DNA of 64,000 bases from Pirellulimonas nuda (GTDB lineage Bacteria; Planctomycetota; Planctomycetia; Pirellulales; Lacipirellulaceae), in assembly GCF_007750855.1 (NCBI RefSeq), contig NZ_CP036291.1, positions 496,001 through 560,000 on the forward strand. The letters run 5' to 3'. Below the pieces are notes generated by a model. The model was given only the letters and a program-made list of their open reading frames with translations, did not search any database and was not told where the DNA came from. Of this stretch, positions 1-64,000 are shown one piece after another. Position numbers and translations under genes: made by a program. Position 1 is the stretch's first letter, and every line of letters begins with the position of its first letter.

Positions 1-887
1 ACGTCGGTCGCCAGCACCTGATAGACAATCACCAGCCCCACGATCAACCCGATCACCACGCCGAAGCCGAACACAAAGCCGATGGGCGTCTGCTTGGCTT
101 GGTAGCTTTGCTCGGCTTCGACCAGTTGCTGCTTGGTGAACGCCCGCACGTCTTTCTCCGGCCACAGCGCGTTCAGGCGGCGTGCTACTGCCTCGGGGTC
201 GGCGCCCGGGTCGCACCGCACCAGCACCACGGTCGGCGTGCCGGGGCGGCGGCGAGGGAAGAGCCTGAGGAAGGTCTCGTCGGAGGTGATCATCACGCCG
301 TCAACGTCGAACGTGGCGCCCTGCGAGAAGCTGCCGACAAGCGTGAGCTGCCGCCCCGAGACCTCGATCCGCACGGGGCTGCCCGCCTCGAGCCGGTCGC
401 GGATGGCGGCGGGGAAATCCCGCGTCTTGAGGTCGACCAACGCGTAGTCGGGCTGGCGGAGCGGGGCCACCTGGCGTTGCAACGCCGGGTCCAAGAACAC
501 CCGCTGGTCGGGGTCGACCCCCATCACGCGGAAGTTGGTGGTGTCGCTCGTGTCGGGGTCGGTCCAGAACATCGTGCCGAGGTACAGGGGCGTCGCGTCG
601 TGAACCCCGTCGACCGCCAGCGCCTGGTACATCCGCGAGCGCGGCACAGGGTTCGCCTCGCGCAACGAGCGAAAATCCGATGCGGCGATCACGATGTCCG
701 TATCCCAGGTGCGGTGGGTCATGACGCTCGTTGAGAACAGCGCGTTCATGAACCCAAGCTGCATGAAGATCAGCACGTTGGCGAACGTCACCCCGCCCAC
801 GGCCGCTACCAGGCGGGTGCGGTTGTGCAGCAACTGCTTCCAGCCGATCGGCAGCCGCCCGGTCAGTCGCATCAGCAGTGCGCTCAC
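1..887 (-). CDS. DevC-like ABC exporter permease (partial)
   Basis: Inner-membrane permease of a DevBCA/MacB-like exporter, cut by the window edge; about 295 residues are visible where the family has near 385. An N-terminal membrane segment around residues 18-40 is followed by a long periplasmic domain, and a second membrane segment rich in Gly, Ile and Val begins near residue 270, the FtsX-like layout. The start is GTG at 887, overlapping the TGA of the upstream adaptor gene by 4 bp (GTGA), so the two are translationally coupled. The ATPase (DevA) should lie next, outside the window. Substrate unknown; in cyanobacteria the homologues export heterocyst glycolipid. Confidence 0.8.
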   Translation of the reverse strand, partial: MSALLMRLTGRLPIGWKQLLHNRTRLVAAVGGVTFANVLIFMQLGFMNALFSTSVMTHRTWDTDIVIAASDFRSLREANPVPRSRMYQALAVDGVHDATPLYLGTMFWTDPDTSDTTNFRVMGVDPDQRVFLDPALQRQVAPLRQPDYALVDLKTRDFPAAIRDRLEAGSPVRIEVSGRQLTLVGSFSQGATFDVDGVMITSDETFLRLFPRRRPGTPTVVLVRCDPGADPEAVARRLNALWPEKDVRAFTKQQLVEAEQSYQAKQTPIGFVFGFGVVIGLIVGLVIVYQVLATD

Positions 888-2092
888 GGCAGGAACTCGG
901 CACGGACCTGAAGGTTCACCAGCCGTGCGGCCCGCTCGCTCGAGCCCTCGTCCAGCCGCACCCAGACCTCGACGACGCGGGCGTCGGTGTGGGCCGCCGG
1001 GTCGGCGTCGACGATCGTCTGCCCCTGCACCATCGCCTCGATGGACGCCACGCGGCCCGTCAGCGGCTCGGCCAGCGGCGCCGCGGTGATCTCTACTTCT
1101 TGCCCCACGCGTACGCGGGCCACATCGCTCTCGTACACCTCGGCGCGGGCCATCATCGCCTGGGTGGCGCCCATCTCTAGCAGCGGCGACTGGCCGGTCC
1201 GCTCGCCGGGGTGGAGGTGGATGTCCAGCACCACGCCGTCGATCGGCGAGCGGATGAACGCCTGCCGCCACTCGGCGCGGGCGCGCTCGAGCTGCGCCTC
1301 GGCGACCTCTAGGTCGAGCCGCGCCACCGTGACGTCGATCGCCTCCTCGGAGGCCCCGGTGCGGTACCGCCACAGCCGCGACTCGGCCTCGCGGACCGAG
1401 TCGACCGCCGAATCGTAGTCGAACTGCACCTGGTCGAGCTGCTCCTGCGAGGTGGCGTTGGTGGTGATAAGCTGCTTCTCGCGTTCCAGCACCATCTGCT
1501 TGGTCTTGGTCTGCGACTTGGCCGTGCGGAGCGCCGCCTCGAGTTCGGCCTGCGTCGCTTCGACAACCACGCGCGTCTGCTCGAGCCGCGCCGCGGTCTG
1601 CTTCGCCTGTCGCTCGGCGACTAGGCGTGCGGCGCGCAGCGTCGGCTCGCTGTCGAGCACCGCCAGCACGTCTTCTTTGGCGACGACGTCGTTCTCTTGG
1701 ACACGCAGCTCCTCGATCCGCGACTCGCCCGCTCCGCTGGGGGCGGCCACCGACACCACCTCTCCCTCGGGCTGCAGCCGCGCCAGGGCGACCACCCGCG
1801 CGGGGGCCGGCTCGGCGACCGGCGGGGGGGGCTCGGCGATGCCCAGCAACTCGGCGAGCGGGTCGCGCAGCGCCCACGCCGATCCACCCACCAGGGCGAT
1901 CGCCGCTACCGCCACCGCCGGGCCCCGCCACCCGCTTTTGCGGCGGCCGTTGGCGCCGGCCGGCAGCGACCGGTCTACCGCCTCGAGCGGCAGCCCGGCT
2001 TGCGGCTGGTGGTTGGGGGGAGCGTTCCCCTTGGCCAGGGGCGGGCGTCCCGCCTCGGCGGGGGGGGCTGCGGTTTCGCTGCGGGGGTCCAT
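884..2092 (-). CDS. HlyD/DevB-family membrane fusion protein
   Basis: Periplasmic adaptor of 402 residues that joins the DevC-like permease to an outer-membrane channel. After a Pro-rich cytoplasmic lead there is one membrane segment near residues 55-75, a biotinyl-lipoyl-like half (SGAGESRIEEL, ENDVVAKEDVLAVLDSEP), a long Gln/Glu-rich coiled-coil hairpin near residues 150-260, then the second lipoyl half (RSPIDGVVLDIHLHPGE) and a beta barrel. The ATG at 2092 is preferred because the frame extends upstream only to a TTG lying inside an operator and promoter, while GGAAG sits just ahead of this ATG. It overlaps the permease by 4 bp and is probably repressed by the divergent TetR protein. Confidence 0.85.
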   Translation of the reverse strand: MDPRSETAAPPAEAGRPPLAKGNAPPNHQPQAGLPLEAVDRSLPAGANGRRKSGWRGPAVAVAAIALVGGSAWALRDPLAELLGIAEPPPPVAEPAPARVVALARLQPEGEVVSVAAPSGAGESRIEELRVQENDVVAKEDVLAVLDSEPTLRAARLVAERQAKQTAARLEQTRVVVEATQAELEAALRTAKSQTKTKQMVLEREKQLITTNATSQEQLDQVQFDYDSAVDSVREAESRLWRYRTGASEEAIDVTVARLDLEVAEAQLERARAEWRQAFIRSPIDGVVLDIHLHPGERTGQSPLLEMGATQAMMARAEVYESDVARVRVGQEVEITAAPLAEPLTGRVASIEAMVQGQTIVDADPAAHTDARVVEVWVRLDEGSSERAARLVNLQVRAEFLP

Positions 2093-2116
2093 CGACGCTT
2101 CCGGCTGCGAGCAAAC

Positions 2117-2179
2117 TTGACTAATGACCAATGGGTCAGTACTGTTGGAATAATGACCGGCGGGTCATTAAAAGTCAAG
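2117..2179. promoter_or_regulatory. Divergent tetR/devB promoters with paired operators
   Basis: Two near-identical palindromes AATGACC-N4-GGTCA(T/G)T lie at 2123-2140 and 2152-2169. On the plus strand TTGACT (2117-2122) and TACTGT (2140-2145) are separated by 17 bases that are almost exactly operator 1. On the minus strand TTGACT (2179-2174) and CATTAT (2155-2150) are separated by 18 bases that contain most of operator 2. Repressor bound to either site would cover a promoter spacer, so autorepression and repression of the exporter are both expected. Palindromes and boxes are seen; the repressor assignment is inferred from position. Confidence 0.7.
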
Positions 2180-2202
2180 CGACCAAAGTTAGGGGGGGCG
2201 GC

Positions 2203-2832
2203 ATGTCCCGCGGAGAAACCAGCAAACCACGCACGCGGCGTAAGGACGCCCGGCCCGGCGAGATCGTCGAGGCCGCGATGCAGGAGTTCGCCGAGCAGGG
2301 CTTCGCAGGCGCCCGCATCGAGCGGATCGCCCGGCGGGCCGGCGTGGCCAAGGGGACGGTCTACCTCTACTTCAAGACCAAGGACGAGCTGTTCGAGGCA
2401 GCGGTGCGCGAGAACATCAGCCCGATGTTTGCCCGCCTGGGCGCGTTGGCCGAGGCCCACCCCGGCACGGCCGCCGAGCTGCTCACGCAGGTGATCCACA
2501 ACGCCTACGCCGAGCTGGTGGACAAGCCTCAGCGGCGGGTGATCCTCCGCGTGCTGATCGCCGAAGGGGCCCGGTTCCCCCGGCTCACGGCCTTCTACCA
2601 CCAAGAGATCATCACCGGCGCCGTGGGCCTGCTGGAAGCGATCGTCCGCCGGGGCGTAGCGACAGGTGAGTTTGACCAGACGCTGGCGCTGGCGACCCCG
2701 CAGGTCGTGATGGGCCCCGCGCTGATGGCAATCGTGTGGAAGCTGACGTTCGACGAGGTCGCCCCGCTCGACCTCAAGGCGTTCGCCGCGGCGCACTGCG
2801 ACCTGGTGCTCAACGGGCTGCGCAAACGCTAG
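2203..2832 (+). CDS. TetR/AcrR-family transcriptional repressor
   Basis: DNA-binding repressor of 209 residues. The N-terminal HTH is typical: EIVEAAMQEFAEQGFAGA, then RIERIARRAGVAKGTVYLYF around residues 36-57, followed by FKTKDELFEAAV. The all-helical C-terminal ligand domain fills the remainder. The ATG at 2203 follows a strong purine-rich stretch (AGGGGGGGCGG); an in-frame ATG at 2131 would start inside operator 1 and is rejected. The gene diverges from the DevB/DevC-like exporter and most likely controls both it and itself. The inducer cannot be read from sequence. Confidence 0.88.
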   Translation: MSRGETSKPRTRRKDARPGEIVEAAMQEFAEQGFAGARIERIARRAGVAKGTVYLYFKTKDELFEAAVRENISPMFARLGALAEAHPGTAAELLTQVIHNAYAELVDKPQRRVILRVLIAEGARFPRLTAFYHQEIITGAVGLLEAIVRRGVATGEFDQTLALATPQVVMGPALMAIVWKLTFDEVAPLDLKAFAAAHCDLVLNGLRKR

Positions 2833-2912
2833 CGGCTCGCCCGGCGGCAGGACGCCGGCCAATTCGGTATCCTGCTGGGCATCCGTCGCGACACCCCCTC
2901 CAGGAACCCCCC

Positions 2913-3971
2913 ATGGCCGACTCCCACGACCACTACCCAACCGACTACCGCCCCGCCGACGACCGTTACGAGCGGATGGTCTACCGCCGCTGCGGCGCTT
3001 CGGGGGTGATGCTGCCGGCGGTGTCGTTGGGGCTCTGGCAGAACTTCGGCCACGACACGCCCCACGCTACCAAGCGGGCGATCTGCCTCAAGGCGTTCGA
3101 CCTGGGGATCACGCACTTCGACCTAGCGAACAACTACGGCCCCCCCCCGGGCTCGGCCGAGCGGGCCTTCGGCGAGATCCTGCGCTCCGATTTCCGCGGC
3201 TACCGCGACGAGCTGGTCATCGCTTCCAAGGCCGGCTACCGCATGCACCCCGGCCCGTACGGCGAGTGGGGGAGCCGCAAGTACCTGATCGAGTCGTGCG
3301 ACGCCAGCCTGAAGCGGATGGGGCTCGACCACGTAGACATCTTCTATTCGCACCGCTTCGACCCCGATACGCCGCTCGAGGAAACGATGGGCGCGCTCGA
3401 CACGATCGTCCGCTCGGGCCGGGCGCTGTACGCGGGGGTCTCGTCGTACAACAGCCAGCGGACGCGCGAAGCGGTCGCAATCCTCAACCGGCTGGGGACG
3501 CCGTGCCTGATCCATCAGCCCAGCTACAGCATCCTCAACCGCTGGCTGGAGCCAGACGGCCTGAAGCAGACGCTCACCGAGCTGGGCGTGGGCGCCATCG
3601 CCTTCTCGGTGCTCGCCCAGGGGATGCTCACCACCAAGTACCTGGGGGGGATCCCCGAGGGGAGCCGCGCCAGCCAGGCGGGTTCGCTCAGCCCCAAGTT
3701 CTTGACGGACAAGGCGCTGGCGAGCATCAACAAGCTCAACGAGATCGCCCAGTCCCGCGGCCAGACGCTCGCCCAGATGGCCATCGCCTGGACGCTGCGT
3801 GACGCGGCGATCACTACCGCGCTCATCGGCGCCTCCAAGCCGAGCCAGGTAGAAGACTGCGCCGCCGCGGTCCAGAACCTCAGCTTCACGGCCGAAGAAC
3901 TGGCGCTCATCGACCGGCATGCGAACGATGAGGATATTAATATCTGGAAGCGGTCTTCGGAGACGGAGTAG
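2913..3971 (+). CDS. Aldo/keto reductase, YghZ-like
   Basis: NADPH-dependent oxidoreductase of 352 residues with a TIM barrel. It follows E. coli YghZ (L-glyceraldehyde 3-phosphate reductase) closely: YRRCGASGVMLPAVSLGLW near the N-terminus, DLANNYGPPPGSAE with the catalytic Asp and Tyr, ASKAGYRMHPGPYGEWGSRKY, then HRFDPDTPLEETM and the cofactor-binding GASKPSQVEDC near the C-terminus. The ATG at 2913 gives the expected N-terminus (MADSHDHYP); the open frame further upstream overlaps tetR and is not used. It stands alone. By family it detoxifies small aldehydes; the native substrate here is inferred. Confidence 0.88.
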   Translation: MADSHDHYPTDYRPADDRYERMVYRRCGASGVMLPAVSLGLWQNFGHDTPHATKRAICLKAFDLGITHFDLANNYGPPPGSAERAFGEILRSDFRGYRDELVIASKAGYRMHPGPYGEWGSRKYLIESCDASLKRMGLDHVDIFYSHRFDPDTPLEETMGALDTIVRSGRALYAGVSSYNSQRTREAVAILNRLGTPCLIHQPSYSILNRWLEPDGLKQTLTELGVGAIAFSVLAQGMLTTKYLGGIPEGSRASQAGSLSPKFLTDKALASINKLNEIAQSRGQTLAQMAIAWTLRDAAITTALIGASKPSQVEDCAAAVQNLSFTAEELALIDRHANDEDINIWKRSSETE

Positions 3972-4039
3972 CACGACGCGCGTCACCTGAGCGGCGGACT
4001 ATCCTCCGCCGCTCGGGCGCGGGTTCACGCCCCCTCCGT

Positions 4040-5986
4040 TCACCACGCGCTCAGCGGCTTGCCGCCCACTTCAGGCTTCGGGGCATCGACCGAGCCGGGC
4101 GTCAGCAGGACCCTCAGCGTTAGCCGGCCCGAGTCGGGGGCGATGGACTCGAACGCCACCATCCGTGTGTTGCGGTTGGGCGAGTCCCACGCGTTGCGGG
4201 GCTTCTCGGTGTCGATCAACCGCCACTGGGCGGCGCTAGGGCTCTGGATTTTCATCCGCAGGGTCGCTTCTTCTTGACGCAAGACCATCTCGTCGGCGCC
4301 GGGATCAGACTCCGGCCGGCCGGGGGTCACCATCCCCCAGCGTACGTGCGTCCCCGGCTTCAGCCCGGTCAGCTCGTCTTGGATCAGGACTTGGCCCCAG
4401 GGCAATAGCCGCACGCCGCGGCGGATCGACCGGGCCTGGTCGCCGTAGGTTTCGGTAAGGTCGACGATGGTCAACGCGTTCTGGGGATCGTCCGAGAACT
4501 TGACCACCTCCGACCTCCCCGCCGCGCGTTGCAACTGGTCGTCGATGACCAGCGTGTTGTGGCTGTGGTTCATCTGGCGGAAGATGGTCCACCGGTCGGA
4601 GTCTTGCGATCTGTCCCACAGGTTCATGCCGCGCGACTCGATGCCGTGGTAGTTCTCGGCGCCCAGGTCGAGCGCCCAACGCACCCCGTCTGCGTCGAGC
4701 ACGAACGACCCCGCGTCCATGTGCCCGTGGCTGGCGCTGGGCGAGCCCGCCTTGACCCCCACGAACGTCGCGGTGGCGTCGTCCCACCCGCTGCGGTGGA
4801 TGGTGACGGGGGTCTCGCCCTCGCTGCTCCAGCTCAGCGGCAACGCGTCAGCGGATGGCGTCTGGTCGTCCTCGATCCACAGCAGCGCCAGCGGCAGCAG
4901 CCGGTTGTCTCCTTTGCCTACCGAGCGTGCATTGATCTTCCCCAGCCACGCCCCGATCCGCTCGGGCTCGCCACGCAGCCAGGCGGGGTGATGATAACGC
5001 TGGGCGAACCAGAACAGCGACTCCTGCGGCCCGCGGCCCGAGCCGCCGTCGGCGTAGTTGAACGTCATGCCAGAGGGCCCCGTGACGGCAGCCAGGTAGC
5101 CGCCCGTTTCCGCGAACCCGGGCGCCTGAGAGAGGCCGAAATCGGTCCCCAGCGCGTCTTCCAAGAGCGCGACCAGCACCACGTTGAAGCCAGAACCGTA
5201 CGCCCAGTAGCCGGGGCCTTCCGGGTAGCTCCCCTTGGGGGCGAAGGCCTTCATCGAGTTGGGGACGTTGTTCACGGCGTTCTGGATGGTGCGTGCCGCC
5301 AGCTCCGGCTCGTCTTCCATCACCGCGAGCGCGCCGGCCGTCAGGCCCGCGTGGCAGACCTGCCCCCAGTTGTTCACAGCCTTGACCCAGCGGTTGTGTT
5401 GGGTGTCCCACGGCAGACGGACCCCCTTCTGGACGATCGCGGTGCGGACCGCGTCGCGTGCGTCGGGGGTGAGCTCGTCGTACAGCCAGTCGTAGCCTAT
5501 CGCCAACGCGAGCGTCATCTCGGCGACGTCGAGGAAGTGGCTCGGGTTCCAGTCGGAGAACGCGGCCGCGGCCAGCATCTCCCGCTCGCAACGCCGGGCG
5601 AACCGCTGGTCGTGCGTCAGGTGGTAGGCCATCGCCAGCGTCAGCACCCGCTCGAGGCAGCGCCGCGATTGGCTCAGCAGCCGACGCCCTTCCAGCTTCC
5701 GCTCGACCGGCGGGACCTCCTCGAGCAGCCGGGCGCTCTTCACCACCCCTGCTGCCAGCGCGTTCTGCAGCGGCGTGCGCTGAGCCGGGTCTGACAGGCG
5801 GCGCAGTGTGGCCGCGTTGGCGAGCAGGCGGGGATGAGCTTTGGGGGCGGAGTCGACGTAGCGCGCAACCACATCAAGCGGCACAGCGGGCGGGTAACTG
5901 AACGCGGCGTCTGGCGCCGCGCCGGCGGCGCTGAGCGCCCACGAGGCGCCGATCAGGACCGCGGCTAGGGGGGCGTGGAGCGTCAT
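4040..5986 (-). CDS. Heparinase II/III-like exported protein
   Basis: Predicted exported polysaccharide lyase-like protein of 648 residues. The ATG at 5986 starts a signal peptide (MTLHAPLAAVLIGASWALSA ending near AGAAPDA); a GTG at 6085 would place it inside a longer cytoplasmic lead. An alpha/alpha-toroid region (VKAVNNWGQVCHAG, DGGSGRGPQESLFWFAQRYHHP) is followed by a beta-sandwich heparinase II/III domain with SHGHMDAGSFVLDADG and MNHSHNTLVIDDQ. These His-rich motifs are typical of PL12/PL15/PL17/PL21-type enzymes. It may cut acidic polysaccharide in the periplasm; substrate and exact lyase family are not decided. Confidence 0.75.
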   Translation of the reverse strand: MTLHAPLAAVLIGASWALSAAGAAPDAAFSYPPAVPLDVVARYVDSAPKAHPRLLANAATLRRLSDPAQRTPLQNALAAGVVKSARLLEEVPPVERKLEGRRLLSQSRRCLERVLTLAMAYHLTHDQRFARRCEREMLAAAAFSDWNPSHFLDVAEMTLALAIGYDWLYDELTPDARDAVRTAIVQKGVRLPWDTQHNRWVKAVNNWGQVCHAGLTAGALAVMEDEPELAARTIQNAVNNVPNSMKAFAPKGSYPEGPGYWAYGSGFNVVLVALLEDALGTDFGLSQAPGFAETGGYLAAVTGPSGMTFNYADGGSGRGPQESLFWFAQRYHHPAWLRGEPERIGAWLGKINARSVGKGDNRLLPLALLWIEDDQTPSADALPLSWSSEGETPVTIHRSGWDDATATFVGVKAGSPSASHGHMDAGSFVLDADGVRWALDLGAENYHGIESRGMNLWDRSQDSDRWTIFRQMNHSHNTLVIDDQLQRAAGRSEVVKFSDDPQNALTIVDLTETYGDQARSIRRGVRLLPWGQVLIQDELTGLKPGTHVRWGMVTPGRPESDPGADEMVLRQEEATLRMKIQSPSAAQWRLIDTEKPRNAWDSPNRNTRMVAFESIAPDSGRLTLRVLLTPGSVDAPKPEVGGKPLSAW

Positions 5987-6165
5987 GAGTAGCAACTTCT
6001 TGAGGAGAGCGAACAAGCCGTCGCGGCGAGCGGCGACGGGGGCCGCCCCTGATCTTAGTTGGCGCCGCCGAGGCCCGTCTATCACCCCGCCGCGGCCGGC
6101 TCGCTGCTAGAATGCCGGCGTCTTCGCGCCGCGCTCAATCGACCTACACCCCAAGGCGGACCCCC

Positions 6166-6957
6166 ATGCAACCCATTGCCTCCCGACTCCTCTTCCTGGC
6201 CGCGGCGTTGCTGCTGTGCGTAGCCACACCGGCCGCCGACCCAAACGCCTTCGTCGATTTCAGCGTCGAGGGCCTCCCCGGCAGGCTGTACGTTCCACCC
6301 GAGGCGAGCGAGTCGCGGCGGCCGGTGATCGTTTTCCTGCACGGGCTAGGCGAGACGGGCGACGACAACCGCCGGCAGGTCAATCACAACATCGACAACC
6401 TGCTCAAATCGGCCAAGCAGCGGGGCGCCTTCCTTTACGCCCCGCAGGCGGTCACTCGCGGCTGGGGCGAGCGGGCCCGCACCGACCAGGTGGTCGCGCA
6501 GCTTGAGTCCTTGCTCGGCAAGCACAACGCCGATCCGTCGCGTGTCTACCTCACCGGCCTGTCGATGGGGGGCGGGGGCGCCTGGACCGTTGCGAGCCGC
6601 TACCCGCAGCGCTTCGCCGCGGCGGCGCCCATCTGCGGCGTTCCTCCCGCGGACGACTGGGACCCGGCCCTCCAGCTCAAGACCCCGACCTGGGCCTTTC
6701 ATGCCCGCGACGACGGCGCCGTCCCCGTCCGTTGCAGCCACGAGCGGATCAACGCCCTGTTGGCCGCGGCCGGCAAGCCGCCGGTCGAGTTCCCCAGCGA
6801 AGGGGGAGACGATTTCTCCTTCTCCGACGCTGCGCTCAACCTGCACTACACGGAGTATCCCACCGGCGGCCACGCCATCTGGGGCAAGGCGTACGCTACG
6901 CCCGAAGCGATCGAATGGCTGTTCTCGCAACAGCAAGCAACCCCGAAGGCGCAGTGA
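6166..6957 (+). CDS. Exported alpha/beta-hydrolase (esterase-like)
   Basis: Secreted carboxylesterase or feruloyl-esterase-like enzyme of 263 residues. The ATG at 6166 opens a signal peptide (ASRLLFLAAALLLCVATPAA). The triad can be read: the nucleophile Ser in GLSMGGGGA, an Asp in FHARDDGAVPV, and a His in GGHAIW near the C-terminus; the oxyanion strand is IVFLHGLGETG. Such proteins occur in planctomycete gene sets for plant or algal polysaccharide use, which fits the heparinase-like gene diverging just upstream. The ester substrate is unknown. Confidence 0.82.
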   Translation: MQPIASRLLFLAAALLLCVATPAADPNAFVDFSVEGLPGRLYVPPEASESRRPVIVFLHGLGETGDDNRRQVNHNIDNLLKSAKQRGAFLYAPQAVTRGWGERARTDQVVAQLESLLGKHNADPSRVYLTGLSMGGGGAWTVASRYPQRFAAAAPICGVPPADDWDPALQLKTPTWAFHARDDGAVPVRCSHERINALLAAAGKPPVEFPSEGGDDFSFSDAALNLHYTEYPTGGHAIWGKAYATPEAIEWLFSQQQATPKAQ

Positions 6958-6997
6958 CGACGCCCAACCCGCGCGGCGGACGATCGTCCGCCGCTTG

Positions 6998-8125
6998 TCA
7001 CTCCGTCCCTAGCGGGTCGCCCAGCAGTTCTTCCAGCGACTCGTCCCACGCCCCGCTGGAGGTCGCCCGCAGCAGCGCCTGGTTCACCGTCTCGCGTATC
7101 GGGCTGCTGGGGGGCAGCGCGAAGGCGTAGTCTTGCCGGGCAAACACCGTCGGGAGGACCGACATCGCGTCCGCGTCGCGTCCGTGCACCTCGTAGCGCA
7201 GCAGCGGGGCGTCGTACACCACCGCGTCGCACCTGCCCGCCTGCAGGGCGTCGAGCGCCCCGGCCAGCTCGGCGTGGGTCCGGAACGCCACACGGCGTAG
7301 CCGCAGGTAGGCGGCCGAGGTAGAGCCCTCGACCGTCGTTACACGCACCCGCGACAGGTCGGCGGGGCCGTTGATCCGCGAACGCAACTGGTTGACGGTC
7401 AGCGCGGAGGTGACCGCCGCGGTGAAGCTGGCGATGATGAACAGCCCGCTGAACATCCACATCATCCCCACCATCCGCCCGGCGGTGCTCTTGGGGACCT
7501 TGTCGCCGTAGCCGACCGTGGTGAGCGTGACCGCGCTCCACCACAGCCCCGACGCGACGCCGCGGAACACGCCCCCGCCGAACTGCTCGCGGTTGACGCG
7601 CCGCTCGAAGAAGTAGACCGCCACCGCGGTCGCCAGCATCGTGGCCAGCAGCCCCCCGACGATCTTGAGGAAGGTAGGCGACATCACCGAGCCGGCAAAG
7701 CTCCACAGCCCCGGCGAGCGCTGGCTGGGTCCGATCGCGATCCCCAGCCCCGAGTTGTAGTAGGGGTGCGAGAAGTCGACTCGCTGCTCACGCTCGAAGC
7801 TGACGGTCAGGGCCGCGGCGGCCAGGTCGACCTCCCCCGCCTCGACCGCGGCCAGCATCTCTTCGAGCGTCATCGCTTGCAGGTCGAGCGTCACCGGCTC
7901 GTCGCGGACCGTTTCTAGCTCCTTACGCACCGCCTCGACCAGGTCGATGCTGATGCCACGCCACGGTCCCGGCGGCTCGCGCATGGCGAACGGCGGCGCC
8001 TGCTTGGTGGCCACACGCAGCACGCCGGTGGGCAGCGGGTCGTCGGCGACCGCCACCGCCGGCCCGATCGCCAGCAGCAGGGCAAGGGCGCGCAGCTCGG
8101 TTCGATAGTTCCTCAGACGGTGCAT
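6998..8125 (-). CDS. Prokaryotic glutamate-receptor-like K+ channel (GluR0-type)
   Basis: 375 residues combining a split periplasmic binding domain with a pore. After a signal peptide (LALLLAIGPAVAVA) the first ligand lobe runs to about residue 130 (VLRVATKQAPPFAM; REQRVDFSHPYY with the Arg expected to hold a ligand carboxylate). TM1 lies near 153-172, then the pore loop GLWWSAVTLTTVGYGDKVP (near 193-211) with a canonical TVGYGD potassium filter, TM2 near 217-240, and the second lobe (CDAVVYDAPLL near 299-309, Asp in the ligand-amine position). This is the GluR0 architecture: ligand-gated, amino-acid-like ligand. A paralogue lies just upstream on the same strand. Confidence 0.85.
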   Translation of the reverse strand: MHRLRNYRTELRALALLLAIGPAVAVADDPLPTGVLRVATKQAPPFAMREPPGPWRGISIDLVEAVRKELETVRDEPVTLDLQAMTLEEMLAAVEAGEVDLAAAALTVSFEREQRVDFSHPYYNSGLGIAIGPSQRSPGLWSFAGSVMSPTFLKIVGGLLATMLATAVAVYFFERRVNREQFGGGVFRGVASGLWWSAVTLTTVGYGDKVPKSTAGRMVGMMWMFSGLFIIASFTAAVTSALTVNQLRSRINGPADLSRVRVTTVEGSTSAAYLRLRRVAFRTHAELAGALDALQAGRCDAVVYDAPLLRYEVHGRDADAMSVLPTVFARQDYAFALPPSSPIRETVNQALLRATSSGAWDESLEELLGDPLGTE

Positions 8126-8265
8126 CGGGCGCTCGCTGCGGGTGGAGTTGGCGTGCAGTCCAACCTAGGCCCCGAAGCGATCGGGGGAAACCGCAATCCG
8201 GCGGCTGGTTGGGGGCTAGTAGCACGGGGTCCGCCACTGCGACTTCGTGGGCCCCGCCCACGGCG

Positions 8266-9384
8266 CTACTCCCCGAGGTACCGGTACACCACCTCGTTCC
8301 AGGCGTCGCTCGCCCGGAACCGCAGCAGCGCCGTGTTCAGCGGCTTGCGCAGGGGGCTTTCCGGGGGCAACGCGATCGCGTACTCCTGCGCCTGGAACGT
8401 CATCGGCAGCACGTGGATCGTCGACGCGAAGCGGTTGTTCACCAAGTAGCTCAGCAGCGGCTTGTCGTACAGGACCGCGTCGGCCTTGCCGGCGTCGACG
8501 GCCGCAAGCGCCGCGTCGGCGTCCGGCAACGCGCGGAACGGGATCCGCCGTTGCCGGAGGAACTCGGCCGCGGTGCTGGGCGCCACGGTCACCACACGCA
8601 GCCGCTTGAGGTCGCCCAGGTTGTCGATGCCCGCGCCCAATTGCTGCACCGTGAGCACCGACGTGATGACCCCCGTCAGCACCGACAGCAGCAGCAGGCT
8701 CGCGATCATCGCCAGGCCCGCCACGATCCGTCCCGCGGTGCTGTTGGGCACCACCCCTTTGTGGCCCAGCAGCAAGATGGTGGACCACCACATCCCCATC
8801 TCGATCCCCTGGCGACGCTTGCCGCCGAACAGCCCCTGGTTCACGTCGCGCTCCAACCGCCAGAAGAGCACGCCGCACAGCAGCACCAACGCGATCATCA
8901 CGCCGATGGCCACCAGCAGCCGCGTAGAGACCACGCGTTCGAGCAGGCTGACCCAGTCGCCGCGGGCGTCGACCCGCACGGCCACCCCCAGCCCCGTGGT
9001 GTAGTGGGGGTGGCAGAACTCGATCCGCGTCTGCCGGTCGGCCGTGACGCTGATCGCGGCGACCGCCGCGTCGAGCCTCCCCGCCTCGAGCCCCGTGATC
9101 AATCCATCGAGTGGCAGCTCTTGGAACTCGTACTCCAGCCCCAGCTCGTCGGCCGCGTGCCGCCACAGCTCGATGCTGATGCCGGTCCACACCCCGTCGG
9201 TGTTCTTTAGCGCAAACGGGGGGCTGTTCTTCGTGCCGACGATCAGCGGCGGGGGGGCGGCGCCCGCGCCCGCCTCGGGCGCCTGCCCACTGCACGCCCC
9301 GCCGATGGCCGCCAGCGCGAGCCAGGCCCACACACAGGCTGAGCCCGCTTTGCGTTGCAGAGGTCGAGGCTTGTAAGTAGGCAT
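8266..9384 (-). CDS. GluR0-like channel paralogue with altered filter
   Basis: 372 residues with the same order as its downstream neighbour: signal peptide with a Cys near residue 31 (possible imperfect lipobox), first binding lobe (LIVGTKNSPPFAL; TRIEFCHPHYTTGLG with the conserved Arg), TM1 near 156-175, pore loop, TM2 near 220-245 and second lobe (ADAVLYDKPLL). The pore loop reads STILLLGHKGVVPNSTAGR: the flanks match the neighbour but TVGYGD is replaced by LLGHKG and the loop is two residues shorter, so K+ selectivity is not expected. It could be a non-selective or different channel, or a ligand sensor. ATG at 9384; the 140-bp gap to the next gene suggests cotranscription. Confidence 0.8.
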   Translation of the reverse strand: MPTYKPRPLQRKAGSACVWAWLALAAIGGACSGQAPEAGAGAAPPPLIVGTKNSPPFALKNTDGVWTGISIELWRHAADELGLEYEFQELPLDGLITGLEAGRLDAAVAAISVTADRQTRIEFCHPHYTTGLGVAVRVDARGDWVSLLERVVSTRLLVAIGVMIALVLLCGVLFWRLERDVNQGLFGGKRRQGIEMGMWWSTILLLGHKGVVPNSTAGRIVAGLAMIASLLLLSVLTGVITSVLTVQQLGAGIDNLGDLKRLRVVTVAPSTAAEFLRQRRIPFRALPDADAALAAVDAGKADAVLYDKPLLSYLVNNRFASTIHVLPMTFQAQEYAIALPPESPLRKPLNTALLRFRASDAWNEVVYRYLGE

Positions 9385-9712
9385 GCTGCACGGGGGTGTT
9401 GACGCCCGGTAGCCTACCCAATCGGGGCGCCCCCAATAAGACGAGTCTCAACACCCCCCAACAACCGATCGCCCCCTAGCCGACGGGCGCCGCCCGTCGG
9501 CTATTTCCCCGGAGGGGAGCGAGCGGTGTGCTCGTGGCTATTTCTGCGTGGTATTGCCGCTGCTTTGTCCGACTTTGCTCGACGCATTTGCGACGCCGCT
9601 TCTCGAAGCTTTGTTGTCGCAAATAGCCACCTGCGCCTCGATAATACGCGGTCCGTTCCGTCCCGCCATCCGTGCCCTGAGTCGCCCCAAAGATGCACTG
9701 CCAAAGCGCCCG
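9385..9712. other. Intergenic, no gene seen
   Basis: No supportable coding region between the channel gene and the repeat beside galE. It contains the hairpin at 9478-9502 and an inverted pair ATTTGCGAC/GTCGCAAAT around 9585-9622. The upstream promoter for the channel genes should lie in 9385-9470 but I cannot place it with confidence. Confidence 0.5.
9478..9502. repeat. Perfect hairpin AGCCGACGGGC-GCC-GCCCGTCGGCT
   Basis: Eleven-base perfect stem with a three-base loop, upstream of the channel genes. No T-run follows on either strand, so it is more likely a REP-like palindrome than an intrinsic terminator. Confidence 0.6.
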
Positions 9713-9898
9713 ACTTTTGTCCCCCTGGTGTCCGATTAGACGGGTCTGGTGTCCACCGGCGGCCGCCCAATGGGGCTCCAGCGGACCAAATCGGGGGATC
9801 TGCGGCGGGCCGGGGGGCAAAACCTCGGGGTTTTCGCGGGGCGACCGGGTTTTGTCCGAAAATGGCGCCCGCCGCGGAGCGGACAAAAGGACAAAAGT
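9713..9898 (+). repeat. Intergenic element bounded by ACTTTTGTCC inverted repeats (copy A)
   Basis: 186 bp beginning ACTTTTGTCC and ending GGACAAAAGT, perfect 10-base terminal inverted repeats. Internally it carries GGGTTTTGTCCGAAAAT and a doubled GGACAAAAGGACAAAAGT end. The same blocks in the same order occur in inverse orientation at 20960-21126. It lies 19 bp beyond the galE stop codon. It has no gene, so it could be a MITE-like non-autonomous element. Confidence 0.6.
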
Positions 9899-9917
9899 GC
9901 CCCGCGGGCCGCGGACG

Positions 9918-10901
9918 CTATCCGGCGTAGCCGTTCGGGTGCGCCTTGTGCCACGCCCAGGCGCTGGCCACGGTCTCCTTCACGCTGGTGTGCTGGGCGC
10001 GCCAGCCGAGCGCGTCGAGCGCGCCCTGGGGGTTGGCGACCAGCTCCGGCGGGTCGCCGGCACGGCGTGGGCCCTCGACCGTCTTGATCTTCTTGCCGGT
10101 CACTTCTTCGCAGGCGGTGATCACCTGGCGGACGCTCGCCCCCACGCCGGTCCCCAGGTTGACGCGGATCGCCTCGCCCGGCTGCACCTTCTCGATGGCG
10201 GCCAGGTGGGCGGTAGCCAGGTCTTCGACGTGGATGTAGTCGCGGATGCAGGTGCCGTCGGGGGTGGGGTAGTCGGTCCCGAAGATCGAGATGTGGTCGC
10301 GCTTGCCGAGCGCGACGTCCAGCACCAGCGGGATGAGGTGGGTCTCGGGGTCGTGGTCCTCGCCGATCGAGCCGTCGAGCGACGCGCCCGAAGCGTTGAA
10401 GTACCGCGGCGCCGCGTAGCCGATGCCGTAGGCGGCGCGGTAGTCCTCCAGCGCCTTCTCGACTGCCAGCTTGGTGAAGCCGTAGGGGCTGATGGGGTTC
10501 TGGGGGTGGTCTTCGGGGATCGGCACCTGTTGGGGGACGCCGTAGGTGGCGCAGGTGCTGCTGAAGACGATCTTGCCCACGCCACAGGCCCGCATCGCGT
10601 CCAACAGGTTCAGCGTGCCGACCACGTTGTTGCGGTAGTACTTGGCGGGGTCGGTGACGCTCTCGCCGACGTAGCAGAGGGCGGCGAAGTGCATCACCGC
10701 CTCGATGGCGTGGTCACGCATCGCCTTCTCGATGGCGGGCTGGTCGAGCAGGTCGCCCACGATCAGCCGGGCGGGGTCGGTCGCCTCGCGGTGGCCGTAA
10801 AGGAGGTTGTCGTAGACCCACACGTCGTGCCCCTTGCTCTTGAGCAGCCTGACGCAGTGGGAGCCGACATAGCCGGCGCCGCCGGTGACGAGGATCTTCA
10901 T
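9918..10901 (-). CDS. galE: UDP-glucose 4-epimerase
   Basis: NAD-dependent interconversion of UDP-glucose and UDP-galactose, 327 residues, usual length. The Rossmann motif GGAGYVGSH is at residues 7-15; the catalytic set is visible as SSTCATYG and the YxxxK motif in SPYGFTKLA (near residue 140); nucleotide-sugar binding residues lie in RYFNASGAS and CIRDYIHVEDLA. ATG at 10901. It lies downstream of the arabinose genes on the same strand, separated by a 230-bp palindromic repeat, so cotranscription is possible but uncertain. It feeds both the Leloir pathway and cell-surface glycan synthesis. Confidence 0.95.
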   Translation of the reverse strand: MKILVTGGAGYVGSHCVRLLKSKGHDVWVYDNLLYGHREATDPARLIVGDLLDQPAIEKAMRDHAIEAVMHFAALCYVGESVTDPAKYYRNNVVGTLNLLDAMRACGVGKIVFSSTCATYGVPQQVPIPEDHPQNPISPYGFTKLAVEKALEDYRAAYGIGYAAPRYFNASGASLDGSIGEDHDPETHLIPLVLDVALGKRDHISIFGTDYPTPDGTCIRDYIHVEDLATAHLAAIEKVQPGEAIRVNLGTGVGASVRQVITACEEVTGKKIKTVEGPRRAGDPPELVANPQGALDALGWRAQHTSVKETVASAWAWHKAHPNGYAG

Positions 10902-10973
10902 GAGGCGGAGGGGCGAGAGGTTAGGGGCGAGCCGTCGCCGTCAGGCGCCGGAGTTTTTTTGTGCTCCCAAGAG

Positions 10974-11203
10974 TTTACCACAGAGGCACGGAGCGCACAG
11001 AGACGGACGGCAAGAACACTTGCCCACGAATGCGCGCGAATGGATCGAATACGGCCAAGGAGCATTGAAGGTATGCCATTCCCACCGGACCATCCGTCAC
11101 GACCCAGAGGGGGGAACCTTTTTCTGGTTCGTTCGTATTCGCGCTTATTCGTGGGCGAACTTTTCTCCGTCCGTCTCCGCGTTCTCCGTGACTCCGTGGT
11201 GAA
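10974..11203. repeat. Long imperfect inverted repeat (C1)
   Basis: The left arm starts ACCACAGAGGCACGGAG and runs through GAGACGGACGG to GCCCACGAATGCGCGCGAAT. The right arm carries the complements (ATTCGTGGGC, CCGTCCGTCTC, CTCCGTGGT), giving arms of about 65-70 bases around a loop of about 90. It fills the galE-symporter gap. A close relative, C2, is at 13051-13349. No open frame of quality. Confidence 0.7.
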
Positions 11204-11213
11204 CTACTTTTCG

Positions 11214-13007
11214 CTAACCCTGGAAGTACAGGTACGCCGCCACGATCAAAACCAGCACCAGCCCAGAGGTCGCCACGTCGAGTGCCGACCAGCTCGAGCG
11301 GGTCTGGGCCTTGTCTTCGTCGCTGATGGCGCCGTAGGTGAGGCCGCTGATGCGTTGGTAGTCGGGCGCCCGGGTGGCGTAGCTCACCAGGATCATCGCC
11401 AGCGCGCTGGCGATGGTGATCAGCAGGCTGAAATACTGGAAGTAGATCTTGTTAACGATCCACAGGAACGATTCTTCCGGGTACGAGAAGTCCTTGTAGA
11501 CCTTCAGCGGCGTGTCGACCGCCAGGCGGAAGATGCCCAGCGCAAAGCCGACCAGCAGCGCCGCCAGGCACCCCGCGGCGTTGAGTCGCTTCCAGGCGAT
11601 GCCGAAGAAGAAAACGACGAAGATGGGGGGCGCCAAGTAGCCCTGCACGCTCTGCAGGTACTCGTACAGCCCGCTGGAGCCCTTGATGACGGGGATCCAC
11701 GCCATGCCGATGAGCACCATGGCGAAGGTAGCGATGCGGCCGACCTGCACCAAGCGTTTCTCGGAAGCCGCCGGGGCGAACTTCTGGTAGAGGTCGATCG
11801 TGAAGAGCGTGCTGCACGCGTTGAACACGCCGGCGAGCGAGCTCATCAACGCACTGAGCAGCCCGGCGACCACGATGCCGCGGATGCCGGTGGGCAGCAC
11901 GTTCTTGACCATCATCGGGAAGGCTTTGCCGGAGTCGGCGATGTCCTGTCCGTCCTCGGTCAGCATCAGGCCGAAGTCGAGGCCGCCCGCCTCCCCCGCT
12001 TGGCTCTTGATGATGAGCCCCCAGCAGATCATGCCGGGCACGATAAAGATGAACACGGGCAGCAGCTTGAGCAGCGCGGCGAAGATGCTGCCGCGGCGGG
12101 CCTGGGTCTCGTTCTCGGCGCCCAGGGCGCGCTGCACGATGTACTGGTCGGTGCACCAGTACCACAGCCCGATGATCGGGGCGCAGAACAGCATCCCCAG
12201 CCAAGGGAAGTAGCCGTTGAAGTACCACGCCTGGCGGACCAGCTTGCCGGAGGAGTCGACCTCCTCCACGGGCGCCCACTCGAACGGCAGCGCCTTGCCG
12301 TCGACCACCGCGGTCAGCGGCTTCCAGAGGTTGAACTTGTCGGCGCCGATGGTCTCTTTCAGCTCGCCCCAGCCGCCGATGGCTTCGAGGCCGTAGTAGG
12401 TGACCAGCGCGGAGCCGACGATCAGCACCACGGTTTGCAGCGTCTCGGTGTAGGCGACCGCGCGGAAGCCGCCCAGCACGGTGTAGGCGCCGGTCATCGC
12501 CAGTACCAGCAGCGAGCCGATCCAGAAGCTGTCGAGCTGCCCGAGCCGCATGTCGGGCAGCAGCACAGAAAACACGATGCCGCCGGCGTAGATGCCCACC
12601 GCGATCTTGGTGAGCACGTAGGCCAGCAGCGAGATCACGCTGAGCGTGTAGCGCGAGGCGGGAGAGAACCGCTTCTCCAAGAACTCCGGCATCGTGAACA
12701 CCCGGCTGCGGGCGTAGAACGGCACCAGGACCCACGCCAGCACCAGCAGGCACCAGGCGTGCAGCTCGTAGTGGGCCATGGCGACGCCGTCGGTGGCGCC
12801 CGACCCGGCGAGCCCGACCAGGTGCTCCGAGCCGATATTCGAGGCGAAGATCGACGCCCCCACGACGAACCACCCCAGGCTGTGCCCGGCGAGGAAGTAG
12901 TCGTCGGAGGTGTTCTTGCTCTTACGGATCACCCAGAGCGCCAGCAGCGCAATGAGGGCGAAGTACCCGCCGATAACGATCCAGTCGAGGGTTTCGAGGG
13001 CGCCCAT
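11214..13007 (-). CDS. Sodium:solute symporter (SSS family)
   Basis: Na+-coupled sugar importer of 597 residues with about 14 membrane helices. Family marks are visible: DDYFLAGHSLGWFVVGASIFASNIGSEH at the N-terminus, GGFRAVAYTETLQT near residues 178-192, YWCTDQYIVQRAL near 285 and SSLAGVFNACSTLFTIDLYQ near 395. It resembles SGLT-type transporters. It is the last gene of an araB-araD-araA series on the minus strand, so L-arabinose (or a related pentose or galactose) is the likely substrate by context. A 345-bp gap with repeat C2 separates it from araA, so it may have its own promoter. Confidence 0.9.
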   Translation of the reverse strand: MGALETLDWIVIGGYFALIALLALWVIRKSKNTSDDYFLAGHSLGWFVVGASIFASNIGSEHLVGLAGSGATDGVAMAHYELHAWCLLVLAWVLVPFYARSRVFTMPEFLEKRFSPASRYTLSVISLLAYVLTKIAVGIYAGGIVFSVLLPDMRLGQLDSFWIGSLLVLAMTGAYTVLGGFRAVAYTETLQTVVLIVGSALVTYYGLEAIGGWGELKETIGADKFNLWKPLTAVVDGKALPFEWAPVEEVDSSGKLVRQAWYFNGYFPWLGMLFCAPIIGLWYWCTDQYIVQRALGAENETQARRGSIFAALLKLLPVFIFIVPGMICWGLIIKSQAGEAGGLDFGLMLTEDGQDIADSGKAFPMMVKNVLPTGIRGIVVAGLLSALMSSLAGVFNACSTLFTIDLYQKFAPAASEKRLVQVGRIATFAMVLIGMAWIPVIKGSSGLYEYLQSVQGYLAPPIFVVFFFGIAWKRLNAAGCLAALLVGFALGIFRLAVDTPLKVYKDFSYPEESFLWIVNKIYFQYFSLLITIASALAMILVSYATRAPDYQRISGLTYGAISDEDKAQTRSSWSALDVATSGLVLVLIVAAYLYFQG

Positions 13008-13050
13008 AGCGTGATTAATTCTGGAAGAGAGATGGAAAGGAAAAGCCGAA

Positions 13051-13349
13051 GTTCACCACAGTGTCACCGAGGGCACGGAGACGGGAAGAGACGGACGGAA
13101 AGTTTGCCCACGAATGCGCGCGAATACGGACGAACTACGAAGGATGGATCAGGTATGGCGGTCCATGGCCACGAGCGTACGCCGGTTTGTTCCTTGCTAT
13201 GCAATCACGGCTCAACGCGTAAGGGAGGGAGCGGCGGGGTTGCCGCGCCTGCCTCGCTTACGCGACGGGTTTCCACTGATATTCATTCGCGTGTATTCGT
13301 GGGCAACGTCTCTTTTCTTCTCTGTGCCCTCAGTGACTCTGTGGTTAAC
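13051..13349. repeat. Long imperfect inverted repeat (C2)
   Basis: Left arm TTCACCACAGTGTCACCGAG through AGACGGACGG to GCCCACGAATGCGCGCGAAT; right arm ATTCGCGTGTATTCGTGGGC through TCTGTGCCCTCAGTGACTCT to GTGGTTAAC. Same family as C1, with a longer loop (about 140 bases). It occupies nearly all of the araA-symporter gap and ends 4 bases from the araA stop. Confidence 0.7.
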
Positions 13350-13352
13350 AAT

Positions 13353-14861
13353 TCACGATCGCCTGTAGGCGCCCACCGCGTCGCTCATCCGCAGCCTGTG
13401 CTTGAACTCGCGCAGATTGGTTTGACCATCGATCACCAGCAACTCGACGCCAAGCATACTCGCAAAGTCTTCGTAGTGCTCGGTGGTAAGCGCCTGGCTG
13501 AAGACCGGGTGGTGCGAACCGCCCGCGTAGATCCACGCCGCCGCGGCGGTCGCCAGGTCGGGGGCCGGCTTCCACACGGCGCGGGCGACCGGCAGCTTGG
13601 GCAGGGGCTGGGGCGGGGCGATCACGTCGACCTCGTTCAGCACCAGGCGGAAGCGGTCTCCCAAGTCAACGATGGTGGCGTTCACGGCGGCGCCGGGCGG
13701 GGCGTCGAACACCAGCCGCACGGGGTCTTCCTTGCCGCCGATCCCCAACGGGTGGACCTCACAGCTCGGCCTGCCGGCGGCGATCGACGGGCAGATCTCC
13801 AGCATGTGCGAGCCGAGCACCAGGGCGTCGCCGCTAGCGGGGAGGTGGTAGGTGTAGTCTTCCATGAAAGTCGTTCCCCCGGGCAGGCCGGCCGCCATGA
13901 CCTTCGAGGCCCGAACCATTGCGGCCGCCTTCCAGTCCCCCTCGGCGCCGAAGCCGTAGCCGTCGGCCATCAGCCGCTGCGTGGCGATGCCGGGGAGCTG
14001 CTTGAGGCCGTAGAGATTCTCGAACGTGTCGGTGTAGCCGACGAAGCCCCCCTCTTCCAGGAACGCCCGCAGACCCAGCTCTATGCGGGCGGCGTCGCGG
14101 AGCGACTGGCGGCGGGCGCCCCCGGAGCGGAGCTGTTCGTCCATGGCGTACGTTTCTTCGTAAACCGCGCAAAGCCGGTCAACGTCCGAGTCGCTCGCCG
14201 CCTCGAGGTGCTTCGCCACATCGCCCAGGCCGTAGCCGTTCACCGACACGCCGAGCGTGATCTGCGCAGCGACCTTGTCTCCTTCGGTGACGGCCACTTC
14301 GCGCATGTTGTCGCCGATGCGGGCGATCTTTGCGCGATCGAGGTCGTGCCGGGCCGCGGCGGCGCGGCACCAGACGCCGAGCGAGCGCTGGGCGGCGTCG
14401 TCCTGCCAGTGGCCGACCACGATCTTGCGGTCGAGCCTCAGCCGGGCGCCGATGAACCCAAACTCGCGTCCGCCGTGGGCGGACTGGTTGAGATTCATAA
14501 AATCCATGTCGATCGTGGGCCACGGGATCTCGCGGCCGAACTGCGTGTGCAGGTGCGCCAGCGGCTTCTGCAGGCGGGTGAGGCCCGCGATCCACATCTT
14601 GGCGGGGCTGAACGTGTGCATCCACGCGACCAGGCCGATGCAGTTGGGCGTGCTGTTGGCCTCAAGCACAACATCTCGAATCGCGTCGGGGCCGATCAGC
14701 ACCGGCTTGAACACCACGCGCACCGGGATGTGCCGCGAGGCCTCGAGCTCTTTCGCGACTTGCTGCGAATGCTCGGCCACCTGCTTGAGGGTTTCGGGGC
14801 CGTACAGGTGCTGGCTGCCAGTGATGAACCAGACTTCAAGCTGCGAGAGATCGGGGAGCAT
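13353..14861 (-). CDS. araA: L-arabinose isomerase
   Basis: Cytoplasmic, Mn-dependent conversion of L-arabinose to L-ribulose; 502 residues, as E. coli AraA (500). The N-terminal [12 protein letters not shown] is diagnostic. The metal and catalytic residues are found in GFGAEGDWK and [10 protein letters not shown] (two Glu), SHMLEICPS (Glu with His) and GGSHHPVFS (His). ATG at 14861. It follows araB and araD on the same strand with a 105-bp gap, and the pathway order araA, araB, araD gives D-xylulose 5-phosphate. Confidence 0.97.
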
Positions 14862-14966
14862 GTGGTGATATGGTCGAGGTGTGAGGATGGATGGTCGCGG
14901 TTGACGCCCACGCGCCGGGCGGTAGGAGGTAGAGCAGGCGGGTCGGCTTCGCGCCGCCGCCCTCTT

Positions 14967-15680
14967 CTAGCCCCCATCATCTCGCGAAGCTCCTTGGCCG
15001 TAATAGGCATTCGGGCCGTGTTTTCGGAAATAGTGTTTGTCCAGCAAGAACTGATCAACCGGAGGCTGATTGGGGTTGAGCGCCAGCGTCCCCAGGGCCA
15101 TATCGGCGACCGCTTCCAGCGCAACGGCGTTCTTGACCGAGTCGGCCGCGTCCTTCCCCCAAGCGAAAGGGGCGTGGCTGGCGACCAAGACGCCGGGGAC
15201 CGCGATCGGGTCGATGTCCTTAAAACGCTCGATGATCACGCGGCCGGTGTTCACCTCGTAGGCCTCTTCGATCTCTTGTTCGGTGAGCGCACGTGCACAG
15301 GGGATAGAGCCGTAAAAGTGGTCGGCGTGGGTGGTGCCGAAGCAGGGGATTTCTCGACGGGCTTGGGCGAACGTGGTCGCACGTGTGCTGTGGGTATGGG
15401 TAATGCCGCCAACCCTTTCGAAGGCCCGGTACAGCAGCCGGTGGGTCGGCGTGTCGGACGAGGGATTGAGATCGCCCTCGGCAACGTCGCCCGACTCCAT
15501 GCTGACCACCACCATGTGCTCAGCGCGCATCGCGTTGTATGCAACCCCGCTGGGCTTGATGACCAAGTACGCCCGATCCTCAGAAAGTCCGCTGACGTTT
15601 CCCCAGGTCAGCGTCACGAGCCCGTGCGCGACGAGGTCGAGGTTGGCTTGGCAGACTTGTTGCTTGAGTTCTTCTAGCAT
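14967..15680 (-). CDS. araD: L-ribulose-5-phosphate 4-epimerase
   Basis: Zn-dependent class II aldolase-fold epimerase of 237 residues that converts L-ribulose 5-phosphate to D-xylulose 5-phosphate. Visible marks: TWGNVSGLSEDR, VIKPSGVAY, the Zn ligands in ITHTHSTRATTFA, CFGTTHADHFYG, and SHAPFAWG; the C-terminal HYFRKHGPNAYYGQ is typical of AraD. The ATG at 15680 aligns with the family start (MLEELKQQV); the frame is open upstream into araB but without support. araB ends 68 bp upstream, consistent with one transcript. Confidence 0.96.
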   Translation of the reverse strand: MLEELKQQVCQANLDLVAHGLVTLTWGNVSGLSEDRAYLVIKPSGVAYNAMRAEHMVVVSMESGDVAEGDLNPSSDTPTHRLLYRAFERVGGITHTHSTRATTFAQARREIPCFGTTHADHFYGSIPCARALTEQEIEEAYEVNTGRVIIERFKDIDPIAVPGVLVASHAPFAWGKDAADSVKNAVALEAVADMALGTLALNPNQPPVDQFLLDKHYFRKHGPNAYYGQGASRDDGG

Positions 15681-15748
15681 TGTCTTTCTGACGACCGATC
15701 GCACGGATGAACGGAGGGCGTCTCTTTTGCGATCCGTGTTACCCGTGG

Positions 15749-17428
15749 TTAGTCTTGCTTGCGAGCTTCGGCGCGGATGGCGATCAAGTCTTTCATCACG
15801 TGCCCCAGTGAACCGGTCCACTCCTTCGTGCCGAAGGCGTCGTGCAGTGTGCGGTAGATCGTGTAGAGCTCTTCGTAGACAGCGACGTTCTTCGAGATAG
15901 GCTGGTAGACCGTCTCTTTGAAGCCGGTCATGGCGGTCTGAGCGCCTTCCACGCTTGGGTGGGCGCCGGCGGCCACCGCGCCGAAGATCGCGGCGCCCAG
16001 CGCGCACGTCTGGCTGCTGCGGCTGATCTTCATGGGGCGGCCGCAGATGTCGGCGTAGATCTGCATGACCATCGCGTTCTTCTCGGCAATGCCGCCGCAG
16101 TTGACGACTTGTTCTACTTTGACGCCGTACTCCTCAACCCGCTTGATGATCGTGAGGGCGCCGAAGGCGGTCGCCTCGACCAGCGCGCGGTACACCTCCG
16201 CCGCGGTGGTGTGCAGCGTCTGTCCGACCAGCAAGCCGGTGAGCAGTGGGTCGACCAGGATCGTGCGGTTGCCGTTGTTCCAGTCGAGGGCTACCAGGCC
16301 CGACTCGCCGGGGCGCAGCTTGGCAGCCGCGTCGGTTAGCTTTGCGTGGGCCGATGCGTCGTTGCCATAGGCCGCCGGCGAGAGTTGCTTGACGAACCAA
16401 TTAAAAATGTCTCCCACGGCGCTCTGTCCCGCTTCCAGTCCGTACGCGCCAGGCAAGATCGATTCGGGGACGATGCCGCACAAACCGGGGATGTCGGGAA
16501 GTTCTTGGTCCAGCGGCGCGGGGAGGCAGTCGCAGGTGCTGGTTCCCATAATCTTCACCAGCACACCGGTGGCCGCACCGGCGCCCACGGCGCCCATGTG
16601 GGCGTCGAAGGCGCCGACGGCCACGGGCACACCCGCTGGCAGTCCGACCTTTTCGGCGATTTCCGCGGTAAGCAGGCCGGCCTGATGGCTGGAAGGAACC
16701 GCTTTGGTCTTGTAGCGGAATCGGCTCATGCCAGGCTGCACCGCGTCCAGAAACTCGGCGCTGGGGAGGCCGCCCCACGTTTCGCTGTACATCGCCTTGT
16801 GGCCAGCGGCGCAGATCCCGCGGGGGCATGTGTCTGGGTCGAGGTTGCCGGTCACGTAGGCCGGCACGAAGTCGGCCAGCTCGACCCACGAATGCGCCGC
16901 CTCGGCCACCTCCGGCGCGGTGCGCATGCAGTGGGCGATCTTCGACCAGTACCACTCCGACGAGTAGATGCCGCCGCACTTGGCCAGATACGGCTCGCCG
17001 CGCTCGGTCGCCTTGCGGGTAATCTCTTGCGCCTCGGCGAACGACGTGTGATCTTTCCACAGCCAAGCGTGGGCGGCGGGCGTATCGCGGAAGCGGTCCG
17101 TCATCGCCAGCGGCGTGCCGGTCCGATCAACCGGGATGGGCGTTGATCCGGTGGTGTCGACCCCGATGCCAACGACCTTCCCGGCGGAGAACCCCGCGTG
17201 CGACCCCGCCGCGGCCACCGCTTTGCGTACGGACTCCAAAAATCCCTGCACGTAGTCTGCCGGATTCTGCTTGGCGGCGTTCGGATCGCGGGGGTCGAGC
17301 AGGATGCCGGCCTCGCCGCTCGGATAGTCGAAGACGTGCGTGCCAATCTCTTGACCCGTAGCCGTATCGACGACTAAAGCCCGCACGCTGTTGGTGCCGT
17401 AGTCGACCCCGATTGCATAGCCACTCAT
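15749..17428 (-). CDS. araB: Ribulokinase
   Basis: FGGY-family kinase of 559 residues that phosphorylates L-ribulose with ATP. The N-terminal GVDYGTNSVRALVVD is the phosphate-binding motif; PRGICAAGHKAMYS and KIMGTSTCDC are AraB-like, and CGGIAEKNAMVMQIYAD matches the FGGY C-terminal signature. The ATG at 17428 is chosen because AGGAG lies about 9 bases ahead and the protein then begins MSGYAIGVDYG. It is first in the arabinose series and diverges from the XylR-type regulator, so its promoter lies in the 216-bp gap. Confidence 0.96.
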   Translation of the reverse strand: MSGYAIGVDYGTNSVRALVVDTATGQEIGTHVFDYPSGEAGILLDPRDPNAAKQNPADYVQGFLESVRKAVAAAGSHAGFSAGKVVGIGVDTTGSTPIPVDRTGTPLAMTDRFRDTPAAHAWLWKDHTSFAEAQEITRKATERGEPYLAKCGGIYSSEWYWSKIAHCMRTAPEVAEAAHSWVELADFVPAYVTGNLDPDTCPRGICAAGHKAMYSETWGGLPSAEFLDAVQPGMSRFRYKTKAVPSSHQAGLLTAEIAEKVGLPAGVPVAVGAFDAHMGAVGAGAATGVLVKIMGTSTCDCLPAPLDQELPDIPGLCGIVPESILPGAYGLEAGQSAVGDIFNWFVKQLSPAAYGNDASAHAKLTDAAAKLRPGESGLVALDWNNGNRTILVDPLLTGLLVGQTLHTTAAEVYRALVEATAFGALTIIKRVEEYGVKVEQVVNCGGIAEKNAMVMQIYADICGRPMKISRSSQTCALGAAIFGAVAAGAHPSVEGAQTAMTGFKETVYQPISKNVAVYEELYTIYRTLHDAFGTKEWTGSLGHVMKDLIAIRAEARKQD

Positions 17429-17529
17429 CCCGCACTTCTCCTGTTCCTGCCCAAGTTCCGTCGGCCCAGCGCTCACTGCCGCGAGGCGGGTTCTGCGCGA
17501 ACCCTAAGAAAAGTGCAACAAAAAACACC

Positions 17530-17543
17530 CCCGCCTAGGCGGG
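17530..17543. promoter_or_regulatory. Palindrome CCCGCCTAGGCGGG between araB and regulator
   Basis: A 14-base perfect palindrome in the divergent araB/XylR-type regulator gap. A second imperfect palindrome CTGCAAGCTAGCAG follows at 17556-17569, and TATTAT (17553-17548, minus strand) could be an araB -10 box, but no good -35 was found. Proposed as an operator region by position only. Confidence 0.35.
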
Positions 17544-17644
17544 CCGCATAATACACTGCAAGCTAGCAGTTTGGCGAGCCGATTCCCGCGAATTCGCGAT
17601 TTCCGCCCGTCGGTTCTCCCTAGTCCCTCAGCGGCCCCGCTCCC

Positions 17645-18817
17645 ATGCCTCCCAGCAGCACCCCGAAGGTTGCATTGCTTGAAGAGGCGTCTCGAGGGTT
17701 CGGTCGGGCGCTGCTCAAGGGGGTTGCGCACTACATACGCGTGCACGGGCCGTGGAGCATTCACCTTCAGCCCACGGCGACCTCGCGCGTGGTCCCAGAC
17801 TTGGACGCCTGGGAGGGGGACGGGGTGATCGCCCGCGTTGAGACCCCCCAAGCCCTGGACGTGCTGCGGAAGATCAACAAGCCCACGGTGCTGGTCGATG
17901 CAGAGCCCGATTGGGACCTGGGCAATGGCGAGTGGCCGGTCGCCCGCGTAGCCAGCGATTCGCTCGCCGCGGCCCGGATGGCCGCGGCCCACCTGGTGGA
18001 GCGGGGGTTCAGCGAGTTCGCCTTTCTGGGCTCGGCACAGCGGGTATGGTCGCACCGTCGCGAGCGGGCTTTCACCGAAGCCATCCGGCTGGCGGGCCAC
18101 GAGGCACGCGTGTTCGACCTGCCGACCTCCGGCAAACGCCGGCCGTGGGCCAAGGAGCTCCGCCACCTGGCGGATTGGGTAGAACAGCTCCCCCGGCCGA
18201 TCGGCGTGATGACCGCCAACGACGACCGGGGGCGACAGTTGCTTGACGCTTGCCGGCTGGCGGGCGTACGCTGCCCCGAAGACATCGCGGTGATCGGCGT
18301 CGACGACGACCTGCTGTTGTGCGAGCTCTCCGATCCCCCGCTCAGCAGCATCGCCTTGAACGCCGAACGCGGGGGGTTCCAAGCGGCCGAGACGCTCGAC
18401 CGGATGATGCAGGGCAAGGCGCCCCCGCAGGACGAGATGCTTGTCGAAGCGCTCCACGTAGTCGAGCGACGCAGCACCGACAGCCTGGCGATCGCCCAGC
18501 CCGAAGTAGTGGCGGCGCTCAGGTTTATCCACGCCCACCGCGACAAGCACGTGTCGGTGGACGAAGTAGCCGCCCACGTCGGCGTCCCGCGGCGCACGCT
18601 GGAGATCCGCTTCCGCGAGCAGTTGGGGCGGACGATCTTGAACGAGGTCCAGCGCGTGCGGCTCGACCACGCCAAGCGGCTGCTGCAAGAAAGCGACCTG
18701 CCGATCCCCGCGGTTGCCCAGGCCAGCGGCTTTAGTTCCGCCAGCTACCTGATCCAGGTCTTCCGCGCCAAGGTCGGCATCACGCCGGCCAAGTACCGCG
18801 ACTGCCACCGGCTGTAG
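17645..18817 (+). CDS. XylR-type sugar-responsive regulator
   Basis: 390 residues. Residues 8 to about 275 form a LacI-like periplasmic-binding fold (KVALLEEASRGFGRALLKGV; VASDSLAAARMAAAHLVERGF; VMTANDDRGRQLLDAC; IAVIGVDDDLLLCELSDPPLSS). The C-terminal 100 residues are an AraC-type double HTH (VDEVAAHVGVPRRTLEIRFR, then IPAVAQASGFSSASYLIQVF, AKVGITPAKYR). This is the E. coli XylR layout. It diverges from araB, which makes control of the arabinose operon in answer to L-arabinose the simplest reading, although the family is named for xylose. ATG at 17645. Confidence 0.88.
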   Translation: MPPSSTPKVALLEEASRGFGRALLKGVAHYIRVHGPWSIHLQPTATSRVVPDLDAWEGDGVIARVETPQALDVLRKINKPTVLVDAEPDWDLGNGEWPVARVASDSLAAARMAAAHLVERGFSEFAFLGSAQRVWSHRRERAFTEAIRLAGHEARVFDLPTSGKRRPWAKELRHLADWVEQLPRPIGVMTANDDRGRQLLDACRLAGVRCPEDIAVIGVDDDLLLCELSDPPLSSIALNAERGGFQAAETLDRMMQGKAPPQDEMLVEALHVVERRSTDSLAIAQPEVVAALRFIHAHRDKHVSVDEVAAHVGVPRRTLEIRFREQLGRTILNEVQRVRLDHAKRLLQESDLPIPAVAQASGFSSASYLIQVFRAKVGITPAKYRDCHRL

Positions 18818-18907
18818 CCCGGGGTTTAGGTGTTGGGGCCTGAGGGTTCGCGGTAGGCTATAGCAGTCGGTCGCTGCCCCAACCTCGGTCCCAACACGCA
18901 ACCTGCC

Positions 18908-20311
18908 ATGCCTGCCCGCCTCGGTGGATTGATCCTCGCGCTGGCCGCCGCGCAGCCGGCGTTCACCCAGCAGCCGGCCGATGGACGGGGGGCGTCCGAC
19001 GCTCCCACGTCTCTGTCGACCCGCGCCACGGGCAGCGACTGGCCAGACTTCCTCGGGCCGCACCGCGACGGCAAGTCGGCCGAGACCGGCCTGGCGCTGG
19101 GCTTCTCCGGCGAAGGCCCGCCGATCGTGTGGCGGTGCGACCTGGGGCAGAGCTACGCCGCCCCCACGGTCGCGCTCGGCCGGCTGTTGCACTTCGGCCG
19201 GCACGGCGATCAAGCACGGCTCACCTGCCGCAACGCGGAGACGGGCGACGAGCTGTGGACCATCGAACACCCGACCGACTTCACCGACATGCTGGGCTAC
19301 AACAACGGGCCGCGGGCCTCGCCCGTGGTCGACGGCGGGCGTGCGTACACGATGAGCGCCGACGGCGTGCTGCAGTGCGTCACGCTGGCCGATGGCAAGC
19401 TCGTGTGGCGGATCGACACCACCGAGAAGTTTGGCGTGGTGAAGAACTTCTTCGGCGTTGGCGGCACGCCGGTAGTGTGGGGCGAGCTGCTGATCGCAAA
19501 CATCGGCGGCAGCCCCGCCGGCAGCCCCAGCGACGTGTACGCCGCCAGCGGCCGGGTGGAGGGGAACGGAACGGGGATCGTCGCCTTCAACAAACGCACG
19601 GGCGAGGTCGTCTGGCAGGCGACCGACGAGCTCGCCTCGTACTCCAGCCCCATCATCCACCAGCACGCCGGGCAGACCTGGCTCTTGGCGTTGGCGCGGG
19701 GCGGGCTGGTTGGTTTGAACCCGGCTGACGGCGCGGTGCGGTTCGAGTTTGCGTGGCGGTCGCGGAAGCTGGAGAGCGTGAACGCCTCGACCCCCGTCGC
19801 CGCCGGCGACCGGGTGTTTATCTCCGAGGCCTACGAGCCGGGCGGCGCGGTGCTCAGGCTCACCGACGCTCAGCCGGAGGTTGTCTGGAGCGACGGCGAG
19901 CGCCGACGCGACAAGTCGATGGAGCTCCACTGGAACACGCCGGTCTTGCTCGATGGTTACTTGTACGGCTCTAGCGGGCAGCACGCCGGCCAGGCCGAGT
20001 TGCGGTGCGTTGAGTTCGCCACGGGGCGTGTGGCGTGGGGCGAGCCGGGGCTGGGCCGCGCGTCGCTGCTGCTGGCCGATGGGAAGTTGATCTGCTTGAG
20101 CGAAGACGGCACGCTGCGTCTGCTCAAGGCGACGCCCGACGCGTACACCCAGCTCGCCGAGTGGACGCCACGCAGCGCCGATGGCGAGCCGTTGCTGGGC
20201 TACCCCGCGTGGGCGGCGCCCGTGCTCAGTCATGGGTTGTTGTATGTGCGCGGGGCGGACCGGCTGCTGTGTTTGGATGTGAGCGGCGGTCGGACGCTCA
20301 AGAATAATTGA
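18908..20311 (+). CDS. Exported PQQ-like beta-propeller protein (BamB-like)
   Basis: 467 residues with a short signal peptide (GLILALAAAQPAFT) and WPDFLGPHRDGKS, a motif common at the start of planctomycete quinoprotein-like propellers. Repeated blades show the AxDxxTGxxxW pattern: NAETGDELWTIE, LADGKLVWRID, NKRTGEVVWQA, NPADGAVRFEF, EFATGRVAWGE. No dehydrogenase active-site residues were recognised. It is likely periplasmic and a protein-binding scaffold or sugar sensor; function not known. It stands alone, 90 bp after the regulator. Confidence 0.75.
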   Translation: MPARLGGLILALAAAQPAFTQQPADGRGASDAPTSLSTRATGSDWPDFLGPHRDGKSAETGLALGFSGEGPPIVWRCDLGQSYAAPTVALGRLLHFGRHGDQARLTCRNAETGDELWTIEHPTDFTDMLGYNNGPRASPVVDGGRAYTMSADGVLQCVTLADGKLVWRIDTTEKFGVVKNFFGVGGTPVVWGELLIANIGGSPAGSPSDVYAASGRVEGNGTGIVAFNKRTGEVVWQATDELASYSSPIIHQHAGQTWLLALARGGLVGLNPADGAVRFEFAWRSRKLESVNASTPVAAGDRVFISEAYEPGGAVLRLTDAQPEVVWSDGERRRDKSMELHWNTPVLLDGYLYGSSGQHAGQAELRCVEFATGRVAWGEPGLGRASLLLADGKLICLSEDGTLRLLKATPDAYTQLAEWTPRSADGEPLLGYPAWAAPVLSHGLLYVRGADRLLCLDVSGGRTLKNN

Positions 20312-20350
20312 AACTTGCAAATCTACGGACGACCACCGCTCGCGCGTCAA

Positions 20351-20387
20351 TTTGCAACTTGCAATCGCTAGTTTGCAACTTGCAATC
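20351..20387 (+). repeat. Direct repeat TTTGCAACTTGCAATC x2
   Basis: Two exact 16-base copies at 20351-20366 and 20372-20387, period 21. A degenerate third (AACTTGCAAATC) lies near 20310. They sit in the short leader of the GNAT gene, so an operator array is possible; no protein partner is evident. Confidence 0.55.
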
Positions 20388-20410
20388 CTCAGCCAACCAC
20401 AACCATCGCC

Positions 20411-20899
20411 ATGAACGTCATCACCGCCGACCTCGCCAACGATTCCCATGCCTGGGCGGTGCTCTCGCTCACAGACGCCTACGCACGCGACCCCATGGGC
20501 AACGGCCGGCCGCTGGCCGGCGACGTCTGCGAGCGCCTCGGCCCGGCGCTCCGCGAACACCCCACCACCGTGGTGCTGCTGGCGTACGACGGCGATACGC
20601 CCGTCGGCATCGCCACCTGCTTCCTCGGCTTCAGCACCTTCGCGGCCCGTCCGCTGCTGAACGTCCACGACCTGTCGGTCCTGCCGTCGCACCGCGGCCA
20701 GGGGGTCGGCCGGATGCTGCTCGACGCGGTCGCTGACAAGGCCCGGGGGCTCGGCTGCTGCAAGGTCACGCTCGAAGTGCTCGAAGCAAACCCCGCCCGC
20801 CGGATCTACGAAGCAGCCGGATTTCAGCAGGTCTCCTACGGCCAGGGTGCGGGCGGGGCGTTGTTCTTGAGCAAGCCGCTGGACCCGCCGACCCCGTAG
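20411..20899 (+). CDS. GNAT-family N-acetyltransferase
   Basis: 162 residues with the GNAT fold. The acetyl-CoA loop is seen as VLPSHRGQGVGRMLLDAV (R/Q-x-x-G-x-G/A type) near residues 93-110, preceded by the conserved strand NVHDLSV and followed by CCKVTLEVLEANPARRIYEAAGF. Cytoplasmic acetyltransfer to an amine of a small molecule or protein; substrate unknown. ATG at 20411 after the tandem repeats. Confidence 0.82.
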   Translation: MNVITADLANDSHAWAVLSLTDAYARDPMGNGRPLAGDVCERLGPALREHPTTVVLLAYDGDTPVGIATCFLGFSTFAARPLLNVHDLSVLPSHRGQGVGRMLLDAVADKARGLGCCKVTLEVLEANPARRIYEAAGFQQVSYGQGAGGALFLSKPLDPPTP

Positions 20900-21503
20900 C
20901 CGCTGCGGACCTGTCTGGCGATCTTCGTCGGCTCGGGAGGGCCGGTTTGTCGGCCAGGGCTTTTTGTCCCTTTTGTCCAGCGTCACGGGGGAATGATTTT
21001 CGGACAAAACCCACCCCCGTCGTCGAAACGCGGGGAAAACGACCCTTCGCCGGGCCTCTGGCGTCTCCATGGGGGCCTCCTAACCAGGTTTCACGGGTCC
21101 TGAGCGGACACCTCGGGGACAAAAGTAGCGCACTCCTGACGGACGGCGTCGGTCCCAGGCAAGGGGCGCAGCTCTCCCCAGGCCACGAGCAAAGGGGTCG
21201 CCAGCGGTTGGGGGAGGGTTTCGGCGCGGCCGTCGTTGATCGCTAAGCGGCAGCAGGCCCATTATCCCACCTGACTTGGGCGCCGCCACGGCGATTCGTA
21301 GCCACCCGGGCCGGACCCCTGGCGTGGGCAATGCGGTTCCGGCCGCGTCGGCGCTCTGCTAAGATGAAACCCCCACGTTCCCCCCGCCCTCGCGTCTGCG
21401 CGGCGTTTCCCCCTGCCGCGCAGCCCCCGTAAATCACCTGGCCGCGCCTTGCTGGGCGTCGCCCGTCCGGCTGATTCCCCGCCCAAGCCACAGAGATCCC
21501 CCC
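20900..21503. other. Intergenic with repeat element B
   Basis: About 600 bp between the GNAT and SulP genes. It holds element B (20960-21126). The remainder, 21127-21503, shows no convincing gene; the SulP promoter is probably there. ATG-less frames in this stretch lack any recognisable protein pattern. Confidence 0.5.
20960..21126 (-). repeat. Intergenic element bounded by ACTTTTGTCC-like inverted repeats (copy B)
   Basis: Read on the minus strand it starts ACTTTTGTCC (21126-21117) and ends GGACAAAAGGGACAAAAAG, with GGGTTTTGTCCGAAAAT in between: the same three blocks, order and spacing class as copy A at 9713-9898, but 167 bp long and with divergent filler. The conserved ends and core suggest selection or recent spread. 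Confidence 0.6.
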
Positions 21504-23294
21504 GTGCTCAACCTGTTCCGCCTGCAAGAACGCAACGTCAAGAACGACGTCCTCTCGGGCCTCACCGTCGCCCTGGCGCTCGTGCCCGAAGCGGTCGCCT
21601 TCGCGTTCGTCGCCGGGGTCTCGCCCATCATCGGGCTTTACTCTGCGTTCTTCATCGGGCTGCTGGCCTCGATCTTTGGGGGTCGTCCCGGAATGATCTC
21701 GGGCGCCACCGGCGCCATGGCGGTGGTGGTGGTGTCGCTGGTGGGGGTGCACGGCATCGAGTACTTGTTCCCCGCGGTCATGCTGTGCGGGGTGCTGCAG
21801 GTGCTGGCCGGGTTCGGGAAGCTGGGGATGCTGATCCGCATGGTCCCCCACTCGGTAGTGCTGGGCTTCGTGAACGGGCTGGCGATCGTGATCTTCATGG
21901 CGCAGTTCGGCAGCTTCCAAACTATCAACGGCTTGGGCCGGCTCAGCTACATCCAGGGCCCCGCGCTGTGGATCATGGCCGGGCTCACCGCGCTCACGAT
22001 GGCCATCATCTGGCTGCTCCCCAAACTCACCCGCGCCGTGCCGGCGTCGCTGGCCGCCATCTTGGTGGTGACGGGGTTGTCGGTCGCCCTCAACCACTCT
22101 CTCGACCCGGGCCTAGCGGCAGAGAACCAGCCGCGCGTGGTGCTGACCGTCGGAGACATGCTGTTGACCAACGCCAAGGCCCAAGCCGCCGACGAGGCGC
22201 TCACCGCAGCCCAAGCGGTTCCAGCCGGCACGACGCTCGCTGCATCGCGTGGGCCGGCCGGTCACGCCCACGCCGCGGCGCCGACGCCCGACACCCCCGA
22301 GGCGCGGGCCGCTGTGGCGCAAGCCATCGACGGCGTCACGCCCGACTCGGTCGGCCTGAGCGCCGGGCTGCCGATGCCGTTCTTCTTGGAGTACGCCTTC
22401 CCGCCGCTCACGCTCGCCACGCTGTGGATCATCCTTCCCTACGCGCTCACCCTCGCGGCGGTCGGGCTGATCGAGAGCCTGATGACCCTCGCCCTGGTCG
22501 ATGAGATCACCGAGACCCGCGGCCAGGGGAACCGCGAGTGCGTCGGCCAAGGGATCGCCAACATGGTCTGCGGCCTGTTCGGCGGCATGGGGGGCTGCGC
22601 CATGATCGGCCAGTCGCTGATCAACGTGAACTCCGGAGGCCGTGGCCGGCTGTCCGGCATCGTGGCCGCCGTGTGCTTGCTGATGTTCGTGCTGTTCCTG
22701 GCGCCGTGGATCGAGATGATCCCGATGGCGGCGCTGGTGGGCGTGATGTTTATGGTGGTGATCGGCACGTTCGAGTGGGCGTCGCTGCGGATGGCCCGCA
22801 AGATCCCCATGGCCGACTACTTTGTGATGGTGCTGGTGGCCGGCTACACGGCCGTGATGCACGACCTGGCGACCGCCGTGGTGCTGGGGGTGGTCGCCTC
22901 GGCGCTGGTGTTCGCGTGGCAGCACGCCAAACACATCGGGGCCGACATCAAACACAACGAGTTCGGCAGCAAGATCTACCAGCTCCACGGCCCGTTGTTC
23001 TTCGCCTCGACCGCGTCGTTCAAGGACCTGTTCGACCCCAAGAACGACCCCGAAGACGTGGTGATCGACTTCTACTACACCCGCGTGTACGACCAGTCGG
23101 GACTCGAGGCGATTAGCGCCCTGGCCGACAAGTACGAGGCGCAGGGCAAGCGGCTGCACCTGACGCACCTCAGCCCCGAGTGCCGCCGGCTATTGAACCG
23201 CGCGGGCGACCTGGTAGAGGTGAACCTCTCCGAAGACCCGCAGTACCACGTAGCCACCGACCGGATCGAGCCGCTGCTAAGCCTGAAGGCCTAA
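21504..23294 (+). CDS. SulP-family anion transporter
   Basis: SLC26/SulP transporter of 596 residues: about 10-14 membrane helices followed by a C-terminal STAS domain. Visible: [24 protein letters not shown] at the N-terminus, [56 protein letters not shown], and a STAS core ([19 protein letters not shown]). An Ala/Pro-rich insert near residues 225-270 lies between helices. The start is GTG at 21504. Substrate may be sulfate or bicarbonate; a TSUP-type exporter gene follows 211 bp later, which favours sulfur-oxyanion handling, but this is inference. Confidence 0.9.
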
Positions 23295-23295
23295 A

Positions 23296-23428
23296 CGTAG
23301 GCCGGAACAAGTCCGCCAAAGGCGGACGCAGTTCCGGCGATCGGCGGGTTCGTGGTTCGGGACGCCAGGGCGTTCTCCGCCCCGTGCCGGAACTGCGACT
23401 CGCTGTGCTCGCCTTGTTCCGGCCTACG
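23296..23428. repeat. Nested palindromic (REP-like) element
   Basis: Outer arms CGTAGGCCGGAACAAG (23296-23311) and CTTGTTCCGGCCTACG (23413-23428) are perfect; inner arms GCAGTTCCGGC (23328-23338) and GCCGGAACTGC (23386-23396) are also perfect; TCCGCCAAAGGCGGA makes a small hairpin inside. It lies directly after the SulP stop codon. Confidence 0.75.
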
Positions 23429-23505
23429 GATATGGCTCGGGTGATTCTTCTGATTAGAATCGCGTGGTAGTCCCCGAACCGCCCCCATAGTTTCTGTGCT
23501 TCTGT

Positions 23506-24528
23506 ATGACTCGATTCATGCGCTTGTGGCCCTGGCTGTTGTGGCTGGCGGCGTTCTACGCGGTTTGGCTCTACTTGGTCTTTGGCCAGGGACGCTGGGC
23601 CGACGTCACCGAGCACTGGCCCATCGCGTTGGCGATGGCGCTGGGGAGCTACGTGGCGGGCTCGACCCCGATGGGTGGCGGCACGGTTGGGTTCCCGATC
23701 TTGGTGCTGCTGTTCGACCTGCCGGCCAAGCTGGGACGCGACTTTAGTTTCGCGGTGCAGTCGATCGGCATGGTGAGCGCCGCTTTTTTCATCCTCTCGC
23801 GGCGCCAGACGCTGGCGTGGGGGGCGCTACGCGGCGCGATGCTGGGCTCGCTCATCGGGACCCCTGTCGGGATGTACTGGATTGCGCCGCTGATCCCCGG
23901 GCTGTGGATCAAGGTGCTGTTCGCGGTAGTGTGGGCCAGCTTCGGCCTATTGCACCTGTACCGCATCAACGAGATCGCGGGCCGCCACGGCCACGCCACC
24001 CGCATTAGCGACGGCGGGTTCGGCATGGGCCTGATCGTCGGCCTGGCGTCGGGCGCCACCGTCGCCGCGGTCACCGGCGTGGGGATCGACATGGTGCTGT
24101 ACGGCGCGCTGGTGCTGCTGCTGCACACCGACCTGAAGATCGCCATCCCGACGTCGGTCGTGATCATGGCGTTCGTTTCGGTGCTGGGGATCACGATCAA
24201 GGCCGCCACGGGAACCGTCACCCCCGGGGTGTACGAGAACTGGCTCGCGGCCGCGCCGGTGGTGGCGCTGGGCGCCCCGCTGGGGGCGCTGGTGGTCGAC
24301 CTGATCGGCCGCAAGCCGACGCTGCTGTTCGTGTCGGTGCTGTGCGTAGGGCAGTTCGTGTGGACCTGTTTCCACGAACGCGCCACGCTGGGCGTGACGG
24401 GGGTGGCGGCGTCGATGGCGGGGGTGGTGGTGTGCCTGCTTGGCTTTGAGGCGCTGCGGGCGTGGGGGAACCGGCTGGTGGAAAGGCGCGGGGCGGCGGA
24501 GCCGGCGTTGGCGATGGAGCAAGCGTGA
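23506..24528 (+). CDS. TSUP (TauE/SafE) family permease
   Basis: 340-residue inner-membrane protein with about nine helices in two halves. Family marks: YVAGSTPMGGGTVGFPILVLLFDLPAKLGRDFSFAVQSIGM in the first half and GASGATVAAVTGVGIDM-like sequence (LASGATVAAVTGVGIDMVL) in the second, each with the Gly-rich re-entrant pattern. TSUP proteins move sulfite, thiosulfate or sulfoacetate. It follows the SulP gene on the same strand after a palindromic element. ATG at 23506. Confidence 0.85.
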   Translation: MTRFMRLWPWLLWLAAFYAVWLYLVFGQGRWADVTEHWPIALAMALGSYVAGSTPMGGGTVGFPILVLLFDLPAKLGRDFSFAVQSIGMVSAAFFILSRRQTLAWGALRGAMLGSLIGTPVGMYWIAPLIPGLWIKVLFAVVWASFGLLHLYRINEIAGRHGHATRISDGGFGMGLIVGLASGATVAAVTGVGIDMVLYGALVLLLHTDLKIAIPTSVVIMAFVSVLGITIKAATGTVTPGVYENWLAAAPVVALGAPLGALVVDLIGRKPTLLFVSVLCVGQFVWTCFHERATLGVTGVAASMAGVVVCLLGFEALRAWGNRLVERRGAAEPALAMEQA

Positions 24529-24714
24529 GCGGGGGACGCAGGTTGTAGGTCGGGTGGTTCGCCAAGCGGCAACCTATCGAAGGTCTCGAAGCGTCCCCGC
24601 CGGACAGGCGCCCTACGAACTACGATCTCCATTTCCTTATTCGACTTGACGCCTGACAGGCCCGTACCGAAAATCAGGCTGGGCGTTCTCGAACGATTCT
24701 CTCCCGAGCAACCC

Positions 24715-25005
24715 ATGCAGATCACTCTACCGGACGAAACGGCCCTCGTCGTTCAACGTAAGGCGGCCGCTGCCGGGTTTGCGGGGCGCGTCGACGCCTA
24801 CGTTGCGCACCTGATCGCGATCGATGAGAACGAGGACTACGGCGCCCCGGCCGAGGCTTCGGTGGCGGGAAAGAATCGAGACGTTGTCGAGGCATTGGTA
24901 ACGGCCGGCGTCGAGAGCGGGCCCGCCACCCCGATGACGGATGCCGATTGGAAGGTGCTTCATGCCCGCATTGATCAGCTCGATCAAGCCAACTCGCCGA
25001 AATAG
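24715..25005 (+). CDS. ParD-like antitoxin (probable)
   Basis: 96 residues. The N-terminus MQITLPDETALVVQRKAAAAGF resembles ribbon-helix-helix antitoxins, and YVAHLIAID is typical of the first helix pair; the acidic C-terminal half would wrap the toxin. The ATG at 24715 is chosen over an earlier in-frame start at 24646, which adds a Pro/Arg-rich stretch not seen in the family. A ParE-like toxin gene follows within 8 bp. Confidence 0.6.
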   Translation: MQITLPDETALVVQRKAAAAGFAGRVDAYVAHLIAIDENEDYGAPAEASVAGKNRDVVEALVTAGVESGPATPMTDADWKVLHARIDQLDQANSPK

Positions 25006-25012
25006 GTTGGCA

Positions 25013-25321
25013 GTGGGTGCGATCGCTCTCAAATCGCCTGCCGCACTTCGCGACTTAGAGAGAATCTCTGGGTACCTTTGCGAACAGAAACTCGATGTCG
25101 CTCACCGTTTCTTGGATGCCGCGGAAAGCGCTTTTTCTCTCTTGGCGTCTAATCCACTGCTTGGGGAACCCTTCGCTCACCCCCGCTATTCTGATCTGCG
25201 GTTTCGGACGCTCCGACCACCGTTTCGCAACTACGTCCTTTTCTATCGGCCAAGTGCGGAAGGGGTTGAGATTGTCCGTCTGTTGCACGGGGCTCGGGAC
25301 TTGCCGATTGTGCTGGAGTAG
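25013..25321 (+). CDS. RelE/ParE-family toxin
   Basis: About 102 residues from GTG 25013. The core ALKSPAALRDLERISGYL, AAESAFSLLASNPLLGEPF and LRFRTLRPPFRNYVLFYRPSAEGVEIVRLLHGARDL matches ParE proteins (conserved Arg and Tyr in the R-x-x-x-x-x-Y-x-x-x-Y region). The frame is also open to ATG 24962, overlapping the antitoxin by 44 bp; GTG 25013 gives the family-like N-terminus. Expected to poison gyrase or cleave mRNA unless held by the upstream antitoxin. Confidence 0.75.
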   Translation: MGAIALKSPAALRDLERISGYLCEQKLDVAHRFLDAAESAFSLLASNPLLGEPFAHPRYSDLRFRTLRPPFRNYVLFYRPSAEGVEIVRLLHGARDLPIVLE

Positions 25322-25437
25322 TTGCTAGGTGAATCCGGGCTAGAGGCGCCCCGCCGGATGGGGGACCGCGAACGTGCGGATCGCCCAAAGTAGGATCTGG
25401 TTGATCGTTGCGGCGAACTCAGAGAGAATCTCGCACC

Positions 25438-25926
25438 ATGATCAACACCAAGAAAGTCCCCAACCGCCGCAAGCTGCGATTCAGTTCCATCGACGAAGCC
25501 CTGGCCGACGCCAAGCGGCTAGTGGGCGCCGAAGCGGATGGCACGCTCGCGGCGCTGGGCAACTGGTCGTTGGGGCAGGCGCTGGCGCACCTGGCGTACT
25601 GGGCCGAGCGCCCCTTTGACGGCTACCCCGAGCTGCGGCCGATGCCTTGGGTGCTGCGGAAGATCGTGAAGCTGATGAAGGGGCGGTTCTTGAGCCAAGG
25701 GTTGCCTGCCGGGTCGAACATCCCCGGCGTCCCGGGGGGGACCCTGGGCGCCGACCCGATGCCCGCCGGCGAGGCGCTCCAGCGGCTCGACCGCGCTCTC
25801 GCTCGCCTGCGAGAAAACTGCCCGCAGTGCCTGAACCCGCTGTTCGGTGAGATGACGCACGACGAGTGGATCGCCTTCAACCTGCGGCACGCCGAGCTGC
25901 ACCTGGGCTTCTTTCGAGTGGATTGA
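25438..25926 (+). CDS. DUF1569 (DinB-like) protein
   Basis: 162 residues. RRKLRFSSIDEALADAKRLV, NWSLGQALAHLAYW with a His, and the C-terminal HDEWIAFNLRHAELHLGFF with further His residues are the DUF1569 pattern, a four-helix DinB-like fold with a possible metal site. Family members are often stress-linked thiol-dependent enzymes, but function is unknown here. ATG at 25438; an upstream ATG at 25408 would add ten residues without support. Confidence 0.75.
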   Translation: MINTKKVPNRRKLRFSSIDEALADAKRLVGAEADGTLAALGNWSLGQALAHLAYWAERPFDGYPELRPMPWVLRKIVKLMKGRFLSQGLPAGSNIPGVPGGTLGADPMPAGEALQRLDRALARLRENCPQCLNPLFGEMTHDEWIAFNLRHAELHLGFFRVD

Positions 25927-25959
25927 GGGGCGGGAACGACGCCCGCCAACGCCCGATGG

Positions 25960-26031
25960 AGCCGGAAGCGTGAGCGCCCGGAGGCCCAACGTGTCGCGCG
26001 CAAGAACCTCCGGGCGCTGACGCTTCCGGCT
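25960..26031. repeat. REP palindrome, GCCGGAAGCG family (copy 1)
   Basis: Arms GCCGGAAGCGTGAGCGCCCG with GAGG, and their complement, match at 23 of 24 positions around a 22-base loop. Closely related to the perfect copy at 54099-54163. It lies between the stops of two convergent genes. Confidence 0.75.
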
Positions 26032-26077
26032 TCAAGGGGTGTTTGCAGCTTAGCGCGATTGGTTTGTTCGGGTTGGT

Positions 26078-27448
26078 CTACTCCGCGAGCCTCCACCCCA
26101 GCCGCCCCAACAGCCGCGCGTAGACAAGCGCGAGCCACGCCAACAGCGGGCCGAGCGGGATCGCTACGAGCGGACCCAACGCGATCAGCGCCGCAAACCC
26201 TCCCGCGGCCGCGGCGCCGATCAGCAGCGACTGCAAGTAGAACAGCAGCGTGGTGACGGCGTGCGCGGCCATCGCCCGCGGGATGCTTGGCAAGAAGAGC
26301 GCCCACGCGCTCGACGCGGCGAGCTGCGACAGCACGATCACCGGCAGCGCGAGCGCGGCGCCGATCAGCACCACTGCCGTACGGACGATCGGGTCGTCTG
26401 GGCACGCCAGCGACGCCAGCGCGCCGGGGATGCCCGCGGCCAGGCAGGCCGTGACGACGCAGACGGTTTCGCCCAACCACTCGGGCGGGTTGGGGGAGAC
26501 GGCGCCGTAGAGCTCGCGGTTCCCCTCACTCGACTCGGCGACGATCATCAGCAGCAGGCAGCAGAGGTAGCCGAGCGTGAGCGCGCCGATCATCACGACG
26601 CCGACGCCCAGGCAGACCCCAAAGACCGCATTGGCGGCGATCTCTACCTCGCCCCCGCCCACCCCATCGAGCAAGACCACCGCCACCGCTCCCAGCCCGA
26701 GCGTCACGGCGAGCGACGTAGACAGCGCGACCCAGCGGACGAACATGGCGCGGTTGAAGAACGAGAACACGCCGGTGAGCAGCGGCTGACGCGGCATCGG
26801 CGGGCAGACGACCGACGCGTGCTTCTCGACCGCCACCCGCTGGGCGCCCTCGGCGAGGTACTGCTCGGCCAGGCGGCGCTGCTCGGCTTGGTCGTGGGCG
26901 TCTTCGACTTCGAGCTCGAAGTCGGGCCCCTCGTCCGGCGCAGGCGCCAGCGGCTTGGCGACGGGGGGACGCACCAGGTTCGAGACGCCGCAGTCGCCGC
27001 AGACCAGTTCTTGCCCCACTTGCTCCGGCGTGGCGTACAGCAGCGACTGGCAGCTCGTGCAGACCACGGCCAGGCGTTTGGGCTGGGCGGCCACTAGCTC
27101 GGCGGCCCAGGGCTGACGTTCTTCGGTCCACACCTGGTAGCCGTCGGTGGCGTCGAGCGCGGCGGGGCGCGCCGGCTTGGCGACCGGCTTCGGGGGCTGG
27201 ATTACCGTGAGCGTGCCGCAGTCGGGGCACTTGATCTTGCGCCCGACGTGCCTAGCGTCCGCGTACATCCGCGTGTCGCAGAGCCGGCAGTTGACGCCGA
27301 TCTGGGTGCTGGGGGCGAGCCGGCGGGGCGGGGGGGTGACGGAGATCTGTCCGCCGCATTTGGGGCAGGGCGCCGATTGGCCGACCATCGACGCGGGCGC
27401 CTGTCCCCTTGCGCCACAGGCCAGGCAGCGGACGGGGACGGTGGGCAT
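26078..27448 (-). CDS. Zinc-ribbon multi-pass membrane protein
   Basis: 456 residues. The N-terminal half holds three zinc-ribbon-like units: CLACGARG...CPKCGG (residues 8-32), CRLCDTR...CPDCG (near 55-77) and CTSCQS...CGDCG (near 130-155), joined by Pro-rich linkers. After an acidic stretch (DFELEVEDAHDQAEQRR) the C-terminal half has six or so membrane helices. I recognise the layout from planctomycetes but know no function. It may be a membrane-anchored protein- or nucleic-acid-binding platform. ATG at 27446-27448. Confidence 0.75.
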   Translation of the reverse strand: MPTVPVRCLACGARGQAPASMVGQSAPCPKCGGQISVTPPPRRLAPSTQIGVNCRLCDTRMYADARHVGRKIKCPDCGTLTVIQPPKPVAKPARPAALDATDGYQVWTEERQPWAAELVAAQPKRLAVVCTSCQSLLYATPEQVGQELVCGDCGVSNLVRPPVAKPLAPAPDEGPDFELEVEDAHDQAEQRRLAEQYLAEGAQRVAVEKHASVVCPPMPRQPLLTGVFSFFNRAMFVRWVALSTSLAVTLGLGAVAVVLLDGVGGGEVEIAANAVFGVCLGVGVVMIGALTLGYLCCLLLMIVAESSEGNRELYGAVSPNPPEWLGETVCVVTACLAAGIPGALASLACPDDPIVRTAVVLIGAALALPVIVLSQLAASSAWALFLPSIPRAMAAHAVTTLLFYLQSLLIGAAAAGGFAALIALGPLVAIPLGPLLAWLALVYARLLGRLGWRLAE

Positions 27449-27551
27449 GGCGCAGGGCGTGTCACGCGGCGGTTAATCGAGGGAGCCGGCACGGCGCGGT
27501 CCGCCTAGAATACAGGAGCAACCGCCGCCGCCTATTCGTCTGTAAAAATCT

Positions 27552-28580
27552 ATGTTAACCGCTGAGCTCCTCCGGAACACTTGCGCCGTGCTGTTAGAAC
27601 TGGCGCCTTGGCTGCTGCTGGGCGCGCTCGCGGCGGGGCTTCTGCACGTGGCGCTTCCCGAGGGGTGGCTCCGCCGGCAACTGCAGGGGCGCGCCGGCGT
27701 GGTGCGGGCGGTGGCGATCGGCGTGCCCCTGCCGCTGTGCTCGTGCGGGGTGATCCCGGTGGCGCTGGGCGCCCGCCGCGCGGGGGCGAGCGACGGCGCC
27801 ACGGTGGGCTTCTTGGTGAGCACGCCCCAGACGGGGGTCGATTCGGTCTTGGTGGCGGCGTCGTTGCTGGGCTGGCCGCTGGCGTTGTTCAAGGTGGCGG
27901 CGGCGCTGGTGCTGGGGCTGATCGGGGGTTGGGCCACCGACGCGACGGCGCCCGCGCGCGGGATGACGTTGCCGATCCTCGAGTCGACGCCGGTGGACCC
28001 GCGCGGTTGGCCCGTTCGGCTGCTGGCGCACGCGCTGGACATGCTGCGCTCCATCTGGCGGTGGGTGGCGGCCGGGGTGCTGGCGTCTGCGTTGATCACC
28101 ACGCTGGCGCCCAGCGATTCGCTCGGGGTGCTGAGCGGCTACGGCGGCATCGGCGCGATGCTCATCGTGCTGCTGATCGCGACGCCGCTGTACGTGTGCG
28201 CCACGGCCAGCGTGCCCATCGCGGCGTCGCTGGTGGCCGCCGGTCTGCCCACCGGCGCCGCGCTGGTGTTCTTGATGGCGGGGCCGGCGACGAACGTCGC
28301 CACGATCGGCGCGGTCTACCGGGTGCTGGGGCGGAGCGCGCTGGTCGTCTACCTCGCGGTGACCATCCTGGGCAGCCTCGCCGCGGGGCTGCTGTTCGAA
28401 CGCCTAGCGGCCATCGCCCCCCCGGTCTCGGCGGCCGGCCACGTGCATGGCGGGGCGAACGGGTGGTCGATCACGAGCGCCGTGGCGCTGACGGCGCTCT
28501 TCGCGTGGTTCGCAATCGACGAGCTGCGGGCCTGGCTGGGGAGCTCGGCGCCCAGCGACAAGCACGCCACGTGCGACTAG
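27552..28580 (+). CDS. SO_0444-type Cu/Zn efflux permease (DUF318 family)
   Basis: 342-residue inner-membrane permease with two repeated halves. The key motif PLPLCSCGVIPVALGARRAGA near residues 58-78 and the second-half counterpart TPLYVCATASVPIAASLVAAG, together with GFLVSTPQTGVDSVL and FLMAGPATNVATIGAV, identify the family. The Cys pair is a likely metal-binding site, and a short His-containing stretch (GHVHGG) follows near residue 295. ATG at 27552. It ends 50 bp before a cobalamin riboswitch and is not controlled by it. Confidence 0.85.
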   Translation: MLTAELLRNTCAVLLELAPWLLLGALAAGLLHVALPEGWLRRQLQGRAGVVRAVAIGVPLPLCSCGVIPVALGARRAGASDGATVGFLVSTPQTGVDSVLVAASLLGWPLALFKVAAALVLGLIGGWATDATAPARGMTLPILESTPVDPRGWPVRLLAHALDMLRSIWRWVAAGVLASALITTLAPSDSLGVLSGYGGIGAMLIVLLIATPLYVCATASVPIAASLVAAGLPTGAALVFLMAGPATNVATIGAVYRVLGRSALVVYLAVTILGSLAAGLLFERLAAIAPPVSAAGHVHGGANGWSITSAVALTALFAWFAIDELRAWLGSSAPSDKHATCD

Positions 28581-28630
28581 CGGCTCGCCATCCGCTTTAC
28601 AGAGCCTGGGGGGACTGCTAGTTTGGCTTC

Positions 28631-28850
28631 CGCGTTGGTGGTCGGCCGCGTCGTCTGGGCGCGTCCGACAAACAGGGAATCCGGTGCAATTCCGGGACGG
28701 CCCCGCCGCTGTAACCGAGCGTCAATCGACAGGCACGTCGCGCCACCTTGTGGTTCGGCCATTGTTGAGGCTGATTCGCAGAATCAGCCCCGATGAGAAG
28801 GCCCGCCCGTCGAGTGCTCGGGAGTCAGAAGACCTACCATCGCTGCGGAT
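28631..28850 (+). promoter_or_regulatory. Cobalamin (B12) riboswitch
   Basis: The core is unmistakable: ACAGGGAATCCGGTG, then ATTCCGGGACGGCCCC and GCCGCTGTAACCG (28671-28717), and the 3' box GAGTCAGAAGACCTACC (28822-28838). A side hairpin GGCTGATTC-GCA-GAATCAGCC lies at 28769-28789. Pairing between CCGCGTTGGTGG (near 28631) and the sequence after the 3' box (CCATCGCTGCGG) could close P1. The downstream gene starts at 28935, so expression of the following operon should fall when adenosyl- or other cobalamin is plentiful. Boundaries are approximate. Confidence 0.92.
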
Positions 28851-28934
28851 GCGGAAGAGCCTGCGAGGGACAGGCGCCGCGGCCCCGATGCGCGCTGCCA
28901 ATAGCCACACAGCGCCGAAGCGAACAAGAGTCCC

Positions 28935-29798
28935 ATGAACGCCCCTTGGGCGCCGGCCCGTGCACCGCTGCGCGGCTTCACGCTGGTGGAGCTGCTGGTT
29001 GTGCTGGCGGTTATCGGCGTGTTGGTCGGCCTGCTGCTGCCCGCGGTGCAAAACGCACGCGAGTCGGCCCGCCGCGCGCAGTGCCAGAACAATTTGAAGC
29101 AGCTCGCCCTGGGGTTATGCGTGTGTGAGCAGCAGGGCGGCGCCTTCCCCGTTGGTTGCCTCGGCAGCGTACGCTCGCCCGACAAGCGGCTGATCGCGTG
29201 GAGCGTGCCGCTGCTGGCGGCGATCGAGCAAGGGCCTCTGCTCGACCGGTTCGACTTCGAGCTCCCCTCGTACGACGCGCACAATCTGCCGGTCGCCAGA
29301 ACGCTGATCCCGCAGTACCTCTGCCCCAGCCAAGCCGACGGCCCCCAGCACAGCGAGTCCGCCCCCTGGAAGCAGGCCGCGTTCACCGACTACAGCGGCC
29401 TGTACGGCGTCGAAGGCGCCGGCCGCAACGCGACCGACTTGCCAACCGACCCCGCGACGGCTTGGAAGCAGCAAACGCTCAACCCCCAGTCGCTCGGTGT
29501 GATGTTGTACGAGACCGCGACCCGACCGCGCGAGGTGACCGACGGCCTGTCGAAGACCGCGTGCGTCGGCGAGGCGGGCCTACGCCGCCAGCAGCAGATG
29601 GAGTGGGTGAACGGCATGAATCTGTTCGCCCAGGAGCAATCCAATCCCATCGGCGGCGTCGGGCTAGGGAACGAGCTGGGGAGCCCCCACACCAGCGGCG
29701 CCGGCCTAGCGTTTTGCGATGGGCATGTGTCGTTCGTATCGGACGACGTCGAACAAACCGTGCTAACCGCGATGCTCACCCGGGCGGGCCATGAATAG
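28935..29798 (+). CDS. DUF1559 pilin-like protein, B12-riboswitch operon
   Basis: 287 residues. The N-terminus has the type IV prepilin/pseudopilin cleavage and methylation motif [19 protein letters not shown], followed by [28 protein letters not shown], the DUF1559 signature of planctomycetes. The C-terminal [24 protein letters not shown] is the usual family ending. It would be processed by a prepilin peptidase and sit in the inner membrane with its globular part outside. It is the first gene after the cobalamin riboswitch and overlaps the next gene by 8 bp. Role in B12 use is inferred from this position only. Confidence 0.85.
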
Positions 29799-30683
29799 AT
29801 GGGTTCACATAGCCCTGCTCTTGCTGTGCGTCGCGCAGCCGCTGCGGGCCTCGTCGTTCGGCTTCGACGACATCGACTTTTGGGTCGGTGAAGGGGCGAA
29901 CCGCGCCGCGCTGGTGATCGACTGGCGCGCGGAGGGCGCCGAGCCGCTGGCATGGGGCTTCCGCTGGGACGGCGTCGCCACCGGGCGCGACCTGTTGTTG
30001 GGCGTCGTGGCCGCCGACCCACGGTTGTTCGTCAAGCTGGGGGGCGCCGTCGACGCGCCGACGCTGCTGTTCGGCGTTGGGTACGACACGGACAACGACG
30101 GCGCGTTTGCGCTGCAAGACGAGACTGCGTTCGATGAGCGCGGCGTCGGTTTCGGGCCGGCGCCCTTCCTCACCACCACGTCCGCCGAGGGCGCCGACCG
30201 CTACCAGGAGGGGTGGGACAAAGGCTACTGGCGTTACGCCACGGCCGCGGCCGACCCCTACGACGACGGCGCCTGGCAAGAGTCGCACATCGGCATGGGC
30301 TCGCGCACGCTCAGCGACGGCGGCTGGGACGGGTGGGTGTTCGAGTCGCCGATTAGCTACACGTTGCAACCAAACCCGCCGACCGCCGCGCCGGCGCCGC
30401 TGCTGCCCGGCGACTACAACCGCGACGGCGCCCTCGACGCCGCCGACTACACCGTGTGGCGCGACGCGCTGGGCCAGAGCGTCGCTACGCCCGGCGCCGG
30501 CGCGGACGGCGACCACAGCGGCGTGGTCGACATCCACGACTACGCGGTTTGGCGCGGCGCCTTGGCGCCGCCATCGGCCCCCGCCGGAGGGGCCGTGCCC
30601 GAGCCCTCGTCGCTCGGGCTGCTGTTGATCTTGTTCGCCGCCTGGCGACTCCGCTGCTTCAACACCCTAGAGAGATGCACCTC

Positions 30684-30687
<4 letters not shown>
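29791..30687 (+). CDS. PEP-CTERM and dockerin-like exported protein, B12-riboswitch operon
   Basis: 298 residues: signal peptide ([15 protein letters not shown]), an unrecognised globular domain ([39 protein letters not shown]) to about residue 195, two Ca-binding dockerin-type loops ([19 protein letters not shown] near 207-225; [17 protein letters not shown] near 239-255), and a PEP-CTERM tail ([14 protein letters not shown]) with a basic end. It should pass the inner membrane and be handled by an exosortase. Its start overlaps the preceding stop by 8 bp and its stop overlaps the next ATG (ATGA). Candidate cobalamin- or cobalt-related surface protein by operon context. Confidence 0.85.
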
Positions 30688-31801
<1,114 letters not shown>

Positions 31802-31923
31802 CCGCCCGCACTCCCCCCGCGGGTTGAAATCGCCCCGGCATCCCCTATTCTGCATGGCATGCGGGCGCCCGGCGATCGACCGCGGCGCCATCCGTGCCCG
31901 GCAGGGCTGCCCGGCCCTAGGCG

Positions 31924-33381
31924 ATGAGCGAGATCCTCTTCCACTACGAGCGGGTCAACCCCACCACCTGGGCCTACCTGTCCAGCCTGCTGACCCTTGC
32001 GCTGTTCTTCAAGTTCAACCGCTTGCTGAGCGTCCGCAACCTCGACCTGCTGCTGCTGATCCTGCTCGCCCCGGCGATGATCTGCATCAAGTGGGGGCTC
32101 GACCACCCCGCGAGCGTGGCGGGCGCCATCGGGCCGGCCGGCCCCGACGCGGTCTCGCCGCAGCGGGTCGAAGAGCTCGGCTACCTCTGGCTGTTCGGCA
32201 TCAACACGCTGCTGCTGGTGCGGATGCTGGCAGACACGATGATGGTCCGCCGACCGCTGCTGGAGCCCAACCTCACGGCCGGGGGGCTGTCGTTCCTCAC
32301 CGTATCGCTGCTGCTGTTCTTGGCCGCCAACGTGGTGACCGGCACGCCGGAGCAGGCCGACCTGTACGCGGTCCGCCGCGCGGACCACCTGGCCAAGCGC
32401 GAGGCGTCCGAGCTTGAGCTCAGCTCGTTGGAGACGCACGGCCCCGGCTTCCCGGTAGTGTTCCAGTTCCCCCACATCGTCACCCAGCGGTTGCTCTCGC
32501 CGGAGCGGAAGGGCGCCGCCGACGCCGAAGCGCCGACCCCTAGCGGCACCCCCGACCCCTCGATTAGCGACCAGCCGTTCCCACCCAGCGAGGGCGACCC
32601 CACGGCCCCGCGGTTTTCCTCCGCGGAGGAGATTACCGCCAAGGCGACCGCCATCGTCTGCCAGGCGATGATCGTGCTGGGGATCTTGCTGGTCGCCTCG
32701 TGGCACTTCGACAACCCCACGGCCGGCATCGCCGCGGCCACGCTCTACTTGATGCTCCCCTACACCGCGATGTGGACCGGCAGCACCACGCACGCCCTGC
32801 CGGGCGCCCTGCTGGTGTGGGCCATCCTGTTTTACCGACGCCCGTTTGTCGCCGGGCTGCTAATCGGCCTGGCGTGCGGCACGCTCTACTACCCGTTGTT
32901 CTTGCTGCCGCTGTGGATCACCTTCTACTGGCGCCGCGGCGCCGGGCGGTTTGTGGCCGGCGGGCTGTGCGTGCTGCCGGTGCTGATCCTGGTGCTGGTG
33001 TTCACCTCCACCGACACGGCGATGTTCTTCGCCCAGCTCCGCCAAACCTTCGGCGTGCGGCTGCCGAGGATCGAGCAGGTCGACGGCATCTGGCAGTTCT
33101 GGAGCCCCGAGTACCGCCTGCCGATCTTGGCGTTCCACATCGGCCTGTCGCTCAGCTTCATCCTCTGGCCGGCGCAGAAGAACCTAGCGACGCTGCTCAG
33201 CGCATCGGCCGCCCTGATGCTGGGCGCCCAGTTCTGGCACGCCCACTCGGGGGGCCTAGCCCTCGGCTGGTACATGCCCGCGCTGCTGCTGACGGTCTTC
33301 CGCCCGAACCTAGAAGACCGCGTGGCGCTGGACGTGGTGCTGCCGGTGAAGTGGAAGGCGCCGTGGCGCGCGGCGGCATAG
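31924..33381 (+). CDS. Multi-pass membrane protein, unknown
   Basis: 485 residues with around eleven membrane helices: two near the N-terminus (TTWAYLSSLLTLALFFKFNRLL, DLLLLILLAPAMICI), one near residue 90, one near 120, then a 100-residue soluble stretch rich in Pro, Glu and Ser (residues 150-235) and seven more helices. Helices with short Arg-containing turns (FYRRPFVAGLLIGLACGTLYYPLFLLP) recall glycosyltransferase-type or polyprenyl-linked membrane enzymes, but no motif decides. ATG at 31924. No function assigned. Confidence 0.7.
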   Translation: MSEILFHYERVNPTTWAYLSSLLTLALFFKFNRLLSVRNLDLLLLILLAPAMICIKWGLDHPASVAGAIGPAGPDAVSPQRVEELGYLWLFGINTLLLVRMLADTMMVRRPLLEPNLTAGGLSFLTVSLLLFLAANVVTGTPEQADLYAVRRADHLAKREASELELSSLETHGPGFPVVFQFPHIVTQRLLSPERKGAADAEAPTPSGTPDPSISDQPFPPSEGDPTAPRFSSAEEITAKATAIVCQAMIVLGILLVASWHFDNPTAGIAAATLYLMLPYTAMWTGSTTHALPGALLVWAILFYRRPFVAGLLIGLACGTLYYPLFLLPLWITFYWRRGAGRFVAGGLCVLPVLILVLVFTSTDTAMFFAQLRQTFGVRLPRIEQVDGIWQFWSPEYRLPILAFHIGLSLSFILWPAQKNLATLLSASAALMLGAQFWHAHSGGLALGWYMPALLLTVFRPNLEDRVALDVVLPVKWKAPWRAAA

Positions 33382-33422
33382 TCCTACGCGGTGCATGGCG
33401 GGGCGATTTGAGGCAACTTGCT

Positions 33423-33620
33423 ATGGGGAAAATCGCAAAGGTCCTCGACGCGGTTTTGCGCGGAAGTTCCGATAGCAACATCCGCTTTGCGGATTTATGC
33501 GCTCTGCTGCTGCACCTGGGTTTCCAAGAGCGAATTCGGGGCGATCATCACATCTTCACCCGCCACGGCGTGGAACAGTTCGTTAATATCCAGCCACGCG
33601 CGGGCAAGGCGAAGCCGTAG
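33423..33620 (+). pseudogene. HicA-type toxin, C-terminus cut by TAG
   Basis: 65 residues from ATG 33423: KIAKVLDAVLRGSSDSNIRF, LCALLLHLGFQERIRGDHHIFTRHGVEQF and NIQPRAGKAKP, the HicA double-stranded RNA-binding-like fold with the catalytic His in GDHHIF. In homologues I know, KAKP is followed by YQVRQVRxVI; here the codon after Pro is TAG and the same frame then reads QVKQIRGVIA, so a Tyr codon (TAC or TAT) has become a stop. The toxin may be weakened, or the truncated form may still work. The HicB-type antitoxin follows 55 bp later. Confidence 0.75.
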
Positions 33621-33675
33621 CAAGTAAAACAGATACGAGGGGTGATCGCGTCGAATGGACTGGCGCCGGGCGACA

Positions 33676-33924
33676 ATGAATCAGAACCAATCTCCGAGGG
33701 TAGCGACGGTGACTGATGCAAAATATGAGATCATCCTGTATTGGAGCAAGGACGACGAGATGTTCGTCGCCGAAGTGCCAGAACTACCCGGCTGCATGGC
33801 AGACGGCGCCAGCTATCAAGAGGCGGTCGCCAACGCCGAGCTTGTCATTAGCGAGTGGATCGAGACCGCCCGAGAACTAGGGCGGCCGATTCCTGCACCG
33901 CGTGGGCGGTTGATGTTCGCCTAG
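33676..33924 (+). CDS. HicB-type antitoxin
   Basis: 82 residues from ATG 33676. The RNase H-like HicB core is clear: KYEIILYWSKDDEMFVAEVPELPGCMADG, then SYQEAVANAELVISEWIETARELGRPIP and the short tail GRLMFA. The N-terminal dozen residues are extra, and GTG at 33709 (VTDAKYEI) would give the family-length start. It follows the hicA gene whose frame carries a stop; the antitoxin itself is intact. Confidence 0.82.
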   Translation: MNQNQSPRVATVTDAKYEIILYWSKDDEMFVAEVPELPGCMADGASYQEAVANAELVISEWIETARELGRPIPAPRGRLMFA

Positions 33925-33952
33925 CAAGGCGTGGAAAGTCGGACCTCCTCCT

Positions 33953-34375
33953 ATGCGACCCATCCAGCCGCTGCTGTACCTCTGGGCGGCGCCCGCGACG
34001 CTGATCGGCCTGTCGTTGATCCCGATCGCGCTCGTCCAAGGGGGAGCGGTCCGCGTGGTCCGCGGCGTGGTCGAGGCCCACGGCGGGGTCATCACCAAGC
34101 TGCTCAAGAGGGGCCTGCCGTGGATCGGCAGCGGCGGCGCCGCCGCGATGACCCTCGGCCATGTGGTGTGGGGGTGCGACGCCGATTGCCTGGAGTGGAG
34201 CCGCGACCACGAACGGGTCCACGTCCGCCAGTACGAACGCTGGGGGCCGCTGTTCATCCCGCTGTACCTGGCCGCCTCCGTGGCGGCGGGGCGGCGCGGG
34301 CTCGATCCCTACCTAGACAACCCGTTCGAACGCGAGGCGTTCGAAGAAACGGACGGGGACCCTCGTTCGGCGTAA
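33953..34375 (+). CDS. Small membrane-associated protein with HERVH motif
   Basis: 140 residues. Two hydrophobic segments near the N-terminus (LLYLWAAPATLIGLSLIPIALV) and near residues 100-112 (LFIPLYLAASVAA). SRDHERVHVRQYERWGPLF near residue 84 has HERVH, the HExxH spacing of zinc peptidases, and a following Gln-Tyr-Glu. The tail DPYLDNPFEREAFE is conserved-looking. A membrane-bound peptidase-like role is possible; no family is assigned. It follows hicB by 28 bp on the same strand. Confidence 0.6.
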   Translation: MRPIQPLLYLWAAPATLIGLSLIPIALVQGGAVRVVRGVVEAHGGVITKLLKRGLPWIGSGGAAAMTLGHVVWGCDADCLEWSRDHERVHVRQYERWGPLFIPLYLAASVAAGRRGLDPYLDNPFEREAFEETDGDPRSA

Positions 34376-34703
34376 GGCCCGGAGGGGCGGCGGCGTATAG
34401 CCGGGGGCGCGAGCCCCCGGAAAGCGCGCGCCAATAAGACAAAGCCCCGGAGGGGCGACGGCGCGTCGGATCGTCGATTCGCCGTCGCCACCGGCGGCGG
34501 CTCGAACTACGCCCGCCACTGCGTGGCAAAGGCCTGGGGGCGCCGCTTCGCTGCGACGCCAGGCGCCCGGGTTGCTCCCATTGCATCCAAGCGCCCTTCT
34601 GCCACGATCCGCAACATTCGCGCAGAAAGAAAGTAAACCCCGCCGCCCGGCCCGCCACTGAGCGGCCACCACATGAAGAGTGAACCGCGTGCCGCCCACT
34701 ATC
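34376..34703. repeat. Dispersed-repeat patch left of higBA
   Basis: No gene. It holds two copies of a GCCCGGAGGGGCG(A/G)CGGCG motif (near 34378 and 34445), a hairpin CCGGGGGC-GCGA-GCCCCCGG (34401-34420), and one copy (about 34497-34570) of a repeat whose partner is at 35619-35700: GGCTCGAACTACGC, GTGGCAAAGGC, TTCGCTGCGAC and CAGGCGCCCGG are shared. Confidence 0.6.
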
Positions 34704-35135
34704 CTACAAGTTCCCCGCCAGCACGCTCACGTCCACGCCGAAGAACTCCGCGAACTTGCGGATCATCTGCCGGCTCAGCGGCTTCTTTCCCGCCAAGACC
34801 TCCGAGATCGACGACTTCGAGACCCCCGTCCCGCGGTGCAAATCGGCCTGCGAGGCGCCTCGGGAGTCGAGCAGGTGCCGGAGCATGTCGGCGTCTGAGG
34901 CGGGTTCAATGGGGCAGTGCGCGTCTTCATACGTCTGGGTCAGGTCGCTGAGCGCATCGAGGTAGGCCTGTTGGCCGCGGTCGAGCTTTTCTTGCGCAAG
35001 CAGCCGGTCCATCACCTTCTGGGCGGCTTCGAGGTGTTCTTCCGACGCGATCGCCGTCAACGGAAACGTTTGAATGCAGCGCAGATAGGAGTCGCGCGTC
35101 TTGCCCTGGAATCGGTACGAGCTGACTGCGGCCAT
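34704..35135 (-). CDS. HigA-like antitoxin with Xre HTH
   Basis: 143 residues. The N-terminal 85 residues are helical (YLRCIQTFPLTAIASEEHLE; QQAYLDALSDLTQTYEDAH) as in YgjM-type HigA proteins. The C-terminal HTH is DMLRHLLDSRGASQADLHRGTGVSKSSISEVLAGKKPLSRQMIRKFAEFFGV. It would neutralise the upstream HigB toxin and repress the operon. ATG at 35135; 45 bp after the toxin stop codon, toxin-first order as usual for higBA. Confidence 0.85.
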   Translation of the reverse strand: MAAVSSYRFQGKTRDSYLRCIQTFPLTAIASEEHLEAAQKVMDRLLAQEKLDRGQQAYLDALSDLTQTYEDAHCPIEPASDADMLRHLLDSRGASQADLHRGTGVSKSSISEVLAGKKPLSRQMIRKFAEFFGVDVSVLAGNL

Positions 35136-35180
35136 GGCTTCCGACGCTCCTTTGAAACAATACTACCACGTTTTCCAGAA

Positions 35181-35513
35181 CTACTGACTTGGCGGCGGCT
35201 GGTGGCAACCGCACTCCTCTCTCCACTTGCCGTCGTCGTACTCGCGATGCGTCATGATCTTCAGGACAAACACCCTGTGACTCGCGTAGAAGACCCGAGC
35301 GACGAGCCGGTACTTGTTCCCACCGATGTTGAAGACGACGCCATTGCCGACGTGGCTCGCGGAGACGAAATCCGCTTTCAAACCGCTCCAACCTGCCCAG
35401 GCTACTGTTTTGTTGGCCACATGCGCATGCCAAGCGCGGAGGGGCCCCTCCGAGTCTTCTCGGCCAGGAGTTTGCCAGAAACGGCGTAATCGCGACTTGG
35501 AGATAACGCGCAC
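35181..35513 (-). CDS. HigB-like mRNA interferase toxin
   Basis: 110 residues from GTG 35513. The start VRVISKSRLRRFWQ is the HigB N-terminus; AWHAHVANKTVAWAGW, VFNIGGNKYRLVARVFYASHRVFVLKIMTHREYDDGKW (Tyr, Arg, His and Tyr-Asp typical) define the RelE-type ribosome-dependent endonuclease. An upstream start at 35546 would add eleven residues not seen in the family. Partner of the HigA-like gene downstream. Confidence 0.85.
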   Translation of the reverse strand: MRVISKSRLRRFWQTPGREDSEGPLRAWHAHVANKTVAWAGWSGLKADFVSASHVGNGVVFNIGGNKYRLVARVFYASHRVFVLKIMTHREYDDGKWREECGCHQPPPSQ

Positions 35514-35703
35514 CTCGACCCCTCGCCAAGCATCGGTCCGGAGCACGAATCATAGTTCGCAAAAAGAGAACTTTCAAGGTGGATGGCTGGGTCCGTGGCG
35601 CTAGCGGCGCCCCCAGCAGCGGCTCGAACTACGCTCGCCACTCGGTGGCAAAGGCTTGGTGGGGTCGCCGCTTTACTTCGCTGCGACCGCAGGCGCCCGG
35701 CGC
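35514..35703. repeat. Dispersed-repeat copy right of higBA
   Basis: About 35619-35700 repeats the sequence at 34497-34570 in the same orientation (GGCTCGAACTACGCTCGCCA, GTGGCAAAGGCTTGG, CTTCGCTGCGAC, CAGGCGCCCGG), with a few short insertions. The two copies flank the higBA module 1.1 kb apart. Confidence 0.55.
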
Positions 35704-35958
35704 CTATACCGCACGTTCGTCCGCCGAGGCGGACGCATCTAAGGGGGGCTGCCGTGCAAGACGAACCATTCCCACTAGCCAAACTTGAACCGCGTGAAGC
35801 TGTGGTGCGCATGCGCTGACAAGGAATCCGATCCCCGCCAAACCCGCCAACAGCCCCGCTGCAAGAAAATGCATGCGCAGCAGGCTATCTTGTCCGCTGC
35901 CAAAGGCGCAGAACACGGCAAGAGAGAAGTAGCCGAGCGCCATCGCATGTTTCTGCAT
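35704..35958 (-). CDS. Small two-helix membrane protein, unknown
   Basis: 84 residues from ATG 35958. Two hydrophobic segments, ALGYFSLAVFCAFGSG and FLAAGLLAGLAGIGFLVSAC, then a short polar tail. No family recognised. The 3' end borders the dispersed repeat. The frame continues upstream to 36018, but that part reads like non-coding sequence. Confidence 0.4.
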   Translation of the reverse strand: MQKHAMALGYFSLAVFCAFGSGQDSLLRMHFLAAGLLAGLAGIGFLVSACAPQLHAVQVWLVGMVRLARQPPLDASASADERAV

Positions 35959-36108
35959 GACAGTTCTCTCAGATTCGCTACATGAGGACAATTCAACCGG
36001 GGCGACTTTGCTTCGCACTCACAGACCATCGCAATCAGCGCTAGTCAAGTCCCAACAGAGCTGCATCCTATACCCTATTCGCGGCGATCCACAACATTCG
36101 CGAGAAAA

Positions 36109-36804
36109 CTACCCCCGTCGCCGCCCATCCCGCTCCGCTTCCTCCGGCGTCAGCCCCACGATCACGTCGCCGTGGGCCGTGAGCTCGCCGATCGACGAGC
36201 CGGGCAGCGGCTTGAAGTCGATCGTGACCAGCTCGCGCAGCTTCGGGTCGATACGGCTCAGCACGCCGTCGCGCTGGTTTTCTGGTTGGCCCTTGATGAA
36301 GAACTGGCTGGTCACCAGCCGGCGGTCTCCTTTACGGACCAGGAAATGGATGTGCGGCGTGCGGCCCGGGTAGACGACCGGCTTGATGGTGCGGAAGTAG
36401 TAGGCGCCGTCGGCGCCGGTGAGGAATCGCCCGAAGCCCTGGAAGTGCGTGTCGCGCCCGTCCGCGTTGTTGGTGCGCGAGTGCAGGTAGGCGCCGTGGG
36501 CGTCGACCTGCCAGATCTCTATGACAGCATTGCGGAGCGGCTCGCCGCTGGCAGTGAGGATACGCCCCGAGAGGTGGGTGATCTCGCCGACCGCGGGGGT
36601 GAGCCCGTCGTTGACAACGATCAAGTCGTTGTCTGTATCGAGCGGCAGCCGGTCGGGGTAGAAGGGCCCCTCGGTCATCCGCGGCGTCAGCGACGCCAGC
36701 TCCGCAAAGGCGCCGGGCACGGTCCACGCCGAGGCCCCGAGCGCGGCGGCGCCCCCAAGGAAGCGACGGCGAGAAACAAAAGAGGGGAGGGGGGGAGTCT
36801 TCAT
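36109..36804 (-). CDS. Tat-exported intradiol ring-cleavage dioxygenase
   Basis: 231 residues. SRRRFLGGAAALGASA just after the start is a twin-arginine signal, so the enzyme is exported folded. The catalytic domain resembles protocatechuate 3,4-dioxygenase: TEGPFYPD, LSGRILTASGEPLRNAVIEIWQVDAHGAY, FRTIKPVVYPGRTPHIHFLV with the iron-binding His pair (HIH), preceded by a Tyr ligand in DGAYYFRT. ATG at 36804; the longer frame adds a stretch without signal. It stands alone; the substrate may be a plant- or algal-derived catechol. Confidence 0.82.
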   Translation of the reverse strand: MKTPPLPSFVSRRRFLGGAAALGASAWTVPGAFAELASLTPRMTEGPFYPDRLPLDTDNDLIVVNDGLTPAVGEITHLSGRILTASGEPLRNAVIEIWQVDAHGAYLHSRTNNADGRDTHFQGFGRFLTGADGAYYFRTIKPVVYPGRTPHIHFLVRKGDRRLVTSQFFIKGQPENQRDGVLSRIDPKLRELVTIDFKPLPGSSIGELTAHGDVIVGLTPEEAERDGRRRG

Positions 36805-36926
36805 CGCAAACCTGATGGTTGGCTGGGATAGGGCGTTCCCTTGAAACCCCAAACGCCGGGAAAAGTATCGGTTGCTACAAGCAGCTCAAGATCAGGCCCG
36901 TCAAGTCGACGCCGACGAAGAAGATT

Positions 36927-37079
36927 TAACCACAAAGGTCACGAAGGACAACAGAACGAATCCTGTTGTTCTTTCAGCCGATGACCGGCAGGCGCCAGAC
37001 GCCGCTTGCGCTGGGAGCTGATTGCGGCTTGACCTCTGCGATCCTTCGTTCTTAATTTCCTTCGTGTCCTTGGTGGTTT
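36927..37079. repeat. Long inverted repeat (C3)
   Basis: Ends AACCACAAAGGTCACGAAGG and CCTTCGTGTCCTTGGTGGTT pair at 19 of 21 positions; GAACGAA/TTCGTTC continues inward. Same style as C1 and C2 but different sequence. It lies in the gap between the dioxygenase and the HEAT-like gene. Confidence 0.65.
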
Positions 37080-37104
37080 GTCTTGGGCCGGTCGAATGGA
37101 GGCG

Positions 37105-38292
37105 CTAACCGTCGCGGCGCAGGTCGACTTGCTCGGTCTTCGCGCGGCTTGCTAGCCAGCGGCGCCACGCTACCTCGTCGTAGCCGAAGTTCTCGCCGGT
37201 GATCTTGGAGAGCGCCCGCAGCACCGCGGGGTTCTTGAGCTGCTTCTCGAGCCGCTTGGGGCCGCCGCCGCCGAAGCTGGTGACGCCGGCGGTGGGGCTC
37301 ATCGAGTAGGTGTCCCCACCCGAATTGGCGCCGACCACCGAGACGTGCTTGGTGGTCAGCGCGTCGATCAGCGGGCTTACGGCGCTGGGGCCCGCGAGCG
37401 CCTCGATCGCTTCGGCGCCGCGGTTCACTTGGCCGTTGTCGTTGCTCCGCAGCGCTTTGATGAACGGCGTCGCCAGCCCCGCGTGCCGCGAGGCGGCCAG
37501 CGCCTCGATCGCGCGGTAGCGCGTTTCGGGGTCTGGGTTGTCCAGCGCGATCGCCGCGAGCGCGTTGAGCGACGCGGGGCTGGGCACGTTCGCGGCCGCG
37601 GAGATCAGCAGCAGCCGCGTGCTGTTGTTGCGTTCCTCGGCCAGCAGGCCGGCCAGCGCCAGGCCCGCGTCCGGGTCCTTGAGGTCTTTGAACTGCTGCA
37701 CGGCCTCGGCGACCCGCTTGGGGTCGCGGTCGCCCAGTTGCTTGCGCCACCGCGCGAGCCGGTTCTTCCACTCGGCCGCGGTCCGCTCCTGTTGCTCTTT
37801 GCGCTCGATCAGCTCGATCTCTTGCGGCGTGCGGTAGTCGCCCGAGTGCCGCACCATGCCGCGGGCGGCCATCAAGTCTTCGCGGTCGAGCCAGCGGTCT
37901 CCCACGCGGCGGTAGCCCAGTTGGGCGCGGGCCTCCTCGTGGTTGGGGTCGAGCTGCACCACGCGCTCCAGGTGCACGCGCGACTCGTCGGCCAGGCCGT
38001 TCTCGCGGCACCACTCGGCGAAGTTCCACTGGGCCAGGGGGGTGTCTGGCACGGTCGGCGCCCGGCCGGCGTAGACCTGCTGCGCCGCAGAGCGGGGCGT
38101 GACCAGCGCGATCTGCTTGCGCGTGAGGGTGAGCCGGCCCCCCCCTTCGAGGTCGATCGCCACGGTGTTGCGGTCGTCGTTGGGGACGATCGTGCCTACC
38201 ACACGCCCGCCGGTGGCTAGCTGCACCACGTCGATCGCCGAGGCCAGCGGGGCCACGGAGGTGCAGGCGATCAGGATGAGCGTTCGTAGCAT
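37105..38292 (-). CDS. Exported HEAT-repeat-like protein
   Basis: 395 residues from ATG 38292, which begins a signal peptide (LRTLILIACTSVAPLASA). The first third has a beta-rich motif (VVQLATGGRVVGTIVPND, GRLTLTRKQIALVTP) and a tetratricopeptide-like helix pair (AEWCRENGLADESRVHLERVVQLDPNHEEA). From residue 195 there are helical HEAT-like repeats (ALAGLLAEERNNSTRLLLIS; LNALAAIALDNPDPETRYRAIEAL). The frame is open further upstream but the signal peptide fixes this start. Function unknown; periplasmic scaffold likely. Confidence 0.72.
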   Translation of the reverse strand: MLRTLILIACTSVAPLASAIDVVQLATGGRVVGTIVPNDDRNTVAIDLEGGGRLTLTRKQIALVTPRSAAQQVYAGRAPTVPDTPLAQWNFAEWCRENGLADESRVHLERVVQLDPNHEEARAQLGYRRVGDRWLDREDLMAARGMVRHSGDYRTPQEIELIERKEQQERTAAEWKNRLARWRKQLGDRDPKRVAEAVQQFKDLKDPDAGLALAGLLAEERNNSTRLLLISAAANVPSPASLNALAAIALDNPDPETRYRAIEALAASRHAGLATPFIKALRSNDNGQVNRGAEAIEALAGPSAVSPLIDALTTKHVSVVGANSGGDTYSMSPTAGVTSFGGGGPKRLEKQLKNPAVLRALSKITGENFGYDEVAWRRWLASRAKTEQVDLRRDG

Positions 38293-38397
38293 GGCGGCGC
38301 TGGCGGGTCGGCCGGTGGGGGTGCTTCGACTATTATACCGGCTGTCGAGGCGCATGGCCTCAGGTTTCGAGCCCCAAGTTCTGATTGCAGCGGTCCT

Positions 38398-38925
38398 GTG
38401 GATCAAGCCGATAACCCGACGATCCCCCAGCAGCACCGCGGGCAGGCGCCCGCAGCGGCGCGCTGCGCGGTGGTCACCGTGAGCGACACCCGCACGGCAG
38501 AAACCGACCGCGGCGGGCCGCTGATCGTCCAGATGCTTGAGGGGGCCGGCCACTTGGTCGTTCGGCGGGAGATCGTGGCGGACAGCCGGCCAGAGATCGA
38601 GGCCCTGGTCGCCGCGCTCGCGGTCCAGGCCGACGCGGTGCTGGTGACCGGCGGGACGGGGATCGCCCCGCGCGACGTGACGTGCGAAGCGCTCACGGCC
38701 CTGTTCGACAAGCCGATGCCGGGCTACGGCGAGCTCTTCCGGATGCTCAGCTTCCAAGAGATCGGCGCCGCGGCCATGCTGAGCCGCGCCGTCGGGGGCG
38801 TGGTGGGGCGCGCCGTGGTGCTGTCGATGCCTGGCTCGCCGGCGGCGGTGCGGTTGGCGATGGAGCGGCTGGTGCTGCCCGAGTTGGCGCACCTGGTTTG
38901 GGAGGCTCGGAAGGGGGTGGGGTAA
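38398..38925 (+). CDS. moaB: Molybdenum cofactor biosynthesis protein MoaB
   Basis: 175 residues from GTG 38398. MoaB/MogA fold: CAVVTVSDTRTAETDRGG near residues 23-40, VLVTGGTGIAPRDVTCEAL with the MPT-binding GGTGIAPRD, MPGYGELFRMLSFQEIG, and MPGSPAAVRLAMERLVLPEL. The family acts in molybdopterin adenylation or a related step. It is isolated; other moa genes are not in this window. The next gene starts 65 bp later on the same strand. Confidence 0.92.
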   Translation: MDQADNPTIPQQHRGQAPAAARCAVVTVSDTRTAETDRGGPLIVQMLEGAGHLVVRREIVADSRPEIEALVAALAVQADAVLVTGGTGIAPRDVTCEALTALFDKPMPGYGELFRMLSFQEIGAAAMLSRAVGGVVGRAVVLSMPGSPAAVRLAMERLVLPELAHLVWEARKGVG

Positions 38926-38990
38926 GTGGGAAACGGGCCGACCGTAGGTCGGCTGCTATTGGCTTTTTTGCTATTGGGGAGAAAGGGGTG

Positions 38991-39539
38991 ATGGACGAGA
39001 CGCTTGTAAAACGCATCGCGCCGGCCGCCGGGGTGATGCAGGTCATCTTGTTCGGACTGCTGAGCGGTCCGCTCTTCTTCGCGGGCGTGGTGGTGTTCTT
39101 GGTGAAGGGCCAAGACGCGGTGGCGCCCGGCGCGGCGCACCCGCTCACCACCGCGGCGCTCGTCGTGGGGCTGGTTGCGCTGGTGGCGCAGAACATCGTC
39201 GCGACGCTGGTCCGCGAGCGCGCCCAGGCGCAAGCCGCCGGGCTGCCGAAGGACGACGAGGCGTTCGCGCCGCAGTCCAACCGCGGCGCCGGCGTGACCG
39301 AGCAACTGGGCGCGTTGGTCTCGGGCTACCAGGTAGCGCTGATCGTCTCTGCCGCGGTGCTCGAAGGGGCGACGTTCTTCAACCTGATCGCCTACCTGCT
39401 AGAGCAGGTCCCCTGGAGCCTGGCGATGGCGGGGCTGCTGTGGGTCGCGATGGCCGTGAAGTTCCCTACCGCCGGCCGGGTAGCGGGCTGGGTCGGCCAG
39501 TCGCGGCGGGAGATCGAGGAGAAACGCTCGCTGCGGTGA
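38991..39539 (+). CDS. Membrane protein, unknown
   Basis: 182 residues with four hydrophobic segments: VMQVILFGLLSGPLFFAGVVVFLV, TTAALVVGLVALVAQNIVATLV, VALIVSAAVLEGATFFNLIAYLL and LAMAGLLWVAMAVKF. The pattern (GLLSGPLFFAGVV, EGATFFNLIAYL) is familiar from planctomycete hypothetical proteins but no function is known. The ATG at 38991 follows AAAGGGG. Soluble loops between helices 2 and 3 are charged. Confidence 0.7.
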   Translation: MDETLVKRIAPAAGVMQVILFGLLSGPLFFAGVVVFLVKGQDAVAPGAAHPLTTAALVVGLVALVAQNIVATLVRERAQAQAAGLPKDDEAFAPQSNRGAGVTEQLGALVSGYQVALIVSAAVLEGATFFNLIAYLLEQVPWSLAMAGLLWVAMAVKFPTAGRVAGWVGQSRREIEEKRSLR

Positions 39540-39598
39540 CGCATCACGCCCTGCCGGGCGTATAATGGCAAGGTCAGCACGGTTTCGAGGGATCAGTT

Positions 39599-39790
39599 AT
39601 GGACACGACCAAGTTCGTACATTGGCAGGACGGCGATTCTTGGATCGGTTACCTTGCCGAGTTTCCGGACTACCACACACAGGGCGACACGCTGGCCGAT
39701 CTAGAAGACCATCTCCGCGACCTCTACGCCGATCTGTCTACCGGCAAGGTCGCCGGGGCGCGTCGGGTCGGAGAACTTCAACTGCCGTGA
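39599..39790 (+). CDS. HicB-like antitoxin
   Basis: 63 residues. FVHWQDGDSWIGYLAEFPDYHTQGDTLADLEDHLRDLY is the HicB fold with the PDYxTQGxTxxEL-type loop. ATG at 39599. The stop codon overlaps the GTG of the HicA-like gene (GTGA), the usual coupled arrangement. Confidence 0.78.
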   Translation: MDTTKFVHWQDGDSWIGYLAEFPDYHTQGDTLADLEDHLRDLYADLSTGKVAGARRVGELQLP

Positions 39791-39987
39791 AACGAGTCGA
39801 ACTGGTCCGACGTCTTGAAGAGGCCGGATGCGTGCTCGAGCGGCACGGCGGCAAGCACGACTGGTACCGGAACGCGCTGACCGGAGAATGCCAGCCGGTT
39901 CCGCGTCACCGTGAGATCAAGGAGTACTTGGCGCGACGTATCCTCAAGAAGCTCTCCAACGACAACGCCGGCGACTGGATGGCATGA
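39787..39987 (+). CDS. HicA-like toxin
   Basis: 66 residues from GTG 39787. VKRVELVRRLEEAGCVLERHGGKHDWYRNALTGECQPVPRHREIKEYLARRILKKL is the HicA family pattern; the catalytic His is in GGKHDWY. It overlaps the antitoxin by 4 bp. Second hicAB module of the window, and unlike the one at 33423 this frame is intact. Confidence 0.82.
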   Translation: MKRVELVRRLEEAGCVLERHGGKHDWYRNALTGECQPVPRHREIKEYLARRILKKLSNDNAGDWMA

Positions 39988-40031
39988 GCAACAGTCCGCG
40001 CCTCGCCCCCGGTTGGTCTCGACGCTGCTGC

Positions 40032-41381
40032 TCACCCGCCGCCGTGGCGGTTGGTCGCTAGCTTCTTCTTGATCTCGCTCTTGAGCCGGTCCACAATCGC
40101 GCGCTTGTCGGTGTTCGCCAGGATCTTGGCGACCACGCTCTTGGGGCCCTTATTGCCCCAGCTAGCGCCCTGCTCGAAGTAGAACCGGGCCGCCTGCCCC
40201 ACGATGTAGCTGCCGAAGCCCGCCGCGGCGGCCTGCGGCACGGCGGTGACGGCCGTCGAGGCGCCCAGCGTGGCGCCCTTGAGCAGCGACGAGCCGTAGC
40301 TGGCCACCGCCTCGCCCACCAGCGCCCAGCCGGCCGCCTTGAGGATGCCCTTCACCAGGTCGCCCGCGCCGGCGGTGGAGAGCTCGATGCCGTACACGGC
40401 GGCCAGGTTCATCACCATCGTGGCGTCTACGGCGATGCCGCCGGCGATGTCGGCCATCGCCACGGGGTTGAGCGACACGGCGGTCGCCTTCACCGCGGCG
40501 TAGGTCCAGATGATCCGGTTCGCCTTGTCGGCCCGCAGCCGCACGCGGAGCGCCGCCACGCGGTCGGTGCGGTCTGCGGCGTACATCGAGGCGGACAGCG
40601 CCACCAGCGCCAGCCCCTCGCCCTCGAGCACCTCGAGGATCTTCCCGCGCAGCTCGTCTACCTTGGGCGCCGGCTTGCGCCACTCGCTGCGCTCGGCGCC
40701 GTCGGCGGACTGGATGATGTACTCCACCTCCCGCGGCGCCGCGGCGGTGAGCACCACGTGGTCGGGGGGGAGGATGCTAGCAAGCCTCGGCCCGCGCAGC
40801 ACCCCCAGCAGGTCTTCGAGTTGGGCCGGCGAGTAGAGGTCGGTCTTGTTCAGCACCAGCAGGATCGGCTTGTGGCTGCCGGCGAGGGTGGACAGCGCGC
40901 TGAACTCGGTCTCGTTGAGGTCGGAGTCGCAGACGAACAGAATCAGGTCGGCCCGCTCGGCGGCTTGGCGGGCCATCTCGCCGCGCTCGGCGCCCCCCAC
41001 CTCGTTCAGCCCGGGGGTGTCGATGAGCACCACCTGGCTCTCGGCGAAGCCGGGGAGCCGGTAGCCGGCGCCGGCCCAGTCCAGCTTCCACACGTCTTTG
41101 GTCCAGCCGCCGCGGACGCTGGTGCTGGCCACCTGCTCGCCGACCAGGGCGTTGATGAGCGCGCTCTTGCCGGTGGAGATCTCGCCGAACACGACGATCT
41201 CGATCCGCCCGGAGCGGAGCTTGACGGCGAGGTCCTGCAGGTCGCGGAGCTCGTCCGCCAGGGCGGCGCGTTCGGCCTCGTTGCAACGCTCGACGTGCTC
41301 GATCGCCGAACGCACGGCGCCGAGCGCAGACCAGAAGTCGGCGTCGTCGATCGGCGGGGCGGGGGTGGAACTAGCGGGCAT
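40032..41381 (-). CDS. GTPase with C-terminal membrane-associated domain (DUF697-like)
   Basis: 449 residues. The N-terminal GTPase shows G1 GEISTGKS (66-73), G3 DTPGLNE (121-127) and G4 NKTD (178-181). The C-terminal half, from about 290, is Ala/Gly-rich and helical (VAMADIAGGIAVDATMVMNLAAVYGIEL; AAAAGFGSYIVGQAARFYFEQ) as in YcjF/DUF697-type GTPases that act on the inner membrane. Dynamin-like membrane remodelling or stress sensing is possible; not proven. ATG at 41381. Confidence 0.82.
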   Translation of the reverse strand: MPASSTPAPPIDDADFWSALGAVRSAIEHVERCNEAERAALADELRDLQDLAVKLRSGRIEIVVFGEISTGKSALINALVGEQVASTSVRGGWTKDVWKLDWAGAGYRLPGFAESQVVLIDTPGLNEVGGAERGEMARQAAERADLILFVCDSDLNETEFSALSTLAGSHKPILLVLNKTDLYSPAQLEDLLGVLRGPRLASILPPDHVVLTAAAPREVEYIIQSADGAERSEWRKPAPKVDELRGKILEVLEGEGLALVALSASMYAADRTDRVAALRVRLRADKANRIIWTYAAVKATAVSLNPVAMADIAGGIAVDATMVMNLAAVYGIELSTAGAGDLVKGILKAAGWALVGEAVASYGSSLLKGATLGASTAVTAVPQAAAAGFGSYIVGQAARFYFEQGASWGNKGPKSVVAKILANTDKRAIVDRLKSEIKKKLATNRHGGG

Positions 41382-41494
41382 CCCTACAGTGTACCCCGTG
41401 GGGCGTGCTCCGCACGGCCGGTCCCGGGAAACCCCAGGCCACGGCCCGTCTTGGTGGCCCGTCTCAGTAGCCCGTCTCAGTAGCCCCTCGAGGC

Positions 41495-41779
41495 CTAGTG
41501 CACGACGGGGGCGACCACGATCGCGTTAACTAGCGTCTCGTCTTCCAGCACGCCGAGCGCCGCGTGTTGGGCAAGCTGCTTGGTGTAGTAGGTGGCGCAG
41601 CGGCCGCGGAGCGTGATGGCCTTGTCCTCGACCTGCACGTCGAGCCCGCGGACCCGACCGCCGAGCCGCTTGGCGATGCGGTCGTGGATGCGCTCCGCGA
41701 GCCACGCGGCGCGGTTCAGCGCCCGGGTAGTGGCTAACGCGACGAGGGTTCCATCGGCGGGGTCGTAGCGTGGCGGCAT
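41495..41779 (-). CDS. BON-domain protein
   Basis: 94 residues from ATG 41779. ERIHDRIAKRLGGRVRGLDVQVEDKAITLRGRCATYYTKQLAQHAALGVLEDETLVNAIVV is one BON (OsmY-type) domain. No signal peptide seen, so cytoplasmic or secreted by another route. The frame is open upstream to 41821 without a better start. Role in stress or phospholipid binding is only a family association. Confidence 0.8.
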   Translation of the reverse strand: MPPRYDPADGTLVALATTRALNRAAWLAERIHDRIAKRLGGRVRGLDVQVEDKAITLRGRCATYYTKQLAQHAALGVLEDETLVNAIVVAPVVH

Positions 41780-42127
41780 GACGATGTACTCCTTACTGGG
41801 CAGCGGCCCGGAAAGGGTCACTGCTGCAACCGCCCGTTGCGAGAGGACTCGGGATATCTAAACTCGCCTGCCGCCGAACCGCCGCGGGAGCCGGTCGGCC
41901 GGCGCCCGCGAAGGACGCCCGCCACGACTGCGACATCATCGGTTGCGACAAGAATAACGGGGCGCGGCCGATCAATCCATTTGGCTGCCGGACCGGCTCG
42001 TCGATACGCCGCATGGTGTGCGGGCCTCGACGAGCGCCGAACAGACACCCTCATGTATAGCGGAGTTGATTAGCCAGTCAACTTACATCTAGGACATGTG
42101 ACAAAATATCACACGGACTTTACCTGG
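41780..42127. other. Intergenic between BON gene and cysC
   Basis: About 350 bp without a supportable gene. TGTGACAAAATATCACA at about 42097-42113 is CRP-box-like but has a 7-base spacer and is far from any start codon, so not called. The BON promoter is probably near 41790-41830. Confidence 0.45.
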
Positions 42128-42796
42128 TTAGCGAATGTCGTGCCGTCGCAGTCCGGGGTCGCTTTTTTCGAGGCATTCGATCACTTGATCGGCCAGCCGA
42201 TCGGCCGGCAGCTCGCCGGCTGCTAGCACCAGCTCGGGGCGGTCGGGCGCCTCGTAGGGGGCGTCGATGCCGGTGAAGTCGCGGATCTCACCCGCCCGCG
42301 CCTTCTTGTACAGGCCCTTGGGGTCGCGCGCCTCACACACCTCCAGCGGGGCGTCAACAAACACCTCAACAAAATCTCCGTCGGCCAGTGCGGCGCGGGC
42401 AGCCTGGCGGTCAGCGCGGTAGGGGCTGACGAACGCGGTGAGCGTCACCAGACCAGCGTCGCAGAACAATTGCGCCACCGCCGCAACGCGGCGGATGTTT
42501 TCGGTTCGGTCTTCGGGGCCGAAGCCCAGGCCGAACCGCTGTGCGAATCCGGCGCCGTGCAGCTCTTCGAGCATCTTCGGCGTGGCGTTCAGGCCGTGGC
42601 GTACGTTGTCGCCGTCCAGCAGGTAGGTCCGCACGCCGCGGGCGTGCAGCTTCTGATCCACCAGGTTCGCCACGGTGCTCTTGCCGGAGCCGCTCAGCCC
42701 CGTGAACCAGACGACGCGGCCGCGGTGCCCCCCCTGCGCTTCGCGCATCCCGCGATCGACCGATTGCTGGTGCCAGACCACTTGCGGGGTAGACAT
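42128..42796 (-). CDS. cysC: Adenylylsulfate kinase
   Basis: ATP-dependent conversion of APS to PAPS, 222 residues from ATG 42796. P-loop [12 protein letters not shown] (near residue 34), [10 protein letters not shown] (substrate loop), [34 protein letters not shown], and the C-terminal lid region [15 protein letters not shown]. The longer upstream frame overlaps the acyl-CoA dehydrogenase gene and is not used. No cysD or cysN neighbour; SulP at 21504 could supply sulfate. Confidence 0.95.
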
Positions 42797-42893
42797 GGGG
42801 TTGGTCAGTGGTCCGTGGTCAGTTGTGCGTAGGTCGCGATTTTGGGCGACGGATGCTAACCCGCCGAGCACGCCACAAGGCGCGCCCCCAATC

Positions 42894-43976
42894 CTAACCA
42901 ACAATGCCCGCCAGTTCACAGAGGTTGGCGTCCAGCACCGGCTGCGGACAGCTCCATACCAGGAAGAACAGCGACTCCCTGCACCACCGCCCCGCGGGGT
43001 GTCCCGCTACGTAGCCGGCGCCCTTGGCGGCTGCCAGCGACGCTTGGGCGGCGCGGAGCGCCAGGCTGTTGGCACGTCGGCGGAGCGACTCGGTCGTGCA
43101 CGACGGGGCGCCGCGGGTGATCGACAGCAGGTCGGCGACCAGCTCGTCCCGCTCGGCGACGATCGCCGCGGTCGGGCCGTGCAGGTTCTCGCGACGCTGG
43201 CCCTCGTGGTTCAGCAGCCCGATCGCCGCCGAGGCGAGCCCCAACGCCAGCGTTGACGTCTCGTGCCCCCCGGTGCGGCCGCCGATCCCCTGGGCCATGA
43301 CGTTCTCAACAGGTCCCGCGAGCAGCAGGTCGTCGCCGATCTGGGCGCCGTCGAACCGCACCGGGCCGGTAGAACTGGCCGAGACGCCGACTAGTTCGAA
43401 CGGCGCCTGGGCCGTGACCCCTTCGAGCGACCCGGGGACAACGGCAAGCAACTGCTCGCTGGTAGGCTCGTCCCGGTCCATCACGGTCGCGCCGACCACC
43501 AGCCAGTCGGCGTGGTCGCCGCCGGTGACCCAAGGGGCGGCGCCGTCGAGCCGCCAGCCCGCGTCGGTCCGCGTGGCCCGCAGCATCGGCTGCTTGAGGT
43601 GCCGGCCGCTGGTGGTGAGGTGGCTGATGCCGACGGTGGCCAGCGCCGCGCCGCTGGCCAGGCCAGGCAGCAGGCGGGCGCGCAGCGCATCGCTCCCGCC
43701 GCCGGCGATCCTGCGGCACGCGCCGGTGCGCTGGGTGATGACAAACGTGGTCGTTAGACAGGCCTCGCTCAAGGCGAGGTAGCCGCGGACGACCGCCTCT
43801 TCGTCCCAACCAAACCCGCCGTGCTCGGGCGCCAAGAACCAACGGAACACGCCCGCCTCGCCGCACAGGCGGAGCTGCTCGGCGGGGAAGGCGCCGGCGC
43901 GGTCGGTCTCGCCGGCGCGCTCGGCGAGCTGCTTGCAGAGCGCGGCGAGTTCGGGGGAGTCGGGGGTTTCGATCAT
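42894..43976 (-). CDS. Acyl-CoA dehydrogenase-like flavoprotein
   Basis: 360 residues with the acyl-CoA dehydrogenase layout: helical N-terminus ([25 protein letters not shown]), beta domain ([44 protein letters not shown]), then a helical C-terminus. Compared with true dehydrogenases it looks shortened and the usual catalytic Glu region is not obvious, so it may be a monooxygenase-type or non-catalytic member. ATG at 43976. cysC starts about 97 bp downstream. Confidence 0.75.
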
Positions 43977-44455
43977 GAGGCCTTTACTTTGCAGATGGTT
44001 CGAACCGCCGCCAGCCCCGGCCGCGTCGGTGCGGGGTCGTGTCCTTTTGTCCCTCTCCCCACAAACGTTTTTCTCAGCCGCCCAGCGCCGCCGCGACGTA
44101 ACTCCTTACACAGCGTCGCCCGGCCCGTGCCGTTGCCCCCCAAGCAAGGGGTTTGAGGCGGGGTCGTGTCCATCGCCACGGGACACAAACACCCACAATC
44201 GGACACCTGCTGGACACACGTGGGACACGCCGTCCACCAGACGGAGCCGCGTCCACCGAACATCCATCCGACCCCCCCCAGACACTGCGTCACCCGAGGC
44301 CCAGCTACAATCGTAAGCGGACGCATTGTCTCACACCCGCCGGCGGTTCTCTAGCGTAAGAAATAGCCACGTGATCCTGGCCACCCGGTGGCGGTTGGAC
44401 TCGACCCATTCGCGGCTGCGTGCGTACCGGCGGGAACGGTTGCCCGGATCCGGCG
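43977..44455. other. Intergenic, repeat-rich
   Basis: About 480 bp without a gene. GTCCTTTTGTCCCTC (near 44039) recalls the end blocks of elements A and B but the core block is missing. The stretch 44160-44260 is dense in GGACAC/GTGTCC motifs in both orientations, able to pair locally. No promoter called. Confidence 0.45.
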
Positions 44456-44920
44456 CTAACTGTTGGAGTTGTTCGCCGCACGGCGCCAAGTCGAGACCAC
44501 GAGCCAGAATGAGAACGCGATTTGCGTGAAGTCGGCATCGGGGTCTCGCACCGCGATCGTGGCCCGACGCGTCAAGAGGTGAACCGGCGCAATGAACGCG
44601 ACCAGTCGGCCCGACCGTTCGACGCGAAAGCTGCGACCGAACGGAGACGCGGCGCGTAGCACGAGCGAGCCCTCCAGCGACCCAATCGTGAAGGTCCGTG
44701 TGAACGCAGAAGCCTTTTGCGCCGTGGCGATTTGCTGTCCCGCGCTGCTCAGCGTCCACTGCCCGCTAAACACCCCGTGCTTATGCACTTCCAGCGGCGC
44801 CCCGTCGGCCACGATTGATCCCTGCTCGCTCAGCCAGTTGAACTCCAGGCTCGCGCGATGGCCGTCTCCTTCGAGGAAGAAGTTCCACGAGCATAGGCTC
44901 TTGGGTTTGCATCGGATCAT
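44456..44920 (-). CDS. Beta-rich protein, LURP-one/scramblase-like (tentative)
   Basis: 154 residues. Alternating short strands (EFNWLSEQGSIVADGAPLEVHK; SAFTRTFTIGSLEGSLVLRAASPFGRSFRVERSGRLVAFI) suggest a beta barrel as in LURP-one-related or phospholipid-scramblase-like proteins. No catalytic motif. ATG at 44920. Starts a run of small, poorly conserved genes (44456-46405), probably accessory. Confidence 0.55.
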   Translation of the reverse strand: MIRCKPKSLCSWNFFLEGDGHRASLEFNWLSEQGSIVADGAPLEVHKHGVFSGQWTLSSAGQQIATAQKASAFTRTFTIGSLEGSLVLRAASPFGRSFRVERSGRLVAFIAPVHLLTRRATIAVRDPDADFTQIAFSFWLVVSTWRRAANNSNS

Positions 44921-44936
44921 GGGGCTGCCTGCTTCG

Positions 44937-45302
44937 CTAAGGTGTCCGCAGGATCTTCTCCATCTTGCGACCTTTCGCCAGCTCGTCCACCAGCTTGTCG
45001 AGGTACCGAACCTGCTTGGTCAGCGGCGTCTCGATTTCTTCGATCCGGTAGCCGCAGATGGACCCGGTGATGAGCGACGCGTTGGGGTTGAGCGTGGCCT
45101 GTTCGAAGAACTGGGCGAACGTGGCCTTCTCCTTAATCAGACGCTTGAGGTCCTTCGAGTTGAAGCCGGTCAGCCAGGCGATGACTTGGTGGAGCTCATC
45201 GACGGTCCGCCCCTTCTTCTCCACCTTGGCGACGTAGTGCGGGTAGACCGAAGCGAACGTCATGTTCGCGATGCGCTGGTCGTGTTCTGGGGTGGTGTTC
45301 AT
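44937..45302 (-). CDS. DUF2200 protein
   Basis: 121 residues from ATG 45302 (MNTTPEHDQRIANMTFASVYPHYV). The sequence AKVEKKGRTVDELHQVIAWLTGF, LKRLIKEKATFAQFFEQA and NPNASLITGSICGYRIEEIETPLTKQVRYLDKLVDELAKGRKM is the DUF2200 family, small cytoplasmic proteins of unknown role. The start at 45320 adds six residues without support. Confidence 0.85.
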   Translation of the reverse strand: MNTTPEHDQRIANMTFASVYPHYVAKVEKKGRTVDELHQVIAWLTGFNSKDLKRLIKEKATFAQFFEQATLNPNASLITGSICGYRIEEIETPLTKQVRYLDKLVDELAKGRKMEKILRTP

Positions 45303-45325
45303 GGGCGCCGGCGGAACCACGTGCC

Positions 45326-45572
45326 TTACTTCGCTGCCACGTCCTGCCTACTCGCGACTCGTCTTGGTTCAGCCACGGTCATCGCGATCGCAGCAACCTG
45401 CAAGACGCCGGATAGCGACCCATACCAGAGCATCCGCTCTAGGTAGATGTTCTGCATCTCGCCTGGCGTTACCGCACTTGGCGCATACGCAACCAACCCA
45501 CCCACCCAGCCACATCGAGAGCAATAAGGCAATCGAGCCGATTAGTAAAGCGACCACGAAGCGTACAGTCAT
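45326..45572 (-). pseudogene. Small two-helix membrane protein, frameshift at GGGT repeat
   Basis: Read on the minus strand, ATG 45572 starts VRFVVALLIGSIALLLSMWLGG; a coherent second half (YAPSAVTPGEMQNIYLERMLWY, then SLSGVLQVAAIAMTVAEPRR) continues in another frame to a stop at 45326. The frames meet at three tandem GGGT units (plus-strand ACCC x3, 45496-45507). Removing one unit joins them into an 80-residue protein with two membrane helices. Either a broken gene or a repeat-length switch; family unknown. Confidence 0.5.
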
Positions 45573-45650
45573 AGGTCTGGCTCGCGGCGGCAAACAGTGA
45601 CGGACGGCGGGTAGCGCCGTCCCGTTGGCAGCGACATTCCTGGCGGACGG

Positions 45651-45857
45651 TTATCCTCTTGCAACGGCGCCCGCTGCTACATCGCTGGCGGCCGCGTCCG
45701 GTGCATCGCACTGCTCTGCCTTGGTTCCGGGGTCGATGATGCGGTGCGATGCCTCCGACCGACGCGCATTAATCTCCGCAATCAGCCTGCGGATGTCGTG
45801 ACCGGCCGCGGCCGACATCGCGTGCCGAACCCGCCGTACCTCGCTGTAGCTATTCAT
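45651..45857 (-). CDS. Small helical protein, unknown
   Basis: 68 residues from ATG 45857. SYSEVRRVRHAMSAAAGHDIRRLIAEINARR is amphipathic and charged; the tail is Ala/Asp-rich. Similar short proteins often precede toxin genes, but no partner is visible here. Weak call. Confidence 0.4.
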   Translation of the reverse strand: MNSYSEVRRVRHAMSAAAGHDIRRLIAEINARRSEASHRIIDPGTKAEQCDAPDAAASDVAAGAVARG

Positions 45858-45944
45858 CGACGATGTCCTCGTTGAGTAGTTCCAGAGCGACGTAGAGCAG
45901 GTGGTTCCGCCGGCGGACGCCTCCGCCATTCTACCCACGCGACT

Positions 45945-46022
45945 CCGGCGGGTTCACCTACCTTTTGCCTCGACGGTCGGAAGGCTCCGGCCGCCGCGGG
46001 CAAAGGTAGGTGAACCTGCCGG
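45945..46022. repeat. Palindrome with GGTTCACCTACC arms
   Basis: Left CCGGCGGGTTCACCTACCTT and right AAGGTAGGTGAACCTGCCGG complement each other with few mismatches across about 24 bases. GGTTCACCTACC also occurs at 62758-62769 and a diverged form near 61978, so it is a dispersed family. Confidence 0.65.
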
Positions 46023-46075
46023 CGGGTGGTCGTGTTTCGTGGACGACGATACTTGCGCCGGCAGAACCATGTCCC

Positions 46076-46405
46076 CTACTTCGCTCCGGTAAGAACCCAA
46101 AGCCCGATGCCCTCTGAGGGATCAACCATTTGAAGCAGCGCCTCGCCCAGCCCCGTCAGCTTGAGAAGCCCCGTCACTCCCGACGAGAGCAGCTCCACTG
46201 AGTGTTGATACGCCTCGATCCCGTCAACGCGCAGCGTGACGGGGTGCTCGGCAGCGACGTTGTTGTCGCTGGTAGTCGTCGTCGGCGCCCGATCCACCCG
46301 AGCCAGGGCGGTGAACACGTCGCCGATGCAAACGTCCGCCTCATAGACCCGCCCGGCAACTGTGAAGTAGCCAGGATGCGGCCAAACCTCATCTACCGCG
46401 AACAC
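46076..46405 (-). CDS. Small beta-rich protein, unknown
   Basis: 109 residues from GTG 46405. FAVDEVWPHPGYFTVAGRVYEADVCIGDVFTAL and VTLRVDGIEAYQHSVELLSSGVTGLLKLTG have the strand-loop pattern of elongation-factor-like beta barrels (as in EF-Tu domain 2 homologues in immunity-type proteins). No ATG in frame upstream. Identity unknown; part of the accessory stretch. Confidence 0.5.
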   Translation of the reverse strand: MFAVDEVWPHPGYFTVAGRVYEADVCIGDVFTALARVDRAPTTTTSDNNVAAEHPVTLRVDGIEAYQHSVELLSSGVTGLLKLTGLGEALLQMVDPSEGIGLWVLTGAK

Positions 46406-46643
46406 CTCTGACGTCGCTGCCGGGCGCCACTGCTGGCTTGCGTAGACATGTGTGACGCGAAGGGCACCGGCCTATCGAGAGTCGCATGTCCGCGCGCGTG
46501 GCAATGGCGCGCGGGCACGCTGTGTCCACCCGATCGTGTACCCGCTGCTGCTGGGGGCTTCGGCTGACGCCTACGACCCCAGCCACCCGCCTACGCGTCG
46601 GCGCAGATTGTTGGCCGTGTGCCCGCTTCGCCCCCTCCCCTAG

Positions 46644-46666
46644 CCCCTCCCCCTGCGGGGGAGGGG
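46644..46666. terminator. Hairpin downstream of glgP
   Basis: CCCCTCCCCC-TGC-GGGGGAGGGG, ten paired bases with a three-base loop, 13 bases after the glgP stop codon. No T-run follows, so it may block 3' exonucleases or simply be a widespread GC-rich repeat rather than an intrinsic terminator. Confidence 0.45.
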
Positions 46667-46678
46667 GACTCTGGGGCT

Positions 46679-48883
46679 CTACCGCATGCTCATCTCGCTG
46701 CTCACGCCGCCCGCGGCGGGCAGGTAGCAGTGGCGGACGTAGTCGGTCACCATGCGGTGCGCGCTGAACCTTCCGGACAGCGTGGCGATGGACTCGACCA
46801 TCGAGTCGATCCAGGCCCGCGGCAGGCCGTCCGCGTCGCGGTCGTAGAAGCGGGGGATGACCTCGTCTCGCAGCACGTGGAACAGGTCCTGCGCGTCGCG
46901 TTCGTCGGTGATGTCGTCGTTCACGTGCTGGGTGCCGCGGCCGATGGCGAAGCCGTTGTTGCCGTTGTAGGCCTCGGCCCACCAGCCATCGAGGATGGAG
47001 CAGTTGAGCCCGCCGTTAAGCACCGCCTTCATGCCGCTGGTGCCGGAAGCCTCCAGCGGGCGGCGCGGGTTGTTCAGCCACACGTCGACCCCTTGCACCA
47101 TGTGGCGGGCGACGTTGATGTCGTAGTCCTCCACAAACACCACACGGCCGGCAAAGCGGGGGTCGTGCCGGAGGTTGGCGATCCGCTTGATGAACGACTT
47201 GCCCGGCTCGTCGGCCGGGTGGGCCTTGCCGGAGAAGATGAACTGCACGGGGCGGTTCTCGTTGTTCACCAGGTCGGCGATCTCGTCCATCCGGCGGAGG
47301 AACAGGTCGGCGCGCTTGTAGGTGGCGAACCGGCGGGCGAAGCCGATGGTTAGCGCCGATGGGTCGAGGGCGCTGCGGGTTGCGTCCACCACCGCCTCGT
47401 CCTCGCCGCGCCGGCGGCACTGCCGGCTGAGGCGCCGGCGGGTGAAGTCCAGCAGCCGCAGCTTGAGCGCGTTGTGCGTCTCCCACAGCTCGCCCGGGTC
47501 GACGTTGTACATCCCTTCCCACACGCGGCTGTCGCCCATCCGCTGCGGCCAGTCGAGCGGCAGGTACTTGTCGAACAGCGTACGCATCGGCTGCGCGAGC
47601 CAGCTAGGCACGTGCACGCCGTTGGTGATGTGGCCGATGGGGATCTCTTCCTCAACACGCCACGGCCACAGGTGGGCCCACATCCGCCGGCTCACCACGC
47701 CGTGCAGCGCGCTGACGGCGTTGGCGCGGCGCGAGGCCTTGAGGCCGATCACCGTCATGCAGAAGGTCTCGCCTTCGTTCTGCGGCTCGACGCGTCCGAG
47801 ACCCATGAGCTGCTGGTGGCTGATGCCCAGCTTCTCGCGGAGCGGGCCGAGGTGCTCCTCGATCATGTCCGCGTCGAAGCGGTCGTGGCCGGCCGGCACG
47901 GGGGTGTGGGTGGTGAAGACGGTGTTCTGGGCGACCTCGCGGAGGGCGTCGTCGAAGCTCAGGCCGTCCCCTTCCATCCGCTGGTGGATCACCTCGAGCG
48001 GGGCGAAGGCGCTGTGCCCCTCGTTCAGGTGGTAGACGCCGGGGTTGATCCCCAGGGCGCCCAGGGCCTTCACGCCGCCGATGCCCAGCACCAGCTCTTG
48101 GCGGATGCGGGTGCGGCGGTCGCCGCCGTACAGCCGGCTGGTGAGCTCGCGGTCTTCGGGGCTGTTCCCTTCGACGTCGCAGTCCATCAGGTAGAGCCGC
48201 ACGCGCCCGACACTCATCAGCCACACCTTGGCCTTGAGGGCGCCGCCGCGGGTGTCGATGGAGACGGTGATGGGCTTGCCGTTCTTGCCCAGCGCGGGCT
48301 GCATCGGCAGGTTTTCTACCTTGGTGTTGAGGTACTCCTCGCCCTGCATCCCTTCTTCGTCCAGGTGCTGCTTGAAGTAGCCCTGGTCGTAGAACAGCCC
48401 GATGGCCACCAGCGGCAGACCCAGCCCGCTGGCGCTCTTGATGTGGTCTCCCGAGAGGACGCCCAGGCCGCCCGAGTAGATGGGCACCGACTCGTGCATG
48501 CCGAACTCGGCGGAGAAGTAGGCCACCGGTCGGGCGCCCAGCACCCCCGCCTCGCGGGCGGCCCACGTGCCGGTGGTGTCGGTCAGGTACTCCTTGAGCC
48601 GGCGGTGGGCCTGGTTGATGCGGGTGTACATCGCCAGCTCGTTGGCGCGCTCGGCCACCTGATCGGGGGTCATCTCGCGGAGCAGCGAGATGGGGTTGTG
48701 GTCGAGCTGCCGCCAGCGGACGGGGTCGAGGTCGCGGAAGAGCTGCGTTACCTCGGGGCGCCAGCTCCACCACAGGTTGCTGGCCAGGGCGGTGAGCTTC
48801 TGATAGAGCGCCTCGGCGGTGACTTCGGTCCAGTTGGCGCGTTCGGTGGCGGCGGCGCTGGGGGGCGTTGCGGCAGGGCTCAT
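46679..48883 (-). CDS. glgP: Glycogen (alpha-glucan) phosphorylase
   Basis: GT35 enzyme of 734 residues, the shorter bacterial type. The N-terminal NLWWSWRPEVTQLFRDLDP, AYFSAEFGMHESVPIYSGGLGVLSGDH, THTPVPAGHDRF, then NGVHVPSWL, and the PLP-site region EASGTSGMKAVLNGGLNCSILDGWWAEAY are the family landmarks. It releases glucose 1-phosphate from glycogen. The ATG at 48883 is selected; the frame is open to 49039 over Arg/Pro-rich sequence that does not align. No glg neighbours in the window. Confidence 0.95.
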   Translation of the reverse strand: MSPAATPPSAAATERANWTEVTAEALYQKLTALASNLWWSWRPEVTQLFRDLDPVRWRQLDHNPISLLREMTPDQVAERANELAMYTRINQAHRRLKEYLTDTTGTWAAREAGVLGARPVAYFSAEFGMHESVPIYSGGLGVLSGDHIKSASGLGLPLVAIGLFYDQGYFKQHLDEEGMQGEEYLNTKVENLPMQPALGKNGKPITVSIDTRGGALKAKVWLMSVGRVRLYLMDCDVEGNSPEDRELTSRLYGGDRRTRIRQELVLGIGGVKALGALGINPGVYHLNEGHSAFAPLEVIHQRMEGDGLSFDDALREVAQNTVFTTHTPVPAGHDRFDADMIEEHLGPLREKLGISHQQLMGLGRVEPQNEGETFCMTVIGLKASRRANAVSALHGVVSRRMWAHLWPWRVEEEIPIGHITNGVHVPSWLAQPMRTLFDKYLPLDWPQRMGDSRVWEGMYNVDPGELWETHNALKLRLLDFTRRRLSRQCRRRGEDEAVVDATRSALDPSALTIGFARRFATYKRADLFLRRMDEIADLVNNENRPVQFIFSGKAHPADEPGKSFIKRIANLRHDPRFAGRVVFVEDYDINVARHMVQGVDVWLNNPRRPLEASGTSGMKAVLNGGLNCSILDGWWAEAYNGNNGFAIGRGTQHVNDDITDERDAQDLFHVLRDEVIPRFYDRDADGLPRAWIDSMVESIATLSGRFSAHRMVTDYVRHCYLPAAGGVSSEMSMR

Positions 48884-49081
48884 GCTGAATCCTTCGGTCG
48901 GGTGGGGCAGGGTGGGGGCGTGACAGACGCCCACGGTTCGGCGCCGCCTGAGCAGCCAAAGCGTGTGCAGTGCCGGATTATAGCGGCTAACCTCAGGGAA
49001 GCGACCCACGGACGCGGTGCGCCGCCTCGGGCTGGGCAACGCCTCGGCGCGGCGCCGGACGCCCCCTAGAATCGCCGGTCT

Positions 49082-49657
49082 GTGCTGGCGCCTGCCGTGC
49101 CTAACTCGGGAACTATCGTTTTGATCGCACGCTACTGGCTTCCGCTCGTTTGCCTAGTATTCCTAGGCGCCCAGCTTGGGTGCGGCCGCGTCACCACCAC
49201 GCAGCGGCTGGCCGGGGAGTGGGTCGGAAGGCCCGAGACCGCCGCGGAGCGCACCGCTCGCCAATCGCCGCAGGCGCTGCTGACGCCCGAAGAAGAACAG
49301 GCCCGCCGCGCGCAGCGGGGAGAGCCGACCGACTCGGCCGAAGAGCCGGCGCCCCAAAGCGACCTCGAGGCGTACCAGTTCGAGATCAGGCTCGAACTGG
49401 GCGTAGACGGCACGGCCCGCATGAGCCAGGGCGGCGGCGCTCCGCTGGACGGCGTCTGGCGGGTGTTGTCGAGCGAGGCGGGCGAGATCGCCCTGCAGGT
49501 GACGGCACTGCGGCCCACCACGGGGTCCGAACACCCGGAACGCGAGCAGCGGCGGTTCCTGGCAGAGCTCATCGAAGAAGACCGGGCGATGGTGCTGCAC
49601 GAAGAGGGCGCCGACCCCCAGTTCGGCGTGCTGCGTTTTGAGCGCGTAGGGGAGTGA
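49082..49657 (+). CDS. Exported (lipo)protein, unknown
   Basis: 191 residues from GTG 49082. A hydrophobic lead (IARYWLPLVCLVFLGAQLGC) ends in a Cys that may be a lipobox although position -3 is Gln. The soluble part has LAGEWVGRPETAAERTA, acidic Pro-rich linker sequence, and a beta-rich core (YQFEIRLELGVDGTARMSQG; LRPTTGSEHPEREQRRFL). No family name known. Divergent from glgP by about 200 bp. Confidence 0.6.
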   Translation: MLAPAVPNSGTIVLIARYWLPLVCLVFLGAQLGCGRVTTTQRLAGEWVGRPETAAERTARQSPQALLTPEEEQARRAQRGEPTDSAEEPAPQSDLEAYQFEIRLELGVDGTARMSQGGGAPLDGVWRVLSSEAGEIALQVTALRPTTGSEHPEREQRRFLAELIEEDRAMVLHEEGADPQFGVLRFERVGE

Positions 49658-49799
49658 CGAACGCTGCGCGTTTGGCTGTCAGCCATCAGCTTCTAGTTCT
49701 CGCGATGGTATTGACTCCACCGAATTGTTCACCACGGACTACGGACCACTCCCAATCGAAAGCTGACCGCTGAAAGCTGAAAGCTTAGGGCCAATATCA

Positions 49800-50213
49800 A
49801 TGACCGACCGCGAACGCTGGATCATCTACCCCTTGTTGTTCCTGGCGCTCGGCGCCGCGCTGCGCGACAAGCTGGCTAAGCGGACGCTCAGCGACCAGCT
49901 AGTCTGCAAGACCTTGTTGGTAGTGGATGAGAAGGGCAGGGTGCTCTCGCAACTGGAGGGAGACTCGCTGCGGATCGGCTCGAAGTCTGGCGAGGGGGAG
50001 ATCCGCGTCGGCAAGGTGCTGGCCGACGGCGTTCAAGCGGGCACCGTTCAGACACATTTGCTCAACGCGGTGTTCTACACGCGTCCGGCGGCCCCGGAGC
50101 CCGTGGCGGCCCCGGTCGCCCCCCCGCAGCCGCAGCCGCAGCCGCAGCCGAAGCCGAAGCCGAAGCCGAAGCCGGCGCCAAAGTTGCAGCCGGCGCCGGC
50201 GGAAGACGAGTAG
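49800..50213 (+). CDS. Membrane-anchored protein with Pro/Lys repeats
   Basis: 137 residues. One N-terminal hydrophobic segment (WIIYPLLFLALGAAL), a middle with strand-like KTLLVVDEKGRVLSQLEGDSLRIGS, and a C-terminal tract of PQPQ then PKPKPK units with acidic end, possibly a spacer through the cell wall or a binding tail. The repeat codons (cag ccg, aag ccg) are nearly uniform, so length may vary. ATG at 49800. Unknown function. Confidence 0.6.
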   Translation: MTDRERWIIYPLLFLALGAALRDKLAKRTLSDQLVCKTLLVVDEKGRVLSQLEGDSLRIGSKSGEGEIRVGKVLADGVQAGTVQTHLLNAVFYTRPAAPEPVAAPVAPPQPQPQPQPKPKPKPKPAPKLQPAPAEDE

Positions 50214-50273
50214 TTTTGCGCGGCTTGTGCGCGGGCGTCGATCCATCCTGCTCCTTCACGCGTACGCTATCGC

Positions 50274-50951
50274 ATGATCGACCCGCTCTATTTCATCGTC
50301 CTAGCGCCGGCGCTATTGATGGCCATGTGGGCCCAGGGGCGCGTGCGGGCGACCTACGCCAGCGCCTCGCAGGAGCCCGCGGTGCTCTCGGGGGCGGCGA
50401 CGGCGCGGCACCTGCTCGACTCGGCGGGGCTATCCAACGTGGCGATCGAGCCGATCGCCGGGCAGCTAACCGACCACTACGACCCCCGCACCAAGGTGCT
50501 GCGCCTCAGCCAAGGGGTGTATGGGCAGCACAACATGGCGGCCGTTGGCATCGCGGCCCACGAGGCGGGGCACGCCATCCAAGACGCCCGCGGCTACTTC
50601 CCGCTGCGGATCCGCAACCTGGCGGTCCCGCTGGCGCAGTTCGGCGGCGGGGCGGGGATGTTTATCTTGATGGCCGGCCTGGTGATGCGCAGCCCCGTGC
50701 TGCTGCTGGTGGGCATCGGCTCGTTCGTGGCGGTCGCCGCGTTCCAACTGATCAACCTGCCGGTAGAGTTCGACGCCAGCCGCCGCGCCAAAAAGCACCT
50801 GGTGGAGCACGGCATCATCAGCAAAGCGGAGCTGTCTCACGTCGATCGGGTGCTCGATGCCGCGGCCTGGACCTACGTGGCGGGCACGCTGTACGCCGTG
50901 CTGATCGTGGTTTACTTCCTGATCCGCCTGAGGGGCGGCAGCCGGAGCTGA
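50274..50951 (+). CDS. YugP-like membrane zinc metallopeptidase
   Basis: 225 residues. Zinc motif HEAGHAIQ near residue 100, with the third ligand probably in LPVEFDASRRA (Glu) near 165; hydrophobic segments at the N-terminus (DPLYFIVLAPALLMAMWAQ), 120-160 (LAQFGGGAGMFILMAGLV) and the C-terminus (TYVAGTLYAVLIVVYFLI). This is the DUF-zinc-metallopeptidase (YugP) layout. Substrate unknown. ATG at 50274. Confidence 0.88.
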   Translation: MIDPLYFIVLAPALLMAMWAQGRVRATYASASQEPAVLSGAATARHLLDSAGLSNVAIEPIAGQLTDHYDPRTKVLRLSQGVYGQHNMAAVGIAAHEAGHAIQDARGYFPLRIRNLAVPLAQFGGGAGMFILMAGLVMRSPVLLLVGIGSFVAVAAFQLINLPVEFDASRRAKKHLVEHGIISKAELSHVDRVLDAAAWTYVAGTLYAVLIVVYFLIRLRGGSRS

Positions 50952-50968
50952 CGGTTGGGGGCGAGGCG

Positions 50969-52246
50969 CTAGGGGCGAGGGCCGCGCAAGCGGACATCGC
51001 ATGTTAACTCACCCCTCACCCCTCGCCCCTCCTGCCGCAGCAGCCACACCCAGTAGAACGCCATCATCGACAGGATCACGATGCTTAGGTTCTGCGAGAT
51101 GCTCAGCCCGGTGCCGAGGAAGTTGGATTCGTCGACGCGGATCATCTCGAGCAAGAACCGGCTGACGGGGTAGATGGTCAGCATCAGGCCGAACACTTCG
51201 CCGTCGCGGCGGCGCAGCGGGTAGGCCAGCCACAACACCCAGCCCAAGAGCGCCGCGTTGATGGCGCTGTAGAGCTGCGTGGGGTGGACCGGCAGGCTCC
51301 TGACGCGCGGCTCGGCCACGGGGAGGGCGACCTCGGCGCCCCCCTCCAGCTCTAGCAGCACGGGGTCGTGCCCCTGGTAGGCGGCGCGCATCGCTTCGAA
51401 GCTGTCCGCCAGCGAGTCGGCCTTGCGGCCGTCGATCTTGGCGACTTTCGCGCCGGGCGTGATTTCGAGCTGCTCGTCCCACACCTGGCTCACCGTGAGT
51501 CCCTGCTCGGTCTCGCTCAAGCGGACCCCGTGCAGCTCGCCCCGGCTGAGCTGGTCGACGAACACCTGGCTGTCGTCGGGGAACGTGATGGCCCAGGGGC
51601 GGTCGCACACGCCGCCGAAGCAGCAGCCGTTGAGCAGGCACCCCAGCCGCCCGATGGCCAGCCCCACCGCCAGCGAGGGCGCCAGCAGGTCCGCCATCCC
51701 CAGCAGCGGCAGCCCGTGCCGGCGTACGAACACCACAAACGCCGCCGCGGCGCCGATCAGCGACCCGTACACCACTAGGCCCCCTTCGGTAAACATCAGC
51801 GCCTTGAGGATCGCCTCGCGCAGCGGGAGCCCTGCGAAGCTCACCTGCCAGTACTCGATCACGTGGAACAGCCGCGCACCGGCGATGCCGCACACCACCA
51901 GCCAGATCACCAGCGAGTAGATGACGTCGTCCGCAATGCCGCGTTGCCGGGCGCGGTGCAGCGCCATCGCAACACCGCTGGCCAGCGCCAGCAGCAGCAT
52001 CACGCCGTAGCCGCGGATAGGGATCCCCTCGGGGACGAACCTTGGCGCCACGACGAGCGCCGCCGCTACCGCCGCCACGAGCCCCGCGAAGCCGATCCAA
52101 TCGGCCTGCTCGCCGCGCCGCGCCGCCCCCCTGAGACGCAGCGCGTAGACGCCGGCGCCTACCAGCCACACCGCCAGCGCAAGGCCGAAGCCCAGCAGGG
52201 GGATGCCGGCCACGTCGACGGGGATGCGGAAGAGCTCGCTACGCAT
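50969..52246 (-). CDS. lgt: Prolipoprotein diacylglyceryl transferase with PDZ-like insert
   Basis: Transfers diacylglycerol to the lipobox Cys of prolipoproteins. 425 residues, about 130 longer than typical Lgt. Standard motifs: RGYGVMLLLA (78-87), AGARLFHVIEYW (122-133), TEGGLVVYGSLIGA (153-166), GRLGCLLNGCCFGG (199-212), HPTQLYSA (321-328) and SRFLLEMIR. Between LGC...ITFP and HPTQLY lies an insert of roughly residues 224-315 with a PDZ-like pattern (SQVWDEQLEITPGAKVAKIDGRKA). The Arg/Gly/Asn residues of the catalytic loop are kept. ATG at 52246. Confidence 0.92.
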   Translation of the reverse strand: MRSELFRIPVDVAGIPLLGFGLALAVWLVGAGVYALRLRGAARRGEQADWIGFAGLVAAVAAALVVAPRFVPEGIPIRGYGVMLLLALASGVAMALHRARQRGIADDVIYSLVIWLVVCGIAGARLFHVIEYWQVSFAGLPLREAILKALMFTEGGLVVYGSLIGAAAAFVVFVRRHGLPLLGMADLLAPSLAVGLAIGRLGCLLNGCCFGGVCDRPWAITFPDDSQVFVDQLSRGELHGVRLSETEQGLTVSQVWDEQLEITPGAKVAKIDGRKADSLADSFEAMRAAYQGHDPVLLELEGGAEVALPVAEPRVRSLPVHPTQLYSAINAALLGWVLWLAYPLRRRDGEVFGLMLTIYPVSRFLLEMIRVDESNFLGTGLSISQNLSIVILSMMAFYWVWLLRQEGRGVRGELTCDVRLRGPRP

Positions 52247-52274
52247 GCGTGAGTTGTGTACGAGTGAAGGGCCA

Positions 52275-52382
52275 AGGCGAGCCGTTGGCGTAAGCCGCCG
52301 GAACTTTTGCGGAAGGTTTGTGCGGGCCGTTGTGGCGGTGCGAGCCTCGATTGCTCCGGCGGCTTACGCCGGCGGCTCGCCT
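52275..52382. repeat. REP palindrome overlapping the panC end
   Basis: Arms AGGCGAGCCGTTGGCGTAAG with CCGCCGGA and the complement (28 bases, 2 mismatches) around a 50-base loop. The right arm covers the last codons and stop of panC (from 52364). Confidence 0.7.
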
Positions 52383-53233
52383 GGGGAGAGTAGTTGGTTG
52401 TCGATCAGTCGGGTGGGCCCCACTTTGGCCGCCACGGCGGCGACGGTGGGGCCCGTGAGTTCGCCGTGGGCTTCTTCTACGCCGCCGTCGTGCAGCAGCA
52501 CGGCGTACTGCGGTTCTACCTGGGGCTCGCCGGCGAAGACCGCTTCCATGGCGCGGCGGAGCCGGGCGGCGTTGCGCTCCCCCGCGGCGTACGCGTGCTG
52601 TGCGGCCTGCAAGGCGTGGTGCAGCGTGAGCGCTTGCCGGCGGTATTCTCCCTGCAAGTAAACATTGCGCGAGCTCATCGCCAGCCCGTCCGGCTCGCGC
52701 ACCGTGGGGCAGATGCGCACCTCGATCGGCACGTTCAGGTCGCGCGTCATCTGCCGGACGACCACGGTTTGCTGGTAGTCCTTCTGGCCGAAGTAGGCGT
52801 AGTTGGCCGGCGCCAGGTTCAGCAGCTTGAGCACGATCGTCGCCACGCCGCTGAAGTGGGTCGGCCGGATGGCGCCTTCGAGCACGCTGCCCGCCGGGCC
52901 GACCTCGATGCGGGTCGCGGCGCCGGGGGGGTACATCGTTTCTACCGCCGGGCAGAAGACCGCGTCGCAGCCGGCGGATTCTAGCAGCGCAATGTCCTGC
53001 TCGAGGTTGCGCGGGTAGCGGTCCAGGTCTTCGCCGGGGCCGAACTGCGTGGGGTTCACGAAGATCGTGGCCGCGGTTAGGTCGCACTCGGCCCGGGCGG
53101 CCCGCACCAGGCTGAGGTGTCCGGCGTGCAGGGCCCCCATCGTGGGGGTCAGGCCCACGGTTTGGCCCGCGGCGCGGCGGGCCAGGGTCCAGGCGCGGAG
53201 CGCGTCGCCGTCGGTGAATCGAACGAGGGGCAT
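52364..53233 (-). CDS. panC: Pantothenate synthetase
   Basis: Condenses pantoate and beta-alanine with ATP; 289 residues from ATG 53233. TPTMGALHAGHLSLVRAA carries the HxGH adenylyl motif, then IFVNPTQFGPGEDLDRYPR, YFGQKDYQQTVVVRQM (the KMSKS-like region), and LAMSSRNVYL. The frame is open upstream to 53284 without support. The C-terminal tail SPGEPPA and the stop codon derive from a palindromic repeat. folK lies about 110 bp upstream on the same strand. Confidence 0.95.
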   Translation of the reverse strand: MPLVRFTDGDALRAWTLARRAAGQTVGLTPTMGALHAGHLSLVRAARAECDLTAATIFVNPTQFGPGEDLDRYPRNLEQDIALLESAGCDAVFCPAVETMYPPGAATRIEVGPAGSVLEGAIRPTHFSGVATIVLKLLNLAPANYAYFGQKDYQQTVVVRQMTRDLNVPIEVRICPTVREPDGLAMSSRNVYLQGEYRRQALTLHHALQAAQHAYAAGERNAARLRRAMEAVFAGEPQVEPQYAVLLHDGGVEEAHGELTGPTVAAVAAKVGPTRLIDNQLLSPGEPPA

Positions 53234-53344
53234 CGGGAGGATTGGTCGGGTCGTACGCGTGTGGGGTCCGCCGAGAACGAGCATTGTGGCGGGCGAGGCC
53301 CTTCCGGCCTAGCGCGAACCGCCGATGCCCCGCAAAACGCCCCG

Positions 53345-54073
53345 CTAGGGCGCCGCGTCGGGCCAAACGCAGGCGACGGCGGCCAGCAGGTCGGCGTCGA
53401 AGTGCGCCGCGTCGGCGTCACTGAGCCACAGCGTCGGCGCCGGCGTGACCGGGCCGGGGGCCCCCGGCCCGCGTGCGTCGATCACCAGCCTGGGCAGCGG
53501 GCCGGCCGCGTCGCGCTCAATGGATAGAGACGGATGGCGCTCGCCCAGCAGCCGCTCTACGCGGCGGGCGGCTTGGCTTTCGCCCAGCAGGAGCACGTGA
53601 TCGGCGCCGTGCTGGAGGGTGTTCCAGAGCTCGTCGATCCGGCAGCCCAGCAGCGGGTGCCGCATGTCGGGGGCCGCCTCGGCGGCCGGCGCCAGCACGA
53701 ACGGCCTGTAGCTCATCCGCGGGTGCGGCACGGTAAGCCTGGGGGTTTGGAGCACGAGGTCGCCAAACAGCAGCAGGTCGAGGTCCAGCGTGCGCGCGCC
53801 CCAACGCGTGCGTCGCTGCCGCCCGCTGGCCTCTTCGATCGAGGCGAGCAGGTCGTGCAGCTCGGCCGCGTCGATCTCGGTCGTCAGCCTCACGGCGCCG
53901 TTGAGGAAGGGCTCTTGCCCGGCCGGCCCGCCGATGGGCGCCGTGGTCCGCCAGGCGCCGGCGCGCACCACGCCGTCCGAGGCGACCGACGCTAGCTCGC
54001 TGCACGCGCCCTCAATCGCGGCGACGCGGTCCCCCAGGTTGGCGCCCATGCCGATCAGGCAGTCGGTCTTCAA
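53345..54073 (-). CDS. folK: HPPK (folate pathway) with C-terminal extension
   Basis: 6-hydroxymethyl-7,8-dihydropterin pyrophosphokinase, 242 residues (usual about 160). IGMGANLGDRVAAIEGA at the N-terminus and the PP/metal motif RWGARTLDLDLLLFGD near residue 92 are clear; HPRMSYRPFVLAPAAE follows. From about residue 158 a planctomycete-like extension (ELWNTLQHGADHVLLL, LPRLVIDARGPGAPGP, ATLWLSDADAAHFDADL-like) has no known role. The start is TTG 54073, since HPPK needs the strand before the first Gly and no ATG fits. Precedes panC. Confidence 0.88.
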   Translation of the reverse strand: MKTDCLIGMGANLGDRVAAIEGACSELASVASDGVVRAGAWRTTAPIGGPAGQEPFLNGAVRLTTEIDAAELHDLLASIEEASGRQRRTRWGARTLDLDLLLFGDLVLQTPRLTVPHPRMSYRPFVLAPAAEAAPDMRHPLLGCRIDELWNTLQHGADHVLLLGESQAARRVERLLGERHPSLSIERDAAGPLPRLVIDARGPGAPGPVTPAPTLWLSDADAAHFDADLLAAVACVWPDAAP

Positions 54074-54098
54074 TTGGCAGCCTGCGAACCAGGACGCG

Positions 54099-54163
54099 AG
54101 CCGGAAGCGTCAGCGCCCCGAGGCCGCACTGCGACGAACCTCGGGGCGCTGACGCTTCCGGCT
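54099..54163. repeat. REP palindrome, GCCGGAAGCG family (copy 2)
   Basis: Arms of 25 bases (AGCCGGAAGCGTCAGCGCCC with CGAGG and complement) pair perfectly around a 15-base loop. Same family as 25960-26031. Lies just upstream of folK. Confidence 0.8.
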
Positions 54164-54843
54164 CAACCGGCGTTGGGGAAACCGAGTTGAGCAGCCGCTC
54201 GGCGCAAAAAAGTACGGCAGGGGGAAGCGATGTTCCCCCTGCCGTAGAGATAAAAGGATCCGAAGATCATAGCAACCCATGGAGGGGACATCCCTTTCGC
54301 GAACGCTGTCGCCGACTAGCCGATCCGTCGATGCGTCGCCCCCCAATCGGGTAATCGAGAACGGCCGAAGTCTTGACGGCCGAGTATCGCCAAACAACTC
54401 GTTTGAAGAGAAGCGTGCTGCGTTGACTGGTCACTATCGCTCCCCCACGAAACCCACACGATCATCCGCCACGCCCTCTCGACATTTCTGGCGGCCCTTC
54501 TGGCGTGAAGGGGCGCAGAGGTAGCGCGGTTCTTCTATTCTTGGCGCCCCTAGACTCCAGCGGCGAGGGCCCGCCCAGGGCCCAATGGCGTGCGCCGTTG
54601 GAAGCAACACAAGGCGGGCTGAAGGACTCAACACGCGTTGTGCGATGCAGTGGACGCAGTGTTGCGGAACTCGCGCGCGATGTCAAGCAGCCTTCGCCGC
54701 GCTTCGAAAAAGTTGCGCGCGTCCCCTGCAATCGCTGCGCGCAAAGTGCTTGACGAGCCGCGACAAGTTTCCGCGCGCGTCGCTAGAATAAGACTGACCC
54801 AACGCCGCACGCGATCCTCTAGAGCAACACAAAGCACCCCGCC
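54164..54843. other. Intergenic upstream of hemDE with minus-strand terminator
   Basis: 680 bp without an identified protein gene. It carries the terminator at 54206-54246 that ends something transcribed leftward from inside this gap, and short palindromes (CGGCCG-TCAAGACTT-CGGCCG around 54362-54382). The promoter of hemDE should be near 54740-54830 but no convincing box pair was found. Confidence 0.5.
54206..54246 (-). terminator. Intrinsic terminator (minus strand), orphan
   Basis: Stem TACGGCAGGGGGAA / TTCCCCCTGCCGTA (14 bp), loop GCGATG, followed on the minus strand by C and six T. No T-run on the other side. No protein gene on the minus strand ends here: the next minus-strand start is folK, further on. 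Confidence 0.65.
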
Positions 54844-56778
54844 ATGCCGAGCGAGAAACCAACCTTCCAAGGCCTCCGCGTGCTCGCGCTGGAGAGCCGC
54901 CGCAGCGCCGACATGGCGCGCATGATCGAGCGATTGGGGGGCCAAGCGATCAACGCGCCGTCGATGCGCGAGACTTCCGTTGACGACCCACGCCCCGCCG
55001 TCGAGTTCGCCCACCGACTGCTGGCCGGGCAGATCGACGCGCTGATCCTGCTGACCGGCGTCGGCGTGCAGAAGTTTGTCGAGCAGGCGGCGCCGCACGT
55101 CGGGCGCGAGCGGCTGGTGAACGCGATGTCCGACGTGCCGATCGTCGCCCGCGGCCCCAAGCCGACGATGGCGCTCAAGGCGCTCGGCATTAAACCAACG
55201 CACCAGGCGCCGGAGCCCAACACCTGGCGCGAGCTGCTCACGCTGCTCGATCAGAAGATGCCGGTCGCCAACATGACCGTCGGGCTGCAAGAGTACGGCG
55301 TCACCAACCCGAGCCTCGTCGCCGGGCTCGAGGCCCGCGGCGCCAGGGTCGACCGGCTGTGCGTCTACCGCTGGGAGCTCCCCGAAGACACCGGCCCGCT
55401 CGAGCAGGCCGTGCGGTTGATCGCCGAGGGAGGGGTCGACGTGGTGATGTTCACCTCCGCCCAACAGATCAACAACCTGCTCGAAGTGGCCGATCGCAGC
55501 GACCTGGGCCCCGCCGTGCGGAAGGGGATGCAGCGGATGGTGGTCGCCTCGATCGGCCCCACCACCAGCGAACGCCTCGAAGAAGAGGGGCTGCCGATCG
55601 ACCTCGAGGCCTCCCCGCCGAAGATGGGGACGCTGGTTGTGCTAGCGGCAGAGAAGTCCCACGGGCTCATCACGCAGAAGCGGGGCGCGGCCCCCTCGAT
55701 CCGGACGCCGGCCCCTAGCGCTACGACTCCGGCTCCCGCCGCCGCGGGGGGGCAGAGCCTGTTCCTCCGTGCGTGCCGCCGCGAGCCGACGGAGCGGACG
55801 CCGGTGTGGCTGATGCGCCAGGCGGGTCGCTACATGCCAGAGTACCGCGCGGTGCGCAGCAAGCTGTCGTTCCTCGAGCTCTGCAAGAACCCCAGGCTCT
55901 GCAGCGAGGTGATGTGCACCGCGGTCGACTACCTGGGGGTCGACGCCGCGATCATCTTCTCCGACCTGCTGCCGATCCTCGAGCCGATGGGGCTCAAGCT
56001 GGAGTTCGCGCCGGGCGACGGTCCGGTGATCCACAACCCGGTGCGAACCGCGGCGGACGTCGACCGCGTGCTCGCGTTGCAGAACATCGACGCGCTCGAT
56101 TACGTCGTTGAGACGGTCCGCCAGACCCGCGCCGACCTGCCGGCAGACATGCCATTGATCGGCTTCGCGGGCGCGCCGTTTACGCTGGCCAGCTACGCGA
56201 TCGAGGGGGGCTCGTCGCGCACCTACCTGCATTCCAAGACGCTGATGCTGCGCGACGAGGGCGCCTGGCGCGCGCTGCTAGAAAAGCTCGCGGACTCCGC
56301 GGCGCTCTACCTCAACGCGCAGATCGCCGCGGGCGCCGAGGCGGTGCAGGTGTTCGATAGCTGGGTCGGCTGCTTGGGCCCGGAAGACTACCGCCGCTAC
56401 GTGCTCCCCGCCACGCAGCGGCTGCTGTCACAAATCGATTCTTCCGCGGTCGTGATCCACTTCGGCGCCGGCAACCCCGCGTTGCTGCCGCTGCTGGCCG
56501 AGGCCGGGGGGGACGTGATCGGCGTCGACTGGCGGATCGACCTGGCGCGTGCGTGGGAGATGGTCGGCCCCCAGCGGGCGGTGCAGGGCAACCTCGACCC
56601 CGCGGTGCTGCTGGCGGACCCATCGGTGCTGCGCGAGCGCGTGCGGTCGGTCATCGACCAAGCCGCGGGCCGCCCCGGGCACGTCTTCAACCTGGGGCAC
56701 GGCATCCTGCAGCAGACTCCGCCGGAGAACGCGCGGGCGTTGGTGGCGATGGTGAAGGAGCTGAGCGCGCGGGGCTAG
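54844..56778 (+). CDS. HemD-HemE fusion (uroporphyrinogen-III synthase / decarboxylase)
   Basis: 644 residues. Residues 1-280 are HemD: LRVLALESRRSADMARMIERLGGQAINAPS, LLTGVGVQKFVEQ, VARGPKPTMALKALGI, VMFTSAQQINNLLEVA, VASIGPTTSERLEEEGL. A Pro/Ala/Thr linker (281-303) leads to HemE: VWLMRQAGRYMPEYR (321-335), IIFSDLLPILEPMG with the conserved Asp, IGFAGAPFTLASYAIEGG and NLGHGILQQTPPENARALV. The two successive heme steps, ring closure to uroporphyrinogen III then decarboxylation to coproporphyrinogen III, are thus joined. ATG at 54844. No other hem genes in this window. Confidence 0.93.
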   Translation: MPSEKPTFQGLRVLALESRRSADMARMIERLGGQAINAPSMRETSVDDPRPAVEFAHRLLAGQIDALILLTGVGVQKFVEQAAPHVGRERLVNAMSDVPIVARGPKPTMALKALGIKPTHQAPEPNTWRELLTLLDQKMPVANMTVGLQEYGVTNPSLVAGLEARGARVDRLCVYRWELPEDTGPLEQAVRLIAEGGVDVVMFTSAQQINNLLEVADRSDLGPAVRKGMQRMVVASIGPTTSERLEEEGLPIDLEASPPKMGTLVVLAAEKSHGLITQKRGAAPSIRTPAPSATTPAPAAAGGQSLFLRACRREPTERTPVWLMRQAGRYMPEYRAVRSKLSFLELCKNPRLCSEVMCTAVDYLGVDAAIIFSDLLPILEPMGLKLEFAPGDGPVIHNPVRTAADVDRVLALQNIDALDYVVETVRQTRADLPADMPLIGFAGAPFTLASYAIEGGSSRTYLHSKTLMLRDEGAWRALLEKLADSAALYLNAQIAAGAEAVQVFDSWVGCLGPEDYRRYVLPATQRLLSQIDSSAVVIHFGAGNPALLPLLAEAGGDVIGVDWRIDLARAWEMVGPQRAVQGNLDPAVLLADPSVLRERVRSVIDQAAGRPGHVFNLGHGILQQTPPENARALVAMVKELSARG

Positions 56779-56796
56779 GGTTTCGAGGCAGGGGTG

Positions 56797-57135
56797 TCAG
56801 CTCGCAGAGGTTGGAAAGTCGTCTGGCGAAAGTTCTTGCTGCGCCAGGTGTCGAATCGCGATCACCTCGACGACTTCTCCCACGATGCGAAAAACTGCGC
56901 GGTGGGTTGGGCGGCCGCCGAGTCCGAAATTGAGTTGACGCAGCCCACCATCGAACTTGTCCGACTCAATCGATAGCGGCTGGCGCTGTGGATGGCGCTG
57001 CAGGCCGTTGATGGCTGCTTCGAACCCTTCTAGCCACCGCCACGCTTGGTCCGCGTCTCGGTGTTCGGACCACCACTGGGCGGTACGTATCAGATTAGAC
57101 CTGGCTTCGTGGGTAAGCGAGACGCGATGCCTCAC
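56797..57135 (-). CDS. RelE/ParE-family toxin
   Basis: 112 residues from GTG 57135. VSLTHEARSNLIRTAQWWSEHRDADQAWRWLEGFEAAINGLQRHPQRQPL, then LRQLNFGLGGRPTHRAVFRIVGEVVEVIAIRHLAQ is the ParE fold with its central Arg-x-x-F. Its start overlaps the stop of the antitoxin gene (GTGA). It ends 18 bp from the hemDE stop, convergent. Confidence 0.82.
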   Translation of the reverse strand: MRHRVSLTHEARSNLIRTAQWWSEHRDADQAWRWLEGFEAAINGLQRHPQRQPLSIESDKFDGGLRQLNFGLGGRPTHRAVFRIVGEVVEVIAIRHLAQQELSPDDFPTSAS

Positions 57136-57368
57136 GGTGTATCCCTTCCAATCGCCCCTCGCGCTGCGTCGAACGCATCGGCGACCGGCACAGTCCGACC
57201 CGCATCGGCGTCGGCAATCCCTCGCCTGATCGACGCCAAGTCGTCAGCGTCTTGGCCGAACTCTTGCCAGAGGCGGGCCAATTGCTCGATGGACTCGGCG
57301 TTCCCGCCAGAGATATGCGCTTCGGCGAACGCCTGAAAGTTCGCGAAGTCTTCTAGAGTAATCGCCAT
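57132..57368 (-). CDS. Antitoxin for adjacent ParE-like toxin
   Basis: 78 residues from ATG 57368. FANFQAFAEAHISGGNAESIEQLARLWQEFGQDADDLASIRRGIADADAGRTVPV resembles the helical antitoxins paired with ParE/RelE proteins in planctomycetes and cyanobacteria. Overlaps the toxin by 4 bp. Confidence 0.72.
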   Translation of the reverse strand: MAITLEDFANFQAFAEAHISGGNAESIEQLARLWQEFGQDADDLASIRRGIADADAGRTVPVADAFDAARGAIGRDTP

Positions 57369-57462
57369 GACTACATTATTGCTTCGCGAACTGAGGGCAG
57401 CAACCGAGCGGTCGCCCGACCCACTGGGCGCTTCCGTCTCCCGGCTGAATGACGCTCTCGCC

Positions 57463-58491
57463 CTACTCCGCGTTCACCACGTTCACCAGCTCGCGCAACC
57501 GGCCGTGGTTCTTGCGGTCGAAGTGCAGCACCAGCCTCGGCAGCTTGGCGGCGCCGTTCTCGTCGGCTTCTTCGGCCAGGCGGTCGGTCTGCTCGATCGC
57601 GCCGGAGACCAGGATGTCCGTAAACGCGTCGTTCAGCCGCGCCAGCGTCTGCTCGCTGATGCGCCGGTTGAGCCGCAGCACCAGGCGTTGGCCGACGTAC
57701 CGCATGCTGTGGTAGACGCGGTAGAAGCCCAGCAGCTCGTCAACCGCCTCGTCGACGCTGCTGGTGACGCGGAACAACGACAGGTCGGGGGGCGAGATCA
57801 GCCCCGTGCGGTGCAGGTGCCGCTCGATGAAGGCCAGCCAGTCCTGCCAGTAGCCCTGGCCGGGGGCGTCTAGCATCACCATCGGCAGCAGCTCCCGCTT
57901 GCCGGTTTGCACCAGCGTGAGCACCTCCATCGCCTCGTCGAGGGTGCCGAAGCCCCCCGGCAGCGAGACGACGCCGTCGCACTCTTTGACGAACATCAGC
58001 TTGCGCGTGAAGAAGTACTTCATGCTCACCAGCTTCGGGTCGCCGGCGATCACCGGGTTGGCCGACTGCTCGAACGGCAGCAGGATGTTCAGCCCCAGTG
58101 AGGCCTCGCGTCCCGCCCCCTCGTGGCCCGCCTGCATGATGCCGCCGCCGGCGCCGGTGATGACCATCCAGCCCGCCTCGGCCAGGCGGCGGCCGAGCTC
58201 AACGGCCAGCACGTAGGCCGGGTCGGCCGGCGGCGTGCGCGCAGAGCCGAACACGGTCGCCTTGCGGCAGCCACGGTACGGGGCGAACACGTTGAACGCG
58301 CGGCGCAGCTCGCGGATCGAGCGGCTGAGGATCTTCAGGTCGCCCGCGTCCAGGCAGTCGGCCTCAAGCCGATCGGTCGAGTCGCGGATCCTCTGGATAA
58401 GTTCTCCCGCGCTGGCGGGGCTTCCGAGCCGCAGCACGGGTGCGTGCGGGGGCGTGCCCAGCGGCGGGGCGTCTGGCAGGCGGTCAATCAA
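57463..58491 (-). CDS. LOG-family protein (TIGR00730-like)
   Basis: 342 residues. The LOG core is clear: RKATVFGSARTPPADPAYV, MVITGAGGGIMQAGHEGAG, and PGGFGTLDEAMEVLTLVQTGK with the PGGxGTxxE motif of lysine-decarboxylase-fold nucleotide 5'-monophosphate phosphoribohydrolases. Compared with plant LOG it has N- and C-terminal additions of about 80 residues, as in the larger bacterial group. Start TTG 58491 is uncertain. May release cytokinin-like bases or act on nucleotide monophosphates. Confidence 0.82.
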   Translation of the reverse strand: MIDRLPDAPPLGTPPHAPVLRLGSPASAGELIQRIRDSTDRLEADCLDAGDLKILSRSIRELRRAFNVFAPYRGCRKATVFGSARTPPADPAYVLAVELGRRLAEAGWMVITGAGGGIMQAGHEGAGREASLGLNILLPFEQSANPVIAGDPKLVSMKYFFTRKLMFVKECDGVVSLPGGFGTLDEAMEVLTLVQTGKRELLPMVMLDAPGQGYWQDWLAFIERHLHRTGLISPPDLSLFRVTSSVDEAVDELLGFYRVYHSMRYVGQRLVLRLNRRISEQTLARLNDAFTDILVSGAIEQTDRLAEEADENGAAKLPRLVLHFDRKNHGRLRELVNVVNAE

Positions 58492-58549
58492 CGGTGGCGT
58501 CCGGAGGCGAAGGATGTACGCCCGGGGCCTGCCGCGGAAGTCGCGTGGG

Positions 58550-58786
58550 TCAGGCCGAAGGGCGGCGGAAGTATCGGTAGGCCATCAGCACTTCGTAAAG
58601 GTCACTTGGCAGGGTCAGCTCGTCGTCCTCGAAGTCTTTCAACCAAGTGCGGCGGCTCTCGATGGCGTCCGCTAGCAGCGGCAGCACCTCTCCTACCGGG
58701 ACGGTCACGGTGCGTGCGTCGGCGCCCGAATGGTCGGTCGCTTGGGCTTCGGGTCCGTTGTACAGCTTCAGACGGGGGCGAGTCAT
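58550..58786 (-). CDS. Small conserved-looking protein, unknown
   Basis: 78 residues from ATG 58786 (MTRPRLKLYNG). PVGEVLPLLADAIESRRTWLKDFEDDELTLPSDLYEVLMAYRYFRRPS has the regular helical pattern of a real protein. Earlier in-frame starts at 58798 and 58852 exist. Cytoplasmic; function unknown. Precedes the LOG gene by 58 bp on the same strand. Confidence 0.55.
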   Translation of the reverse strand: MTRPRLKLYNGPEAQATDHSGADARTVTVPVGEVLPLLADAIESRRTWLKDFEDDELTLPSDLYEVLMAYRYFRRPSA

Positions 58787-58852
58787 CGTGGCGAGCATCC
58801 CTGCGTAATCGAGCGGAACCGATATCTTGCGTCGGGCCCTCCTGGCCCACAT

Positions 58853-59217
58853 CGGCAGGGATCGACCCTTCTAGTTACGCCGGTTGAGGCCAAATGGGTC
58901 GCCCCGTCCGGTTTTTGGCAAGCCGCAGGCCCCGCCTGCCGGCGCCGATTGCAGCGGCGGCGCCGCTATCGCTGCTTGACACGCCCCGCGCCCGACCGCG
59001 AGAATCCGCGCTCCCCCACTGCCGCGCAGCCCAACGCGTCATGCATCAAAGGCCCGTCAGCACATGCGAACCAGCGGAACCGCCGATCAGCGTCGGTCCG
59101 ATACGCCTTGTCTTCCTCCCGAGTTCCATTCTGCTGAACCGACACGCGCGGTTCTGACGCGTCTTGGTCAGCCGGAGCCGCCCCCCCGGCCGGGACCGCC
59201 CCCCTTGAGTCGAGCCT
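58853..59217. other. Intergenic upstream of tex
   Basis: 365 bp with no supportable gene on either strand. Promoters for tex (plus) and the small protein (minus) should be here; no clear -35/-10 pair was found. Confidence 0.45.
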
Positions 59218-61575
59218 ATGCCCAGCCCTGAGGTCGATTGCCAGCGGCTAGCCCGCAGTCTGGGGCTCCCGCACAAGGGGGTGCGGAGCGTCGTCGCCCT
59301 GCTGGACGACGGCGCCACGGCGCCCTTTATCACCCGCTACCGCCGCGACGAAACCGGCGGCATGGACGAAGAACAGGTCGTCGCGGTCCGCGAGGCCCTC
59401 GCGGCCCAGCGCCGGCTCGACAGCCGCAAGGCCACCGTGCTGCGGTCGCTGCAGACCCAGGGGAAGCTGACCGACGCGCTCCGCGACGCCATCGCCGCGG
59501 CCGACTCCATCCGGCTGCTGGACGACCTCTACCTCCCCTTCAAGCCCAAGAAACAATCGCTCGCCCAGCGGGCGCGCGAGCAGGGGCTCGGCCCGCTGGC
59601 GGACGAGATCGTCGCCGGCTCCATCGCCGACCTCGACCGGCGGGCCGGCGAGTTCGTCAGCGAAGAACGCGGCGTCGCTTCGGCCGCTGCGGCCCTGCTG
59701 GGGGCGGGGCACATCCTGGCCGAGCGGTTCGCCGAGGACGCGGCGCTGCGGCAGGGGGTGCGCGGCGTGGTAGAGCAGACCGGCCGCATCACCGCCAAAC
59801 GGGCCACCCAGGACGACAAGCTCGCCGACGGCTACCGCGACTACTGGGAGTACTCGCAGCCGCTATCCCGGGCGCCGCTGCACCGCGTGCTGGCGATCAA
59901 CCGCGGCGAACGCGAGGGCGCCCTGCGCGTGGCGGTAGAGTTTGACGTCGACGCCGCCGAGCTGCTGGCGGTCGCGCGCTACGCCCCGCAAGACCACCCC
60001 CAGGCCGACCTGCTGGCGGGCGCCGCCCGCGACGCGGCCCGCCGGCTGCTGGGGCCCAGCCTGGCGCGCGAGGCGCGACGCGAGCTGGCCACACGCGCAG
60101 AGTCGCACGCCGTGGCCGTGTTCGCCCGCAACCTCCGCGGCCTGCTGATGCAGCCCCCGCTCCCCGGGCGGCGGGTGCTGGCGGTCGACCCCGGCTACAA
60201 GAACGGCTGCAAGCTCGCCGCGCTCGACGAGACCGGGCGCGTGCTGGAGACGGGCGCCGTGTACATCATGAGCGACCAGCAGAAGACCGAGGCCCGCGCA
60301 GAGCTGGCGCGGATGGCGCGCGAGCACCGGCTGGGGGTGATCGCTATCGGCAACGGCTCCGCGTGTCGGCCGGCCGAAGAGCTGGTCGCGGAGCTCATCG
60401 CCGACGAGCTGGCGGGGGCCGAGCTCGACGGCGCCGAGCTGGGCTACGTGATCGTCAACGAGGCGGGCGCCAGCGTCTACTCCACCAGCCAGATCGGCCG
60501 CGAGGAACTGCCCGACCGCGAGGCGATCCAGCGCAGCGCGGTCTCTATCGGCCGCCGGCTGCAAGACCCGCTCAGCGAGCTGGTGAAGATCGACCCGGCG
60601 AGCCTGGGGGTCGGCCTGTACCAGCACGACGCCAACCACACGCTGCTGCGCGACGCGCTCGACGACGTGGTGCGCTCCTGCGTCAGCTTTGTCGGCGTCG
60701 AAGTGAACTCGGCCAGCCCCTCGCTGCTGCGCTACGTCAGCGGGCTGAACCAGCTCACCGCCCGGCGGATCTGCGAACACCGCGAACAGCACGGCCCGTT
60801 CCGGTCGCGACAAGAGCTGCGCGGCGTCAGCGGCCTCGGCCCGGTGAGCTTCCAGCAGGCCGCGGGGTTCTTGAAGGTCGAGCGCGGCGACGAGCCGCTC
60901 GACGCCACCTGGGTGCACCCCGAGGCGTACGACGCGGCGCGTCAGTTGCTGGCGAACGTGGGGGTAGAGACGGCCGCCATCCGCGAGCCGAGCGCGCGGC
61001 GCGTGCTCTCAGAGGTCGACCCGACGGCGATGGCCGAGCGGCTCGCGGTCGGCCGGTTCGCGGCCGAGCAGTTGCTCGACGCGATGGCGCGTCCCGGGCG
61101 CGACCCGCGTGCAGAGCTCCCCGCGCCGGTGTTCCGCCGCAACGTGGTGCGGCTAGACGACCTGCACCCCGGCATGGAGCTACGGGGCACAGTGGTGAAC
61201 GTGGTCGACTTCGGCGCGTTTGTGGACATCGGCCTGTCCGACAGCGCGCTGGTGCACGTCAGCCAGCTCAGCAAGGGCTACGTGAGCGACCCGCACCGCG
61301 TGGTCTCGGTCGGCGAGCAGGTGGGCGTATGGGTGACCGGCGTCGACGCGCAGCGCCGGCGCGTGTCGCTGACCATGATCGACCCGAACGTCGCCCCCCC
61401 ACCGCCGGCGGCCACCAGCCAGCCGCGCCCCGCCCGTAAGAAGACCCCGAAAAAACCCGCCCCGGCGCCCCGGCCCAAAGGGCCGCCGATTAGCGACGCG
61501 ATGCGGCAGGGCGCCGAGCCGATGCGGTCGTTTGGCGATTTGTTGCAGTATCATGAGCGGAAGAAGGGGGGGTGA
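59218..61575 (+). CDS. tex: Tex-family RNA-binding transcription accessory protein
   Basis: 785 residues. The N-terminal Tex domain (TAPFITRYRRDETGGMDEEQV; YLPFKPKKQSLAQRAREQGL), a YqgF-like fold (VLAVDPGYKNGCKLAALDETG near residue 320), the HhH region (ELVKIDPASLGVGLYQHD; HREQHGPFRSRQELRGVSGLGPVSFQQ) and a C-terminal S1 domain (GTVVNVVDFGAFVDIGL, VHVSQLSKGYVSDP) are in the usual order. A Pro/Lys/Ala tail of about 40 residues ends it. It binds RNA and takes part in transcription; in other bacteria it affects toxin and stress genes. ATG at 59218. Confidence 0.95.
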   Translation: MPSPEVDCQRLARSLGLPHKGVRSVVALLDDGATAPFITRYRRDETGGMDEEQVVAVREALAAQRRLDSRKATVLRSLQTQGKLTDALRDAIAAADSIRLLDDLYLPFKPKKQSLAQRAREQGLGPLADEIVAGSIADLDRRAGEFVSEERGVASAAAALLGAGHILAERFAEDAALRQGVRGVVEQTGRITAKRATQDDKLADGYRDYWEYSQPLSRAPLHRVLAINRGEREGALRVAVEFDVDAAELLAVARYAPQDHPQADLLAGAARDAARRLLGPSLAREARRELATRAESHAVAVFARNLRGLLMQPPLPGRRVLAVDPGYKNGCKLAALDETGRVLETGAVYIMSDQQKTEARAELARMAREHRLGVIAIGNGSACRPAEELVAELIADELAGAELDGAELGYVIVNEAGASVYSTSQIGREELPDREAIQRSAVSIGRRLQDPLSELVKIDPASLGVGLYQHDANHTLLRDALDDVVRSCVSFVGVEVNSASPSLLRYVSGLNQLTARRICEHREQHGPFRSRQELRGVSGLGPVSFQQAAGFLKVERGDEPLDATWVHPEAYDAARQLLANVGVETAAIREPSARRVLSEVDPTAMAERLAVGRFAAEQLLDAMARPGRDPRAELPAPVFRRNVVRLDDLHPGMELRGTVVNVVDFGAFVDIGLSDSALVHVSQLSKGYVSDPHRVVSVGEQVGVWVTGVDAQRRRVSLTMIDPNVAPPPPAATSQPRPARKKTPKKPAPAPRPKGPPISDAMRQGAEPMRSFGDLLQYHERKKGG

Positions 61576-61674
61576 CCGGCGAGCGCTCGGCTCGCCCAGA
61601 CGCAATGTCGCCCTCCAAAACTTGACCACGGCTTTGCTCGCATCCTATCCTTGTTGTAGGAGGCTTTGATCAGC

Positions 61675-61926
61675 ATGCGAGTCGATATGCCGGAACCCTT
61701 GGCAGGGCAGGTCCTACTTTCGGCGAGGTCGCAGGCAAAGTCCGCTAGCGAGTTCGTGCTGGGGGCGATCGCCAGCAAGCTTGCCGGCACGCCGGTCGCC
61801 AACGACCAATCCGACGACGACCCCCTGCTGGGCCTCTTGTCGGACGAGCCCGAGCTGGCCGACTTCATCGAACGATCCGCCATGCAGAGCCGAGAAGCCC
61901 GCCCGTTGAGGGCGGGCGGCGAGTAG
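61675..61926 (+). CDS. Orphan VapB-like antitoxin (tentative)
   Basis: 83 residues from ATG 61675. RVDMPEPLAGQVLLSARSQAKSASEFVLGAIASKL, then DDDPLLGLLSDEPELADFIERSAMQSREARPLR resembles antitoxins that in planctomycetes precede PIN-domain toxins. Here no PIN gene follows: the next 220 bp carry a dispersed repeat. Follows tex by 100 bp. Confidence 0.55.
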   Translation: MRVDMPEPLAGQVLLSARSQAKSASEFVLGAIASKLAGTPVANDQSDDDPLLGLLSDEPELADFIERSAMQSREARPLRAGGE

Positions 61927-61949
61927 TTCTGCCTGCGCGAACGACTAGA

Positions 61950-62002
61950 CAATCGGCACACGCCGCAATCGCCGGCAAGTCCACGCACCTTTTGCGGCGC
62001 CG
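61950..62002 (+). repeat. Direct repeat (left copy) flanking 62150-62680
   Basis: 53 bp starting CAATCGGCACACGCCGCAAT and ending GCGGCGCCG; the copy at 62729-62781 matches at 44 of 53 positions in the same orientation. Contains the GCCGGCAxGT core shared with the palindrome at 45945. Confidence 0.65.
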
Positions 62003-62149
62003 ATGGAGATCCCCGTGAGGCGCGAAGAAGGGTAGGTGATCCCGCCGAGCTCGCCGTGATGGTTGGCGTTGCGTCTCTCGCCGGCGAGGTCACCGACTCG
62101 ACGCCACTGAACCGCCAAGCACCCGTCGGCACCTGTACTACGCGCACCG

Positions 62150-62680
62150 ATGATGAACTTCCGATACAGCCTCAAGACATTGTTGATTTTTGGCGCCCTG
62201 GCTTCCCTAGCAGCCGTGGCTGCCGCCTACATGATGCGAGATAGTCGGGAAAAGAGGAGTCGAAATGTATTTGGTTCGGTCGACACTTGGAGATTAATTG
62301 CGAACCCTGAAAGTGTGCAAGTGCTCGCTGCTCGCCTAAACTCAGGCAATGCATTCGAACAGCCGCAATTGAACTTTGAAGACGAAGTGACCTTGACCCC
62401 GATCTGCACGCTCTCTGATGAAGAGTCGGCGGACTTGAGTGAGTTCATGTCGAATCTAAGCCGCTATCCGGCTAATGTCGTGAAGGATTTCACATGGAAC
62501 CCAACGGTAGCCCTCAGGTTGCGGCGCGAAGGTCATGAAGCGGATGTCTTTATCGATTTTAGTAGCGAGATGGGGGCGATAGTTAGTGCCGACGTGCCGG
62601 CGAAGTTCTTTGTTCTGGATAATGTATCGGCCGACCTCAAGAGAGAGCTGTCAGCGTACGGCGCATTTCAGCGCCCTTGA
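62150..62680 (+). CDS. Membrane-anchored protein, unknown, lower GC
   Basis: 176 residues. One N-terminal hydrophobic segment (LKTLLIFGALASLAAVAAAYMM) and a soluble part (WRLIANPESVQVLAARLN; TPICTLSDEESADLSEFMSNLSRYP) with no recognised fold; the RYSLKTLLIF start is a frequent planctomycete opening. The base composition is visibly less GC-rich than its neighbours and direct repeats lie on both sides, which suggests acquisition. ATG 62150 or 62153. Confidence 0.6.
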   Translation: MMNFRYSLKTLLIFGALASLAAVAAAYMMRDSREKRSRNVFGSVDTWRLIANPESVQVLAARLNSGNAFEQPQLNFEDEVTLTPICTLSDEESADLSEFMSNLSRYPANVVKDFTWNPTVALRLRREGHEADVFIDFSSEMGAIVSADVPAKFFVLDNVSADLKRELSAYGAFQRP

Positions 62681-62728
62681 ATCTGTGAGCATCTCGGGCA
62701 GAAGGATCAGCAGGTGCGAACGAGTGGG

Positions 62729-62781
62729 CAATCGGAACATGCCGCAATCGCCGGCAGGTTCACCTACCCATTGCAGCGCCG
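62729..62781 (+). repeat. Direct repeat (right copy) flanking 62150-62680
   Basis: CAATCGGAACATGCCGCAAT through GGTTCACCTACC to GCAGCGCCG; partner of 61950-62002. Confidence 0.65.
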
Positions 62782-62816
62782 CTCAGGGCTTACGTTAATG
62801 CGGGAGTTGTTCGGTG

Positions 62817-63422
62817 TTATCCAGCGTCGCCCTCTCGCCGCGGATCAAGCCAGGCAGTTTCCTTGACCCAAAAGTCGAGCAACTCCCGGACGGTGCTTCC
62901 CGCATCCTTCGGGCTATCAAAGTCTTGAAGATCGTACCACAAATACTTTTGGCGTCGCGTGTCCAAGACGAGGAAGTTGTCTCCGTTGTCGTGATAGGAA
63001 AGGACCAATTGCCCCACCGGCGGTGACTGATACATGGCTGCCCAACCAACATCCGTTGCGTCCTGCCAGTCTTGAAGCGGAAGTACTCCGAAGTACGCAC
63101 GTGAGGTCGCCATATCCGCCCACAGGTGGATGCCGTTCACCCGCGTGAGGAATTGAACCAGCTCTCCGGGCAACGAGTGGCAAGGATGTTCGGTCTGCCA
63201 AAGCTGGACTTCATCAAGCGGAACGCCGCGGCCCAAGACGTGGGCGTAACGGAATTCTTTCGATTCCAACTGCTTATCAGGATGGGCCATCAGTTCCGTG
63301 AGCAGCATCGGCTTGCCCTCGGCCAGCACTGCTCGGAGTTGGGATCCGGGCACATGTACCGTCCGTTGGACGATCACCGGGGCTTGAGCGGCGGCGAATT
63401 TGAGAAGCTCGTCGACGGTCAT
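62817..63422 (-). CDS. SMI1/KNR4 (SUKH)-family protein
   Basis: 201 residues from ATG 63422. Marks of the SUKH fold: LPGELVQFLTRVNGIHLWADMATSRAYFGVLPLQDWQDA and SYHDNGDNFLVLDTRRQKYLWYDLQDF. SUKH proteins are often immunity proteins against polymorphic toxins but can be solitary regulators; no toxin gene is in view. The frame continues upstream over an apparently non-coding stretch. Confidence 0.78.
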   Translation of the reverse strand: MTVDELLKFAAAQAPVIVQRTVHVPGSQLRAVLAEGKPMLLTELMAHPDKQLESKEFRYAHVLGRGVPLDEVQLWQTEHPCHSLPGELVQFLTRVNGIHLWADMATSRAYFGVLPLQDWQDATDVGWAAMYQSPPVGQLVLSYHDNGDNFLVLDTRRQKYLWYDLQDFDSPKDAGSTVRELLDFWVKETAWLDPRREGDAG

Positions 63423-63602
63423 GGACAGCTCGTATCGAAAACGTGGTAACAGTAGTGGAGTACGTTCGGTCGTTCTGCCGGCACGAACGAGCTGGCCATC
63501 GGAACGAGCAACAATCGCCCCGCGGAACCACCTACCCCGCGCCCTCCCCACTATCCTACAATACCCCAAACCATCCCGCCCGCTGCTCCCCAACCGACCG
63601 CC

Positions 63603-64000
63603 ATGGATTTCCGCGAACGACTCAAACGCGCCGCCGACCGAGGCGTCCGCACCCGGCAGGCCCGCGACGAGGCCGCGGCCGCGGATGCGCTCAGTGACGA
63701 GGAGTGCCGGCGGCGGCACTCGGCGATGCGGCTGGCGTTGTCCGAGACGATCGAGACGCTGCTGGGCCAGTTGGCCGACAATTTCCCGGGCTTCCGCGTC
63801 AAGACCATCGTCGACGAGCGTGGCTGGGGCGCCCAGGCGGTGCGCGACGACGTGGGGGTCGCGGGCGGGAAGCGGACCAACTTCTTCAGCCGCTTGCAGG
63901 TGACCGTCTCTCCCTACAACGACTACCACGTGCTGGACGTGGCCGCCAAGGGCGCGGTGCGGAACAAGGAGTCGTTCACCCGCGGGCACTTCGAGAAGCT
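63603..64000 (+). CDS. Unrecognised protein (partial at window end)
   Basis: At least 132 residues from ATG 63603, continuing past the window. FRERLKRAADRGVRTRQARDEAA is a basic amphipathic lead; CRRRHSAMRLALSETIETLLGQLADNFPGFRVKTIVDERGWGAQAVRDDVG and FFSRLQVTVSPYNDYHVLDVAAKG follow, a planctomycete-style hypothetical. It diverges from the SUKH gene across 180 bp. Confidence 0.65.
   Translation, partial: MDFRERLKRAADRGVRTRQARDEAAAADALSDEECRRRHSAMRLALSETIETLLGQLADNFPGFRVKTIVDERGWGAQAVRDDVGVAGGKRTNFFSRLQVTVSPYNDYHVLDVAAKGAVRNKESFTRGHFEK

Follow-up and report, generated by a model that had tools for sequence, protein, structure and literature searches.

Two groups of bacterial glutamate receptors have been described. 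According to the available text of Ger 2010 (PMC2950845), 22 prokaryotic receptors divide into 12 that have a K+ filter and 10 that lack one; a bacterial glutamate receptor that lacks the K+ filter is thus not new, Group 2 having been known since that work. Group 1 receptors carry the filter TXVGYG, while Group 2 is defined in the same excerpt by the plan of GluR0 combined with a P region that is not of the K+ type. GluR0 of Synechocystis (Slr1257), a Group 1 receptor, holds its binding lobes outside the membrane and acts in cell-volume control during KCl upshock, as described in the accessible part of PMC13099474. A search of the open-access literature found no paper on lysine-filter or heteromeric bacterial glutamate receptors, which is weak evidence of absence, as subscription journals were mostly uncovered.

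A tandem pair of glutamate-receptor-like genes

The window analysed here is a stretch of 64,000 nucleotides from Pirellulimonas nuda, whose genome is a single contig of 6.6 Mb. PF07596, a family regarded as a hallmark of Planctomycetes, matches 91 times in this genome and in none of 14 control genomes. On its reverse strand, a gene at 8266-9384 was identified from its open reading frame and translation to encode a protein of 372 residues with LLLGHKG at the filter position (referred to as the GHK protein), an assignment supported by Pfam and by the 22-member clade described below. The frame is intact, with zero internal stops. A hydrophobic stretch near the N-terminus (residues 13-35; 9280-9348, reverse strand, as are all following features of the pair), located by hydropathy scan, is a probable signal peptide. 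The S1 ligand-binding lobe with Arg117 (residues 47-138; 8971-9246) was placed by alignment to the structure 2PYY and by Pfam SBP_bac_3, and the S2 lobe with Asp307 (residues 253-371; 8272-8628) by alignment to 2PYY. Between the lobes, hydropathy and alignment (for M1, to the K+-type paralogue) located the transmembrane helix regions M1 (residues 144-181; 8842-8955) and M3 (residues 214-253; 8626-8745), and translation together with the paralogue alignment located the pore loop WWSTILLLGHKGVVPNSTAGR (residues 199-219; 8728-8790), in which LLLGHKG occupies residues 204-210 (8755-8775).

The second gene of the tandem (6998-8125), identified from its open reading frame and Pfam, encodes a paralogue of 375 residues in which the K+-channel signature TTVGYGD can be read (7502-7522), and the two proteins are 42% identical. 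They are separated by an intergenic gap of 140 nt (8126-8265). A scan for terminator-like sites returned 3 sites against 1.4 expected, none of them listed inside this gap, and a promoter scan returned 0 sites. When the window's genome was searched with the GHK protein, no further homologue was found besides the tandem pair.

Pfam, alignment and hydropathy showed both proteins to consist of a solute-binding domain split around M1, pore loop and M3. In the GHK protein, SBP_bac_3 matched at 5.8e-25, split over residues 47-371, and Lig_chan at 4.3e-8 over residues 163-260; the cut-offs of both models were passed by both proteins of the pair. The K+-channel model Ion_trans_2 passed for the paralogue only (3.2e-14 versus 0.58 for the GHK protein). 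Compared with the PDB, the GHK clade gave its strongest match (1.4e-44) to the binding domain of NpGluR0 (2PYY), a receptor that we take to belong to Group 2; the ligand-holding Arg117 of S1 and Asp307 of S2 align with 2PYY and are kept in 22/22 GHK proteins. Type-3 solute-binding halves thus flank M1, pore loop and M3 as in GluR0, in agreement with the sequence-only reading of this gene as glutamate-receptor-like.

The likeness to GluR0 and Group 1 extends to the signal peptide (predicted in the GHK protein), the order S1-M1-P-M3-S2 and the binding Arg and Asp. Unlike Group 1, the GHK protein has no TXVGYG filter (LLLGHKG, Ion_trans_2 E 0.58), its loop is two residues shorter, and a lysine stands at the filter with no acid. 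With the GluR0 plan and a P region that is not of the K+ type, it falls under Group 2 as defined in the excerpt of PMC2950845, and the TVGYGD partner is of the Group 1 (GluR0) kind. An AlphaFold model built from the window proteins only (two sequences) reached a mean pLDDT of 41.8, too poor for the pore to be read. On the opposite strand of the window, an open frame of 1994 codons (9693-15677, forward strand) was observed antisense to several genes; it is probably a chance product of high G+C and not a gene.

Conservation and descent of the GHK loop

Alignment of the tandem proteins places the GHK loop WWSTILLLGHKGVVPNSTAGR against the K+-type loop WWSAVTLTTVGYGDKVPKSTAGR in a common frame, WWS-TILLLGHKGVVPN-STAGR in the GHK protein and WWS-AVTLTTVGYGDKVPK-STAGR in the paralogue. 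The spacing from WWS to STAGR is 13 residues in the former and 15 in the latter, so that the earlier description of a loop two residues shorter between the same flanks was borne out. The replacement of VGYGD by LGHKG that it had also reported is real, the motif being better written as LLLGHKG.

Genome sets of 79, 396, 392, 297, 199 and 150 members (the sets overlap) were searched with the GHK protein or an alignment, and 22 GHK proteins were recovered, one per genome. They come from four families, namely the window's own (2), f15 (14), f21 (5) and f77 (1), of which f77 lies outside the window's class. The pattern [LF]G[HN]K[GS] was found together with the shortened loop in all 22 (LGHKG 16, LGNKG 3, LGNKS 2, FGHKG 1), which answers the question, raised by the sequence-only reading, of whether LGHKG is conserved among homologues of one clade. 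Leu205, Gly207, Lys209 and Pro213 are invariant in 22/22; position 208 holds either His (17) or Asn (5), and position 210 either Gly (20) or Ser (2). The spacing from WW to GR is 17 residues in 22/22 GHK proteins versus 19 in 63/65 K+-type rows; the remaining 2 did not fit the search pattern. No acidic residue was found in the loop of any of the 22, while at least one is present in 65/65 K+-type (TVGYGD) rows, as also in 18/18 TGGC-type rows and 11/17 other rows. Arginines in the linker between M1 and the P region, at 190 in 21/22 and at 191 in 20/22, typify the clade. Mean entropy over residues 204-211 is 0.48 bits versus 0.90 for S1, 0.92 for M3, 1.06 for S2 and 1.39 for M1, and the pore loop is among the best-conserved stretches of the protein.

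This conservation bears on the possibility of a pore-dead receptor, that is, a protein that binds its amino acid and signals or stabilises a partner without conduction or a role in the filter. The GYG triplet and the conserved acid are lost and the binding residues are intact in 22/22, as would be expected of such a receptor. However, a dead pore should drift and the loop has the lowest entropy of the regions compared, and no cytoplasmic output domain was seen by translation and Pfam within the 372 residues of the GHK protein, which together make this possibility quite unlikely.

Class labels were based on motifs; the motif is called a clade marker on the strength of trees computed without the filter columns. 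After removal of 41 long-branched or redundant rows, a careful 81-row tree united the GHK proteins in one clade with support of 100/99, recovered in 200/200 bootstrap trees; a quick tree (122 rows) and a second careful one (68 rows selected from 124) recovered the clade too. Also left out were 14 matches with fewer than 270 aligned residues and identical cores. Being common to 22/22 members of a clade found by homology and delimited without the filter columns, the motif likeness exceeds chance. The usual TVGYGD partners formed a separate clade of 26 rows (100/100) in the 81-row tree, where the K+-type rows closest to the GHK clade were four from other families (88/84). As the GHK and partner clades are not sister, the tandem is not a fresh duplication, and by these sequence comparisons the two genes are old separate lineages and not recent copies.

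The dN/dS values of GHK genes (NG86) were found to range from 0.068 to 0.316 over seven partly overlapping pairs, three of which share rows and some of which have dS near saturation; the matching K+-type pairs gave a similar 0.092-0.333. The pair formed by the window and G006 showed the lowest constraint in both sets. The GHK genes are under long-term purifying selection, and no internal stops were reported in the window gene or in nine further GHK matches.

A shorter loop in a gene that adjoins its paralogue could also denote a degenerating duplicate of the K+-type gene, which the sequence-only reading would have expected to show random filter sequences and frame decay among homologues. Instead, 22 homologues carry the same motif in one clade, dN/dS is 0.07-0.32, stops are absent from the window gene and the nine further matches, and the two genes belong to old separate lineages. 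Degeneration is accordingly exceedingly improbable for the window gene and was rejected for the clade, given the shared motif, the single clade, purifying selection and the intact window frame.

Beyond the genome sets, a scan of viral contigs found no relative of the GHK protein, matches in phage records covered at most 30% of the query, and a scan of genome contigs matched one plain binding protein.

Other non-K+ filters in bacteria and plants

The proposal that the K+ filter was lost here independently was upheld in part. One protein of the Group 2 type for comparison is a cyanobacterial protein of a Kovacikia minuta plasmid (L224), whose loop of 17 residues, WWTILALIGQDVTMPRGSLGK, has the length of the GHK loop but retains an Asp in IGQD, where the GHK loop has Lys and no acid. 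A single clade of GHK proteins and L224 was rejected at p-AU 7e-5, a test in which cyanobacteria were represented by one long-branched row and which included none of Ger 2010's own sequences. The GHK lineage thus lost the K+ filter independently of the single cyanobacterial Group 2 receptor compared, but this loss is not unique, the filter being missing in several other bacterial lineages as well. The two-residue deletion was likewise rejected as a trait unique to GHK proteins, since the Kovacikia protein also has it. The loop of L224, encoded on plasmid pA, reads ...LIGQDVTMPRGSLGK, and its binding domain lies near 2PYY, with strong matches to AMPA receptors.

A second non-K+ lineage was observed in family f7 (L007, L008, L045-L055, L111, L113, L122, L123, L125), in which TGGCDDKH or TGGCENK occupies a loop of K+-type length; 54 genomes of this family matched, and filters were read from 17 TGGC-type sequences only. 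The position of the S2 Asp reads GEN rather than YD in two f7 sequences inspected. Receptor-like proteins of family f53 (L117, L118, L119, L120, L124) lack the WW motif and read GSLDRK, GEIPSHK and GQLNQ in the P region, and two copies adjoin in L117 and in L119. Plasmid pRt932 of Rhizobium tumorigenes (L178) carries a homologue with 40% identity, the filter TQASTGHRGPK and a loop of K+-type length, its gene adjoining those for a formylglycine-generating enzyme and a HAD hydrolase. Other proteobacterial plasmids (L179, L180-L185, L225) encode proteins of the receptor-channel plan with the non-K+ loops TKGPFNYFEFK and TSGKSP..KNLF, annotated, where annotation is given, as 'transporter substrate-binding domain-containing protein'; the pore of the Vibrio and Photobacterium plasmid homologues reads TKGPFNYFEFK, unlike that of the GHK protein.

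Among eukaryotic receptors, the plant receptor AtGLR3.4 (7LZH) has the same 17 residues from W[WF] to GR (a GluA2 construct has 18), and its FFSHR resembles LLGHK of the GHK protein, although in an ungapped alignment the two motifs are shifted by one position. When the PDB was searched with the GHK M1-P-M3 profile, GLR3.4 shared first place with the K+ channel MlotiK1, both at 1.3e-6. Plant GLRs have in addition an amino-terminal domain and an M4 helix, and the GHK protein, at 372 residues, is without a fourth hydrophobic stretch. A special kinship with plant GLRs was not supported, as K+-type M1-P-M3 profiles used as controls score GLR3.4 at 37.3 and 42.4 bits, equal to or higher than the 37.5 bits of the GHK profile; on these scores the likeness is probably convergence.

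A GHK homotetramer might be an amino-acid-gated channel of its own, anion-permeable or poorly selective, with the TVGYGD neighbour as a separate K+ channel under shared expression; between them, the two could transport K+ and an anion. The M1, pore-loop and M3 regions are complete and constrained, and a homotetrameric loop with four lysines and zero acids would favour anions over cations. GLR3.4 offers a parallel in its equal loop length and comparable hydrophobic-hydrophobic-small-His-basic stretch: in the portion of PMC11479355 available, Arg666 is the narrowest, positive point of the modelled pore and is said to make anion permeation plausible. That claim rests on a model, however, and the control profiles weaken the parallel. 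Such a self-sufficient channel is regarded as somewhat unlikely.

Gene pairing and a candidate modifier subunit

A TVGYGD gene was found to be the same-strand neighbour of the GHK gene in 18 of the 22 genomes, the GHK gene being first in 16 pairs and the K+-type gene in 2 (G919, G1084), and in 9 of the 18 pairs the matched regions overlap or lie at most 4 nt apart. The partners in G919 and G1084 group with an f116 TVGYGD protein (98/86) and not with the usual partners; this different lineage and the reversed order indicate that the two genes came to be paired, or were paired anew, on more than one occasion. Both pair genes of G546 (f21) nest among f15 sequences with support of 100/98 in each half of the tree, as if they had been transferred together.

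A TVGYGD gene is present somewhere in 21 of the 22 genomes. In G1024, an assembly of 200 contigs that is 99% complete, a GHK gene is present but a TVGYGD homologue was not found at E<=1e-20. G358 and G612 carry the two genes on separate contigs, far from the contig ends. In G1055 the start of the GHK gene is close to the end of its contig, and the TVGYGD gene, which contains an in-frame TGA, is on a different one. The K+-type gene often occurs without a GHK gene: among 199 genomes of one family, 22 of which matched at E<=1e-60, 13 have both genes, 8 the K+-type only and 1 the GHK only. When GHK proteins were compared by tblastn with ten loci (nine K+-only loci, drawn from seven genomes, plus that of G1024, which is GHK-only), one place was matched in each, and no GHK remnant was found beside the nine K+-only genes.

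The habitual pairing at 18 of 22 loci makes a heteromeric channel likelier than either option of the sequence-only reading, a pore of other selectivity or a pore-dead sensor, taken alone. We therefore favour, with a probability of roughly 45%, the reading that the GHK protein serves as the modifier subunit in a bacterial channel gated by amino acids, where it co-assembles with the K+-type subunit. Both proteins would reside in the inner membrane with their binding lobes outside, following GluR0 topology, and an extracytoplasmic amino acid would close the lobes and gate the channel. In a putative heterotetramer of GHK and TVGYGD subunits, the GHK lysine, the missing acid and the missing GYG carbonyls may change, reduce or switch the K+ current. 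This control would resemble that exerted by electrically silent Kv subunits (KvS) or by arginine-edited AMPA-receptor subunits, the effect of the Q-to-R change on AMPA and kainate receptors being covered in the consulted part of PMC11479355. The likeness to KvS, an unrelated subfamily with the opposite membrane orientation, lies in the proposed accessory role beside a conducting partner and is an analogy only; KvS co-assembly has been demonstrated (excerpt of PMC11335225), while for the GHK protein gene pairing is what is known.

The GluR0 plan, the conserved Arg and Asp, the short basic acid-free loop, purifying selection and the same-strand pairing speak for a modifier subunit. Against it stand the lone GHK gene of G1024 and the non-adjacent genes of G358, G612 and G1055. 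The first three of these genomes would suit a channel formed by GHK subunits alone, on which view the pairing seen in 18 of 22 would be no more than co-regulation. It also counts against a modifier that neighbours from one gene family may be retained although their products never form heteromers. A stronger proposal, in which the heteromer of K+-filter and lysine-filter subunits is obligate and would be a prokaryotic, independent counterpart of the subunit-controlled selectivity of animal receptors, with an acid-free positive filter convergent on that of plant GLRs that might conduct anions or close the K+ pore, is doubtful.

The system addresses how glutamate receptors left K+ selectivity and when subunit mixing began, and a bacterial pair of a K+-type and a lysine-filter subunit, each of about 370 residues, would allow both questions to be tested directly. 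K+-uptake-deficient E. coli, which served as the GluR0 assay in the accessible part of PMC13099474, is a ready assay for the K+-type half. For plant GLRs, whose selectivity the available text of PMC11479355 describes as unsettled, the GHK protein also offers a counterpart from bacteria with which their positively charged filter position can be compared.

The likely job of the proposed channel would be ionic or osmotic homeostasis, because CorA, MscS-type and MgtE-like genes occur at related loci and GluR0 has its role in KCl upshock. Among the 18 paired loci, for which the fetched flanks varied in length, CorA was found at 10 (beside the K+-type gene), a PP2C-cNMP protein at 7, an MscS-type channel at 7 and an MgtE-like gene at 4. 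The window's own locus is without CorA, PP2C-cNMP, MscS-type and MgtE-like genes, and CorA also adjoins 3 of 11 TVGYGD genes that have no GHK neighbour; the ion-homeostasis context thus belongs at least partly to the K+-type gene. At four loci (L194, L195, L204, L209), genes for an MscS-type channel, a PP2C-cNMP phosphatase, the GHK protein, the K+-type protein, CorA and an MgtE-like protein were observed as a cluster, a possible ion-homeostasis operon.
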